This document shows, piece after piece, positions 1-59,278 of a stretch of 59,278 bases of DNA. A program made the translations under genes and the position numbers. Numbering within the stretch: the stretch's first letter is position 1; each line of letters starts with the position of its first letter. The stretch is from contig JABBBT010000033.1 of the NCBI GenBank assembly GCA_018607365.1, forward strand, positions 1 to 59,278, in the 5' to 3' direction. The notes beneath the pieces were generated by a model, which was given only the letters and a program-made list of their open reading frames with translations, was not told the DNA's origin and ran no database searches. This DNA comes from SAR86 cluster bacterium. Lineage in GTDB: Bacteria; Pseudomonadota; Gammaproteobacteria; Magnimaribacterales; D2472.

Positions 1-447
1 GCTGAAGAAGTTGTAGCTGAAGAGGCTCCTGCTGAAGAAGTTGTAGCTGAAGAAGCTGAAGAAACAGCGCCTGTCATATCAACTGTTGAAAGGTCACCTG
101 CCCAGATTGTTAGTGATTTTGAAAAAAAACAAATTAAAACAGATCTTCCTTCATTTAGACCTGGTGATACTGTTGTTGTATCTGTAAAGGTTAAAGAAGG
201 AGACAGAACAAGACTCCAGGCTTTTGAGGGTGTTGTAATGGGTGTTAAACAAGGCGGCCTCAATGCATCTTTTATTGTTAGAAAAATTTCTAGCGGTATT
301 GGAGTTGAGAGAACATTTCAAACGCATAGCCCAATGATTGATTCTATTGTAGTCAAAAGAAAAGGCGATGTTCGTCAAGCAAAATTATTTTATCTAAGAG
401 ATAGATCAGGTAAATCTGCAAGAATCAAAGAAAGACTCGATAAGTAA
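1..447 (+). CDS. rplS: 50S ribosomal protein L19 with acidic N-terminal extension (5' end outside window)
   Basis: Frame 1 is open from base 1; core [65 protein letters not shown] matches L19; no ATG/GTG/TTG in frame before the core. Confidence 0.93.
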
Positions 448-1338
448 ATGCCAAAAGATATCAAAAAGGATCATTTAATTGAATCCTTTTTAGATTCTTT
501 ATATATTGAAAAAGGGCTTTCACAAAACACCGTTCAATCTTACAAAAATGATATTTCTTCATTTGCTGCTTGGGTTGAAAAGTATCCTGATATACCGCTC
601 GCAAAAACAACCAAAAGTAATATAAATCAATATATAGCTCATTTGTTTAAAAGTGGCTTAAAAAGCTCTTCAGTAAATAGAAAAATATCAACTATCAAGT
701 CTTTTTTCATATTTTTATTAAAAAAGAAACATATTTTATTATCCCCAGTTGAGGATATTGATATGGTAAGGCAGGAAAAGTATTTACCTGTATCTATGTC
801 TGAAAAAGAAGTAGAGCTTCTTTTAAAAAGTCCTAGTCTTGATAGTTTTATTGGAAGAAGAGATAGGGCCATGATTGAAATGCTGTATGCAACGGGTATG
901 AGAATTTCTGAATTGATAAACCTAAAAATTACAGATGTTGATTGTAACAGGCTGATAGCTAAAGTAATGGGTAAAGGTTCAAAGGAAAGATTAATACCTT
1001 ATGGAGAGATAGCTGCAGACCATCTAAATATCTATCTTCAAGACAGAAAAGATATTAATTCCAATGAAATTTTTTTAAGTAATAGAGGAAAGAAGATAAC
1101 TCGTGGTGCTTTTTGGAATAGAATTAAACTTTATTTAAGAAAAGAGAATCTCAAAGAATCTATTTCACCTCACACGCTTAGACATGCATTTGCTACACAC
1201 CTGTTAAATAGAGGTGCGGACCTTAGATCTGTTCAGATTTTGCTTGGACATAGTGACTTATCAACAACGCAAATATATACTCACATTGCTAAAAAAAGAT
1301 TAGGTGAAATCCTTAAAAAACATCACCCTAGAGGTTAA
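448..1338 (+). CDS. xerD: Site-specific tyrosine recombinase XerC/D
   Basis: Tyrosine recombinase motifs ATGMRISEL, HTLRHAFATHLLNRGADLRSVQILLGHSDLSTTQIYTH. Confidence 0.92.
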   Translation: MPKDIKKDHLIESFLDSLYIEKGLSQNTVQSYKNDISSFAAWVEKYPDIPLAKTTKSNINQYIAHLFKSGLKSSSVNRKISTIKSFFIFLLKKKHILLSPVEDIDMVRQEKYLPVSMSEKEVELLLKSPSLDSFIGRRDRAMIEMLYATGMRISELINLKITDVDCNRLIAKVMGKGSKERLIPYGEIAADHLNIYLQDRKDINSNEIFLSNRGKKITRGAFWNRIKLYLRKENLKESISPHTLRHAFATHLLNRGADLRSVQILLGHSDLSTTQIYTHIAKKRLGEILKKHHPRG

Positions 1339-1340
1339 AA

Positions 1341-2054
1341 ATGAAAATACGTAATTTGTTATATATATTTATATTGTTTAGTAACTTTGCTTTTTCAGAT
1401 GAAGCTTTAATTGCATCTAACTTAAAAAATATCTTACCTCCTGACGCAAGTATTGAGAGCATAGAGCCATCTTCTTTCAAAGGGATCTATAAAGTTTATT
1501 ATGGCGACCTTCAGCCTATATATGTTTCAGAGGATGGTAGTTTTTTTATATATGGTGATATGTATAAAATTGGTGCAAGTGATATCACAAACATCACAAA
1601 AGAAGAAATTAAAGGAAGACGTTCTGATATTCTAAATTCTATCCCATCAAACGAGCTCATAACCTTTAAGTCAAGTAATGAATTATTTTCAATAACTGTT
1701 TTTACTGATGTTGATTGCGGCTATTGTAGAAAACTTCATTCACAAATTGATGAGTACAATCAAGCTGGCATAACTATAAAATATGCAGCTTTCCCAAGAT
1801 CAGGTATTGGAACTCAGACTTTTACAAAGATGGTAGGTGCATGGTGCTCAAAAGATCCTAAGCAAGCCATGACCGACTTAAAAAACGACAAAAAGATGAA
1901 TCTAGAATTTTGTGATGAGCAGCCAATTGCAAGACATTATATTATTGGACAAAAGCTTGGCATCAATGGGACCCCTGCAATAATAACTCCAGATGGAGAT
2001 TTAATTCCTGGCTATGTTTCACCTGAGGAATTGCTTTTACAAATCAAAACGTAA
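1341..2054 (+). CDS. dsbC: Periplasmic thiol:disulfide interchange protein, DsbC family
   Basis: Signal peptide; TDVDCGYCRKLH active site; GINGTPAIITPDG cis-Pro region. Confidence 0.85.
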   Translation: MKIRNLLYIFILFSNFAFSDEALIASNLKNILPPDASIESIEPSSFKGIYKVYYGDLQPIYVSEDGSFFIYGDMYKIGASDITNITKEEIKGRRSDILNSIPSNELITFKSSNELFSITVFTDVDCGYCRKLHSQIDEYNQAGITIKYAAFPRSGIGTQTFTKMVGAWCSKDPKQAMTDLKNDKKMNLEFCDEQPIARHYIIGQKLGINGTPAIITPDGDLIPGYVSPEELLLQIKT

Positions 2055-2057
2055 ATC

Positions 2058-3248
2058 ATGCCAGACCAACATTTTACTAATGCAGAAAAGCTACCTCCAT
2101 ATATTTTTGCTCAAATTAATAAGCTAAAACAGATTGCAAGATCAAATGGTGAGGATGTTATTGATTTTGGAATGGGAAATCCAGATCAGGCTACTCCTAG
2201 TGTAATTGTTGAAAAATTAATTGAAGCTGTTAGCAACCCATCAACTCATAGATATTCACAATCAGCAGGCCTGCCAAAATTAAGAGAAGCTATAAGTAAT
2301 TGGTACTCAAGAAAATATTCAGTTGATTTGGATGTTAATAATGAAATTGTTACTTGTATGGGATCAAAAGAGGGTATTGCGCATCTCTCACTTGCAACTC
2401 TTTCAGATAATGATGATGTCTTAGTGCAATCACCCACATACCCAATTCATTCTTATGGGGTGGTAATTGCTGGTGCAAACCTTCGTTCAATACCTTTGTG
2501 TGAAAATCTTGACAGCTTTTTGGTTGATATTGAATCAGCCATTCAAAACGGTATAAAAAAACCTAAAATGATAATTATCAATTTTCCTTCTAACCCAACA
2601 ACACAGTCAGCCGGCCTGGACTTTTTTAAGAAAATTGTTGAAATTGGAAAAAAGTATGATATCTGGATTGTGCACGACTTGGCATATGCTGACATTGTTT
2701 TCGATGGCTATAAGGCGCCATCCATTCTTGAAGTTGATGGAGCTAAAGACATTGCAGTTGAATTTTTTACATTATCCAAATCTTACAACATGCCTGGATG
2801 GAGAGTAGGGTTTTGTTGTGGCAATAAAAAATTAGTTCAAGCGCTAACTAAAATAAAATCCTATATGGATTATGGCACTTTTACTCCTATCCAAGTTGCT
2901 GCTATCAAGGCTCTCAATGACTGTGATCAAGATGTTATTGATATATGCTCTATGTACAAATCAAGAAGAGATGAGCTTTGCAATGGATTAAACAGAATAG
3001 GCTGGGATGTTCAAAAGCCACTTGCTACAATGTTTGTTTGGGCAAAGATTCCTGATAAATATCTTCATCTAGGCTCATTAGAATTTAGTAAGTTACTAAT
3101 AGAAAATGCTAACGTTGCTGTGTCTCCAGGGGCTGGATTTGGAATAAATGGAGATGAGTATGTTCGATTTTCATTAATTGAGAATGAGCATAGAATTAAA
3201 CAAGCAATTAGAGGGATTAAAAACTTTTTTTCAATGGAAATAAAATGA
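2058..3248 (+). CDS. alaC: PLP-dependent aminotransferase (AlaC-like)
   Basis: Fold-type I aminotransferase; FTLSKSYNMPGWRVGF lysine motif; NFPSNPTTQ. Confidence 0.8.
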   Translation: MPDQHFTNAEKLPPYIFAQINKLKQIARSNGEDVIDFGMGNPDQATPSVIVEKLIEAVSNPSTHRYSQSAGLPKLREAISNWYSRKYSVDLDVNNEIVTCMGSKEGIAHLSLATLSDNDDVLVQSPTYPIHSYGVVIAGANLRSIPLCENLDSFLVDIESAIQNGIKKPKMIIINFPSNPTTQSAGLDFFKKIVEIGKKYDIWIVHDLAYADIVFDGYKAPSILEVDGAKDIAVEFFTLSKSYNMPGWRVGFCCGNKKLVQALTKIKSYMDYGTFTPIQVAAIKALNDCDQDVIDICSMYKSRRDELCNGLNRIGWDVQKPLATMFVWAKIPDKYLHLGSLEFSKLLIENANVAVSPGAGFGINGDEYVRFSLIENEHRIKQAIRGIKNFFSMEIK

Positions 3249-4513
3249 AATCATTAAATATAGGTATATGCGGATGGGGTAATGTTGCTACTGGAATGTT
3301 CAAGGCTCTTAATGATAATGCAGATGCAATCAAGTTAAATTCTGGATGTTCTTTTGAAGTAAAAGTCATTGGTGCAAGAAGAGACAATCCTAAATGCAAT
3401 CCTGGAGATACAAAAATATTGAGAGACATATTTGAAGTTGTTGATTGTGATGTAGATGTAATTGTTGAGCTTATTGGTGGTGTTGATGTTGCCCGAGAGC
3501 TAATATTGAAGGCTATAAGCAACAAAAAACATGTAATCACTGCTAATAAGGCTGTCATATTTCATCATGGAGATGAAATATTCAACGCTGCAAATAAAAA
3601 TGGGGTTAAAGTTCTTTTTGAAGCAGCTGTCTGCGCAGGTACTCCAATAATAAAACTTCTTAGTGAAGAATTAGCTGCAAACAATATTTCAAAAATATCA
3701 GGGATGTTGAATGGAACTTCTAATTTTATTCTCTCCAATATGGAAGAAGGAAGTGAATTTAAACCCACGTTAGAATTAGCTCAAAAAGAGGGTTATGCAG
3801 AGCCAGATCCTGCATTTGATATTGAAGGTATGGATGCTGCCCATAAAATTGGAATTTTATCTTCAATAGCTTTTGGCACACCCCTTCCGCCTGAAGATTT
3901 TTATATCGAAGGTATAACAAGCATTGAAAAAAGTGATTTTACATATGCAAGTGATATGGGTTATACGATTAAACATTTGGCGGTGGCTAAACTTGAAAAT
4001 GAGTCTTTAGAGCTTAGGGCGCACCCGGCGCTTATTAGAAAGTCCTCCCATTTAGCTAACTTAACGGGTGTTAGAAATGGAATGGAAATCGATACAGATT
4101 TAATTGGCAAAATTCATATTGCTGGTTCTGGAGCAGGCCAAGAATCAACTGCTTCTGGTCTCATATCTGACTTAGTGCATTTATCTAACTGCCCTGATGT
4201 CTCATCTGATGAGAGTCAAAAAGTTAAAACAACATATAAATTAAATAATTTTAATGATTTAGTTTTTCAATATTATTTTTATCTTGAAGCAGAAGATAAG
4301 CCTGGTGTAATGGCTTCAATAACATCAATGTTGGCATCAAAAAAAGTTGGAATTGAGTCAATAGTTCAAAAAGAAGATCATGGCAAAAATTCTGTACCAA
4401 TTATTTTAATTACAGACCCATTCAAGGAACATGATCATGCTGAATTACAAAAAGAGTTACTAGAGTTAGACTCAGTCAAAGCAGTAAGATCAATAAGAAT
4501 AGAAGCTGAATAG
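3245..4513 (+). CDS. hom: Homoserine dehydrogenase with C-terminal ACT domain
   Basis: GxGxVA N-terminus (ICGWGNVATG), GMLNGTSNFIL, EPDPAFDIEGMDAAHKIGIL. Confidence 0.93.
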   Translation: MKSLNIGICGWGNVATGMFKALNDNADAIKLNSGCSFEVKVIGARRDNPKCNPGDTKILRDIFEVVDCDVDVIVELIGGVDVARELILKAISNKKHVITANKAVIFHHGDEIFNAANKNGVKVLFEAAVCAGTPIIKLLSEELAANNISKISGMLNGTSNFILSNMEEGSEFKPTLELAQKEGYAEPDPAFDIEGMDAAHKIGILSSIAFGTPLPPEDFYIEGITSIEKSDFTYASDMGYTIKHLAVAKLENESLELRAHPALIRKSSHLANLTGVRNGMEIDTDLIGKIHIAGSGAGQESTASGLISDLVHLSNCPDVSSDESQKVKTTYKLNNFNDLVFQYYFYLEAEDKPGVMASITSMLASKKVGIESIVQKEDHGKNSVPIILITDPFKEHDHAELQKELLELDSVKAVRSIRIEAE

Positions 4514-4515
4514 TA

Positions 4516-5904
4516 ATGTTATTCCACAGCACCAGAGGCGGAGATAATAACAGGACTTTTGAAGAAGTTTTGATGCAAGGTCTTGCAAGTGATGGTGGAT
4601 TATTTATGCCAAATGAATGGCCTCAAGTAGACTTAGATCATTTGAGAACTTTAAAAACATTTAGCGATATTGCAAATTATATAGTTCCAAAATTCACCAA
4701 ATCATCCTTCTCAGATGAAGAGGTAACTGAGCTCCTAAACTCTACATGGCATAACTTCTCTGAAGAAAATTTAGTAAAAATACAAAATTTAGATGAATCA
4801 AATGCAATTTTAGAGCTTTTTCATGGCCCAACCGCTGCGTTTAAAGATTTTGGCCTTCAACTTGCAGCCGCATTTTTTAATATGTCATTAAATAGACAGA
4901 ATAAAACAGCTATCGTATTTGGTGCCACCTCAGGGGATACCGGTTCTGCCGCAATAGATGCATGTAAAAGGTTTGATTCTATTAAAAGCTTCATCTTATT
5001 ACCCGAAGGCAATATGTCAGACGTTCAAAGAAGGCAGATGACAACGGTAGACAGCCCTAATGTATATACTTTATTAATTGATGGAACCTTTGATGATTGT
5101 CAGACGATCGTAAAAAAAGCCTTTAGTGAAAGGCCATTTCTTAAAAATGATCAATTTCTTCTTGCAGTAAATTCAATTAATTGGGTTAGGATAATTGGCC
5201 AGATTTGTTACTATTTTTACGCATCGTTAAAAATTTCAGAATTTAAAGAACCGCTAAACTTTTCAGTACCAACTGGAAACTTTGGTAATGTTTTTGCTTG
5301 TTACTCTGCTCATAAAATGGGGATGCCATTAAATAAGATCTTAGTTGCTGTCAATGATAATAATATTCTACATAGATTTTTTTCTAATAATGATTACTCG
5401 AAGCAAAAAGTCTCGGAGACTGTGTCTCCAAGTATGGATATTAGTATTGCTAGTAATTTTGAGAGACTGGTTTATGATTTTTACACTAATAGGAATGCTA
5501 AATCATGTATGAAATTTTATTCAGATTTCCCAGAGATTCCTATAAAAATAGAAGATAGTATGTGGAGTAAATCAAAAGACTTATTTTTAAGTTATTGTGT
5601 TGATGATTTTTCTACTGTTAACGCTATGAAAGACTCATATACTGATTTCAATTACTTAATGGATCCTCACACAGCTGTTGCCTCTAAGGCGGTTGAGCAG
5701 CTTAAGGATAAGCTTGAAGGAAAAACTGTAATACTCTCAACAGCTCATCCTGCAAAATTTCCTGATGTTATTCATAATGCAGGTCTTAAAATAAAAGATA
5801 CTCCGGATTCTCTATCTGTTATTTTTGATAAAAAAGAAAAAATATATAATTTTCCAGCATCTAAAGATGCAATTTTTGAATTTATAACCTCGCATAATAA
5901 ATAG
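4516..5904 (+). CDS. thrC: Threonine synthase
   Basis: FHGPTAAFKDFGLQ PLP-lysine motif; GATSGDTGSAAI. Confidence 0.94.
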   Translation: MLFHSTRGGDNNRTFEEVLMQGLASDGGLFMPNEWPQVDLDHLRTLKTFSDIANYIVPKFTKSSFSDEEVTELLNSTWHNFSEENLVKIQNLDESNAILELFHGPTAAFKDFGLQLAAAFFNMSLNRQNKTAIVFGATSGDTGSAAIDACKRFDSIKSFILLPEGNMSDVQRRQMTTVDSPNVYTLLIDGTFDDCQTIVKKAFSERPFLKNDQFLLAVNSINWVRIIGQICYYFYASLKISEFKEPLNFSVPTGNFGNVFACYSAHKMGMPLNKILVAVNDNNILHRFFSNNDYSKQKVSETVSPSMDISIASNFERLVYDFYTNRNAKSCMKFYSDFPEIPIKIEDSMWSKSKDLFLSYCVDDFSTVNAMKDSYTDFNYLMDPHTAVASKAVEQLKDKLEGKTVILSTAHPAKFPDVIHNAGLKIKDTPDSLSVIFDKKEKIYNFPASKDAIFEFITSHNK

Positions 5905-5906
5905 AA

Positions 5907-7004
5907 ATGGATTCCATAGAATTAAAATCAAGTCTTAGTAATTTAAAAAATCGGTTAAATGAAATAAGGGAAGGTATTTTTGATGTTTCATCTAAAGAGC
6001 AAAGGCTTGAACAGATCGAGTCTGATCTTTCAAAAGAAGAGGTGTGGTCTGATCTTGAGCTATCGCAAAAAATTAGCAAAGAAAAAACAGCAATAGAGAA
6101 ATCACTTGTAAATTTTAAATCCGTAGAAGAGAGAGTATCTGATGGCTTGGTATTTCTTGAAATTGCAGAAAGTGAATCTGATATGAAATCAATAGAAGAA
6201 ATAGCTAAGGATTTTTTAGTGCTCGAAGAGGCTGTTTCCAGTTTAGAGTTCAGTAGAATGTTTACTAATAAAATGGATCCAGCATCAGCATATGTAGAAA
6301 TACAGTCTGGCTCTGGAGGGACTGAAGCTCAAGATTGGGCGGAGATGTTATTAAGAATGTATTCCAAATGGGCAGAAAATAGAGGTTTTGATATTGATAT
6401 AACAGAAATATCACACGGAGAAATTGCAGGCATAAAGTCAGCTACTCTTCATGTCAGCGGCGATCACTCATATGGCTGGCTTAGAACTGAAACAGGCATT
6501 CATAGGCTGGTAAGAAAATCACCATTTGATTCTGGTAGCAGGCGTCACACCTCTTTTGCATCTGTTTTTATATCACCCGAAGTTGATGATTCTATTGAAA
6601 TTAATATTAACAATGCAGATATTAGAATTGATACCTATAGGGCGTCTGGAGCTGGCGGACAACATGTTAATAAAACAGATTCGGCAGTTAGGCTTACTCA
6701 CATACCAAGTGGCGTTGTAACCCAGTGTCAAAGTGGAAGATCGCAACATAAAAATAAAGAAAGTGCACTTAAACAATTAAAATCAAAGCTATACGAGTTA
6801 GAATTACAAAAACAGAATGAAGAGAGACAAACACTTGAGGAAAGTAAGTCAGATATAGGATGGGGAAGCCAGATTCGATCTTATGTTCTCGACCAATCAC
6901 GAATAAAAGATTTAAGAACGGGTTATGAAACGGGAAATACATCAGCAGTTCTCAATGGCGATCTTGATGAGTTTATGAAAACAAGTTTAAAAGCAGGAGT
7001 TTAA
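5907..7004 (+). CDS. prfB: Peptide chain release factor 2 (single uninterrupted ORF)
   Basis: GGQHVNKTDSAVRLTHIPSGVV GGQ motif; RF2-length 365 aa; no frameshift needed. Confidence 0.93.
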   Translation: MDSIELKSSLSNLKNRLNEIREGIFDVSSKEQRLEQIESDLSKEEVWSDLELSQKISKEKTAIEKSLVNFKSVEERVSDGLVFLEIAESESDMKSIEEIAKDFLVLEEAVSSLEFSRMFTNKMDPASAYVEIQSGSGGTEAQDWAEMLLRMYSKWAENRGFDIDITEISHGEIAGIKSATLHVSGDHSYGWLRTETGIHRLVRKSPFDSGSRRHTSFASVFISPEVDDSIEININNADIRIDTYRASGAGGQHVNKTDSAVRLTHIPSGVVTQCQSGRSQHKNKESALKQLKSKLYELELQKQNEERQTLEESKSDIGWGSQIRSYVLDQSRIKDLRTGYETGNTSAVLNGDLDEFMKTSLKAGV

Positions 7005-8438
7005 ATGTCAGAAGAAAATATAGGTGGCGAAGAGGGAATCATTGAGGAAAGAAGAAAAAAGCTTGAAGTCCTTAGAAATAATAAAAAAGCATATGTAAAT
7101 AATTTTTTAAAAGAAAACTATGCTTCAGATATTCACTCTCAAAATAGCACTTTTACTAAAGAAGAGTTGGTAGAAAAAAACATAGAAAATATTTCAGTTG
7201 CTGGCAGAGTAGTTCTTATGCGTGTTATGGGCAATGCAAGTTTTGCAACAATAAGAGACTCTAGTGGAGATATCCAAATATATGTAAGTAAGAATACAGT
7301 TCCCTTAGAACTTTATGAAGATTTCAAAACCTGGGATCTTGGCGATATTATCGGTGTGAAGGGTAAATTATTTAAAACCCGAACTGATGAACTTACGATC
7401 GAGGCTAGTGATGTTATTTTAATTACAAAGTCTATTAGACCTATGCCTGACAAATTTAAAGGCCTTTCAGATATCGAGACCAGATACAGGCAAAGATACT
7501 TAGATTTAATGAGTAATGAGGATTCTAAAGAAGTTTTTATTAATAGAACCAAGATTATTGAATCTGTAAGAAATTCTTTAAAAAATAGAGATTTTATTGA
7601 GGTAGAAACTCCTATGATGCATCCAATCCCTGGAGGGGCTGTTGCAAGGCCCTTTGTAACTAAACACAATGCATTAGATAGAGAGTTATTTTTAAGAATA
7701 GCTCCAGAGTTATATTTAAAAAGGTTGCTTGTTGGTGGTTTTGAGCGCGTTTTTGAGATAAATAGAAGCTTTAGAAACGAAGGTCTTTCTACAAGACATA
7801 ACCCAGAATTTACAATGCTGGAATACTATGAGGCTTTTACAACACTGGAAAAAACAATAGAGTTTACTGAAAATATGATTAAATCAGCTTCAGATGAAAT
7901 CAATGATGGGCATAAAGTGATGTGGGGTAATGATGAAATTGATTTGTCTAATTTTAGAAAATGTAACCTTACAGATCTTGTCCTTGAAGAAAATAAAAAC
8001 ATTAGCAAAGAAGATATAAATAAGCTTGGAGGTAAAGAGCTTTTAGAGCTATTTGAGTCAACAGTAGAAGATAAGCTTATCCAACCAACCTTTGTCATAG
8101 GTTACCCTGTTGAGGTTTCTCCACTATCAAGAAGAAATAATGAAAATCCAAACATAGCAGATAGATTTGAACTATTTATTGGTGGAAAAGAGATTGCCAA
8201 TGGTTTTTGCGAGCTAAATGATCCTGATGATCAGGCTGAGAGGTTTAAAGAGCAAGTAAAAGCAAAAGATACAGGTGATAAAGAGGCGATGTCTTATGAT
8301 GAAGATTACATTATTGCATTAGAGCATGGAATGCCGCCTGCGGTTGGAGTGGGAATAGGCATAGACCGTCTCGTTATGATGATTACCAATCAAACATCAA
8401 TAAGGGATGTTCTTTTATTTCCTCAGCTTAAGTCTTAA
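7005..8438 (+). CDS. lysS: Lysyl-tRNA synthetase, class II
   Basis: FRNEGLSTRHNPEFTMLEYYEAF and GVGIGIDRLVMM class II motifs. Confidence 0.95.
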   Translation: MSEENIGGEEGIIEERRKKLEVLRNNKKAYVNNFLKENYASDIHSQNSTFTKEELVEKNIENISVAGRVVLMRVMGNASFATIRDSSGDIQIYVSKNTVPLELYEDFKTWDLGDIIGVKGKLFKTRTDELTIEASDVILITKSIRPMPDKFKGLSDIETRYRQRYLDLMSNEDSKEVFINRTKIIESVRNSLKNRDFIEVETPMMHPIPGGAVARPFVTKHNALDRELFLRIAPELYLKRLLVGGFERVFEINRSFRNEGLSTRHNPEFTMLEYYEAFTTLEKTIEFTENMIKSASDEINDGHKVMWGNDEIDLSNFRKCNLTDLVLEENKNISKEDINKLGGKELLELFESTVEDKLIQPTFVIGYPVEVSPLSRRNNENPNIADRFELFIGGKEIANGFCELNDPDDQAERFKEQVKAKDTGDKEAMSYDEDYIIALEHGMPPAVGVGIGIDRLVMMITNQTSIRDVLLFPQLKS

Positions 8439-8445
8439 TATTAAA

Positions 8446-9660
8446 CTAATTCCCAGATGGTATATCTTTAAATGGTAAACCTTTATCTGCTCTTGGGTCT
8501 TGAGGAAGTCCTAAGACTCTCTCAGATATAATATTCTTAAGAATTTCATCTGTACCTCCGGCTATTCTTAAACCAGGGGCTCCAAGCCAAGCATTTTGAA
8601 AACTTTGTATTTCATTATTTTCTGGTTTTAGCATTCCTGCCATATCTAAAGAGTCAATTCCAAAATTACCAATATCTTGAAGCTTATTAGCACTTACTAT
8701 TTTGGTTATAGATGCTTCAGGGCCAGGTGTTTCACCTTTAGAAAGGGCAGACATAGTTCTTAATTTAGTATTTTTAAGACCATTAGCTTCACAATACCAG
8801 TCAGCTATAGATTCTCTAGCAGCCCTATTATTAATTAGATATTCTCCAGAATCATCTTGTTTTTTAGCCCAATTAAATGCTTCTTTTACATCAGCACCAT
8901 TAGCATCTCCAACTGCTAGTCTTTCATTCATTAGAGTTGTAATTGCAACCTTCCAACCATCTCCGATAGCTCCTAGTCTTTGAGAATCAGGTATTACAAC
9001 GTCAGTAAAATACACTTCATTAAAGCTAGAACCTCCAGTTATTTGTTTTATTGGCTTGACCTCAATTCCTGGAGATTTCATATCAACAAAGAAAAAAGTC
9101 ATACCTTTGTGTTTTTCAAGATTTGGATCATGTCTCACAACCAAGATGCCGTAATCACAAAAATGAGCACCAGAAGTCCATACTTTTTGGCCATTTATTA
9201 TCCAATTATCACCATCTTGTGTAGCCTTGCTTCTTAGGCCTGCAACGTCAGACCCTGCAGATGGCTCTGAAAATAACTGACACCATATTTCAGTACCTTC
9301 AGCCATTGATGGTAAAAATCTTTCTTTTTGCTCATCGGTTGCATACTCCATCATTACTGGGCCACACATACCAAGCCCAATTTCAAATATACCTCTTGGT
9401 ACATTAAATTTTGATTCTTCTTCTGCCCAAATAATTCTTTCTATTGGTGATGCAGCAATTCCTCCATATTCTTTTGGCCAATGAAGCATTGCCCAGCCTG
9501 CATCATATTTTTTCTTTTGCCACTGTTTGGCAACCTCTAAAAAATCTATATCAGAAAAACTTTCTCTACTGCTACTTGATTTTGGTTCTGCATTTTGTTC
9601 AAGCCATTCTCTGCAGGTTTTTCTAAATTGAGCTTGTTCTGTTGTGTCATTAAAATCCAT
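8446..9660 (-). CDS. Acyl-CoA dehydrogenase
   Basis: LFSEPSAGSDVAGLRSKA, NGQKVWTSGA, GGTDEILKNIISERVLGLPQDPR. Confidence 0.88.
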   Translation of the reverse strand: MDFNDTTEQAQFRKTCREWLEQNAEPKSSSSRESFSDIDFLEVAKQWQKKKYDAGWAMLHWPKEYGGIAASPIERIIWAEEESKFNVPRGIFEIGLGMCGPVMMEYATDEQKERFLPSMAEGTEIWCQLFSEPSAGSDVAGLRSKATQDGDNWIINGQKVWTSGAHFCDYGILVVRHDPNLEKHKGMTFFFVDMKSPGIEVKPIKQITGGSSFNEVYFTDVVIPDSQRLGAIGDGWKVAITTLMNERLAVGDANGADVKEAFNWAKKQDDSGEYLINNRAARESIADWYCEANGLKNTKLRTMSALSKGETPGPEASITKIVSANKLQDIGNFGIDSLDMAGMLKPENNEIQSFQNAWLGAPGLRIAGGTDEILKNIISERVLGLPQDPRADKGLPFKDIPSGN

Positions 9661-9669
9661 TTTTACTTC

Positions 9670-10782
9670 CTAATATGTGTTTGATTTTTCTAAGCCGCTA
9701 ACTAATTTTTCTTTCCAGTTCGGCAATGAGCCGATATTTACCGACAGAAGCTTAGACCTTTTGTAATAGAGGTGACAGTCATACTCCCAAGTAAAACCAT
9801 TTCCTCCGTGAGTTTGAATATTTTCTTTTGAACAAAGTTGAAAAGCTTTGGTTGAACTTACTCTTGCAGTTGCTGATGCAACAGATAGATCTGATGAGTC
9901 TGTAGACAAAGCCCATGCTGCATAATATGAATTTGATTTAGCTAATGTTATAGCAACATACATATCAGCTAATTTGTGTTTAATTGCCTGAAAGGAACCA
10001 ATTTGTCTCCCAAATGCATATCTTTCTTTTGCATAACTTGTTGCCATATCTAATGAGGCTTGAGAGCCACCAATTTGTTCAAAACTAAATAAAACTGCTG
10101 CTTGGTCTAAAAGGTTCTCATAGAAATCCCAGCCATTTGAATCATCGCCAATTAGTATGCTTGGAGTATTGTTGTATTCAACTGAAAAATGACCTCTACT
10201 TTCATCTATCGTATCTTGATGCTCAATAATTACTGAATCAGAAGAATGATCAACCAACCTTATGCATATGCCAGAGGTAGAATTTGAAACAACTAGTGAA
10301 TGTGTAGCTATTCCAGCATCAGGAACAGCAATTTTTCTTCCAGTTAAAAGGTTATTATCAGTTAATGTTTTAATATTAGTTTTTGAAGGAGCAAAAAGAT
10401 CTTCTGTTACCGCTAAAGTTCCAATAATATCTCCTGATATTAATCTTGGAAGAATTTCTTGTTTAACTTCTTCACTTGCATATTTAATAATTGCTTCTGT
10501 AAATAAATAAACTGAAGATGAGAAGGGTACAGGAGCTAAGTATCTTCCGAGCTCTTCTGCCACAACACATAATTCAAGGTGACCCAAGCCCAATCCTCCA
10601 TACTCCTCAGGTATTCTTATGCCAGTCCATCCTAATTCAACTATCTTGTTCCATAACTCTTTGTCTATGCTCTGCTTATCCTCAAGAACTTTTCTACTCC
10701 TATTAATAGAGCCTTCTTTTTCTAAAAACTTTCGGGCTTCACTTTGAAGGAATTTTTGGTCATCTGAGAAATCTAAATTCAT
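9670..10782 (-). CDS. Acyl-CoA dehydrogenase
   Basis: GWTGIRIPEEYGGLGLG; YAFGRQIGSFQAIKHKLADM; QTHGGNGFTWE. Confidence 0.86.
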   Translation of the reverse strand: MNLDFSDDQKFLQSEARKFLEKEGSINRSRKVLEDKQSIDKELWNKIVELGWTGIRIPEEYGGLGLGHLELCVVAEELGRYLAPVPFSSSVYLFTEAIIKYASEEVKQEILPRLISGDIIGTLAVTEDLFAPSKTNIKTLTDNNLLTGRKIAVPDAGIATHSLVVSNSTSGICIRLVDHSSDSVIIEHQDTIDESRGHFSVEYNNTPSILIGDDSNGWDFYENLLDQAAVLFSFEQIGGSQASLDMATSYAKERYAFGRQIGSFQAIKHKLADMYVAITLAKSNSYYAAWALSTDSSDLSVASATARVSSTKAFQLCSKENIQTHGGNGFTWEYDCHLYYKRSKLLSVNIGSLPNWKEKLVSGLEKSNTY

Positions 10783-10841
10783 ATTTATCTAAATAGTTAA
10801 TGTAAAATATATTATAAAGTAGTTTTTTTAATAATTAATAC

Positions 10842-11492
10842 ATGAATCAAACAATGAAACCAAATAAATCATCGCCGGCATATCTAAAACAAAAGACATC
10901 AGGCGGTCTATTTGTAGGTTTTTTATATGTTTTAGTTTTTATGAGTATTCTAGCGTTGGGTATTTGGCAAAATATTGAATCTAAATCTAATAAAGAATCA
11001 TTAAACTCTATCAATGAAAGACTAATCGTTATCGAAGAGCAAATAAATATTGCTGATGAGATTAACAATGACTCACTTACTGATATATCAGCATCCATTC
11101 AGTTTCTTGATAAAGAGGTAAGAAAACTTTGGGATCTAAGTAATAAAAGAAATAAAGTGAATATAACTAAATTAACAGAAACTACAAATAAAATTAATGG
11201 CTCTATAAAAAATATAGAAATTTCAATAAAAGAAGCATCTAAAAAGATAGAATCTAATAAAGAAGATATCGTGAGCACTTCAAAAGATTTATCAGATCTT
11301 TTAAAAACTAATTCAGAAATTAATGATTTAGAAATAGCTTTAAGAGCGCTCGAAACCCAAATGATTTTGATGGATGATTCAGTAAGAGCTTTAAATAATT
11401 ATAAAACTCAACTAAATCAAACAATCTCTGAAATTCAAACTCAAATTTATTCTGCATCTCAAGAGGTATTAGAAATTGAAAACCAAGATTGA
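10842..11492 (+). CDS. Conserved hypothetical; single TM plus long coiled coil
   Basis: One N-terminal TM segment (GGLFVGFLYVLVFMSILALGIW) followed by heptad-rich region. Confidence 0.6.
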   Translation: MNQTMKPNKSSPAYLKQKTSGGLFVGFLYVLVFMSILALGIWQNIESKSNKESLNSINERLIVIEEQINIADEINNDSLTDISASIQFLDKEVRKLWDLSNKRNKVNITKLTETTNKINGSIKNIEISIKEASKKIESNKEDIVSTSKDLSDLLKTNSEINDLEIALRALETQMILMDDSVRALNNYKTQLNQTISEIQTQIYSASQEVLEIENQD

Positions 11493-11523
11493 CAATAGTT
11501 TTAAATAATAGTTTTATATATTC

Positions 11524-11736
11524 ATGAACAAAACTTTACTACAAGTTTTTCTACTGCTTGCCTTTATTCCACTAGCAATTTTAGTTGGTTATGGGGTGCT
11601 AGTGGTTGCTCCAATATTTTGTTGCTTTCTTGCAATAAATTCATATAAGTTCAAAAATTACAAAGAAATGTATATCTGGATGAGTGTTGGAGTTCTTTCA
11701 TTTTTATTAGCTCTTTTTATGCTGGGTGTTCTATGA
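11524..11736 (+). CDS. Small membrane protein
   Basis: 70 aa, two hydrophobic segments; 4-nt overlap with next ORF. Confidence 0.5.
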   Translation: MNKTLLQVFLLLAFIPLAILVGYGVLVVAPIFCCFLAINSYKFKNYKEMYIWMSVGVLSFLLALFMLGVL

Positions 11737-12119
11737 TTTTAAAAGGAATAATTCTTATCCTATCGATTTTTATGCTCTTGTTAGGGTTATTAAATGTTCT
11801 TACTCCAGGAGTAAACAATATTTTCATTCCTATTGAGATCAATGACCTAGATACGCGAATAATGGTTAGAAGCTTATCTGGCATTCTTATTGGAATTGGG
11901 TATTTATCTATTAGATTTATCTTCTCCTCTTCAAGAGTTCAAATTGGAAATGTTTTGCTGTCCATAACATTGTGCGCATTATTTTCAAAAATTTTTAGCT
12001 TTATATATGATGGTTTTACAACTTATTCAGTAACTGTTTTCTTTTTTGTAGTCTGTTATGGCATATGCTTATATTACCTTCAGAAAAAAAGAAAAAATCA
12101 GCTTGATTTTAATCTGTAA
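11733..12119 (+). CDS. Small integral membrane protein (DUF4345-like)
   Basis: Four hydrophobic segments, RIMVRSLSGILIGIGYLSIRF. Confidence 0.5.
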   Translation: MILKGIILILSIFMLLLGLLNVLTPGVNNIFIPIEINDLDTRIMVRSLSGILIGIGYLSIRFIFSSSRVQIGNVLLSITLCALFSKIFSFIYDGFTTYSVTVFFFVVCYGICLYYLQKKRKNQLDFNL

Positions 12120-12174
12120 TTCCTGCCATAAAACCTCCCAAATAATTAATATTATCTATATAATGCTCCCATCT

Positions 12175-12259
12175 GGGGATGTGGTGGAACTGGTAGACAC
12201 GCTTGGCTTAGAACCAAGTGCCGCAAGGCGTGGGGGTTCGACTCCCTCCATCCCTACCA
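12175..12259 (+). tRNA. tRNA-Leu(TAG)
   Basis: Cloverleaf: acceptor GGGGATG/CATCCCT, anticodon loop CTTAGAA, long variable arm, GGTTCGACTC T-loop, encoded CCA. Confidence 0.95.
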
Positions 12260-12331
12260 ATTAAGTAGATTGACTCTTTAGTTAAAAGCCCAAGAGACCT
12301 ATAATCCAATTACACACTTAATAATATTTAC

Positions 12332-13483
12332 ATGACATATTCAAAGAAAGATGAATCTATAAATAATCACTTTTTAAATGAATCCGATGCAATAGAAAGG
12401 ATTTTTAATCATATCGATAATGGAACCACCGATCTTGGTGATACAACTTGGAAAGAGCCGGTAAGTAATTATTATTCAAAAGATCGTTTTGATGCTGAAA
12501 TTTCTTTACTGAGAAGATCTCCTATTCCTTATTGTCCCTCAGCAGGGTTACCTGAAAATGGAAGCTATATAGCTAGAAGGGCATCAGGAACACCCTTGTT
12601 AGTGGTTAGAGGTGAGGATGGTATCGTTAGAGCCTTTATAAATGCATGCAAACATCGTGGTATGAAAGTTGCTGATGGAAGTGGGTGCAAAAAGAAAGCT
12701 TTTGTTTGTCCATATCATGCATGGGCTTATGGCTTAAATGGAAAGCTTAAAAACATTCCAGGCCAAGAGGCCTTTCCAGATTTAGATACCAATGATTTGG
12801 GGCTTACAGAAATAAGCGCAATTGAAAAGGGTGGAATTGTATATGTAATGCAGGAAGGAAAGATAGAAGATCATATGTTAGAAAACGCTATTGATTTTTT
12901 TGAACCTGAACAAAAAATGTTTAGTTATGGCGAGGTTGTCGATGAGGCTAACTGGAAACTATTAACAGAAACTCTTCTAGAGGGCTATCATATAAAATCT
13001 CTTCATAAAGATACTTTTTATCCTTTTGGCCTAGATAATATCAATCTTGTAGAGATATCTGGCTCCAACTCACGAGTTATTTTTCCTTTCAAAAGAATAG
13101 AAAAAATAAGGCATATAGATCCAAATGAAAGAAAATTAAATGGTGTTGCTACTTCAGTATTCCATCTATTTCCTAATGCAAGCGTTTCTATTTTATCAAA
13201 GCATTCAAGTCTAACAATCATGGAGCCCTTATCACCATCCAGTGTAAAAATAGTTAGTTATCTTATATACAATCCAAAATTAAATGGCAAAAATATATCC
13301 CTTGAAGAGGCAGAGAAGGATGCTCAGTTTGTTAATGAGTCAGGTCAAAATGAAGACAGAGAAGCTGCCAGAGCAATACAAGAAACAGTCACAACTTCAG
13401 CTAATACATATCTTACTTTTGGTTTTTTTGAAAAAGCAATTGTTAACTTTCATAAACATCTGACCCTAAGCCTTAATAAATAG
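12332..13483 (+). CDS. Aromatic ring-hydroxylating dioxygenase alpha subunit / Rieske (2Fe-2S) protein
   Basis: Rieske motifs CKHRGMKVADGSG and CPYHAWAYGLNG. Confidence 0.85.
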   Translation: MTYSKKDESINNHFLNESDAIERIFNHIDNGTTDLGDTTWKEPVSNYYSKDRFDAEISLLRRSPIPYCPSAGLPENGSYIARRASGTPLLVVRGEDGIVRAFINACKHRGMKVADGSGCKKKAFVCPYHAWAYGLNGKLKNIPGQEAFPDLDTNDLGLTEISAIEKGGIVYVMQEGKIEDHMLENAIDFFEPEQKMFSYGEVVDEANWKLLTETLLEGYHIKSLHKDTFYPFGLDNINLVEISGSNSRVIFPFKRIEKIRHIDPNERKLNGVATSVFHLFPNASVSILSKHSSLTIMEPLSPSSVKIVSYLIYNPKLNGKNISLEEAEKDAQFVNESGQNEDREAARAIQETVTTSANTYLTFGFFEKAIVNFHKHLTLSLNK

Positions 13484-13496
13484 AGTCACTGACAAG

Positions 13497-13524
13497 TTTA
13501 CAAACTATTATTTATATATATACT
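13497..13524 (+). promoter_or_regulatory. Candidate sigma70 promoter of arginine leader (TTTACA-N16-TATACT)
   Basis: TTTACA at 13497-13502 and TATACT at 13519-13524; would start RNA about 1-3 nt before the leader ATG. Confidence 0.45.
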
Positions 13525-13532
13525 GATTTGCA

Positions 13533-13577
13533 ATGATTAACACAAATACACGATTAAGACGGGTTCCCGCTTTATAG
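13533..13577 (+). CDS. Putative arginine leader peptide MINTNTRLRRVPAL*
   Basis: ATG ATT AAC ACA AAT ACA CGA TTA AGA CGG GTT CCC GCT TTA TAG; three Arg codons; stop overlaps the antiterminator 5' arm. Confidence 0.75.
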   Translation: MINTNTRLRRVPAL

Positions 13578-13628
13578 CTGGGTCTTTTCTATTGTGAATT
13601 AGACCCAGCTTATGCTGGGTTTTTTTTT
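13566..13628 (+). promoter_or_regulatory. Transcription attenuator: alternative hairpins upstream of arg operon
   Basis: Protector CCCGCT(13566-71)/AGC-T-GGG(13576-82); antiterminator AGCTGGGTCT(13576-85)/AGACCCAGCT(13601-10); terminator ACCCAGC(13603-09)/GCTGGGT(13614-20)+T tract. Confidence 0.8.
13603..13628 (+). terminator. Rho-independent (attenuator) terminator
   Basis: ACCCAGC TTAT GCTGGGT followed by an uninterrupted T tract. Confidence 0.9.
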
Positions 13629-13646
13629 ATAAAAATAAAGGTAATT

Positions 13647-14648
13647 ATGAAAAATTTTATTTCTACGCAGGATTGGTCAAAATCAGATCTACAAGATATT
13701 TTAGATTATGCAAAAGAGCTAAAAGTAAATAAGTTTCAGGATAATTTAAAAAATAAATCTATTGCATTGATGTTTTTTAATCCATCTATGAGAACTAGGA
13801 CTAGCTTTGAGCTTGGCATCCAGCAATTAGGAGGACTTGCAGTAGTCCTTCATCCTGGAAAAGATGCTTGGCCAATTGAATTCAAATTAAATGAAGTCAT
13901 GGATACAGATTCAGAAGAACATATTATAGAAGTTGCAAAAGTGCTCTCTGAATATTGTGATTTAATAGCAATAAGGGCATTTCCTAAATTTATTAATCTT
14001 GAAGAAGATTTATCAGATAATGTTATTAAAAGTTTTGCAAAGTATGCAACTGTTCCAGTAGTTAATATGGAAACTATTACCCATCCTTGCCAAGAGCTTG
14101 CTCATATTTTAACTATGCAAGAACAGCTAGGCGATCTTTCTGGAAAAGATTACTTATTAACTTGGACATATCATCCAAAACCTTTAAATACTGCAGTAGC
14201 AAATTCATCCTTATTAATTGCAAGCAAGTTTGGTATGAACGTTAAGTTGCTTTGTCCCACAGAAGATTATTTACTTCATGATACATATATGCAGAATGCA
14301 GAAGAAAACTGTAATGCTAATGGCACCTCATTCTCAATAACTCATGACATCAAAGAAGGTTATAAAAATGCTGACGTTGTTTATGCTAAGAGCTGGGGTG
14401 CTCTTAGTTATTATGGAAATCCTGAGGATGAAAAGTTAATCAGAGATAGATATAAGCATTTTATTGTTAATGAAGAAAAAATGGCAATGACTAATAATGC
14501 TAAATTCAGTCACTGTCTTCCTCTAAGAAGAAACATCAAAGCAACAGATGGAGTTATGGATTCTGATTATTGTGTTGCCATACAAGAAGCAGGAAATAGA
14601 ATGCACGTTCAAAAATCACTACTATCAACTTTATTAAAGGATAAATAA
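13647..14648 (+). CDS. argF': N-acetylornithine carbamoyltransferase
   Basis: FFNPSMRTRTSFELG; HPGKDAWPIEF; METITHPCQELAH; LTWTYHPKPLNTAVANS; FSHCLPLRRNIKATD: Xanthomonas-type AOTCase signature as I remember it. Confidence 0.85.
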   Translation: MKNFISTQDWSKSDLQDILDYAKELKVNKFQDNLKNKSIALMFFNPSMRTRTSFELGIQQLGGLAVVLHPGKDAWPIEFKLNEVMDTDSEEHIIEVAKVLSEYCDLIAIRAFPKFINLEEDLSDNVIKSFAKYATVPVVNMETITHPCQELAHILTMQEQLGDLSGKDYLLTWTYHPKPLNTAVANSSLLIASKFGMNVKLLCPTEDYLLHDTYMQNAEENCNANGTSFSITHDIKEGYKNADVVYAKSWGALSYYGNPEDEKLIRDRYKHFIVNEEKMAMTNNAKFSHCLPLRRNIKATDGVMDSDYCVAIQEAGNRMHVQKSLLSTLLKDK

Positions 14649-14651
14649 AAA

Positions 14652-15842
14652 ATGAAAAAAATTGTATTAGCTTTTTCAGGCGGATTAGACACAAGTTTCT
14701 GTGTTCCATACCTAATTGATAAAGGTTTTGAGGTTCATACTATATTTGTAAATACTGGGGGAACACCAAAGAAAGAGGAGGAAAAAATTACCAAAAGAGC
14801 AAATGAACTCGGAGCGAAAAAACATATTAATGTAAATGTTGATAATCTTTTATGGAATCAAATTATCAAGCCATTAGTTTGGTCTGGCGCTTTATATCAA
14901 GATAAATATCCAGCACTATGCTCGGATAGGTATCTTATAGTTTCAGAAGCAATAAAGCTCTGTAAAAAATTAAATACCAAATATATTTCTCATGGCTGCA
15001 CAGGAATGGGTAATGATCAGGTAAGGTTTGATCTCTCAATTCAAGCATTTGGCAAATACAAGACCATTACTCCTATAAGAGAAATACAAAATAAAGTTAA
15101 TGATGTAAGGGGGTATGAGCAGAAATATCTAGAAGATAAAGGTTTCAAGGTGTCATCTATACACTCGAAATATAGTATCAATGAAAACCTTATGGGGGCT
15201 ACTGTTTCTGGATCTGAAATAGACGAATGGAAAGAACCTTCCAAAGAAAGCTATATCCTTTGCAATACACCAGACAAATACCCCTCTAAATTAAAAAAGA
15301 TAGTAATAGAATTCTCAAAGGGTGAGGCTAAAAAAATTGATGGTGTTGCTATTAAAGGCCCAGAGCTATTAAGAATACTAAACAAGTTAGGTGGCAAGTA
15401 TGGCATTGGGAGAGAAATTTTTGCCAGCGACACGATTATAGGAATTAAGGGAAGATTTCTTTTTGAGTCTCCTGGTATAAATATACTTCAGTCTGCACAT
15501 AGAGCTTTAGAGGAATCTATTTTTACTGATAAACAAAACTTTTTTAAGCCTATTGTCGGTAAAAAATGGGTTGAATTAGTTTATGGTGGCTTTTATTTTG
15601 ACCCTTTAGCAAGAAATCTCGAAAATTTTTTACAAGATATTGAACTGCCTGTGAACGGCAAAGTAACAATGTTACTTTCACCAGGAAAGTCAGAAGCAGT
15701 AGCTGTTGAAGCTAAAAAAATACTAGTTAGTAAAGAAGCCATATATGCTCAGTCTGCCTCATGGGGTGTCGAAGAGTCAGCTGGTTTTATTAAATTACTT
15801 GGTCAAAGCACTGCAACTTGGACAGATATAAATAAAAAGTAA
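14652..15842 (+). CDS. argG: Argininosuccinate synthase
   Basis: LAFSGGLDTSFCVPYL P-loop; SHGCTGMGNDQVRFD. Confidence 0.93.
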   Translation: MKKIVLAFSGGLDTSFCVPYLIDKGFEVHTIFVNTGGTPKKEEEKITKRANELGAKKHINVNVDNLLWNQIIKPLVWSGALYQDKYPALCSDRYLIVSEAIKLCKKLNTKYISHGCTGMGNDQVRFDLSIQAFGKYKTITPIREIQNKVNDVRGYEQKYLEDKGFKVSSIHSKYSINENLMGATVSGSEIDEWKEPSKESYILCNTPDKYPSKLKKIVIEFSKGEAKKIDGVAIKGPELLRILNKLGGKYGIGREIFASDTIIGIKGRFLFESPGINILQSAHRALEESIFTDKQNFFKPIVGKKWVELVYGGFYFDPLARNLENFLQDIELPVNGKVTMLLSPGKSEAVAVEAKKILVSKEAIYAQSASWGVEESAGFIKLLGQSTATWTDINKK

Positions 15843-15843
15843 A

Positions 15844-17154
15844 ATGAACCAAAACTTTACTAAAGACACTATTTTAAAACTCCTCAGCGGGATGAGCAGT
15901 GAAAAAGAGATAAGAAAGTACTTAGATAGATTTTCTTCTGATGACTTTAGGTTTGCTGTAATTAAAGTTGGTGGAGCGGTAATAGAAAATGATTTAGAAA
16001 ATTTAATATCCTCTTTAGTATTTTTAAATGAAGTTGGCCTTAGACCAATTATTGTTCATGGAGGTGGTCCTAAGCTTTCAAGAGCACTAGAGGAAAAAAA
16101 AATACAGTTTTCATTTAAAGATGGCCAAAGAATTACTTCTAAAGAAGTACTAGATGAAGCTATTGATGTATTTAAGGCTGAAAATCAAAAAATTACATCT
16201 GCCTTGATTGAAAAGAATGTATCGGCTGTATCTTTGATTGATGATATTTTTAAGTGCATCATTCAAGATGAAGAATTGGGATTCGTTGGGTCTATTATTG
16301 AAACTAATTCAAATAAAATTAGGGATATTATTTCAAATGGAGGAGTTCCAGTAATAGCTCCAATGGGATATACAGATAAAAAACAAATAGTAAATATTAA
16401 TGGCGACAAGGCAACTCAGGCACTGGCAAAAGAAATATCTCCTGATAAAGTGATTTTTTTAAGTGAGATTGGGGGAATCCTTGATGGTTCAGATAACTTA
16501 ATCTCAACGATAAACATTAAAGATGATTATGAGAGATTAATGTCTGAAGGATGGCTCCACTCAGGAATGAAACTTAAGCTTAAAGAGATTAAGCTTCTCC
16601 TTGATCATCTTCCTTCTAACAGCTCGGTATCAATAACAAAACCTCTCTATTTAAATAGAGAACTTTTTACCGATGCTGGCTTTGGAACCTTGGTAAAGGC
16701 GGGCCATCACATAGATAAACTTAAAGAGTTAGATAATGTAAATAAAGACCACATTACCTCAATCCTAGAATCAGCATTTAAAGGAAAACTCGATAAAAAT
16801 TATTTTATTAATCAAGACAAAGAATATTATGTAAGTGGTTGTAGTAGAGCTTTGATAGCGATATCTCACTATCAAAAGATAGCTTATATGGATAAATTCG
16901 CAGTTAAAGCTGACGCTAGAGGAGAGGGGCTTGGTAATGCTATATGGAATAGGATGACAGCTGACCACAAAAAGGTTTTTTGGAGATCTAGACCAAATAA
17001 TTCAATAAACTTCTTTTATAAGAATGTTTGTGATGGCTTTCAAAAAACCAATGAATGGAATATCTTTTGGATTGGTATTAATAATCTAGATGAGCTTACC
17101 GAATGCATAAGAATGGCATCTAATCAACCTGAAACAATTGCATATGAAAAATAA
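15844..17154 (+). CDS. argB: Bifunctional N-acetylglutamate kinase / N-acetyltransferase (NAGK-NAGS fusion)
   Basis: N-terminal amino-acid kinase fold (KVGGAVIEN, HGGGPKLSRAL, NINGDKATQALA) plus C-terminal GNAT-like region (DKFAVKADARGEGLGNAIW). Confidence 0.85.
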   Translation: MNQNFTKDTILKLLSGMSSEKEIRKYLDRFSSDDFRFAVIKVGGAVIENDLENLISSLVFLNEVGLRPIIVHGGGPKLSRALEEKKIQFSFKDGQRITSKEVLDEAIDVFKAENQKITSALIEKNVSAVSLIDDIFKCIIQDEELGFVGSIIETNSNKIRDIISNGGVPVIAPMGYTDKKQIVNINGDKATQALAKEISPDKVIFLSEIGGILDGSDNLISTINIKDDYERLMSEGWLHSGMKLKLKEIKLLLDHLPSNSSVSITKPLYLNRELFTDAGFGTLVKAGHHIDKLKELDNVNKDHITSILESAFKGKLDKNYFINQDKEYYVSGCSRALIAISHYQKIAYMDKFAVKADARGEGLGNAIWNRMTADHKKVFWRSRPNNSINFFYKNVCDGFQKTNEWNIFWIGINNLDELTECIRMASNQPETIAYEK

Positions 17155-18085
17155 AATCAATATAGCGATGATTGGTGGTAGAGGTTTTGTAGGTCAGGAG
17201 ATAATTTCTATACTAAATGACCACCCAATATTTATGCTAAGTAAAGTTTTTTCTAAAACAGCTGCAGGTAAAGTAGTAGAGGGCTACAAGAAATCATCTA
17301 ATCTAAAGTACTGCCTTCTTGATATATCAAATTTGCAGTTAGAGGATATTGATATAGCAATCATGGCATTGGCTAATGATGAATCTGAATCCTATATAAA
17401 CATTATTAAAAAAGATTATCCAAATATAATATTTATTGATCTAAGCTCTGACCATAGATTAGATAAAACATGGGATTATAGGGTTCCCGAGCTTGCAACA
17501 AAAAAAGCAACTAAATTCATCAGTAATCCAGGATGCTATGCATCTGCAATACAATTTTCTTTGGCACCAATCAAAAATCTTATTTCTGGAAGAGTTAGTT
17601 CTATAGGCATCTCTGGTTATAGTGGAGCTGGAGCCTCACCAAATGACAAAAATAACCCTGTCAATCTTAAGAATAATATTATTCCATACTCTCTTACAAA
17701 TCATCTTCATGAGCAAGAGGTTTCAAAGCAATGCTATGAAGAAATATCTTTTAGCCCTCATGTCGGCAATTTTTTTAGAGGTATTCTTATAACATCTCAT
17801 ATACAACTTAAAACAAGTCAAACGAATCAAGAAATTTTAGGAACCTTTATTGATTTTTATCAAAACTCTAAATTAATCGAAGTTCTAGATGATATACCTA
17901 TGATTAATAAGGTTGCTAATACCCACAAGGTTTTAATAGGCGGAATATCTATTGATAATTCAGGAGTAAACTTAACAGTATGTTGCGCTCTTGATAACTT
18001 GCTTAAGGGAGCTGCTACACAAGTTATACAAAATCTTAATTCAGCATGTAGCCTAGATGAATTAATAGGAATAAATTATGAATAA
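17144..18085 (+). CDS. argC: N-acetyl-gamma-glutamyl-phosphate reductase
   Basis: GGRGFVGQEI; SNPGCYASAIQ; GYSGAGASP; ORF track starts at 17138, start probably ATG 17144. Confidence 0.9.
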   Translation: MKNKINIAMIGGRGFVGQEIISILNDHPIFMLSKVFSKTAAGKVVEGYKKSSNLKYCLLDISNLQLEDIDIAIMALANDESESYINIIKKDYPNIIFIDLSSDHRLDKTWDYRVPELATKKATKFISNPGCYASAIQFSLAPIKNLISGRVSSIGISGYSGAGASPNDKNNPVNLKNNIIPYSLTNHLHEQEVSKQCYEEISFSPHVGNFFRGILITSHIQLKTSQTNQEILGTFIDFYQNSKLIEVLDDIPMINKVANTHKVLIGGISIDNSGVNLTVCCALDNLLKGAATQVIQNLNSACSLDELIGINYE

Positions 18086-19361
18086 AAAACTATGGAATAA
18101 CAAAACAAGTAATATATCTGAGGAAATTACGTCTTTTTTAGCTGGTGAAGATATTGAGTTGGACAAATTTATATTCATTTATGATGTCGATGCATCTCTA
18201 GCCCATGTCAAAGCTCTGCAGTCTATAGGGATAATAAAAAAAAATGAGCTAACAAAGCTTAGTAAAGCTCTTAAAGTTCTAAGAACGAAGTTTATTAACG
18301 GCACATTTAAGTTAACTAATAAATATGAGGATTGTCACTCAGCCATTGAGTTCTATTTGACTAAAGAGCTTGGCGATCTTGGTAAAAAAGTTCATACAGG
18401 TAGAAGTAGAAATGATCAGGTAATGGTGGCAATGAGATTATTTGCTAAAAAAAATCTTATTGAATTTAAAATAAAGAATAAATTAATTGCTGAAACTTTT
18501 TTAAACTTAGCAAAGAAACACAAAGATTTACCAATGCCAGGATATACTCATCTTCAAAGAGCCATGCCTTCTTCATGGGGCTTGTGGTTTTCTTCATATG
18601 CTGAATCCTTCATTGATAATGTAGATCTAATTAACAATACTATTGATTGGGTTGATTCAAACCCATTGGGAAGTGCGGCTGGTTATGGAGTTGCAATACC
18701 ATTAAATAGAGACTTAGTAACCAAGGAGTTAGGTTTTAGTAGAACTCAGTTAAATAGTTTGTATGTCCAGAATAGCAGAGGTAAGTATGAGATGCAGATA
18801 CTTAATACCTTGAAGCAATCAATGTTAGATATAAGAAAATTTTCATGGGATATGAGTTTATTTTTATCACAAGAATTTGATCTATTATCTATTGATAGTA
18901 AGTATTCAACAGGATCGTCAATTATGCCTAACAAACACAACCCAGATGTCATAGAGATATTAAGAGCAAATTATTCAATTTTAGCTGGCTTTTCATCGGA
19001 ACTGGAAAATTTACTCTCTCTTCCTAGTGGTTATCATAGAGACCTTCAATTAACTAAAAGAAGTCTAATAAATGGTTTTCACACTTCACTTAAATCATTA
19101 GATATTATCCCAGCTTTACTAAAGACAATTAAGATAAACAAAACTAACTCCAACAAATATATAGATAATGAAATGAAAATGACTGACAAAGTTTACTCGC
19201 TTGTTTCTGATGGAGTTCCTTTTAGAGATGCATACAGTCTAGTAAAAAATTCTGATGACCATTCTTTATTACCTGAAAGAAAATCTTTAAATCACTCTAT
19301 GGGATCGCCAGGAAATTTGAATCTCAATTTGTTAGAGAAGAGACTAAAAAAGCAAAAATAA
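18078..19361 (+). CDS. argH: Argininosuccinate lyase
   Basis: HTGRSRNDQV; PGYTHLQRAMP; GSSIMPNKHNPDVIE. Confidence 0.94.
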   Translation: MNKKLWNNKTSNISEEITSFLAGEDIELDKFIFIYDVDASLAHVKALQSIGIIKKNELTKLSKALKVLRTKFINGTFKLTNKYEDCHSAIEFYLTKELGDLGKKVHTGRSRNDQVMVAMRLFAKKNLIEFKIKNKLIAETFLNLAKKHKDLPMPGYTHLQRAMPSSWGLWFSSYAESFIDNVDLINNTIDWVDSNPLGSAAGYGVAIPLNRDLVTKELGFSRTQLNSLYVQNSRGKYEMQILNTLKQSMLDIRKFSWDMSLFLSQEFDLLSIDSKYSTGSSIMPNKHNPDVIEILRANYSILAGFSSELENLLSLPSGYHRDLQLTKRSLINGFHTSLKSLDIIPALLKTIKINKTNSNKYIDNEMKMTDKVYSLVSDGVPFRDAYSLVKNSDDHSLLPERKSLNHSMGSPGNLNLNLLEKRLKKQK

Positions 19362-19408
19362 AATATATAAGTTACTATGATTTAGTAGTTTTATTGGATA
19401 TTTAGTTT

Positions 19409-20683
19409 ATGCAAATACCTGTTAGATTCAGAGTTATTTTTATGTCATTCTTGGCTGTTTTTATTTGCTACATAGATAGAGTGAATATTTCAGTTGCCAT
19501 TATCCCAATGCAAGAACAGTTTGGCTGGAGTGAGTCTCAGGTAGGCATTATTTTTTCTTCTTTTTATCTAGGTTATATTTTTACTATGACTATTGGTGGA
19601 TTTTTAGCTGATAGATATGGTGGCAAAATAGTGCTTGGGTATGGCCTTCTTCTTTGGTCATTATTTACAGTTTTAACTCCAGCATTTGCATATAATGGAT
19701 TTTTTGCAATCTTAACAATAAGAGTCTTAATGGGTCTAGGTGAGGGCATAACCTTTCCTTCTTGGCATGCCTTATATGCTAGATGGATTCCTTTTGAAGA
19801 GAGAACAAGATCAATTGCAATTACAAATAGTGGTATTTCTGTTGGGACTGTTTTTGGATATCTTGTAACAAGTTTAATAATTGCTAGCTATTCATGGGAG
19901 TGGGTCTTTTACTCTTTTGGAATGTTGGGAGTAATTTGGTTCTTTTTTTGGCAGCAAAACGTTACATCATACCCAAGTGACCATAAAGATATATCCTCCA
20001 AAGAGCTTGATTTTATAATTAGAAAGGCACCTGCAAACTCTTCAGCCCCAAAAATTTCTATATTAAAAGTAATAACAAATCTTCCTTTTCTGGCGATAAC
20101 AGTAGCTACCTTTTGTCATAATTGGGCATTATTTATCTTTCTTTCTTATTTACCAAAATTTATTAATAGCCCTGAATCATTAGGAGGATTAGGAATAGCT
20201 TTAGATTCTAGTGTTTTTATCTTTTTAATTTTAATTCCAAGTTTTTTTTCAGTAGTCTCCCTTATTGCTGGAGGTTTTTTAGCAGACAACCTTATAAAGA
20301 AAAAATATCAAGTCATTAAGGTGCGCAAAGTTCTTAACTCTATCGGTTTCTTTGGATCTGCCTGTTGTTTATTTTTAATACCATTTCAAGATTCACACCT
20401 TTTTATAATTTCTCTTTTATGTGCAACAAATATTTGTACTGGAATTGCTGCTGGAGGTTTTGGAGTCAATCATGCTGATTTAGGTCCAAGATATACAGGG
20501 ACATTGGTTGGTATCTCTGGAAGTCTAGGCATGATCGCAGCAGTGATTGGTCCATTAGCTGCAGGCTTCATACTTGATATAACTAATTCTTGGGAATTAA
20601 TATTTCATATATGCTCATACATGTTGTTGTTTGGTGGTATTTTCTATCTGATTTTTGCAAGTACTGATAAGCAATTCGAATAA
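19409..20683 (+). CDS. MFS transporter (anion:cation symporter-like)
   Basis: 12 hydrophobic segments; GGFLADRYGGK motif. Confidence 0.82.
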   Translation: MQIPVRFRVIFMSFLAVFICYIDRVNISVAIIPMQEQFGWSESQVGIIFSSFYLGYIFTMTIGGFLADRYGGKIVLGYGLLLWSLFTVLTPAFAYNGFFAILTIRVLMGLGEGITFPSWHALYARWIPFEERTRSIAITNSGISVGTVFGYLVTSLIIASYSWEWVFYSFGMLGVIWFFFWQQNVTSYPSDHKDISSKELDFIIRKAPANSSAPKISILKVITNLPFLAITVATFCHNWALFIFLSYLPKFINSPESLGGLGIALDSSVFIFLILIPSFFSVVSLIAGGFLADNLIKKKYQVIKVRKVLNSIGFFGSACCLFLIPFQDSHLFIISLLCATNICTGIAAGGFGVNHADLGPRYTGTLVGISGSLGMIAAVIGPLAAGFILDITNSWELIFHICSYMLLFGGIFYLIFASTDKQFE

Positions 20684-20717
20684 TATTATCACTTATGAAT
20701 TTAAGTTATAATGAACA

Positions 20718-21491
20718 ATGGACACAAAACTAGAGATAGCAAAAAACTGGCTTCCAAGATATACAGGAATGCCATTAGAAATGTTTGGCGATTATATCTT
20801 AATCACTAATTTTAAAGACTATGTTATAAAATTTGCTGATAGATTTAACTGTGATGTTTATGGCGAAGGAAGGGCTATGCAAGCCTCCACTAATAGCGAT
20901 GGACTAACAATTATTAACTATGGCATTGGATCACCCAATGCTGCAACGATAATGGATTTACTTGTTGCTGCAAAGCCTAAAGGTGTTCTTTTTCTTGGAA
21001 AGTGCGGTGGGTTAAAAAATTCTTCAGAAATAGGTAATTTTATTCTGCCAATCGGCGCTATAAGAGGAGATGGAACTTCAAATGATTATTTTCCACCCGA
21101 AGTCCCTGCATTACCCTCATTTAAACTTCATAAATTCGTTTCAGACATCATAATTGAGAAAGAAAGTGATTATAGAACTGGAGTTATTTTCACTACTAAT
21201 AGAAGAGTATGGGAGCATGACAAACGCTTTCTTAAGAGACTTAAAAAGACAACTGCTATTGGTGTTGATATGGAAACCGCAACTGTATTTTCTGTTGGTC
21301 ACTTTAATGAAATTGCAAGAGGGGCATTGCTATTAGTTTCTGATGTTCCATTAACCCCTGAGGGAGTTAAAACAGAAACATCTGATAAAGAAGTGACCCA
21401 AAAGTGGGTAGATTTACATCTAGAAATCGGTATTAAGGCTATGACCGATATTGGCAAAAGTGGAGAAGAGATAAAGCACTTTAAATACTAG
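20718..21491 (+). CDS. amn: AMP nucleosidase, catalytic-domain-only form
   Basis: FLGKCGGLK; GVDMETATVFSVGH; LLLVSDVPLTPEGVKT. Confidence 0.75.
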   Translation: MDTKLEIAKNWLPRYTGMPLEMFGDYILITNFKDYVIKFADRFNCDVYGEGRAMQASTNSDGLTIINYGIGSPNAATIMDLLVAAKPKGVLFLGKCGGLKNSSEIGNFILPIGAIRGDGTSNDYFPPEVPALPSFKLHKFVSDIIIEKESDYRTGVIFTTNRRVWEHDKRFLKRLKKTTAIGVDMETATVFSVGHFNEIARGALLLVSDVPLTPEGVKTETSDKEVTQKWVDLHLEIGIKAMTDIGKSGEEIKHFKY

Positions 21492-21495
21492 TTGT

Positions 21496-21996
21496 TTAGA
21501 GAGCTAATCTTTGAAAGTAGTTAAATATATCCTGTAGACTTCTTTCTCTTGCTGTAGTCCACTCTTTTGTAGATGAGCTATTTAGAATATTCATTTCTTT
21601 ATCAAATACAATAACTCTAGGCACTCCTTTTTCTCTAGCAACTCCAAAATAATCCATAAGTTCCATATTTTTATCATATCTTCCAACATCAATATGCATA
21701 ATCTCAAAGTGCTCTGACATAAACTTTTTGATAGAAGGTACTTGCAGTGAACCATCTAATATTCTGCAATCTGGACACCAGTTTCCGCCAAATATTATAA
21801 TTGGTTGCTTTGATTTGCTTGTTGTAGCTTCCATAAATTTTTTAACATCTATCTCAGTACAGATCTCCCCATCATATGGAAGTGGCAGAGGAATACTTAG
21901 CTTATCTTCTGGATTAAGTAGAATTGTTTGTGAATTTAAATCGATAGTCATAAAAATAATTAGTAAAGAAAATATTTTTTTTAATTGTTTTTTCAT
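21496..21996 (-). CDS. Thioredoxin-fold thiol reductase, secreted
   Basis: Signal peptide; FGGNWCPDCRILDG active-site CxxC. Confidence 0.75.
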   Translation of the reverse strand: MKKQLKKIFSLLIIFMTIDLNSQTILLNPEDKLSIPLPLPYDGEICTEIDVKKFMEATTSKSKQPIIIFGGNWCPDCRILDGSLQVPSIKKFMSEHFEIMHIDVGRYDKNMELMDYFGVAREKGVPRVIVFDKEMNILNSSSTKEWTTARERSLQDIFNYFQRLAL

Positions 21997-22073
21997 GATG
22001 TTAGTTTAATATTAAAAGCATATTGTGAAGATTGTCTTCCGGTATTGCAATAACTTTTAATAATGGCATTTAA

Positions 22074-22496
22074 ATGATTTGGTTAGTAAGATTTTATTTA
22101 TTCTTTATGGGGATTACCTACTTACTAATAGGTTTATGGGCTATTTTAGATCCCTTATTTATCTCCATGGAGATATCCGCTCCTTCTTTTTTAGATGCGG
22201 TTGGATTGAGTATAACTTCAGAAATTGGTTACTCTGAAATTGCGGGATTATATGGTGGTTTAAACATTGGTATTGGTCTAATGTGTATAGTGGGGATTGC
22301 TAAGGAAGCTATTGGTATTTTTTCAATAAAATTTCTTACATTCTTAGCAGGGTCAATTGCGTCTGGTAGAGTACTATTTTCATTACTGCCATCATCACCA
22401 ACTTTCTTTAATAGTTTTTTTGTATTCGAAATTTGTGCAGTAGCTATAGGTTTATGTTTTTTAAGAGTATTAAGTGGATCTAAATCAGATTACTAA
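22074..22496 (+). CDS. Small membrane protein (DUF4345-like)
   Basis: Four hydrophobic segments. Confidence 0.5.
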   Translation: MIWLVRFYLFFMGITYLLIGLWAILDPLFISMEISAPSFLDAVGLSITSEIGYSEIAGLYGGLNIGIGLMCIVGIAKEAIGIFSIKFLTFLAGSIASGRVLFSLLPSSPTFFNSFFVFEICAVAIGLCFLRVLSGSKSDY

Positions 22497-23430
22497 TATT
22501 TAATATATAAATAAAATATCCTAATACAAAGCAGCAACCAATCAATCTAATAGTCTTTATTCCAAAATACTTAGATGAATACATTGTCGCAACCAAAATA
22601 AATAATAAAGTAACTAACAACATTACTAAATAATCTCTAGAGTAGATTGTTGGATGAAGAGAGGTATTGGAAAAAAATCCAAGAATTGGAACAACCAAGG
22701 CTATATTCATAACATTTGAACCAATTACATTTCCAATTACCATATCATTTTTATTTTTGGTTATTGCTGATATGGTTGCTGCTAATTCTGGCAAGCTTGT
22801 CCCAATTGCAATAATAGTTAATCCAATAATTAATTGAGGGACATTTAATAATATCGCTATAGACTCTGCATGTATGACTGCAAAATGAGATCCTCCTATT
22901 AAAGCTATTAAACCAATAGCAAGAAATAAACTGGTATTACTTATTGGAGAGTCTGGGTCTTCTATTAAGGGGCTAGTGTCTTCATGCGATTTAAATTTAT
23001 ATGTTATTAAAATAAATAAGAAGAATAGTAATACAAAAGTAATACTTTCATATGAAGTGATCTTTAGGTCTTGCAAGCTTAACCCCAATAAAATGGCTCC
23101 TAATAGAAATGGTAGGAACTGAATAAAAGAAGTTTTAGATGGCTTAATACTTATCCCAATGCAAGAAACGCCAAATATAAGAGCAATATTTGAAATATTA
23201 GAGCCAACAACTGTGCCCATGGCTAATTCTTCACTATTATTAATTACTGATGAAATACCTACAAAAATTTCTGGGGCAGAAGTGCCGAGCGCCACTATTG
23301 TTAAACCAATGGTTAATTCACTCATGCCAAGTTTTTTTGCAAGAAGTGATGAGTTATCAACAAATTTGTCAGCACCCCAAACCAAAACTGCTATAGAAGT
23401 AAGAAGGCCGACCAGATGAAATGTAAACAT
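22480..23430 (-). CDS. Calcium/sodium antiporter (YrbG family)
   Basis: Duplicated GLTIVALGTSAPE / GLTIIAIGTSLPELAAT motifs. Confidence 0.92.
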   Translation of the reverse strand: MFTFHLVGLLTSIAVLVWGADKFVDNSSLLAKKLGMSELTIGLTIVALGTSAPEIFVGISSVINNSEELAMGTVVGSNISNIALIFGVSCIGISIKPSKTSFIQFLPFLLGAILLGLSLQDLKITSYESITFVLLFFLFILITYKFKSHEDTSPLIEDPDSPISNTSLFLAIGLIALIGGSHFAVIHAESIAILLNVPQLIIGLTIIAIGTSLPELAATISAITKNKNDMVIGNVIGSNVMNIALVVPILGFFSNTSLHPTIYSRDYLVMLLVTLLFILVATMYSSKYFGIKTIRLIGCCFVLGYFIYILNISNLI

Positions 23431-23564
23431 ATCCTATTTTACATCAGAGAAATGGCTTTAAAAAAATATTTTGTTTAATTATCCGTCAATATATTTTTTA
23501 GGTGGTAGTTTTATAAAAATGCAATATATAATAAGCAGTCAAACATACACATAAGGATAAAATA

Positions 23565-24362
23565 ATGGAAATTAATAGCTTATTTAACGTTACTGGAAAA
23601 GTTGTTGTTGTTACCGGTGGATCAAGAGGAATTGGAGAAATGATAACTGCTGGTTTTTTAGCTAATGGTGCCAAAGTGTATATTTCAGCTAGGAAAGCAC
23701 CACCTCTTATGGAAAAAGCAAAAGAACTATCTGAAAGGTATAACGCAGAATGTATAGCAATACCATGCGATCTTAGTACTTTAGAGGGCATGGATTATTT
23801 CACACAACAAATTACAGAAAAAGAAAATGGTATTGATTTTTTAATTAATAATGCTGGAGCTGCTTGGGGAGAACCCCTAGAAGATTTTTCTGAAACTGGT
23901 TGGGATAAAGTAATGGATCTTAATGTAAAAAGTATTTTCTTCTTAACTCAAAAACTTAAATCACTTCTAAAAACAAATGCAACAATTGATGATCCCTCAA
24001 GAGTCATAAACATAGGATCTATCGATGGACTAAATGTTCCAGCCTTTGAAACATATTCCTACAGCACATCTAAAGCTGCAGTTCATCATTTAACAAGAGT
24101 ACTTGCCAACAAACTTGTAAAGGAAGATATTCTTGTCAATGCAATTGCCCCCGGACCATATCCTAGTGCAATGCTTGGGTCTGCAGTGAATTCGGATTAC
24201 TCTTTCATAGCAGAAGCCAATCCAAGAAAAAGAGTTGGTACCCCTGAGGATATAGCTGGGCTTGCAATATTTTTATGCTCTAGAGCAGGTGCTTATACAG
24301 TTGGTGAGACAATTACATCTGATGGTGGATTAGTAAAGACCGCAGGGCACAAGCTAGGTTAA
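23565..24362 (+). CDS. SDR family oxidoreductase
   Basis: TGGSRGIGEMI; INNAGAAW; YSTSKAAVHHLT. Confidence 0.9.
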   Translation: MEINSLFNVTGKVVVVTGGSRGIGEMITAGFLANGAKVYISARKAPPLMEKAKELSERYNAECIAIPCDLSTLEGMDYFTQQITEKENGIDFLINNAGAAWGEPLEDFSETGWDKVMDLNVKSIFFLTQKLKSLLKTNATIDDPSRVINIGSIDGLNVPAFETYSYSTSKAAVHHLTRVLANKLVKEDILVNAIAPGPYPSAMLGSAVNSDYSFIAEANPRKRVGTPEDIAGLAIFLCSRAGAYTVGETITSDGGLVKTAGHKLG

Positions 24363-24364
24363 AA

Positions 24365-25267
24365 CTATTTTTTAGCATCTATAAAAGCTTTAATAATAAG
24401 ATCTTTCATCCAAAGGTGACCGCCATCTCCTTCGTCGCTTTTGTGCCATATCAGGAAATATTCCATTGATGGTATTTCTATTGGCACCTCAATAAAAGGA
24501 AGATTATTGGCAATTGCAAAACTCCTAGTGCCCATTAAGACAAGATCTGTTGATCTTAATATTTGAGGGGCAATTAAGAAATGTTGACAGCGAAGGGCCA
24601 CCTCGCGCCTATATCCTATTTTATCTAGCTCTAAGTCAATTAAATGCAAACCTCTTCTTCTGTTAGAGACGTGCAGATGCCTTTGATTTAAGATATCTTC
24701 AATAGTAATATTTTTAATATCAGCGAGATGATGTCCATCTCTATGCATTGCGACCCAATCATCTTCAAATACCTTAAATGAATCAATCTCATCAGATACA
24801 GGAATAACTGGATCCACTACGAAATCTAAATTATTTGTAGCAAGCGCATGAACTTGGTCTGATCTGCTATAAGCATAGCTACCAAGAGATACACTTGAAG
24901 CCTTTTTATCTATCTCATTCATGATAAACGGAAGGACTCTTCCCTCAGAAACATCTCCTAATGAAAGTTTGAATGTTCTCTTTGATATCTTTGGATCAAA
25001 TGTATCAGGCTCATTAACACTTAGTTGCATAAGTGATAATGCATTTTGAATATCTTTAATAATATTTTCTGTTTTCTGAGTTGGAACCATCCCAGAACCA
25101 GTTCTAATAAAAAGGTCATCATTAAATTTTTCTCTTAATCTGGATAGAGCATTACTAACAGCTGGCTGAGTTATACCCACAACTTCTGCAGCTTTGGTTA
25201 AACTGCCCTCGGTGTATATTGCATTCAAAATAACAAATAAATTTAAATCAAATGAACTAATTTTCAT
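24365..25267 (-). CDS. LysR family transcriptional regulator
   Basis: N-terminal HTH: LNLFVILNAIYTEGSLTKAAEVVGITQPAVSNALSRLR. Confidence 0.92.
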   Translation of the reverse strand: MKISSFDLNLFVILNAIYTEGSLTKAAEVVGITQPAVSNALSRLREKFNDDLFIRTGSGMVPTQKTENIIKDIQNALSLMQLSVNEPDTFDPKISKRTFKLSLGDVSEGRVLPFIMNEIDKKASSVSLGSYAYSRSDQVHALATNNLDFVVDPVIPVSDEIDSFKVFEDDWVAMHRDGHHLADIKNITIEDILNQRHLHVSNRRRGLHLIDLELDKIGYRREVALRCQHFLIAPQILRSTDLVLMGTRSFAIANNLPFIEVPIEIPSMEYFLIWHKSDEGDGGHLWMKDLIIKAFIDAKK

Positions 25268-25314
25268 ATTTACCTCTTTTCAAAATTACTAGCTGATATT
25301 TTGTATTTTTTGAT

Positions 25315-25341
25315 ATAGCTTTGTTGTTAACATAGAGCTAT
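25315..25341. promoter_or_regulatory. Candidate LysR-regulator operator
   Basis: Inverted repeat ATAGCT-N15-AGCTAT in the divergent lysR/acyl-CoA dehydrogenase intergenic region. Confidence 0.35.
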
Positions 25342-25418
25342 TATTAGTTAAATCAATAAACATACTATTCATCAGACTTATAATGGTAACAAATATAAGT
25401 ATATAAAGGGAGATTTAA

Positions 25419-26666
25419 ATGATGTCAGAACTAAGACCAATTGCTCAAGATTTAATAAAAAGAGTTGATGATTTTATTCAGAATGAAATTGCTCATAATG
25501 AAAATTTATACCACGAACAATCGAAAGATGAAAATGGAACATGGGTAGTACCTCCAATTATGGAAGAGATGAAGGCAAAAGCAAAAGCTGCTGGCTTATG
25601 GAATCTTTTTCTACCTGAAAGTAAAAATGGTGCGGGTCTGACTAACTATGAATATGCTCATTTAGCAGAAATTATGGGTGCATACGGTATTGCATCTGAA
25701 GTATTTAATTGTTCAGCTCCTGACACAGGAAATATGGAAGTTTTAGAAAGATATGGAAATGATGAACACAAAGAAAAATACTTAAAACCACTTTTAAATG
25801 GTGACATACGTTCTGCTTTTGCAATGACAGAACCTGGTGTTGCATCATCAGATGCTACTAATATAGCGTCCTCAGCTGTCTTAGATGGTGATGAATACGT
25901 TATCAATGGAGAAAAGTGGTGGACATCTGGGGCTGGAGATCCTAGATGTGAAATATTAATTTTCATGTGCGTAACGAATCCAGAAAATCATAGACACCAG
26001 AGACAATCTCAAATTTTAGTTCCCATGAATTCTGAGGGAATTGAGATTCAAAAGATGATGCATGTATTTGGTTATGATGATGCACCTCACGGTCATGGCC
26101 ATATTAAATTTACAAATGTACGAGTTCCAAAAGAAAATCTATTATTAGGTGAGGGTAGAGGTTTTGAAATTGCTCAGGGAAGGCTAGGGCCGGGCAGAAT
26201 CCATCATTGCATGAGAGCAATTGGTCTCGCTGAAAGAGCTCTAGAAATGATGTGTAGGCATGGTATGGAAAAAGTTGCTTTTGGAAAACCATTAGTCCAG
26301 CTTGGTGGCAATATGGACATTATTGCAAACTCAAGAATTGAAATAGATCAAGCAAGATTGCTTACACTAAAAGCTGCTCAAATGATGGATACAGTTGGAA
26401 ATAAAGTGGCTGCAAGTGAAATAGCTCAAATTAAAGTTGTAGCTCCAAACGTATGTTGTGATGTATTAGATAGGGCTATTCAAATGCATGGTGGCGCTGG
26501 TGTTTCACAGGTATATCCACTTGCACAAATGTATGCCCATATGAGAACTCTAAGACTTGCAGATGGTCCGGATGAAGTTCATAGAAGAGCTGTAGCAAGA
26601 CATGAGCTTGGCAAATATATGGTGAAAGATTCAGGTGTAGAGTCTTCAAACATATCCAGAAGCTAA
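25419..26666 (+). CDS. Acyl-CoA dehydrogenase
   Basis: [45 protein letters not shown]. Confidence 0.92.
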
Positions 26667-26673
26667 CCTTATT

Positions 26674-28083
26674 TTGACAAATAATTTCAATTTAGTTTTT
26701 TACGACACTGAAACGACTGGGATTCAGAAAGACTTTAGTCAAATTCTTCAATGCGGATCTGTTCTAACTAATAGTTCATTAGATACATTAGATGAGCAAA
26801 ATATAGGATGTGCTCCTTTACCCTGGGTTATACCTCAACCTATGGCAATGATTACTAACAAAAAGATAGATCTTTTTAATTCAAATATATCTCATTATCA
26901 AATGATGAAGGATCTTCAACTTCAATGGAAAGAATGGTCTGCACAAAACCCATCAATATTTATAACTTATAACGGGCATGCTTTTGATGAAGAGCTGGTT
27001 AGAAGACAGTTTTTTTGGAACCTATTGGAACCTTATACGACTAATACCAATGGTAATGGCAGACTAGATTTAATGTTAATGATTCATAATATTGCTGCAT
27101 ATTTTTCTGATGAAATATCTATGCCATTATTTGAAGGAGGTCCGGGCATTAGTTATAAGTTAGAGCATTTAGCCATAGAGCATGGTATTGATGCAGGTGA
27201 TGCGCATGATGCAATAGCCGATTGTAATCTTATGATTGAGATGTGCAGAATTATCAAGGAAAGACTACCTGAGGTATTTGAATCCTTTGTGAATATTTCA
27301 ACAAAGCCTGGAATTAAATCTTTGCTTTATTCTGAAGAATTTTTAGCATTGGGTGAAATTCATAGAAGGCATACATTTAAGTACCCAGTGGTTTTATGTG
27401 GTGCTGATGCTAGTAGACCTAATGAAATTGTTTTCTATGATTTAAGTTATGATCCTGAAGACATACTCGATTTAGACTTTACGGAAATAAATAAATTAAT
27501 TCAATCAAAAGGCCGAGACGGACCCCTTAAAAAATACAAAATTAACAAAACAATCCCCGTATGTTCTTCAAAATATCTTAAAAATCCAGATGTTTTTGAT
27601 ATAGAATTTTCTGAATTACAAAGAAGAGCAGATTTAGTTAGATCAGATAAAGATTTCCAACAAAAAGTATCTCAAGCTATGGAAGATAGGATGATGAGTT
27701 TTCCTGAGTCTGAGCATATTGAAGGAACCATATATTCAGGTGGTTTTCCTTCATACAAAGATAAAGATTTAATGCAAGAATTTCATATGTCTAAGGATCT
27801 TAATCATTTAGTAAAAATTTCTAGAAACTTCGAAGATGAAAGATTGAGAATTTTTGCAGAAAGAATAATATGTACTGAATATTCAACGAATATACCTGAT
27901 GATATTAACAATAGGTATCAGGAACTCATAGATGAGAGAAATGGAACAGACGGTTTGTGGGGCTCAATAGACAAATCCCTATTACAAATTGAAAAATTGC
28001 TAGTTGAAAGAGACGATGCTGAGAGTCAAAAAATACTTAGCGCTACTAAGATAAAAATTGAGTCTATGAAAGTAGGTTTATAA
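26674..28083 (+). CDS. sbcB: Exodeoxyribonuclease I (TTG start)
   Basis: FYDTETTGIQKDFSQILQ DEDDh motif; HDAIADC. Confidence 0.92.
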   Translation: MTNNFNLVFYDTETTGIQKDFSQILQCGSVLTNSSLDTLDEQNIGCAPLPWVIPQPMAMITNKKIDLFNSNISHYQMMKDLQLQWKEWSAQNPSIFITYNGHAFDEELVRRQFFWNLLEPYTTNTNGNGRLDLMLMIHNIAAYFSDEISMPLFEGGPGISYKLEHLAIEHGIDAGDAHDAIADCNLMIEMCRIIKERLPEVFESFVNISTKPGIKSLLYSEEFLALGEIHRRHTFKYPVVLCGADASRPNEIVFYDLSYDPEDILDLDFTEINKLIQSKGRDGPLKKYKINKTIPVCSSKYLKNPDVFDIEFSELQRRADLVRSDKDFQQKVSQAMEDRMMSFPESEHIEGTIYSGGFPSYKDKDLMQEFHMSKDLNHLVKISRNFEDERLRIFAERIICTEYSTNIPDDINNRYQELIDERNGTDGLWGSIDKSLLQIEKLLVERDDAESQKILSATKIKIESMKVGL

Positions 28084-28220
28084 AAAAATGGAGGACTAAG
28101 TCCTCCATTTAGACTAGCAAATTCTAATAGGGGGGAGACGTTGCTAGCTGCACGTATTGTATTAATACTTTCATTCTTATCAATACAATTTCCTCTAATA
28201 ATCCATTTATCGCTAGGAGA
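28081..28220 (-). ncRNA. Candidate small RNA with C6 loop and intrinsic terminator
   Basis: Minus-strand hairpins ATTGTATT/AATACAAT, CTAGCAA..TCT-CCCCCCTATT-AGA..TTGCTAG, and AAATGGAGGAC-TTA-GTCCTCCATTT followed by T tract; no ORF of note in this intergenic region. Confidence 0.45.
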
Positions 28221-28293
28221 TAATATATATATTTAAAGAACATATTTTTTTGGAACACTGAAGATAATAAATTCTGTATAATACTTTTCTCTT

Positions 28294-28372
28294 AGACCCG
28301 TAGCTCAGTTTTGGTTAGAGCGCCGCATTGACATTGCGGAGGTCGATGGTTCGAGTCCATTCGGGTCTACCA
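28294..28372 (+). tRNA. tRNA-Val(GAC)
   Basis: AGACCCG/CGGGTCT acceptor, anticodon loop TTGACAT, GGTTCGAGTCC T-loop, encoded CCA; TATAAT about 11 nt upstream. Confidence 0.94.
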
Positions 28373-28457
28373 CTTTATTTTAAATACCAAGAACCTTTAA
28401 TGACTTGCACTTAAAAGTTATGAGAATGCTAAACTCTTTAAATATTATTATAGGATT

Positions 28458-29222
28458 ATGCCAATAATTAAAGCTAACAACCTTGTAAAAACATACAAGG
28501 ATCCAAAAGATTCAAATAAATACCTTAAAGCTGTTGATGGAATATCTCTGTCTATTAATGCAGGGGAAATTTATGGGATATTAGGTCCTAACGGAGCAGG
28601 AAAAACTACAACACTTGAAATGTTAGAAGGTCTTAAAGATATAGATGATGGAACAGCTTTTATTAATTCAATTAATGTAAGTATTAATCCCTATCAAGTT
28701 AAGCAGGTTATTGGAGTCCAGCTTCAGGCAAATGAGTATTTCGATAATATGAGCTTATCCGAATTACTTAACTTATTTAGTGCCTTATACGGTTCATCAA
28801 ATGATCCCATGGAGCTTTTAAATAAAGTCAATTTAGGGGACAAAGCTAACGCAAAAGCAAACGAGCTATCAGGTGGTCAAAAGCAAAGATTTTCTATTGC
28901 CTGCGCATTGGTTAATAACCCACTAGTATTATTTTTAGACGAACCAACTACAGGGCTCGATCCACAGGCAAAGCGAAGCTTGTGGGACCTAGTCTTAGAT
29001 TTAAATAAAATGGGGATGACCATTGTTTTAACTACTCATAATATGGAAGAAGCTCAAGTATTATGCCAAAGAATAGCCATAATGGATTATGGAAAAATTA
29101 TTGCTGAAGATACTCCTCAAAATTTAATTCTACAACATGCTCCAGACAAGCAGAGAGAGGTCATTAGTGGAAATATGGAAGATGTTTTTATAGCTTTAAC
29201 AGGTCATGGATTAAGGGATTAA
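28458..29222 (+). CDS. ABC transporter ATP-binding protein
   Basis: GPNGAGKTTTLEML Walker A; LSGGQKQR signature; LFLDEPTTGLDP. Confidence 0.94.
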   Translation: MPIIKANNLVKTYKDPKDSNKYLKAVDGISLSINAGEIYGILGPNGAGKTTTLEMLEGLKDIDDGTAFINSINVSINPYQVKQVIGVQLQANEYFDNMSLSELLNLFSALYGSSNDPMELLNKVNLGDKANAKANELSGGQKQRFSIACALVNNPLVLFLDEPTTGLDPQAKRSLWDLVLDLNKMGMTIVLTTHNMEEAQVLCQRIAIMDYGKIIAEDTPQNLILQHAPDKQREVISGNMEDVFIALTGHGLRD

Positions 29223-29223
29223 C

Positions 29224-30312
29224 ATGTTTAATAAACCTCAAGCTTATTTAACAAAGGTATTTATCCAAATTTTTTTAAGAAATAAGCAATATATTATTTT
29301 TAGCCTCATTCTTCCTCTTTTAATTTTAGGAATAGTTGGGCTCAATGAGGGCGATACTGATCCTATAGATATTGGTTTAGTTAACAATTCTGAATCAAAC
29401 TTATCTCAAGAATTTATAGAGCAATTGACTTCGAGTAATCTATTTAATGTTGAACAAGACAGCGAAGATAAATTACGAACAGATTTAATTAATGGTGACT
29501 TGATGGTTGTATTAATTATTCCTAGAGCCATGGATATTGAAGTAGACAATTTAGATATTAAGCTTTTGGTAGATAAATCTCAAACTCAATTTATTCAGAC
29601 CATAGAACCAATTCTTAATCAATCTCTCTTATCTATTGAGCGTCAAATCACGGGTAATATTCCTATGTTTAAATTGGTAGTAGAGGATGTTAAATCAAGA
29701 ACATTAAGTTATATCGATTTTCTTTTACCAGGAATTATGGCTTTTATGCTAATGAACTTGAGTATTGCTGGAAGTGGTTTTAATGTAGTTGAATTTAGGC
29801 GAAGGGGCATTCTTAAGCGTCTTTTTGTTACCCCAATAAAACCTATTGATTTTGTTATAGCTATAGTAATAGCAAGAATGGTAATAGTTTTGGGTCAGTT
29901 GAGTATTATTTTTAGTTTTGCTTTATTTATATTGGATGTAAATGTAGTTGGCAATATTTTTAATTTATATTTCGTGATAGTGTTCGGTATTCTAATGTTT
30001 TTAACTTTAGGTTTTTCATTAGGTAGCTTAGCAAAAACACAAGAAAGCGTTGGAGTTATGGCAACAATATTTATATACCCACAATTAGTATTATCAGGGG
30101 TGTTTTTTCCTTTAGAATCCTTACCAGTATTCATACAACCATTCGCAGAAATTTTACCTCTAACCTTGGTAGCTGATGCAATGAGATCAATTGCTAACGA
30201 CGGACTGCAGCTAATGGATATTTATTCAAACTTTATCGGTATAGCGTTTTGGATAGTTATTGGGATGCTAGTTTCTACAAAGTTATTTGTTTGGAAAGAG
30301 GTGGCTGGCTAA
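29224..30312 (+). CDS. ABC-2 type transporter permease
   Basis: TM topology of ABC-2 family; LPGIMAFMLMNLSI; RRRGILKRLFVTPI. Confidence 0.9.
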   Translation: MFNKPQAYLTKVFIQIFLRNKQYIIFSLILPLLILGIVGLNEGDTDPIDIGLVNNSESNLSQEFIEQLTSSNLFNVEQDSEDKLRTDLINGDLMVVLIIPRAMDIEVDNLDIKLLVDKSQTQFIQTIEPILNQSLLSIERQITGNIPMFKLVVEDVKSRTLSYIDFLLPGIMAFMLMNLSIAGSGFNVVEFRRRGILKRLFVTPIKPIDFVIAIVIARMVIVLGQLSIIFSFALFILDVNVVGNIFNLYFVIVFGILMFLTLGFSLGSLAKTQESVGVMATIFIYPQLVLSGVFFPLESLPVFIQPFAEILPLTLVADAMRSIANDGLQLMDIYSNFIGIAFWIVIGMLVSTKLFVWKEVAG

Positions 30313-30327
30313 ATTATATAAATTTTT

Positions 30328-30765
30328 TTACAAGCTATTTATATAAGACTCCAATCTGTCTTTATTCATAACAAATGAAGACTTCTTGATTTCTGCAATA
30401 GCTTTTAATGACTCTAAATTGTCAACATTTTTTCCTACTCTAATTAGCCCTACCATAGCCATCATAGAATGTGGCGTACATTGATAACCGTAAACACCTG
30501 GCACATCAAATGTAACACTTATATTTTTACTTAAAGACCCACTCCAAGACGATGCACCATTTGGGATCATGCCGTCAATTGACTCAGAGTTATGAGCAGC
30601 ATCAGTTGCTTCAAAGATAACAGTATCACCAACATCAACATCAAGAACAGATGGCTCAAAAATCATAATACCTTCAGGGCCTTGATTAAGCATTTTAACT
30701 ATATGAGTTTCAGCCGTTATACCTAGGCTGATAAAAAAAGTTATAGTTATAAATATATTTTTCAT
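30328..30765 (-). CDS. Pseudoazurin-like blue copper protein
   Basis: Signal peptide; AAHNSE...YGYQCTPHSMMAMVG type-1 copper ligands H..C..H..M. Confidence 0.88.
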   Translation of the reverse strand: MKNIFITITFFISLGITAETHIVKMLNQGPEGIMIFEPSVLDVDVGDTVIFEATDAAHNSESIDGMIPNGASSWSGSLSKNISVTFDVPGVYGYQCTPHSMMAMVGLIRVGKNVDNLESLKAIAEIKKSSFVMNKDRLESYINSL

Positions 30766-30917
30766 AATAGTTTCTCAGTAATAATTAATAAAATTGTAAT
30801 GATAGATAAGAAAAGAAATCCTAAAATAATAGATGTTATTAATATCTTAAGAGGGGAAGGAGAAAAGCTATCATCACCACCACCAACTCCTATCAAAAGT
30901 TTGAAAACTCTAATCAA
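30762..30917 (-). CDS. Uncalled 51-aa membrane protein (DUF2970-like), TTG start
   Basis: Reads (L/M)IRVFKLLIGVGGGDDSFSPSPLKILITSIILGFLFLSIITILLIITEKLL*; TTG overlaps upstream stop, TGA overlaps pseudoazurin ATG (ATGA). Confidence 0.6.
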   Translation of the reverse strand: MIRVFKLLIGVGGGDDSFSPSPLKILITSIILGFLFLSIITILLIITEKLL

Positions 30918-31092
30918 AGACTATTCCAGTAAGCATCATAGAAAATAGCATTAAAGCCAACACAACTACTTGTATAGCAGCAGGTATAACTACAAACATT
31001 ACTAATGGATCAAACTTCATTGCCATAAAATAGTCTGTTTGACTCCATTCTAAAGCCTCTTGAGGGGTGGCGTTCTTAACTTGCGTGTTCAA
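30910..31092 (-). CDS. Small single-TM protein
   Basis: 60 aa; coupled to downstream small ORF. Confidence 0.5.
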   Translation of the reverse strand: MNTQVKNATPQEALEWSQTDYFMAMKFDPLVMFVVIPAAIQVVVLALMLFSMMLTGIVFD

Positions 31093-31231
31093 TATATAGC
31101 TCCATATGTTGTTAAAACGTCTTTATTATATATATTTATAATTATATATCAATAAAACTTATAATATTAATTGTATTATTTAATTCATATAGAATAAAAA
31201 AAATATATAATATTTTTTTAAGGAAAATCAA

Positions 31232-32422
31232 ATGGCATCTACTCCCAAATTTTTAATATTTTTTAATGTAATATTTCTTGCCTCATTAAGTTCAAGTGAT
31301 ATGTATTACCCTGAAAACGTATGGGAACTATCATCCCCAGAAAGCCAAAATGTTGACTCAGAAAAAGTTAATAAACTTATAAATCTATCTTTTAATGATC
31401 AGTCTACTTTGGGCGTAGTTATTATAAAAAATGGAAAAATTATTGGAGAAAGATATGCAGATGGTTATGACTCCTCTTCTCATGGAACATCATGGTCAAT
31501 GGCTAAAAGTTACTATGCAGCTCTGATTGGTATCTCTATTGAAAAAGGTGAGATAGGAAGCCTTGATGATAAAGTTGGAAAGTACCTTAACTATTATAAT
31601 GACGAAAGATCAGAGATCACAATTAGGGATCTTTTAGATATGTCTAGTGGTTTAGATTTCCCTGCCCATGAACATGAAAAAATGTTTTTTCAAAGCAATC
31701 ATTTGGATTATGCAAAATCTGTTGGAGTTGAAAAAAATGCAGGTCTTAAATGGGAATATAACAATGTAAATTCAATGATTATTGGTGATATTCTCCATTC
31801 TGTAACTGGAGTTAAAGCGGACAAGCTTCTTTCTAAAAGAATATTTGAACCAATTGGAATGAAAGATTTTAAACTTTGGAAAGATGAATATGGAAATGTT
31901 CTTACTTACTGTTGCGTAGATATGTCTGCCCAAGAGTATTCAAAGTTTGGCTTACTATTTGCTAGAAACGGTCAATGGAACGGAAAGCAAATAATACCTA
32001 AGGCTTTTATAGATGAGACATTTAAAGTTGTTTGGGGCTTCACGCCAGAAAGTCCAAGAAGAGGCTATTCATTGCATTGGTGGATTTCTAAACATGACGA
32101 TGAAAGTAAAATATTTAATACGTCTGGTAAGTTTGGCCAATACACCTTTGTAGATAGAGAAAATGATGTTGTTTTTACAAGAATAACTAAATACGCTCAA
32201 AATAATGATGGCGATATTCAAAAATGGGGGCCGCTAAAATATTTTAGATGGGCAGGAGTATCAACCGCTGTAATGACAGCGAGAACCCTTTTAGACCTTG
32301 GTATTATTAAAGAGGGGACTGATGTAGTAACTCCTATAACTGAAGAAATAGGCGAGTCTAAAGAGTTTTACCAAGATTATGAAAAAATTATAGATGCAAT
32401 GGCAGACTTAAGTAGAGATTAA
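31232..32422 (+). CDS. Serine hydrolase, beta-lactamase family (class C-like)
   Basis: SWSMAKSYYAALIG (SxxK), YNNVNS, signal peptide. Confidence 0.85.
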   Translation: MASTPKFLIFFNVIFLASLSSSDMYYPENVWELSSPESQNVDSEKVNKLINLSFNDQSTLGVVIIKNGKIIGERYADGYDSSSHGTSWSMAKSYYAALIGISIEKGEIGSLDDKVGKYLNYYNDERSEITIRDLLDMSSGLDFPAHEHEKMFFQSNHLDYAKSVGVEKNAGLKWEYNNVNSMIIGDILHSVTGVKADKLLSKRIFEPIGMKDFKLWKDEYGNVLTYCCVDMSAQEYSKFGLLFARNGQWNGKQIIPKAFIDETFKVVWGFTPESPRRGYSLHWWISKHDDESKIFNTSGKFGQYTFVDRENDVVFTRITKYAQNNDGDIQKWGPLKYFRWAGVSTAVMTARTLLDLGIIKEGTDVVTPITEEIGESKEFYQDYEKIIDAMADLSRD

Positions 32423-32601
32423 TCTTCTTTCTGTTTTTTTATTAAATAAGCTCCCATATCTTTTTTCCATTCTTCAAGATAGTAGCCGTCATTGCCATGC
32501 TTGTTTAGATATTTAAAAAAAACCCTCCCATCTTCATCTTCAAAACCAGCCTCAAAAGGTTTTCCTGTTAGCTTATTTGGTCTTTTAAAAGAATCATCCA
32601 T
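32419..32601 (-). CDS. Hypothetical protein
   Basis: 60 aa ORF in minus-strand gene run, overlaps next ORF by 8 nt. Confidence 0.4.
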   Translation of the reverse strand: MDDSFKRPNKLTGKPFEAGFEDEDGRVFFKYLNKHGNDGYYLEEWKKDMGAYLIKKQKED

Positions 32602-32893
32602 TATTTTTTATTATTTGTTTAAAAATTAGAGCAACTTCTTTTGTTCTATCTTTAGATCTTTTAGATAAAGAAAAATACTCATCTATTAATGAGTATAAGA
32701 GGTAATGCGGTTGTTCTGAGTATTTTACTCCATCTGCAAATGATACAAATGCAACAGTTTTCTTATTATTAAACTTTTTTAAATTATGCTTTTTGTCATG
32801 CATAGTGATGCAGACTTTTTTAATTTTTTTAAAATACTCTTCAAGACTTTCGTCTTCAAGCATAGTTGGAAATTTCAACCTAAGTCCAGACAA
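32594..32893 (-). CDS. Hypothetical protein
   Basis: 99 aa ORF overlapping the end of the transporter gene. Confidence 0.45.
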   Translation of the reverse strand: MSGLRLKFPTMLEDESLEEYFKKIKKVCITMHDKKHNLKKFNNKKTVAFVSFADGVKYSEQPHYLLYSLIDEYFSLSKRSKDRTKEVALIFKQIIKNNG

Positions 32894-34646
32894 ATAAAAT
32901 CATTGGAATCGAAACAGTAATAATTAGTAAATCTAATGGTAGGCCTAACCTCCAATAATCAGTAAATTTATAGTTACCAGGTCCCATTATTACAGTATTA
33001 CATTGATGACCAATAGGCGTTAAAAATGCACAGCTTGCACCCACTGCCACGACCATTAAGAAAGGTTCAATTGCATAACCTAGCTCTATTGCAATTCCTG
33101 CAGAGATTGGAGCCATTATTACTGCCGTTGCTGCATTATTTATAATATCAGTAGTGGCCATTGTTATGACTAATATCAAAAATAATAACCAAAAGAGACT
33201 CATATCAGCTGCATATAATGAGATGTTTGATGATATTACATCACTCAGGCCGGTTGTCTGAAGAGCAGTTCCAATTGGAATCATTGCAGCAAGCATTATT
33301 ATTATTGGCCAATCAATATCTCTATAGAAATTGCTATCAATAATTTTAATTCTAGCAAAGCCTAAAACACATAAAAGAAATGCTGCTGATGTTGGAAGAA
33401 CATTTAAGGCAACTAAGATAATCGAAGTCGTAAAAAATACTAAACCTTTTAATAATCTACTTCTACTAGGAATTGTTTGAAGTTCTCTCTGTCTTAGAGG
33501 CATTAGGCCAAGATGTTTTATTTTATTAGTTACGTCTTCTTCATCAAGATCCCTAACACCTAAAAGCAACACATCTCCTGCTCTAAATGTTTCTCTAGTT
33601 AGCCTTGTTCTATATCTTGCTCCTTTTCTCCAAAGACCAAGTAGATTGAGCTCTTCATATGCGAGTTTTAAGAAAAAATCATACTTTCTTCCAATTAATC
33701 TAGAGCCTGGGGTTATCATGGCTTCAATTTCTTCTAAATCTTCATCTTTAAAAGAGTGAAGCTCCTCTGGAATAGAAAAACCAAATACATCAAGAATTGT
33801 TCCAATTTCATCGGGTGGGGTTTTAATTACAAGGATTTGATCGGGTTTAATTCTTAAATTATTTTTAACTTTCTTCACACCCCCTGACTCACTTACTATG
33901 CCAATAACTTCTGTATCCTCGCCAGCTTCTTTTTTAAATGCGGATAAGGTCATTCCAATAGCTGAACTGTCTTCATTTACTGATACTTCAAATAAATACC
34001 CCTTAAGATCTATTAACGCTGAGCCTGAATTAGAATTTTCTCTTAGTTGAATAAATTTATTTCCAATAACAGCGATAAATACAATACTTAGAAGTGTAAT
34101 GACGAGACCAACATAGGAAAAATCAAAAAAATTGAAGCCAGCACTTGAAATTGTTGATTTATACTCAGAAATAATTATGTTTGGAGGCGTTCCAATGGTT
34201 GTATTCATTCCACCTAAAATACAGGCAAATGCGAGTGGCATTAAAAATCTAGAAGGGTGCCAGTCCATCTTTTGACAAATATTTAGTGTTATAGGAAGAA
34301 GAATGGCAAGGGCACCAATATTATTAATAAATGAAGATAATATTGCAGCTATTAACAACAGAGAAATCAAAAATTGAAATTTAGTAAAACTCCTTCCGCC
34401 AATAATTTTTCCAACAAGGCCTGTTAGCCCAGAATTTTTTAGGCCTTGGCTAATAATAAGTACCAGTGCAACGGTAATAACGGCAGGATGGGCAAAGCCA
34501 TCAAATGCTTGATTTGAAGGAATAACTCCTAAAATAATAAGTGTGACCAAGGCAGCTGACGCTAAGGCATCATATCTAAATTTACCCCAAATAAATAAAC
34601 CTAATAATGAAACAATTGTTATCGATAATATATATTGGTCACTCAT
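32880..34646 (-). CDS. SLC13/DASS-type permease with TrkA-C domains
   Basis: GTPPNIIISE, NNAATAVIMAPI; central hydrophilic TrkA-C-like repeats. Confidence 0.87.
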   Translation of the reverse strand: MSDQYILSITIVSLLGLFIWGKFRYDALASAALVTLIILGVIPSNQAFDGFAHPAVITVALVLIISQGLKNSGLTGLVGKIIGGRSFTKFQFLISLLLIAAILSSFINNIGALAILLPITLNICQKMDWHPSRFLMPLAFACILGGMNTTIGTPPNIIISEYKSTISSAGFNFFDFSYVGLVITLLSIVFIAVIGNKFIQLRENSNSGSALIDLKGYLFEVSVNEDSSAIGMTLSAFKKEAGEDTEVIGIVSESGGVKKVKNNLRIKPDQILVIKTPPDEIGTILDVFGFSIPEELHSFKDEDLEEIEAMITPGSRLIGRKYDFFLKLAYEELNLLGLWRKGARYRTRLTRETFRAGDVLLLGVRDLDEEDVTNKIKHLGLMPLRQRELQTIPSRSRLLKGLVFFTTSIILVALNVLPTSAAFLLCVLGFARIKIIDSNFYRDIDWPIIIMLAAMIPIGTALQTTGLSDVISSNISLYAADMSLFWLLFLILVITMATTDIINNAATAVIMAPISAGIAIELGYAIEPFLMVVAVGASCAFLTPIGHQCNTVIMGPGNYKFTDYWRLGLPLDLLIITVSIPMILFVWT

Positions 34647-34664
34647 TAAGAAGTATTGATATTG

Positions 34665-35750
34665 TTATTTAGGCATACTCTCAACATAAAGTGATGTTGA
34701 TGGGTATGCAAATTCTGAATTATTAGCTTTAACAATTTTCATAATATTAAATATCAGATTTTCTTTCACTTCATTGTATGCTGCAAAGCCCACCGGGTCT
34801 GAGTAGGCAACAATTAAAATATCAATAGAACTAGCACCTAACTCAACAACTCTTACTACTGGATCTAAGTCAGGATCAGATACAAAGTCGTCACTATTGA
34901 TAATATATTCCTTGATTTCTGTTCGTATTAACTCTAATTGCTCAACAGAGGTAGAGTAGATCAAATTGATTTTCCAATTTAGTCTTCTGTTAAACATATC
35001 TCCGTGATTAATAACTTTTACATCAGAGAGATCTTTATTTGGTATTGTCATTGGTGCAGTATCAAATGTTCTTATGACCGTTGATCTAAAACCAATTGTC
35101 TCAACTATTCCATGAAGTTGTCCTGACACCTCTATACGATCTCCTGGTTGAAATCTGTGTTCACCAATTATAAGAATTCCAGCTATTAAATTTTTAAAGA
35201 AATCTTGAGCTCCAAGAGCAACTGCTACAGAAAAAAGTCCCAGTCCGGCTACTAATGGACCAATTTGAATACCAAAAATATCTAAAATTATTGCTATACC
35301 AATTACCCAAACTAAGAAACGTGATGCTCTTTCTAGCCACATTTGCATTGATGCAGTAAGCCAAGCGCTAGTAGATAGAGCAACAAAAATAGGCTTTACA
35401 GCATTAGAAAGGGCACTAAAAATAGTAAAAATGACAAAAGCCTTAACAATGTTTGTAGCAATATCCCCAACAAGACCCTCAATAGGCAAGATTAATGTAC
35501 ACAAATAAAAGGCAATCGTAACGGGTATGAGTCCTATTGGTTTTCGAAGCGCACTCAGTATCTCATCATCAATTTTTGATTCTGTCTTATCAGCTAGCCT
35601 ACCTAATGCATTTAATATTACAGAAATAACGAAACCTCTGAATAAAAATGCTATTAAAATAACAGCTAGTGAGGATATTATTGAGCCTAGGTCTATTCCC
35701 AGAAAACCTCTATTCCAAACCTGACTAACCAGTTCTAAAAAATTGTCCAT
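34665..35750 (-). CDS. Mechanosensitive ion channel family protein
   Basis: GLGLFSVAVALGAQDFFKNLIAGILIIGEHRFQPGDRIEV. Confidence 0.9.
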   Translation of the reverse strand: MDNFLELVSQVWNRGFLGIDLGSIISSLAVILIAFLFRGFVISVILNALGRLADKTESKIDDEILSALRKPIGLIPVTIAFYLCTLILPIEGLVGDIATNIVKAFVIFTIFSALSNAVKPIFVALSTSAWLTASMQMWLERASRFLVWVIGIAIILDIFGIQIGPLVAGLGLFSVAVALGAQDFFKNLIAGILIIGEHRFQPGDRIEVSGQLHGIVETIGFRSTVIRTFDTAPMTIPNKDLSDVKVINHGDMFNRRLNWKINLIYSTSVEQLELIRTEIKEYIINSDDFVSDPDLDPVVRVVELGASSIDILIVAYSDPVGFAAYNEVKENLIFNIMKIVKANNSEFAYPSTSLYVESMPK

Positions 35751-35815
35751 ATTTAATATTCCATTTTAATTACATTAAAAATCTTTTTGCCATATTAAGC
35801 AAAACTTATTTGATA

Positions 35816-36517
35816 CTATTTAGCCAACTTATCTTTAATAGCATATGGTATATATATTAAATAGAACATTGCTATTGCAAGTGGCGTAGTGATTAAAAGA
35901 TGAAGGGGAGGTTCTGGAAATGCATCCATTAAGCTTGCGCCTGCAGGTTTCGCTATTAAGTACCAATAATTAGCTGGCTCTCCCAGTATAAGATTAATTA
36001 AATATACTATAGGAAGAAGAACAAAGGCTGTTATTGCAGAGACAGTTAATATATCTTTTGCATAAGGACGGTTTCCAAGAGATATTGTTGCATACATAAT
36101 TCCTATAATAATCATTCCGTGACCTATCATAAAAAATGCATAATCAAGATCAATAACTGGAATATCTGGGGTAATAATTGCCATAGATGCTCCAGCTAAT
36201 CCCCAAAAAAATGCACATTTATAAAGAATTTTTGGACCACCTAAAAGAAAAGTTGCTAAAAATATTTCAGATAAATCACACATATGTATTGGTAAAATTT
36301 CTCTCCAGTTATAAGGATTTTGAAGAAGGTATAAATCTTTATAGGGTGAAATAATTACATGCGACAAGATAATAAAAGCAATAATTTTAGAAATTAATGA
36401 CTTGTTTGATGTGGATTGATTTTTGCAAGCTAAAGGGAGGAATATAGCAACAGATGCAATTAAAGCCATTGTTATTAAATGAATATTTCCAAAAAGTATA
36501 AAAGGACTAGCATTCAT
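35816..36517 (-). CDS. TIGR02206-like integral membrane protein
   Basis: Multiple TMs; LPIHMCDLSEIF. Confidence 0.6.
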   Translation of the reverse strand: MNASPFILFGNIHLITMALIASVAIFLPLACKNQSTSNKSLISKIIAFIILSHVIISPYKDLYLLQNPYNWREILPIHMCDLSEIFLATFLLGGPKILYKCAFFWGLAGASMAIITPDIPVIDLDYAFFMIGHGMIIIGIMYATISLGNRPYAKDILTVSAITAFVLLPIVYLINLILGEPANYWYLIAKPAGASLMDAFPEPPLHLLITTPLAIAMFYLIYIPYAIKDKLAK

Positions 36518-36596
36518 ACCATCTCTCCCAAAAATAATAATATTCGTGATTATAAATGTTTTTAAATATTATCTCCAAAAAAAACAAGGAAAGGAT

Positions 36597-38585
36597 TTAT
36601 TGGCTGATTATGTCTAGAACAAGATTTTCAGTAAGAATGGCTGGTAAAAGTATAGATTCATCCATTCCTGGCCTCCAAAATACATAAAGAGGCACTCCAC
36701 TTCTTCCATATGTATTTAGAACTTTTAATATTTCTTTGTCTCTATTAGTCCAATCAGCAACGACATATTCGATATTATTGCTTTCCATATAGTCCACAAC
36801 AGATGGTCTTGAAAGGGCAATTTTGTCGTTTGCTTGACAGGTAATACACCATGCAGCAGTGAAGTTAATTAAATAAGCCTGGTCGTTTTCTTTAAATGTA
36901 TCTTCTATATTTAAATTCCATGAGAGCTTGTTGCTGGTATTTTTTGCTTGAACGACGTCGCTAATCTCAGCATTTTTTATTGTATATAATTGGTTTGTTG
37001 TAATGAGAAGCCCAATTAAAATTATTGATATTTTTATGTATTTAATTCTTAACTTGCTAAATACCCAAAAAAGTAGACTTATCATAAGGAGGCTAATTAG
37101 TAAGTTTATTAATGCATCCGTTCCGGCTTGAATGCTAAAAACCCATATTAACCATAGTGATGTTGCAAACATTGGAAAAGCAAAGAACTCTTTTAAAGTC
37201 TCCATCCATTGACCTGGTTTTGGAAGTGCTGAAATTAGCTCAGGCCTTACTGATAGTATTAAGTATGGAATACAAAAACCTAATCCAAGTGATATAAAGA
37301 TAGGTAATGTTACAAAAGATGGTTGAATCAATGCATAACCAATTGCCGCTCCCATGAATGGTGCAGTGCATGGAGATGCAACAATTACAGCTAAAACTCC
37401 AGTTAAAAAAGAACTCGAATAATCTGTTTTATTAGATCCCACACTACCAAGTCTGGTCAGTGATGCTCCGATATTAATATCCGATAGCAGAACAAGACCA
37501 ATCATAAACATTAATATGCTTAAGGTAGCAACTATAAGAGGTGACTGTAATTGAAAGCCCCAACCTATAAATAAACCACTATTTTTTAAAACCAACAAAA
37601 TAACAGCAATAGCTACAAATGACAAAATGACGCCAAGAGAAAATAGCAATGAGTGATTTCTTATTTTATTTTTTGATTCACCGCCCATAGAAATAAAACT
37701 TAATACTTTAAGAGATATGATAGGAAATACGCAGGGCATTAGGTTTAAGATTAATCCTCCTAAAAATGCAAAAAGAATTGCGGAAAGAACTGAAAGTGTC
37801 TCAGGTGATTCATCAGCTTGCGATAATGAGGCACTAATAATAAATGACTCATCATTAACATTTAAAATACCCTCAATAGATTTCGGTGTATCGATACCCT
37901 TATTTAGTGGAACTATGAGCAACCAATTATTTTCTTCTTTTATTAAAGTCTGTTCACTTGCATGAAGAACCGTGTCTCTTTGGTTGATATAAAAATATAT
38001 TTCTTCAACATCTTGATTGAATGAAAACCTCAATTCTAGATCATTATTTTTAAGGGTTGGTAAGACTGGTAAAGTAGTTGATGGTAATTCATTGAACGCG
38101 TCATCAAGTCTAGAATCATATAACAAATCAGCATAGGACGTTTCTATGAAGGCTCTTTCTGGGACGCATATATCATCACAAATAAGGAAATCTATATCGG
38201 CTATAAATCTCTCTGTCTCACTGCCTTGCGGAATATTTATTTTTATTGGAAATATAACAAAATTTTCATAGCCATATGTCATTAATGGTGGGTATGGAAT
38301 TAAGCTAGGTGTAGGCCATAAAATAGGGCCTATTTCGAAACTTTCAGGAACATCCCATGTAATCTCTACAGGTCCCCCTGAGTCTCCAGGATTTTTCCAA
38401 TAGGTATGCCAATGATTTTGCATATCCATCTTGATGCCAATAATTAATTCATTTGCAGCAGTTTGATTGATGGAACTCTTTACAATAGACACTTCAGCAT
38501 GTCCTGTGCTTACGGTATTAGCGAATATAAAGTTCGAGCAAGTAATTAGCAGCAAACAAAGCTTAATCATTTTCATATAAAACAT
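36597..38585 (-). CDS. dsbD: DsbD-family protein-disulfide reductase
   Basis: N-terminal DsbD alpha-like domain, central CcdA-like TM domain (NLMPCVFP, ASPCTAPFMG), C-terminal AAWCITCQ thioredoxin motif. Confidence 0.88.
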   Translation of the reverse strand: MFYMKMIKLCLLLITCSNFIFANTVSTGHAEVSIVKSSINQTAANELIIGIKMDMQNHWHTYWKNPGDSGGPVEITWDVPESFEIGPILWPTPSLIPYPPLMTYGYENFVIFPIKINIPQGSETERFIADIDFLICDDICVPERAFIETSYADLLYDSRLDDAFNELPSTTLPVLPTLKNNDLELRFSFNQDVEEIYFYINQRDTVLHASEQTLIKEENNWLLIVPLNKGIDTPKSIEGILNVNDESFIISASLSQADESPETLSVLSAILFAFLGGLILNLMPCVFPIISLKVLSFISMGGESKNKIRNHSLLFSLGVILSFVAIAVILLVLKNSGLFIGWGFQLQSPLIVATLSILMFMIGLVLLSDINIGASLTRLGSVGSNKTDYSSSFLTGVLAVIVASPCTAPFMGAAIGYALIQPSFVTLPIFISLGLGFCIPYLILSVRPELISALPKPGQWMETLKEFFAFPMFATSLWLIWVFSIQAGTDALINLLISLLMISLLFWVFSKLRIKYIKISIILIGLLITTNQLYTIKNAEISDVVQAKNTSNKLSWNLNIEDTFKENDQAYLINFTAAWCITCQANDKIALSRPSVVDYMESNNIEYVVADWTNRDKEILKVLNTYGRSGVPLYVFWRPGMDESILLPAILTENLVLDIISQ

Positions 38586-38601
38586 TTTACCTTATGAATT
38601 G

Positions 38602-38628
38602 AAAAGGGGCGCTTTTTGCGCCCCCTTA
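38602..38628 (-). terminator. Rho-independent terminator of hsp20
   Basis: Minus strand AAGGGGGCGC-AAAAA-GCGCCCCTT followed by TT. Confidence 0.75.
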
Positions 38629-38644
38629 AATATATTTAAAAAAT

Positions 38645-39097
38645 CTATTTGTTACTAATTCTTTTTGGAGATTTGATCTCAATTTTTTTAGATTTTTTTT
38701 CTTCTGGGATTATCTTTTCTAAATTAATAGTCAAAAGTCCATTTATTAATTCCGCACCTTGAACAATGACATCCTCTGAAAGAGTAAATTGTTGTTTAAA
38801 AGCTCTTTGTGCTATACCTTGATATACAACTTCATTCGTTCCATTCACTACTTCAGTTTTAGCTCCATCATAACTTATAGAAAGCACTCCATTTGCGAGC
38901 TCAACATCAATATCTTCTTTTGTAAGGCCTGCAACAGCAATTTCAATTGAAAAAAAGTTACCATCTTTTCTAATATTGTATGGGGGGTAGTTTGAAGATC
39001 TGTCTGTTGATTCAGATAGTCTTTGCAATCTATCAAATAGTGGTTCAAATCCTAGTACTCTTGTTGTAAACAACGGATCAGTAAAATTAAGTATCAT
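38645..39097 (-). CDS. ibpA: Small heat shock protein Hsp20 (IbpA-like)
   Basis: Alpha-crystallin domain: IEIAVAGLTKEDIDVELANGVLSI; YQGIAQRAFKQQFTL. Confidence 0.9.
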   Translation of the reverse strand: MILNFTDPLFTTRVLGFEPLFDRLQRLSESTDRSSNYPPYNIRKDGNFFSIEIAVAGLTKEDIDVELANGVLSISYDGAKTEVVNGTNEVVYQGIAQRAFKQQFTLSEDVIVQGAELINGLLTINLEKIIPEEKKSKKIEIKSPKRISNK

Positions 39098-39288
39098 AAT
39101 AGTCCTCCTTTATAAGCGACTGTTAGTAGCACCCCGAAGGCATGCTTATTAAAATATGGAAACCCAAATGGCATTTCCTTACAACTAAGTTATGGTCATT
39201 TATACTTTTTACAAGTGCATTCGGACTAGTTTCTTTATTCTGCTAAAATATTAGTGAAACTTTAATGAATAACTTTGGTCAAACCTAT

Positions 39289-39693
39289 ATGAATAAAATA
39301 TTACTAACTCTTGCATCTATGTTACTTTTGCCAGCATTAATTTCAGAAGAAACTAAAATACAAAAACCGGCTCTAGGAGATATTTGGCAGTTAGAAACTA
39401 GAAGTAGTAGATTATCTAATTCTGGTAGTGAGGTTTTATATTATTTACCAAGCGATGCATATAATACTTACAGAGCGAGAAAATTTAATGACTGGGATGA
39501 ATTTTCAGTTGTAGATTCTCGTGATATTGAAAAACTTAATACTGGATATAAAATACAACTCATAGAATCAAAATTTAATTCTAAAATTTATAAAGTTAAG
39601 TTGCTTGATGGTATGAATAAAAATAGAAACTACTTTATGATCGCAGAAGAGCTGGAACGTAATTATAAACTTATGGAGAATGTCGATGAATAA
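39289..39693 (+). CDS. Secreted hypothetical protein
   Basis: Signal peptide from internal Met (MNKILLTLASMLLLPALIS). Confidence 0.5.
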   Translation: MNKILLTLASMLLLPALISEETKIQKPALGDIWQLETRSSRLSNSGSEVLYYLPSDAYNTYRARKFNDWDEFSVVDSRDIEKLNTGYKIQLIESKFNSKIYKVKLLDGMNKNRNYFMIAEELERNYKLMENVDE

Positions 39694-40147
39694 AAACATA
39701 CTAACCCTATTGATGATTTCATTATTTGCAGCCAGTTGTGTAAATACCTCTTATGCCCCTGATGTTGTTTCAAGAGGTGATGCACAAAAACAACAGTACG
39801 TTGTTTTGGGTAAGGTTATAGATATAACTGAAGTGGTTATCGAAGGTGATAGACAAAAAGGAGCAGTTGCTGGTGCTCTAATTGGTGGTGTTGCTGGAAA
39901 GGGAGTAACAGAATCAGAGACTGAATCTGATATAGCTTCGTTAATTGGTGGCCTGATTGGGTCTGCGGCGGGCGCAGAAATAGGCTCTAAAATAACAAAA
40001 AAAAATGCAATCGAATTGCTTATAGAAACAGATGCTGGAAAGCTTATATCCATCATTCAAGAAACTAGTTCATATAATTTTTTAAAAAATCAAAAGGTAA
40101 GAATTATTAAACGAAATGGTAAATCAAGAGTCGTACCATTTGACTAA
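39680..40147 (+). CDS. Outer membrane lipoprotein with glycine zipper (SlyB-like)
   Basis: Lipobox FAASC; GAVAGALIGGVAGKG and LIGGLIGSAAGAEIG. Confidence 0.8.
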   Translation: MSMNKNILTLLMISLFAASCVNTSYAPDVVSRGDAQKQQYVVLGKVIDITEVVIEGDRQKGAVAGALIGGVAGKGVTESETESDIASLIGGLIGSAAGAEIGSKITKKNAIELLIETDAGKLISIIQETSSYNFLKNQKVRIIKRNGKSRVVPFD

Positions 40148-40588
40148 ATGACTTTAGAAATAGAATCAAATATTTATAACAAAGCTCTGGATATTATCTC
40201 AAGAAGGGAGCATTCTGAAAAAGAGCTAGAAAATAAACTTTTAAAAAAATTTGAGTTCCCTGATGAAATCTATTCGGTTATTGAAAGGCTAAAAATAAAT
40301 AACCTTGTTAACAATGAGCGCTATGCAGAAATGTATGCTCGTATAAGAAAAAGAAAAGGTTTTGGACCAAAGAGGATTGGTTATGAGCTATCTAGCAGGG
40401 GTATAAATGATTCCATATCATCTGTAGCTCTTGATGAAGTTGGCGGTTGGAAGGGTGCGGCTCTAGATGCGTTTAATAAAAAGTATAGAGATGGTGTTGC
40501 TAGTGACTTTAAGAGTAGATCAAAGCAAAAAGTTTTTTTACAAAATAGGGGCTTTAGTTTTCAAGAAATTGACTCAGTTTTTAGCTAG
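40148..40588 (+). CDS. recX: Regulatory protein RecX
   Basis: ALDIISRREHSEKELENKL; RYAEMYARIRKRKGFGPKRI. Confidence 0.88.
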   Translation: MTLEIESNIYNKALDIISRREHSEKELENKLLKKFEFPDEIYSVIERLKINNLVNNERYAEMYARIRKRKGFGPKRIGYELSSRGINDSISSVALDEVGGWKGAALDAFNKKYRDGVASDFKSRSKQKVFLQNRGFSFQEIDSVFS

Positions 40589-40609
40589 GTCATGTTATGA
40601 TTTATCGCT

Positions 40610-42229
40610 ATGTCCTATGAGGTTTTAGCAAGAAAATACAGACCAGCAAACTTTGAAGAAGTTGTTGGCCAAGAGCATATTGTTCAAGCCATATCTAACG
40701 GCATTTCTCAAGAAAGAATACATCAATCATATATTTTCTCTGGCACAAGAGGTGTTGGAAAAACGACTCTTGCAAGAATTTTAGCTAAATGTTTGAATTG
40801 CCTTTCTTTTGAAAATCCCACTTCAAAACCTTGTGATGAATGCACAAATTGTAATGAAATAAAATCAGGTCGAAATCTAGATTTCCTTGAAATTGATGCT
40901 GCTTCCAAGACTGGAATAGATGATATGAGAGATCTGTTAGAAACTGTTCCCCAGTCACCATCGAGTGGGAGATATAAAGTTTATTTAATAGACGAGGTGC
41001 ATATGCTATCTAAAAGTAGTTTTAATGCACTTTTAAAAACATTGGAAGAACCTCCTTCTCATGTTGTATTTATATTTGCGACAACAAATCCAGAAAAAAT
41101 ACCAAAAACAGTTCAATCAAGATGCCTGCAACTTAATCTCAAAACTGTTGGAGGATCAACTCTTACCAATCATCTTCAAAAAATTATTGAATTAGAAGAT
41201 ATTTCTTATGATCAAGAAAGTATTGAACTTATTGCATCTTCAGCATCTGGATCTGTTAGAGATGCCTTAACGCTTCTTGATCAGGCAATAGCCCATGGAA
41301 ATGGCATTCTAGATTCAAATAACGTTAATAAGTTATTAGGAACAATAGATAATACACTTTTGATTTCTTTGTTAGATTCTATTATTGATGGACGCGGCGA
41401 AGAAGCGTTTAATTATTTATATAAAATTGAAGAATTATCTCCAGAATATGAAGTAATTTTAAAGAATATTATTTCAATAATTCATCAAATATCACTGTAT
41501 CAGGTTCTAGGAGATTCAAAAGACCAATCAATACAAGCATTAGCCAATAAAATTGATGCTGAGTTTTGTCAATTACTGTATGAGATAGCTGTAAATGCGT
41601 ATTCAAAATTTAGCGTTCATCCCAATGGAAAAGAGGCACTAGAAATATGCATACTAAGAATGCTTGCTTTTAACCCACTTCATAAAATAGAAGAAAGCGG
41701 TGTCAAGACAGCCCCTATAGCTGGTGAAAAAAAAAATTTAAAAATTGATACTCTTAAAGTACAAAATATTAAAGAAGATAAAATAGAAAAAGATAGTCAT
41801 ATATCGCAAAATAAGATACCTAGTTCTTCAGGTAATCAGGCAGTAAAAATTACTACAAAAGATGAATGGATTATTTTTTTTAATACCTTAGATTTAAGTC
41901 CTTTTGCTAGAAATTATTTTGGATACTTATCTTTTAAGGAACTGTCTGGAAATATTCTGATTTTAAATACTAATGATGAAGAAAACAGTATTCCTGAGAA
42001 TGTTTTTAAAGAATTTAATTTGATCTGTAGAGAAAAACTAGAATGCGATATTGAGATAAAAATTGAGCATGGCGATACTTCATCATCGCCAATAAATTTA
42101 CATAATAAACAACAAGCTGACACCCAAAAAATTGCAGAAAAATCTATTTCTTCAAATCAATCGATTCAAAACTTTCTAAAAAAACATAATGGAAATATTG
42201 ATGAAGGCTCAATAAAGCCAAGAGGATAA
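40610..42229 (+). CDS. dnaX: DNA polymerase III subunit gamma/tau
   Basis: LARKYRPANFEEVVGQEHI; GTRGVGKTT; zinc-module cysteines; KTLEEPPSHVVFIFATTNPEKIP. Confidence 0.95.
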   Translation: MSYEVLARKYRPANFEEVVGQEHIVQAISNGISQERIHQSYIFSGTRGVGKTTLARILAKCLNCLSFENPTSKPCDECTNCNEIKSGRNLDFLEIDAASKTGIDDMRDLLETVPQSPSSGRYKVYLIDEVHMLSKSSFNALLKTLEEPPSHVVFIFATTNPEKIPKTVQSRCLQLNLKTVGGSTLTNHLQKIIELEDISYDQESIELIASSASGSVRDALTLLDQAIAHGNGILDSNNVNKLLGTIDNTLLISLLDSIIDGRGEEAFNYLYKIEELSPEYEVILKNIISIIHQISLYQVLGDSKDQSIQALANKIDAEFCQLLYEIAVNAYSKFSVHPNGKEALEICILRMLAFNPLHKIEESGVKTAPIAGEKKNLKIDTLKVQNIKEDKIEKDSHISQNKIPSSSGNQAVKITTKDEWIIFFNTLDLSPFARNYFGYLSFKELSGNILILNTNDEENSIPENVFKEFNLICREKLECDIEIKIEHGDTSSSPINLHNKQQADTQKIAEKSISSNQSIQNFLKKHNGNIDEGSIKPRG

Positions 42230-42230
42230 A

Positions 42231-42827
42231 ATGCATCAAGACTTATTAAATGACCTAATTAATGCTCTAACCATTCTTCCTGGTGTTGGTAAAAAGTCTG
42301 CTCAAAGAATGGCATTATATTTGCTCGATAAAAACAAAGATGGAGCAAGTATTCTTGCCAAGACGATGCAGGAGGCTGTAGAAGAAATTAGCAGGTGTAA
42401 TAGATGTAGAATGCTTACGTCTAATGACTTATGTAAAATATGTGCAGATACTTCTCGTGATGAGGACAATATATGTGTTGTTGAAAGCCCCTCAGATGTT
42501 CTTGCAATAGAATCAACAGGAGGTTTTAGAGGTAAGTATTTTGTTTTACTTGGAAGACTTTCTCCTATAGAAGGAGTTAGTCCTGAAGACCTAGGCATTA
42601 ATGATTTTCTAAATTTAATTGCTAAAGAGCAAACAAATGAGGTAATCCTTGCAACAAGCTCTACAGTTGAGGGGGATGCAACCGCAATGTTTATAAAAGA
42701 TCATATCAATAATATAAAAGTTTCTAGGATATCTTATGGTATTCCTATAGGTGGAGAGTTAGAGTACGTTGATGGAAATACTATTGCTAGGGCAATTCAA
42801 GGGAGAACAGAAATAAATGACGATTAA
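42231..42827 (+). CDS. recR: Recombination protein RecR
   Basis: [18 protein letters not shown]4 zinc finger CNRC..LC.IC; Toprim domain. Confidence 0.94.
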
Positions 42828-43386
42828 ATCAGATAAGTGGATTACCAAAATGTCTGCTGAGTATAAAATGATAGAGCCTTTCTCAAAAAATCAAGTAAGG
42901 CTTGATGAGAATGACCAAAAACTTATTTCATATGGAGTTTCTAGTTACGGATATGACGTCAGATGCTCCAGCGAGTTTAAGGTTTTCACAAATATACATT
43001 CAGCTGTTGTTGATCCAAAATTCTTTGACGAAAAAAGCTTTGTAGATATCCAATCCGATGTATGCGTTATTCCACCAAACTCTTTTGCATTAGCAAGAAC
43101 CGTTGAGTATTTTAGAATACCTAGAAACGTGCTCACCATATGCCTTGGGAAATCTACTTATGCAAGATGTGGAATTATTGTAAATGTAACTCCTCTTGAA
43201 CCTGAATGGGAAGGACATGTAACTCTTGAATTCTCAAATACAACCAATTTGCCTGCTAAGATTTATGCAGGTGAGGGCGTGGCCCAAATGTTATTTTTTG
43301 AATCAGATGAAGAGTGCGAAACAAGTTACAAAGATAGAGATGGTAAGTACCAAGGCCAAACTGGCGTTACATTACCCAAAACTTAA
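42817..43386 (+). CDS. dcd: dCTP deaminase
   Basis: [44 protein letters not shown]. Confidence 0.95.
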
Positions 43387-44055
43387 TATTTCTATAAGTT
43401 CTAAGGTTTGATTTCTATCTTTTCCCGTATCCACTATCTTAAGAAACATAAAATTTAAATCTGGTGCGATGTAATAGATTGTTTCTCTATCGTCTGTTTT
43501 TCTTATCCTCTTTAAAATAATACATTCGTAATCGGTCTCATTAAAAGTATAAATATCTTTTCCTGTCACCTCATAAAAATTTTTTTCTACTTTACCCGAT
43601 TCTATTTCTAGAAGATTTATGGAAAACTTATCAAGACCAGATATTAGGTTAATCCTGATCTTAATTTGAGCATTTAATGGATCAAGTATCTCTTTATTTA
43701 TATCAAATTCTTCTTGCCACTCTTCTCTTCCAGTTGATTGAATAGTATTACCTGCATAATCAAATACAATATCTTGATCTCTATTAACAAAACGAGGTTT
43801 TACTCTAATTGTATAGCTGTTAGTTTTTAGAATCCCCTCATTAATATTAAATTCTGAACCAATCATCATGCTTGCTAGCAAGTTTTTAGCTTTGAAATTT
43901 AATGAATATTTACCATCATTTATTTCAAGCTTTCTAATTCCCTTGATTGAAATCTCATCTGATGTATAAAAATATTTAGCAGAGTATTCATTGATTGATT
44001 CTGCGTTCATATTAAAAAAAGTAAAAATTAATAAAAAGATTAAATTAAATTTCAT
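43372..44055 (-). CDS. DUF3108 domain secreted protein
   Basis: Signal peptide; DUF3108-like pattern next to purN. Confidence 0.7.
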
Positions 44056-44692
44056 AAGAATTACAAATATATCCTCTTGGATGACTATTATTTTTAAAAT
44101 TCACATTACCATTTTCCATATATATATCATTTTTACAGATAAGGTTTATTATTTTAGGATAAATAATATGCTCAACCTGATGGATTCTATTAATTAATTC
44201 TTCGATATCTGCATGGGCATTAACATCAATTCTTCCTTGAGCAATTATAGGGCCAGCGTCCAACTGTGATGAGACATAATGTATCGTAACGCCATGAATT
44301 ATATCTTGATTTTTTACCACCTTGCTATGAGTATTCAATCCTGGATATTTTGGCAAAAGAGATGGATGTATATTTATTATTTTTCCATAGAAATGATCTG
44401 CTGTTTTCTTACTAAGTATTTTCATAAAGCCAGCCAATACAATCAAATCAGCTTCGATTTCCATTAAGGAGCTAAATAGTGTTTTATCAAATTCTTCTCT
44501 GGAATTAAAAGAGTCATCACTAATTATTTTTGTTGTTATGCCTGCTTTCATAGCTCGTTGAATGCCATAGGCATTTTCTTTATTGCTAATAACACTTACT
44601 ATTTCGCCATCAATATTGCCAGATTTACACGAATCGATAATGGCCTGTAAGTTAGAACCGTTACCAGAGATCAAAATAATAATTTTTTTCAT
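44045..44692 (-). CDS. purN: Phosphoribosylglycinamide formyltransferase
   Basis: ILISGNGSNLQAIID; GFMKILS; IHPSLLPKYPGLNTH. Confidence 0.93.
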   Translation of the reverse strand: MKKIIILISGNGSNLQAIIDSCKSGNIDGEIVSVISNKENAYGIQRAMKAGITTKIISDDSFNSREEFDKTLFSSLMEIEADLIVLAGFMKILSKKTADHFYGKIINIHPSLLPKYPGLNTHSKVVKNQDIIHGVTIHYVSSQLDAGPIIAQGRIDVNAHADIEELINRIHQVEHIIYPKIINLICKNDIYMENGNVNFKNNSHPRGYICNSYEI

Positions 44693-44695
44693 TAT

Positions 44696-45730
44696 TTAAA
44701 GGTATTTAACAGGATAATCGGTATTTTTTTTAACGACCTCACCAATTATAAAGTTTTTATACCCATGATCACTAATATCTTTTTGAATAGAATCCACATC
44801 ATCTCTATTTACAATCAAAACCATACCGATACCACAATTGAAAACTCTATACATGTCTTCCTCTTTAAGATTTCCCTTTTCTTGCAGCCATAAAAATATC
44901 TCAGGCATTTCCCATGCATTTTTATTTATTGTTACAGAAAAATCTTTTGGTATGGATCTGGGAATATTTTCTGTTAAGCCGCCACCGGTTATATGAGCCA
45001 TCCCATTAATATTATGATCTGCTAGTATCTTCATTATTAAAAAAGGGTATAGATGTGTTGGCTTAAGAGCCATTTCTGTAATTTTATTAAATTCTTTATT
45101 ATTTAAATTAGATTCACTTATTATTTTTCTTATTAATGAAAACCCATTAGAGTGCGGGCCGCTGGATTCAATTCCTATAAGGATATTCCCAGAATCTATC
45201 AATTTATTTGTTAAGATATTTTTCTCATCAACACACCCAACAGAAAAACCGGCTAAATCAAAGTTATTACCAACGTAATGACCAGGCATTTCAGCAGTTT
45301 CTCCACCTAAAAGTGCACACCCTGAATCACGACAGGCTTTTGCAATACTTTTAATAATTACAGCAGCTTCTTCAACGTCAAGCTTTGATGATGCAAAATA
45401 GTCTAAAAAAAATAGAGGCTTTGCACCACATACAATAAGATCATTTACACACATCGCAACTAGATCTTGGCCAATATAGCTTAGATTCTTTGTTTCTTGA
45501 GCAAGAGCTACCTTGGTCCCAACACCATCTGTGCATGCTACCAAAACAGGATTTTCATAATCTTTATCAAGCTTAAACATACCAGCAAAGCCACCAATGT
45601 TACCTAAGACATTTGGACCATGAGAAGATGCAACATCATCCTTAATTTTGTCAACCAAATTATTGCCAGCCTCAATATCAACACCTGCAGATTTATAAGG
45701 ATCATTATTATCTATAATTTCTTTTGTCAT
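44696..45730 (-). CDS. purM: Phosphoribosylformylglycinamidine cyclo-ligase
   Basis: YKSAGVDIEAGN; DGVGTKVALA; LLGGETAEMPGHY; GPHSNGFSLIRK. Confidence 0.95.
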   Translation of the reverse strand: MTKEIIDNNDPYKSAGVDIEAGNNLVDKIKDDVASSHGPNVLGNIGGFAGMFKLDKDYENPVLVACTDGVGTKVALAQETKNLSYIGQDLVAMCVNDLIVCGAKPLFFLDYFASSKLDVEEAAVIIKSIAKACRDSGCALLGGETAEMPGHYVGNNFDLAGFSVGCVDEKNILTNKLIDSGNILIGIESSGPHSNGFSLIRKIISESNLNNKEFNKITEMALKPTHLYPFLIMKILADHNINGMAHITGGGLTENIPRSIPKDFSVTINKNAWEMPEIFLWLQEKGNLKEEDMYRVFNCGIGMVLIVNRDDVDSIQKDISDHGYKNFIIGEVVKKNTDYPVKYL

Positions 45731-45744
45731 TTAGAATACCTAAT

Positions 45745-46779
45745 GTGAATCAATCGAAAAGCAAATTGCCTAAACATTTATTAGTAATCTTTATTATCTT
45801 TTCTAATTTCTCCTTTGGGAAGGAATTTAATGAACTTTTTACTGTTTATGAGCCTATTAAGGAATCTTCACAAATTGAAAAATCAATTAATTCCTCATTT
45901 AATAATATGGTTTATAGACTAAGTGGATCATCATCCCCATCAAATGTATGGAAAATTATAAATTCGGGTGTAAAAAGAAAAGACCTTATTCTTAGCTACT
46001 CTATAAAAAAGATTGATAATCAATCATATTTACAAGTCGTATTTGACCAAAAAAAGTTTATAAATCAGCTAGCAGCATTGTCTATACCAATAGTTAACTA
46101 CTCAAGGCCTGTTTTATTTTTTTTAATAGAAGTTGATTCGGGCTCAAAACGCCCATATTTTTTAACTGATACTACTGAGCTTAGTGAGATAGACAAAGTA
46201 ATCATAGAATCACTTAACAAGTTTTCTACCAATAGAGGGATATTTTTAGAGCTACCAGTATTTGATCTGCAAGACACACAAGACCTATCTTCATTAACGA
46301 TCTTATCTAATCCTGTTAATAGAATTTCATCTAAATATAATTTTGATCAACTGATAAAAATAAAATTTACAAAAAGTGGAATTAATAATTGGTATGCTTC
46401 TGGTGATTTAGAATACTCAACATCATCTGAAAATTCTACCGATGAAATCTTAGCAGTTTTTGATAAATACTTGAGCGAATTAATAGACTCTAATTTAAGT
46501 AAACTAAACATCAAGCCTGAAAAAAAATCTTCATTAGATATTTTCATAAATGATGTTTATTCATATGAGGATTACATTAATTCAAGGGATAGGCTCAATA
46601 AAACTATTGGTATATCATCAATTGATATTATGAGTTTTCAGAATAATACAATCGCATACAAGGCAAACACTATTGGTAATTTAGATAATCTTATCAATGA
46701 GTTTGAGGATAGTAATTATTTTAAAATCCTTAATCTAGATAAAAATAAAAAATTAATTTTTTTAAAGCATCAAAGATGA
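45745..46779 (+). CDS. DUF2066 domain protein (likely GTG start)
   Basis: Position between purM and hda; signal-peptide-like N-terminus after GTG 45745; ORF track ATG at 45724 overlaps divergent purM. Confidence 0.6.
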   Translation: MNQSKSKLPKHLLVIFIIFSNFSFGKEFNELFTVYEPIKESSQIEKSINSSFNNMVYRLSGSSSPSNVWKIINSGVKRKDLILSYSIKKIDNQSYLQVVFDQKKFINQLAALSIPIVNYSRPVLFFLIEVDSGSKRPYFLTDTTELSEIDKVIIESLNKFSTNRGIFLELPVFDLQDTQDLSSLTILSNPVNRISSKYNFDQLIKIKFTKSGINNWYASGDLEYSTSSENSTDEILAVFDKYLSELIDSNLSKLNIKPEKKSSLDIFINDVYSYEDYINSRDRLNKTIGISSIDIMSFQNNTIAYKANTIGNLDNLINEFEDSNYFKILNLDKNKKLIFLKHQR

Positions 46780-47327
46780 GCAAATACTTCATATTTATAC
46801 CGAACCTCTTATCCCTTCTAAGGATTGGTTTAGTCTATCCAATTTTGAACAACATCTTTCTAGGTGAGTTTGTTATTAGTTTTATTTATTTCATGGTTGC
46901 AGCTTTTACAGATGCTTTAGATGGGTTCCTTGCTAGAAAAATGCATTGGCAAACTTATCTTGGAACTATTCTAGACCCAGTAGCTGACAAGTTACTTCTT
47001 TCAGGTACTATTTTTATATTGTGGCTCAATGAATATATTCCTCTTTATATTTTTATTATTTTTTTTGGAAGAGACCTTGTTATTCTCCTCGGTGCAGCAG
47101 TTCATATGACGTTAATTGAAACTGAAACGCCTTCACCAAATATTTTAGGAAAAATTACAACCACTCTTCAGGTCATTTATATTCTTTTAGTCATGCTCTT
47201 ACAGATACTTCAATATAATATTTCTTTGATTGGATTAGATATTTTTATAATTTTAATAACTATTTTAAGCCTTATTGTTTACTCTAAAGACTGGTTCATC
47301 AGCCTTAATAAATACCATAATGAGTAA
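46776..47327 (+). CDS. CDP-alcohol phosphatidyltransferase
   Basis: DALDGFLARKMHWQTYLGTILDPVADK motif. Confidence 0.9.
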   Translation: MSKYFIFIPNLLSLLRIGLVYPILNNIFLGEFVISFIYFMVAAFTDALDGFLARKMHWQTYLGTILDPVADKLLLSGTIFILWLNEYIPLYIFIIFFGRDLVILLGAAVHMTLIETETPSPNILGKITTTLQVIYILLVMLLQILQYNISLIGLDIFIILITILSLIVYSKDWFISLNKYHNE

Positions 47328-48006
47328 CCCCAAACAATTAACATTTCCATGGAATAAATCCTTTCATTCTTCTTTTGAAAGTTTCTATGTTGATCCTCAA
47401 AATGAGCAACTAATATCAAGTCTTAAAAATATTTCGATAAATGAAAATATTTATATTTATGGTTTAAAAAATTCTGGGAAGACTTACTTACTCCAATCAC
47501 TGTGCAATGAATACAGTAAGAGTAATAAATCTTCATTATTTTTACCCTTAATAGATGTTATTAAGCATGGAATTGAAATTATTGATTCTATTGAAAATAT
47601 GGATTTAGTTTGCATTGATGGGTTAGAAATCATTTCTCACAACAAAGAGTGGGAGGTTGGACTGTTTAATTTAATTAACAATGCTCTTCAGACAGGCTGT
47701 AGGCTTGTTTTTACTTCATCAAGTGAAGAGGGCAAAATTAATTTTTCTTTGGCTGATCTTGATTCAAGAATTAGAAAATTTCAAAGCTATGAAATTTTTT
47801 CTATAAGTGACGAGCATCTTTTCAAAGCATTAAAAAAAATATCGAATCTTAGGTCTATAACTCTTGGTGAGAAGGAAGCTCAGTATTTAATTACATATAC
47901 CAAAAGAAATATAGCCGATCTTGTTAACATCCTTGAGAGCCTCGATCAGCTATCAATAGAAAATAAAAGGAGGATCACCATCCCCCTTATAAAAGAATTA
48001 CTCTAG
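47320..48006 (+). CDS. hda: DnaA regulatory inactivator Hda-like
   Basis: DnaA-like AAA domain: YIYGLKNSGKTYLLQSL; VCIDGLEII; start ATG 47320 (QLTFPW). Confidence 0.82.
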   Translation: MSNPKQLTFPWNKSFHSSFESFYVDPQNEQLISSLKNISINENIYIYGLKNSGKTYLLQSLCNEYSKSNKSSLFLPLIDVIKHGIEIIDSIENMDLVCIDGLEIISHNKEWEVGLFNLINNALQTGCRLVFTSSSEEGKINFSLADLDSRIRKFQSYEIFSISDEHLFKALKKISNLRSITLGEKEAQYLITYTKRNIADLVNILESLDQLSIENKRRITIPLIKELL

Positions 48007-49827
48007 ATCACACTCAAAGCAATAAGCTAGTACACTTTTTTCTTTAGGATTGATTAACTTGAAGTGTTTCGGTAGGACTGAGTTAAGAAAATCAATTCTT
48101 GGATCAGAGCTAATTTTAAAATCTACTTTTTCCAGAAGCCCATTAATAAATAATTCAAATGGATCCATTGGTTTTTCATACGTCTTCAGATTATAGTCAG
48201 TTATCTCTGCCATATTTGCAGCAGATGATATGGCTTCCTCTAAACCACCAATAGCATCTACAAGCCCTAGTTCGAACGCTTTATTTCCAGCCCAAATTCT
48301 TCCACCAGCTATAGGAAGAACATCTTCATATGCCATGTCTCTATTATTAGCTACTTTAGTAACAAATTTGAAATAAGTGTTATCAATACTGGCTTGAATC
48401 ATAGTTTTGACATTATCTGGCATTGCTAATCTTTCATCCCATTCTCCAGCTTTTGTTGAACTAACCCCGTCCACTCGAATTTCAGCCCAATCATATAAGC
48501 CATCTAAAGTTGGAACAATTCCATAAACCCCAATCGACCCAGTAAGAGTATCGTTTTCTGCCCATATCTCATCTGAGTTTGTTGTAACCCAGACTCCACC
48601 AGATGCAGCTATATCTCCCATTGAAGAAACAATTGGTCTTCCTGTATTTTTAAATTCATCTAATGCATTAGTAATTAATTCACTTGCCCAGACATCACCA
48701 CCAGGACTATTCACTCTTAACACCATTGCTTTAACTGAATCATCGTCTGTAGCATCTTGTATATTCTTTACAATAGTATCTGAGCCAGCAACACCATAAG
48801 CTACCTCACCTGTCATAATCGCACCCTCTACATTTATAACAGCAATATTATTAGAAGATTTATTTTCTTTTTCATCTAATGTGGAAAGGTAGTCATATAT
48901 TGAAATGCTATCAGGAAAAGAGAACCTATCATCTTCATTATTTGGATATTCACTGAACATCCAAGCTTTTAGCTCTTCCCTTGTAACAACATGATCAACA
49001 AGGCCTAAGTTTTTTGCAACTTCAGCTGTTTCAGGGTTAGTAGTCATCATTTCCATGGCATTGTCGCCATAATTTTGGATAGACCCTTTAGGTAAATCTC
49101 TACCTGTTTCCATAATAGAAGTCATTTTTTTCCACATAGGGTTTGCAAACTCATTCCAAGCTAATTTATCAGCATCTGACATTGAATCTCTTGTATATGG
49201 CTCTGGACCAGATTTAAAATCTCCTGCAGTAAAAATATTAAAATTTAGTTTTATATTCTCATAAAAATCTACGTAATATTCTCTTTTTCTAGAAAAACCA
49301 AAAGCTTCAACACCGCCATAGTTGTTAACAAAAACTTCATTAGCTTGCGAGCTAATAAGATATGCATTATTTCCATAACCTTCAGCGTAAGCGATTACTC
49401 TTTTCCCACTATCTTTAACATGCTTAACAGCATCTGCAAGCTTAAATGCTGAAGACCAATACATTCCCAGTTCAGAAACGTTTAAATATACCGCGCTTAA
49501 ATCATCATCAGTTGCTGCATTATTTAACACATCTAGTAAATCCTGAAGTTCATGTTGCTCAACTTGCCCACCTCCAGAAATAATTTGATCTAATGAAATA
49601 TCACTACTGTTCACTCCTGAGTCAACAACAACGCCAATAGGCTTAAACCAAAGAATCTTATCTTTTGTATCTACTTTTTCTTCCCCACCAAATGAAGATG
49701 CTAGTCCACCCAAGATTGAAAAGGTCAGAACAACAAGAACTATTGCGGTCACACTGTTTAGTAATATTTTTCTTGTTAACGCTAGGAAATCACTAGCCTT
49801 ATTCCATATTGATTTATTGTTACTCAT
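47998..49827 (-). CDS. sppA: Signal peptide peptidase SppA, 67K type
   Basis: Long form 609 aa; VLRVNSPGGDVWASELI; MGDIAASGGVWV. Confidence 0.93.
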   Translation of the reverse strand: MSNNKSIWNKASDFLALTRKILLNSVTAIVLVVLTFSILGGLASSFGGEEKVDTKDKILWFKPIGVVVDSGVNSSDISLDQIISGGGQVEQHELQDLLDVLNNAATDDDLSAVYLNVSELGMYWSSAFKLADAVKHVKDSGKRVIAYAEGYGNNAYLISSQANEVFVNNYGGVEAFGFSRKREYYVDFYENIKLNFNIFTAGDFKSGPEPYTRDSMSDADKLAWNEFANPMWKKMTSIMETGRDLPKGSIQNYGDNAMEMMTTNPETAEVAKNLGLVDHVVTREELKAWMFSEYPNNEDDRFSFPDSISIYDYLSTLDEKENKSSNNIAVINVEGAIMTGEVAYGVAGSDTIVKNIQDATDDDSVKAMVLRVNSPGGDVWASELITNALDEFKNTGRPIVSSMGDIAASGGVWVTTNSDEIWAENDTLTGSIGVYGIVPTLDGLYDWAEIRVDGVSSTKAGEWDERLAMPDNVKTMIQASIDNTYFKFVTKVANNRDMAYEDVLPIAGGRIWAGNKAFELGLVDAIGGLEEAISSAANMAEITDYNLKTYEKPMDPFELFINGLLEKVDFKISSDPRIDFLNSVLPKHFKLINPKEKSVLAYCFECDLE

Positions 49828-49889
49828 ATTTTTTTCTCCAAAAATTGATAATCATATTAGTAGATGTATTTAATATTGTAAAGTTAACT

Positions 49890-50219
49890 TTACATATTTC
49901 TTAATGTTCTAGGACCATAAAGACAATGAATAAAGAACAAAATTATTAAAATTATCTCACTAAGATCAAGAAAATGAGGAACTATTCCAAATACTCGCAA
50001 CGATGCTGATAGAAAATAAATTAACAGAATAAAACAAAAGCTTTGATACGACTTTACAGAGTTGATCTTTGCAAAGAAATAAAAAACTATAAAAGGGGAA
50101 ACCCAGATAATAAAAAAAATAAAATTAATCTTGTAGCTCACTAATGCAAGCAACTTTATAGAAACTAAAAGCAATATAAAAATATTAGTAATTTTTTTGT
50201 ATTTAGAAACACTAAGCAT
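49890..50219 (-). CDS. DUF2069 membrane protein
   Basis: Small membrane protein directly following wrbA-like gene, as seen in gammaproteobacteria. Confidence 0.6.
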   Translation of the reverse strand: MLSVSKYKKITNIFILLLVSIKLLALVSYKINFIFFIIWVSPFIVFYFFAKINSVKSYQSFCFILLIYFLSASLRVFGIVPHFLDLSEIILIILFFIHCLYGPRTLRNM

Positions 50220-50808
50220 TAAAAACCTTAATAAGATTTGTTATTCTTTTTCCTGTCTCTTTGGCAATCAAATACTCCTCAGGCGTTAATGAATTGGAAT
50301 TATTTACACTTTCAACATGAGAGGGCCCATAAGGCGTTCCTCCAGATTGGGTTTCTCCAAGCTCTTTTATTGAATAGGGTGTTCCATGAATAATCATTCC
50401 ATGATGCAGCATGTATGTAATTAGATTATATAGAGTTGATTCTTGACCTCCATGCATTGAGCTTGTTGATGTAAATGCAAATCCAGGTATTCCTTCAAGT
50501 GCATTAGCTGCCCAAAGGTCACCAGTTGTATCAAGAAAATATTTCATGGGCGCAGCCATAGAACCAAACCTAGTTGGAGACCCAAGTGCTAGACCACTGC
50601 AGTTAATTAGATCTTCTTTTGTGCAGTAGACTTCATCTTGATCTGGTATTTTTGATTCTGTAGCCTCACTTACCGCAGACACTTTTGGAACAGTTCTAAT
50701 CTTAACCTCTACTCCACCTGATTCAGCGCCATCTGCTATTGCATGAGCTAGGTTTCTAACAGAACCACCAGCTGAATAAAAAAGAATTAGTAAATATTTA
50801 TTTTCCAT
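50212..50808 (-). CDS. wrbA: NAD(P)H:quinone oxidoreductase / flavodoxin-like WrbA
   Basis: YSAGGSVRNLA FMN loop; GSPTRFGSMAAPMKYFLD; GGTPYGPSH. Confidence 0.9.
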   Translation of the reverse strand: MENKYLLILFYSAGGSVRNLAHAIADGAESGGVEVKIRTVPKVSAVSEATESKIPDQDEVYCTKEDLINCSGLALGSPTRFGSMAAPMKYFLDTTGDLWAANALEGIPGFAFTSTSSMHGGQESTLYNLITYMLHHGMIIHGTPYSIKELGETQSGGTPYGPSHVESVNNSNSLTPEEYLIAKETGKRITNLIKVFNA

Positions 50809-50835
50809 ATCTGATAATTAGCCTAAAATGTCTGA

Positions 50836-51288
50836 ATGAATAATAAAATTATAACCTTCTTCTGTCTTATCTTTTTAATGGGATGTCAAAATAATGACAT
50901 TGAGGTCCTCAACGGGTCTGATACATCTTTTGGCAAACTTCAGGGTAAATGGATTGTTGTTAATTATTGGGCAGACTGGTGCGCGCCATGTATAAAAGAA
51001 ATTCCAGAGTTAGTAGAATTTGCTGAAGAAAATAAAGATATCCTTGTTTATGCCTTTAACTTTGATGAGTTAGACTCTGACGATCTTGCTCCTATTGCTA
51101 AAAAATTTAAAGTAGATATCCCATCACTGATATCTCATCCAAGAGAGATTTGGGGGATTCAAACGCCGCCAGCAGTTCCAGCTACTTTTTTTATTAACCC
51201 CGAAGGAGTTTTAGTAAAATCATTTTTTAGACCCCAAACAAAAGATAGTCTCAATGAAATCTTAGATGGACTCCAAAAGAGTGCTTAA
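50836..51288 (+). CDS. TlpA-like thiol-disulfide lipoprotein
   Basis: Lipobox LMGC; YWADWCAPCIKEIPEL. Confidence 0.88.
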   Translation: MNNKIITFFCLIFLMGCQNNDIEVLNGSDTSFGKLQGKWIVVNYWADWCAPCIKEIPELVEFAEENKDILVYAFNFDELDSDDLAPIAKKFKVDIPSLISHPREIWGIQTPPAVPATFFINPEGVLVKSFFRPQTKDSLNEILDGLQKSA

Positions 51289-52059
51289 ATAATTGTCTTT
51301 TAGCAAAGATTCTGGATTGATTCTTATCTCGTTTAAATAAACAGTCCAATGCAAATGTGGTCCTGTAACTCTTCCTGTTGAGCCAACTTTACCTATGAGA
51401 TCTGATTGTTTAACAATATCCCCTTTGTTAACAAGAATTTCAGAAAGATGGCTATAAGATGAAAGCAACCCATAGCCATGATCTAGAATTATATAATTCC
51501 CTCCATAAAAAAAATTACCTGTAAGAATTACTTTTCCATATGCAGGAGCAATAATTGGCGACCCCTCTGGAGCTGCTATATCTAATGCTAGGTGTGGAGA
51601 TCTAGGAGAGTTATTGATGAATCTTTTTTTACCATATCGACTAGAGATTATTCCCTCAACAGGACTTATAAAATCAAGAAGTGGCTTAAAGTTATTAGAG
51701 TAGGTTTTTACAGCATCTTTTATAAGTCTAGATTCTTTATAAGCTCTAGCTGCATCCTCATTATTTAGGTCTACTTGAGAAAGGTTATCTATTGTTATTC
51801 TTGACTCTCCAAAATCTTTTTTTTGAATATTGATCTGTATGTCATACAAGTCCAAAGATAGATTGGTATTGTTATAAGGAATTGGAATAATAATAACTTT
51901 ATTAAGATCATCCTCAACAACCAATTCATTAGAGATTATATTTTCAGTAGATTTTTTTAGCTTAATTGCAATTAATTCACCAGGTATTGCAGAATATTCA
52001 GCATTAATTAGCAAAGTAAAAGTATATAGAAAACAGAGTAAGAGTTTATTTTTTATCAC
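51262..52059 (-). CDS. M23 family metallopeptidase
   Basis: SRYGKKR..SPHLALDIAAPEGSPI; YSHLSEILV; TGPHLHWTVYLN. Confidence 0.92.
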   Translation of the reverse strand: MIKNKLLLCFLYTFTLLINAEYSAIPGELIAIKLKKSTENIISNELVVEDDLNKVIIIPIPYNNTNLSLDLYDIQINIQKKDFGESRITIDNLSQVDLNNEDAARAYKESRLIKDAVKTYSNNFKPLLDFISPVEGIISSRYGKKRFINNSPRSPHLALDIAAPEGSPIIAPAYGKVILTGNFFYGGNYIILDHGYGLLSSYSHLSEILVNKGDIVKQSDLIGKVGSTGRVTGPHLHWTVYLNEIRINPESLLKDNYLSTLLESI

Positions 52060-53419
52060 TAGTATTTTTAACCTCCATATCTAGAAAACCCTCACTAAGT
52101 CTTGCGGTAAGATTTTCGCCTACAAGAACATCAGAGTTAGTTTTTATAGCCTGGCCATTTTTATTTTGGATAATGGCATAACCTCTATCAAGAATTGATA
52201 ATGGATTTAAGATAAGCAGGTTTTTATTTGATTCTTTTATTTTTAGCTCTTTAATAGAGAGCTTATTTTTAATATTAATCTCAATTAGTTTTGATATATT
52301 TTTAATTCTAGAATCTAGCTTTTGAAGAAGGTTTTTAGGGTTGCGCTCCATCAATCTAGAATAATAAGTATTTAATTTTTGAAATTCTGTTTTAGTATTA
52401 AATTGTATATTCTGTTTTAACCTAAGCTCAAAGCTATCTAGCTTTTGGTTTTGTTCTCTTAGCTTTATTAGTGGGCTTTTTAAATCAGACTTTATTGAAT
52501 TTATTGCATGTCTCTTCAATTTAAATAAGTGAGATGCTCTGGATACTAATTTTTCAAAATAATCTTCAAGCCTGTCAAAGGCTTTAAAATTAAATTCAGT
52601 AACTAATTCTGCTGCTGCTGTTGGTGTTGGAGATCGTGTATCTGAAACGAAGTCGCAAATTGTAAAATCTATTTCATGCCCTACGCCTGATATTGTTGGT
52701 ATTGGAAACGCAAATATCTCTCTAGCAAGCTCTTCATTGTTAAAACACCATAAATCCTCTATAGAGCCACCGCCGCGTGAAAGTATGACCACATCAATTG
52801 GGTTGTCTTTGTTATTCTCATTGAATAACAATATTCTGTTTAGTGCTTTTATCATTGTTCTAGGAGCAGTATCACCTTGGACAACAGATTTACTTAAGGT
52901 GACTTGAGCTGAAGGGGCTCGTCTTTGAATAGTGCTTAATATATCTTGAAAAGCTGCTGTTGACGATGATGTTATTACTCCAATATGTTTTGGTGAGTCT
53001 GGGAGATGAAGTTTATTTTCTAAATCAAACAAACCTTCGTTATCAAGTTTCTTTTTAAGATCTTCGAACTGCTGCATTAGGTTGCCAGAACCTGCTTGTT
53101 CAATAGATTTAACCATTAACTGATATCTACCTGAGGCCGGGTATATGCTTACCTGCCCTTTAAGTATGCACTTGTCTCCATTTTCAGGATTAAAATTTAG
53201 TTTTGATGCTTGAGATCTCCACATTGCACATCCAATGGCACCATCTTCATCTTTTAATGTGAAATAAATGTGACCTGAACTAGGTCGAGACATGTTGGAT
53301 ATTTCACCAACAACCGAAATATTGTTAAACGCATTTTCTAATAAATATTTCGCAGATCTATTTAACTCTCCTACAGAGATAATTTCTATTTTCTGATCTA
53401 CAATGTTATTCATTTTCAA
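52046..53419 (-). CDS. xseA: Exodeoxyribonuclease VII large subunit
   Basis: OB domain; GVITSSSTAAFQDIL; SRGGGSIEDLWCFNNEELAR; GVGHEIDFTICDFVSDTRSPTPTAAAEL. Confidence 0.95.
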   Translation of the reverse strand: MKMNNIVDQKIEIISVGELNRSAKYLLENAFNNISVVGEISNMSRPSSGHIYFTLKDEDGAIGCAMWRSQASKLNFNPENGDKCILKGQVSIYPASGRYQLMVKSIEQAGSGNLMQQFEDLKKKLDNEGLFDLENKLHLPDSPKHIGVITSSSTAAFQDILSTIQRRAPSAQVTLSKSVVQGDTAPRTMIKALNRILLFNENNKDNPIDVVILSRGGGSIEDLWCFNNEELAREIFAFPIPTISGVGHEIDFTICDFVSDTRSPTPTAAAELVTEFNFKAFDRLEDYFEKLVSRASHLFKLKRHAINSIKSDLKSPLIKLREQNQKLDSFELRLKQNIQFNTKTEFQKLNTYYSRLMERNPKNLLQKLDSRIKNISKLIEINIKNKLSIKELKIKESNKNLLILNPLSILDRGYAIIQNKNGQAIKTNSDVLVGENLTARLSEGFLDMEVKNTSDKK

Positions 53420-53430
53420 ATTATAACTTC

Positions 53431-54312
53431 ATGATTAATAATTTTCAGCGTTCAAATTATTTTCTTATGCTAGCAACAGGCGCAATGCTAATTGGTTTTG
53501 CTCCAATATTTGTTAAATGGAGTGAATTGTCCCCATCTTCTATAATGTTTTACAGAATGGTGTTTACATTACCATTCTTATTTATCTTAAATTTTTACCT
53601 CAATAAAAAAATCTCATTTAGCTTAAAAAATAAAAAAACTATATTTTATTCTGCGATAGCATCCATGGCTTTTACCTTTGATTTAGTTTTGTGGCACTAT
53701 GCAATGGATATAACCTCAGTTTCAAATGCAACAATTATTGTAAATTCTGCACCCATACTAATAGCTATCTTGAGCTATATCTTTTTTAAAGAGAAGCCCT
53801 CTAAAGGTTTTGCATCATCATTTTTCATCACCTATATTGGTATTATTGGACTAATAATCTTTTCAAATAATTATCTTAACGGAAAAATACTAGGGGATAT
53901 TTTATGTCTATTTGCTGCACTTGGTTATGCGGTATATTTGTTAATAATATCTAAGCTTGGAAAAGAAACTGCATTAAACATAATATTTTATACAACCTTA
54001 TTTTGTAGTATTTTTGCTCTTATACCAATGCTTCTTGAATCTGGTAACAAATTTCCAACAACAAGTTTTGAATGGAAGAATTTATTCTTGCTAGCTTTTT
54101 TATGTCAGTTTGGGGGACAATTTTTAATTACATATGGTATTGCAAATATATCAGCATCTAGTGGTTCCATAGGTTTATTAATGCAGCCATTAACAGCAAC
54201 AATTTTAGCCTCATTTATCTTTTCAGAAATATTAAATACCAATCAAATACTATTTGTACTCATTACTCTTTTTGGTATTTATAGAGCTAGAATAAGCCTT
54301 TCAAAAAATTAA
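53431..54312 (+). CDS. EamA/DMT family transporter
   Basis: Ten hydrophobic segments; DMT-type repeats. Confidence 0.85.
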   Translation: MINNFQRSNYFLMLATGAMLIGFAPIFVKWSELSPSSIMFYRMVFTLPFLFILNFYLNKKISFSLKNKKTIFYSAIASMAFTFDLVLWHYAMDITSVSNATIIVNSAPILIAILSYIFFKEKPSKGFASSFFITYIGIIGLIIFSNNYLNGKILGDILCLFAALGYAVYLLIISKLGKETALNIIFYTTLFCSIFALIPMLLESGNKFPTTSFEWKNLFLLAFLCQFGGQFLITYGIANISASSGSIGLLMQPLTATILASFIFSEILNTNQILFVLITLFGIYRARISLSKN

Positions 54313-54421
54313 ATTGTCATCAATTAAGCATATTATTTTTATAAATATAATAGTATTATTAGCAGCCTAATTTAATGGTTAAAAATTAATACCAAGTTTT
54401 GAACTTTAATTAGACAAAAAA

Positions 54422-54498
54422 GGGTGATTAGCTCAGTTTGGTAGAGCATCTCGTTTACACCGAGAGGGTCGGCAGTTCGAACCTGTCATCACCCACCA
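54422..54498 (+). tRNA. tRNA-Val(TAC)
   Basis: GGGTGAT/ATCACCC acceptor, TTTACAC anticodon loop, encoded CCA. Confidence 0.96.
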
Positions 54499-54546
54499 TT
54501 TGAGTTGAATTTTTATTATTTATATATATTATTCACTCAACTAAGT

Positions 54547-54621
54547 GGTCCGGTAGTTAAACGGTTATAATTCCGCCCTGTCACGGCGGTGTTCGGGGTT
54601 CGATTCCCCGTCAGACCGCCA
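54547..54621 (+). tRNA. tRNA-Asp(GTC)
   Basis: CCGCC-CTGTCAC-GGCGG anticodon arm; GGGGTTCGATTCCCC T-arm; encoded CCA; one C-A acceptor mismatch. Confidence 0.9.
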
Positions 54622-54628
54622 CTTTATT

Positions 54629-55036
54629 ATGAATATTATTACTTTAAGCCTTTTAATACTTATCTACTCTTTGGTTTTAGGTATTATATTTGCCCAAGTA
54701 ATACTTACAGCACCTGTGGTATTCAAAGTTCTCGATAATCAAAACGCATCTTTATTTCTTAGAAAAATTTTTCCTAGATATTATTTATTGCTAACACTTT
54801 TAACTCTCCTAGCGCTATTAATCTCATATCTTTTTTTTGACACTATTGATATTTATTTAGCCTTAACGGCTGTTTCTTTTTCTTTTCTTGGTTATATTAT
54901 TATTCCAGTAACAAATGCATCTAGAGACAGAGGCTGGGACAAGTTATTTAAAGGGCTTCATAACTTGAGTGTGCTTAATACTCTGATAATCTTATTAATA
55001 TCTATCACTCAAGTTGTTAGAGTTTCTTTTTTATAA
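54629..55036 (+). CDS. DUF4149-like membrane protein
   Basis: Four hydrophobic segments; FRKIFPRYYLL-like motif. Confidence 0.55.
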   Translation: MNIITLSLLILIYSLVLGIIFAQVILTAPVVFKVLDNQNASLFLRKIFPRYYLLLTLLTLLALLISYLFFDTIDIYLALTAVSFSFLGYIIIPVTNASRDRGWDKLFKGLHNLSVLNTLIILLISITQVVRVSFL

Positions 55037-55048
55037 TTCTACCCAACA

Positions 55049-55078
55049 CTTGAATTTTATAATTTCAACACCAATTAA
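55049..55078 (+). promoter_or_regulatory. Candidate sigma32-type promoter of htpG
   Basis: CTTGAAT-N13-CACCAATT, compared by eye with CTTGAAA-N11-16-CCCCATNT. Confidence 0.4.
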
Positions 55079-55099
55079 TAGCTAATTAAAGGAGTTAAT

Positions 55100-56923
55100 A
55101 TGGCTAGAGCAAAAACAAAGACATTTCAGACAGAAACTAAGCAGCTGTTAAAGCTGATGATTCACTCTTTATATTCAAATAAAGAAATCTTCTTAAGAGA
55201 GCTTGTATCTAATGCATCAGATGCGATTGATAAATTAAGATTCAAATCGGTAGAGGACAAATCAATTTCAAAAATGAACAATGATTTAAAGATCGATGTA
55301 AAAATTTTTAAAGATGAAAATAAAATTGTTATTTCTGATAATGGAATTGGGATGTCAGAAGAAGAAATTATCCAAAATATTGGAACAATTGCTAGATCTG
55401 GTACATCATCTTTTCTTGACAATATTACAGGCGATAAACAAAAAGATTCAAATCTTATCGGTCAATTTGGTGTGGGTTTCTACTCTGTGTTTATGGTGGC
55501 AGATAGAGTACAAGTCCTATCAAAATCTGCATATGAATCGTCTAATGAGGCCATATTATGGGAAAGCTCTGGTGAAGAAAAATATAAACTTGAGCAATCA
55601 ACTAAAGAATCTAATGGCACAGATATTATTATATATTTAAACGAAGACAATCATGAGTTTGCTGAAGAAGGTAGAGTTAAATTTTTGCTAGAAAAATATT
55701 CCCAATATATAAATTTCCCTTTAAATCTAATTTCCGAATCAGGTGAGGTAAATAGAATAAACGATTCAGAGGCTTTATGGTTAAAACCAAAAAGATCAAT
55801 AAAAGATGAGGAATATAATGACTTTTACAAATTCACTACATTTGATCAAGAAGATCCTTTGTTTTGGGTGCATAACAAAGTTGAAGGTAAGAGTGAATAT
55901 ACTAATTTATTATATGTTCCATCTAAACCGCCTTTTGACTTATGGAATAGAGAGTCACCCAGAGGTGTAAAACTTTATATACAAAGAGTATTTATAATGG
56001 ATGATGCATCACATTTCCTTCCTTTATATTTAAGATTTGTTAGAGGTATCATCGATACCAGCGACCTTCCATTGAATGTTTCGAGAGAAATTCTTCAAGA
56101 GCATCACTTGGTTGATACGATTAAAAAAGGCGTTACAAAAAAGATACTAGACTCGTTGGTAGCATTAAAGAAAGACTCTTTTGATAAATATAAAAATTTC
56201 TGGAAAGAGTATGGCTTGGTTCTCAAAGAGGGAACTGCCGAGGATTTTGAAAATAAAGAATTAATTGCAAGCCTTTTATTGTTTTCATCAACTTATTCCG
56301 AAAAGGATTCTCCAGAAAACACACTAGATGACTATATCGCGAGAATGACAGAGGATGATAATAAAATATATTATTGTGTAGCTGATACATATCAAGCAGC
56401 AGCTAATTCTCCTCACATAGAGGGCTTAAAATCTAAAGGGAAAGAAGTTTTATTATTAACTGATAGAATTGATGAATGGCTAATGACTGGTCTTATTGAA
56501 TATAAAGGTAAGGAGTTGGTCAATGCAGCAAAAGAGGAGATAACCGAAGCGGAACAGAAAAAAGTTTCAGAGTCAGATCAAGATCTAGTTTCTAAAATAA
56601 AAAAACATCTGGATAGCAAGGTTTCTGAGGTTATAGTAAGTTCTAGATTAACAGATTCTGCCTCATGTTTAGTTGTCCCTAAAAATGAACCAGGGGCTCA
56701 ATTAAGAAGAATTTTAGAGGCCTCAGGACAAACCATGGAAGCGTCTAATCCAATTTTTGAAATTAACTCAAAACATAAGCTATTAAAAAAGCTTAAAGAT
56801 CTTAAGGGTAAGCAATTTAACTCATTTGTAGATTTCCTATATGACTATGCTGTTATTGCGGAAGGTGGATCTCCTCAAGACCCTTCAAAATACCTAAGAC
56901 AGCTTGATAAATATTTATCATAA
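55100..56923 (+). CDS. htpG: Molecular chaperone HtpG (Hsp90)
   Basis: YSNKEIFLRELVSNASDAIDKLRF; IGQFGVGFYSVFMVAD. Confidence 0.96.
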   Translation: MARAKTKTFQTETKQLLKLMIHSLYSNKEIFLRELVSNASDAIDKLRFKSVEDKSISKMNNDLKIDVKIFKDENKIVISDNGIGMSEEEIIQNIGTIARSGTSSFLDNITGDKQKDSNLIGQFGVGFYSVFMVADRVQVLSKSAYESSNEAILWESSGEEKYKLEQSTKESNGTDIIIYLNEDNHEFAEEGRVKFLLEKYSQYINFPLNLISESGEVNRINDSEALWLKPKRSIKDEEYNDFYKFTTFDQEDPLFWVHNKVEGKSEYTNLLYVPSKPPFDLWNRESPRGVKLYIQRVFIMDDASHFLPLYLRFVRGIIDTSDLPLNVSREILQEHHLVDTIKKGVTKKILDSLVALKKDSFDKYKNFWKEYGLVLKEGTAEDFENKELIASLLLFSSTYSEKDSPENTLDDYIARMTEDDNKIYYCVADTYQAAANSPHIEGLKSKGKEVLLLTDRIDEWLMTGLIEYKGKELVNAAKEEITEAEQKKVSESDQDLVSKIKKHLDSKVSEVIVSSRLTDSASCLVVPKNEPGAQLRRILEASGQTMEASNPIFEINSKHKLLKKLKDLKGKQFNSFVDFLYDYAVIAEGGSPQDPSKYLRQLDKYLS

Positions 56924-56925
56924 TT

Positions 56926-57951
56926 ATGATTACAAACAAAGTTGCAGTTTTAGGTGGAGGAAGTTTTGGAACAGTTCTTGCAAATATTGCAGCTTCCAAT
57001 GGAAGTGATGTATATCTTTGGGTCAGAGATTCAGAACAGGCATTAAGAATCAACTCCGAAGGCGCAAACTCTGTTTATCATCCGGAATTACAGTTATCTT
57101 CAAATATCCATGCATCTGAAGATTTAGATGAGGTCATCAAAGGCTCATCAATTATTTTAGTTGCGACCCCAAGTCTAATATTTGAGAATATTATTCAAAG
57201 AATAGCACCTAAAATTAATAAAGGGGCTCATATCATTTCATGTACCAAAGGTATTAAATTAGATCCATTCAGATCTATGTCAGATATTATTTCAACAAAC
57301 ATAAATATCAATGATAATCAGATCGGGGTTTTAAGCGGTCCTAACTTAGCAAGAGAGATAGCTGAGAACAAAGTATCTGGAACTGTTATAGCCAGTAGCA
57401 GTAAAGATTTAATAAATGATGTTAAAGAAATTCTCTCCTCAGAAACATTTAAGGTTTATTCAAGTGATGACTTACAGGGTGTTGAATTAGCAGGAGCATT
57501 AAAGAATATCTATGCCATTATATGTGGCATGGCAGATTCCATGGAAGTTGGAGAAAATGCATTAGGATTAATTTTAACTAGAAGTATGGCAGAAATGAGT
57601 AGGTTTGCAGTAGCGAAGGGAGCAAACCCAATAACTTTTCTAGGTCTTGCAGGCATGGGCGACTTAGTCGCAACATGTACTTCTAACCTTTCAAGAAACT
57701 ACCAACTTGGGTATCATCTAGGAACTGGTTTAAATTTAGAAAGCGCAAAAGAAAAAGTAGGTCAAGTAGCAGAGGGCATCAGAACACTTGAAGTTATAAA
57801 AAATGAATCATCGAGCCTTGGTATTAAAATGCCACTTGTCGATTCTTTGTATAATATTATTTATGAATCAGCTGAAACCAAGACATTGATTGATGATCTT
57901 GTTAATAATCCGAACGAAGTTGATGTAGAATTTAAACATAGAGGAAATTAA
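56926..57951 (+). CDS. gpsA: Glycerol-3-phosphate dehydrogenase [NAD(P)+]
   Basis: LGGGSFGTVLANIAA; LSGPNLAREIA; ALKNIYAIICGM; LAGMGDLVATCTS. Confidence 0.95.
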   Translation: MITNKVAVLGGGSFGTVLANIAASNGSDVYLWVRDSEQALRINSEGANSVYHPELQLSSNIHASEDLDEVIKGSSIILVATPSLIFENIIQRIAPKINKGAHIISCTKGIKLDPFRSMSDIISTNININDNQIGVLSGPNLAREIAENKVSGTVIASSSKDLINDVKEILSSETFKVYSSDDLQGVELAGALKNIYAIICGMADSMEVGENALGLILTRSMAEMSRFAVAKGANPITFLGLAGMGDLVATCTSNLSRNYQLGYHLGTGLNLESAKEKVGQVAEGIRTLEVIKNESSSLGIKMPLVDSLYNIIYESAETKTLIDDLVNNPNEVDVEFKHRGN

Positions 57952-57954
57952 ATT

Positions 57955-58371
57955 ATGGAAATTAATAGAGAAGAAGTTAAAGAAGAAGTTTTTAAATTAG
58001 GAAAATGGACTCGTTTTGTCTTTATGTTTTTCTATGCATTTGTATTAAATTTTGTTATTTCTGTATCTATTGGTCTTGCTTTTATTCAGTTCTTATTTTA
58101 CTTATTCACCTCTAAGGTTAATGAGTCCTTATCTGATTTTAACAATCACTTATTTTTGTTTGTAAGTGATACTCTAAAATTTCTTCTGTTTGAAACAGAT
58201 GATAAGCCTTTCCCTTTTAAGAAGTCGAAAGAGTCTGAAGAAGATTCACATGAAGTTGTTGATGGCGAGGTAAATGAAGTACAAGATGCCTCTGAAGATG
58301 TTATTGAATCAGATGAGGTTGAAGAAGTATCAGAAGAAGTCGTTCAGGCTGAAGAGGACTCTAAGTCTTAA
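57955..58371 (+). CDS. DUF4389 membrane protein with acidic C-terminal tail
   Basis: [15 protein letters not shown]..; tail rich in E/D/V. Confidence 0.65.
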
Positions 58372-59200
58372 TTTTTTGTGCGGACTGAAGAGTTTGCAAT
58401 ATTAGAGTATTGATCGTCATAGGGCCCACACCGCCTGGCACTGGCGTATATGCAGACGCTTTAGATTCAATATTCTCCAAATCAATGTCACCACATTTTT
58501 CTGGGTGATAACCAGCGTCTATAACAACGGCATTATCTTTAATCCACTCATATTTGATAAATTCAGGAATTCCAACAGCCCCAACCAAAATGTCTGCTTG
58601 CTTAATAATTTCTTCTATTTTTTGAGTTCTTGAGTGACAAATAGTTACTGTTGCATTTTTATTTAGTAGCATCATAGCCATTGGTTTTCCAAGAATTGGA
58701 CTTCTTCCAACAACAACGGCATTCTTTCCTTGAATTTCTATTTCATAGTGCTCAAGCAGTCTCATTATTCCTGCAGGAGTACATGAGCCAAAAGCAGGCA
58801 AACCCATTGCCATATTTCCAAAACCAAGGCATGTAACACCATCAACATCTTTATTAATATCTATCGCATCAAAGCATTTTCTTTCATCAATTTGAGAAGG
58901 TACAGGGTGTTGAAGAAGTATCCCATGAACCCCTTCATTATTATTAAGGCTATTTATTGAGCTGAGTAACTCCTCAGTGGTGGTCGACTCAGGTAGCTCA
59001 ACAGCAATAGACTCCATACCGACTCTTTTACAAGTATTTCTTTTCATTCGAACATATGTCTCAGAGGAGGGGTCACTACCAACAAGAATTGTTGCTAATG
59101 TTGGGTTAATGCCCTTATTTTTTAGATCAGATACTTCATTTTTAATACTATCTTCAGAAATATGAGCTAAGTTTTTACCATCTAATATAATTGCTGCCAT
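58361..59200 (-). CDS. folD: Methylenetetrahydrofolate dehydrogenase/cyclohydrolase
   Basis: [51 protein letters not shown]. Confidence 0.96.
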
Positions 59201-59278
59201 AGAAATATTATGTCATTAATAAATATTTATGCATATGATGATTGCTTATTTTATCTATTAACTTTAATATTTGCACCT

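Follow-up and report, generated by a model that had tools for sequence, protein, structure and literature searches.

To our knowledge, arginine is not among the amino acids usually named as subject to leader-peptide transcription attenuation (trp, his, thr, ilv, leu, and phe). Seliverstov et al. listed histidine, threonine, and phenylalanine as attenuator-controlled, and arginine genes of other species as under T-box control (PMC1262725). The regulatory codons of trpL occupy positions 10-11 of its leader peptide (PMC1183508). Short leader ORFs that respond to arginine have been described in other settings. Ribosome pausing on orf34 of Salmonella at low arginine alters the structure of the mRNA (PMC6386406), and rare Arg codons in the short leader peptide rbfL of S. 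aureus sense arginine limitation (PMC13009471). In P. aeruginosa, a leader peptide and a stem-loop lie 5' of carAB, which is common to arginine and pyrimidine synthesis (PMC4997734). Our search of the openly accessible literature turned up no arginine biosynthetic operon controlled by leader-peptide transcription attenuation; most subscription papers were outside its scope, and novelty is unproven. An earlier reading of the locus, made from the sequence only, had suggested that an arginine-sensing version may be new. No such case for arginine biosynthesis turned up in the open literature; leader ORFs of other kinds (orf34-speF and rbfL) are known to sense arginine.

Bacteria of the SAR86 cluster appear to activate their arginine synthesis genes on arginine shortage through a tiny leader gene with one rare Arg codon. 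If true, this would fill the arginine gap in leader-peptide attenuation, and would do so in an abundant uncultivated marine group that apparently has no ArgR.

The leader and the arg operon

The window, the whole 59,278-nucleotide stretch of DNA that was analysed, is one contig of a 1.18-Mb, 89%-complete SAR86 genome. It carries an arg operon of the N-acetylcitrulline type, argF'-argG-argB/A-argC-argH, identified by NCBIfam matches (Table 1); the gene order and the argF' start at 13647 are those given by the sequence-only reading. The MFS transporter gene that follows argH, and that possibly shares its transcript, is found downstream of both the arg-operon version and the TonB-receptor version of the locus. 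Immediately 5' of the leader is a Rieske-type oxygenase gene (12332-13483) with weak similarity to glycine betaine monooxygenase, and relatives carry other genes at this position.

Table 1. Features of the arginine leader and of the genes that follow it in the window
Feature	Positions	Strand	Basis or remark
Promoter: -35 TTTACA (13497-13502), 16-nt spacer, -10 TATACT (13519-13524)	13497-13524	+	Promoter scan; conserved in homologues
Leader ORF, 14 codons, MINTNTRLRRVPAL and stop	13533-13577	+	ATG at 13533 to TAG at 13577
CGG, invariant putative regulatory Arg codon (codon 10)	13560-13562	+	41/41 distinct leaders
Auxiliary Arg codons CGA (codon 7, 13551-13553) and AGA (codon 9, 13557-13559)	13551-13559	+	
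Segment 1, 5' arm of 1:2 protector hairpin (partner 13576-13582)	13565-13571	+	
Segment 2, overlaps stop codon; partner segment 1 or 3	13576-13585	+	
Segment 3, partner segment 2 (antiterminator) or 4 (terminator)	13601-13610	+	
Segment 4 and U tract of intrinsic terminator	13614-13628	+	No variation among 22 distinct arg leaders
argF', N-acetylornithine carbamoyltransferase, first controlled gene (putative)	13647-14648	+	NCBIfam NF003384, 540 bits vs cut-off 288
argG	14652-15842	+	NCBIfam match, slightly below own curated cut-off
argB/A	15844-17154	+	NCBIfam match
argC	17138-18085	+	NCBIfam match
argH	18078-19361	+	NCBIfam match
MFS transporter gene	19409-20683	+	48 nt 3' of argH

The leader is preceded by a sigma-70-type promoter whose -10 hexamer ends 8 nt 5' of the leader ATG; only 0.1% of random positions have a promoter of equal score just upstream. 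The 14-codon ORF with three Arg codons that had been noticed from the letters alone (13533-13577) is present as described, and the perfect 10-bp inverted repeat reported beside it (AGCTGGGTCT, 13576-13585; AGACCCAGCT, 13601-13610) is exact in the sequence. The second repeat arm also pairs, as had been proposed, with GCTGGGT (13614-13620), which is followed by eight T (13621-13628), to form an intrinsic terminator between the leader ORF and argF'. Likewise, CCCGCT (13566-13571) inside the ORF can form the suggested protector stem, and this 1:2 pairing is kept in homologues. A terminator scan recovered the leader terminator (2 sites in the region vs 0.4 expected). The sequence-only reading had recommended a fold check, and the 150-nt leader proved more stable than all 200 of its shuffles (z = -4.1). 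An RR-containing short ORF is not rare by itself, occurring 34 times among the 994 short ATG ORFs of the window, and the case for the leader ORF therefore rests on its conservation.

No Shine-Dalgarno sequence was found at the leader ORF of the window. The start codon lies 6 to 9 nt 3' of the -10 hexamer in all 49 leaders (28 arg and 21 receptor). Given the lack of a Shine-Dalgarno sequence and the closeness of the -10 to the ATG, the leader mRNA is probably leaderless, with its start codon at about +1, an inference made without a mapped transcription start.

Conservation of the leader and of its CGG codon

Among genomes of the family, argF' was found in 47, and the same leader element lies 5' of it in 28 of these, in genera g1, g2, g4, g7, g8, and g9. 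Conservation of the leader at argF' orthologues, which the sequence-only reading had proposed as a check, is observed: the ORF, one fixed Arg codon, the alternative stems, and the terminator are kept in the 28 leaders. The promoter (TTTACA-16-TATAMT) is near-invariant down to its 16-nt spacing, the ORF has 14 codons in every case, and its stop codon, UAG (UAA once), falls at or within segment 2. The encoded peptides diverge widely (MNNYLTQERRVSAL, MLQIKSQLRRAAIL, MNCFNQINTRRQLI, and MSSQNNKNLRGQLI).

The alternative pairings are also preserved. The 2:3 and 3:4 helices can form in every one of the 48 leaders tested; 1:2 can do so in almost every arg leader, the short 1:2 stem being weak in two (G142 and G140). 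Pairing of the terminator arms holds in 100% of cells. In G113 and G106 a C-G pair of the terminator is replaced by U-A. Compensatory changes in the 2:3 helix comprise C-G to U-A in 4 sequences and U-A to A-U in 2, and its observed score was reached by 1 of 500 shuffles. Segment 1 drifts yet stays more complementary to segment 2 than shuffled versions do (combined p ~3e-12, uncorrected for relatedness). Most stem columns are invariant or altered on one side only, leaving classical covariation thin; segment 2 is tied to two partners (segments 1 and 3), as is segment 3 (segments 2 and 4), and this leaves little room for free covariation.

A scan of 85,462 species genomes for the exact pattern found the element in SAR86-type genomes, with one other match, in Pantoea, that turned out to be a plain terminator. 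Beyond the order, a class-wide covariance-model search produced nothing stronger than weak matches; the top one (43 bits, G208) was a plain terminator without the ORF. Matches of 30 to 37 bits and ~112 nt in g9 and g4 genomes were the end of another gene plus a terminator, with no attenuator.

Three genus-g5 genomes with argF' show no visible leader. At eight g5 loci (L024, L023, L028, L031, L035, L039, L043, and L032) a different, longer short ORF with a variable N-terminus lies 5' of argF'. It mostly ends in RRRRSI (KLRSL in L032) before the stop codon and is followed within ~10 nt by a small hairpin and then argF', with no terminator; possibly this is a separate arginine-codon control acting on translation. 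In further g5 genomes (L026, L033, L036, L040, L041, L042, and L044) the ORF 5' of argF' resembles the end of panD. These ORFs terminate in SIPTQRxRSL/V, resemble the tails of the g5 leader, and precede a short hairpin (e.g., CCATCAGAAATGATGG); the g5 leader may come from a panD tail, or the reverse.

All 41 distinct leaders, arg and receptor together, have an in-frame CGG within the leader ORF, nearly always 5 codons before the stop, while the mean pairwise identity of the remaining ORF is 49% (minimum 21%). The other Arg codons are less constant. AGA occupies codon 9 in 23 of the 28 arg leaders and codon 11 in three, CGA at codon 7 is not general, and neither AGA at codon 9 nor CGA at codon 7 is conserved in most TonB-receptor leaders. 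In genus g7 the order is CGG-AGA instead of AGA-CGG with the frame kept, and in two arg leaders (G090 and G086) CGG is the sole Arg codon. The sequence-only reading had taken the cluster of Arg codons as the sensor; an in-frame Arg codon is indeed conserved, but tandem arginine is not invariant, and only CGG at codon 10 is. The next nucleotide after CGG is G in 93% of leaders, and given this a nucleotide-level role of CGG is not fully excluded.

A regulatory codon is expected in theory to be slow and easily depleted. CGG is the rarest codon of the window, used once in 17,396 codons (51 CDSs) versus 425 AGA. Codon rarity alone is an oversimplified explanation for regulatory codons (PMC1183508). 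In G093, a 95%-complete relative, tRNA-Arg genes were found for the anticodons UCU, CCU, ACG, and UCG, and no CCG anticodon was seen among its tRNAs read, suggesting that CGG is presumably decoded by the minor tRNA-Arg(UCG). In the window's own genome 24 tRNAs were found, and a pattern search for tRNA-Arg(CCG) in 16 genomes gave only two matches, unchecked as tRNAs.

A proposed second target at the same chromosomal site

A covariance model built from the arg leaders was run on 203 genomes of the order. Its matches of 44 to 104 bits comprise the 28 arg leaders, one remnant, and elements in 21 genus-g9 genomes, which are without argF' and argH. In these 21 the element lies ~100 nt 5' of a gene for a TonB-dependent receptor (~790 aa), and the leader keeps the promoter, the short ORF with CGG, segments 2-3-4, and the U tract. 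The assignment of the element to the arg operon in the sequence-only reading is upheld in 28 genomes, but the element is not restricted to that operon.

The remnant (L164/L224 of G084) is an arg leader identical to that of G140, without an arg operon, that runs into pieces of a broken downstream MFS gene; it looks like what a deletion left behind, or a mixed bin.

Receptor orthologues with at least 67% identity occur in 24 genomes of the family, namely the 21 and three without the element before the receptor (G129, G089, and G138). G138 (L179) is the only genome with both; its TonB receptor gene and the terminator of that gene come first, followed by the arg leader and the arg operon beginning with argF'. 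All four of the g9 receptor loci examined have the window's flanking genes and thus lie at the same chromosomal site. The shared order is two acyl-CoA dehydrogenases, two small ORFs, a variable insert, the MFS transporter, a thioredoxin-like gene, an exchanger, and an SDR, where the insert is either leader and arg operon or leader, receptor, and P450. A tRNA-Leu(UAG) gene lies at most 1 kb upstream in 13 of the 21 receptor-type genomes. In G101 a beta-propeller-like ORF (L170:10686-11300) and a cytochrome P450 gene (L170:11254-12663) follow the receptor gene.

Given that every element-bearing genus has an arg-operon version (except for the G084 remnant), the receptor version is most simply inferred to have arisen when other genes took the place of the arg genes behind a switch that was kept. 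The receptor-type set includes the published SAR86A assembly (JH611156.1), and contigs of many other named isolates carry the element, which makes a binning artefact unlikely. The receptor presumably imports arginine or an arginine-containing substrate, its substrate being inferred. That a leaderless, rarest-codon arginine attenuator has been swapped, at a single position in the chromosome, between arginine synthesis and TonB-dependent import is a serious but tentative proposal, and we stop just short of favoring it. If true, the attenuator would be the first regulatory evidence that this receptor of the outer membrane, which has no other assignment, takes up an arginine source in arginine-dependent SAR86. 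Re-use of one switch for the synthesis and the import of a single nutrient would also be a clear case in nature of regulation that outlasts its pathway.

Proposed mechanism, rival explanations, and known systems

We consider it highly likely that the leader is a ribosome-mediated transcription attenuator of the trp/his type that measures charged tRNA-Arg. Its anatomy, the conservation of codon and frame, and the gene context are observed directly; with no expression data, the transcription start, translation, stalling, and read-through are inferred. As judged from sequence, the leader meets the features of this attenuator class. In the proposed mechanism, transcription would begin at about the leader ATG and the peptide would be made from a leaderless mRNA. 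With Arg-tRNA in good supply, the ribosome would clear CGG at codon 10 and reach the stop codon in segment 2, masking that segment, so that the 3:4 terminator would form and transcription would end before argF'. When Arg-tRNA is scarce, a ribosome stalled with CGG in its A site would mask segment 1 but not segment 2. Segment 2 could then pair with segment 3 before segment 4 exists, no terminator would form, and the arg operon would be transcribed. Without translation, 1:2 and 3:4 are predicted to form together and to cause termination. In relatives without arg genes, the same switch would operate in front of the TonB-dependent receptor gene.

Modeling of the ribosome footprint, its downstream edge assumed to lie 13 nt from the A-site codon, is consistent with these steps. 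With CGG in the A site, segment 1 is masked and segment 2 is free, and each of the 48 leaders can then form 2:3. A ribosome whose A site holds the stop codon masks segment 2, and 3:4 then forms in each of the 48. Once segment 4 exists, the equilibrium favors 2:3 over 3:4 in no more than 9 leaders and the terminator in the other 39. Antitermination must therefore be kinetic in those 39, with 2:3 forming first, as in the classical model. The sequence-only reading had judged the geometry to fit trp/his logic, and the conserved ORF, stems, and terminator, together with footprint folding, support it.

ArgR, for which that reading had advised a search, was undetected in the window's genome, and none of the 203 genomes of the order exceeded the PF01316 cut-off, while the control search gave a match in 9 of 14 reference genomes, including E. 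coli. Both the failure to detect ArgR and the nature of the genes behind the leader, an arg operon or, where argF' and argH are missing, a TonB receptor at the equivalent locus, speak for the attenuator reading.

One Arg codon is few for an attenuator, and this counts against our reading. A single invariant Arg codon, with no other in 15 of the 21 TonB-receptor leaders, and the extreme rarity of CGG would suit a general translation-speed sensor, in which a fixed slow codon times the ribosome against the polymerase and the leader reports translation capacity, not arginine. We regard such a sensor as unlikely, given that 26 of the 28 arg leaders hold two or three Arg codons, that the target is arginine synthesis with ArgR undetected, and that a generic pause needs no Arg codon specifically.

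Two further explanations set the ORF aside. CGG could be a nucleotide recognition motif in an RNA element that binds a metabolite or protein, the ORF being incidental; GCTGG, CCCAGC, and GCTGGG are, like CGG, strongly conserved as nucleotides. However, CGG keeps its frame and its distance to a start codon just 3' of the -10, the frame stays constant while the start varies between ATG and GTG, and ORF length is nearly fixed while the length of the 2-3 loop is variable. No Rfam family, riboswitch, or T-box reached threshold over the leader, with no T-box match even at a permissive threshold; 13 sub-threshold Rfam matches there were all far under their gathering scores and were taken as chance. 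We find a binding element very improbable. The hairpin and U tract make a perfect intrinsic terminator, which might be the ordinary end of the preceding gene or part of a small RNA gene; argF' would then be transcribed from its own promoter further downstream. To this we give hardly any credence: a promoter, conserved along with the terminator, separates it from the upstream gene, the 18 nt from U tract to argF' leave no room for another, the upstream gene varies across genomes while the element is constant, and the segment-2 copy of the terminator arm would be left unexplained.

Collectively, the finding stands, with a stronger case than was originally made for it. The attenuator reading implies that one ultra-rare codon acts as the sensor and that the leader ORF is leaderless, and it offers a hint, from regulation, as to what a TonB-dependent receptor may take up. 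Among described systems, arginine T-boxes and ArgR are arginine responsive, as the SAR86 leader is proposed to be, but the leader has no T-box match and ArgR is undetected. The stem-loop of P. aeruginosa carAB differs in responding to pyrimidines, not arginine. S. aureus rbfL resembles the proposed switch in sensing through rare Arg codons; in contrast to the SAR86 leader, it acts on translation through a paused ribosome that blocks the rbf ribosome-binding site, has no attenuator hairpins, and targets a biofilm regulator. Salmonella orf34 of speF likewise has Arg codons in its leader ORF (consecutive AGG-CGG), but this ORF has 34 codons, a Shine-Dalgarno sequence, and no intrinsic terminator, and control involves Rho, mRNA decay by RNase G, and translation of the ornithine decarboxylase gene. 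With E. coli trpL no sequence relation has been shown, and the SAR86 leader differs from it in specifying arginine rather than tryptophan, in its one invariant CGG at codon 10, in probably being leaderless, and in also lying upstream of a receptor gene. It resembles trpL in its 14-residue peptide, its 1:2, 2:3, and 3:4 alternatives, and its U-tract terminator.
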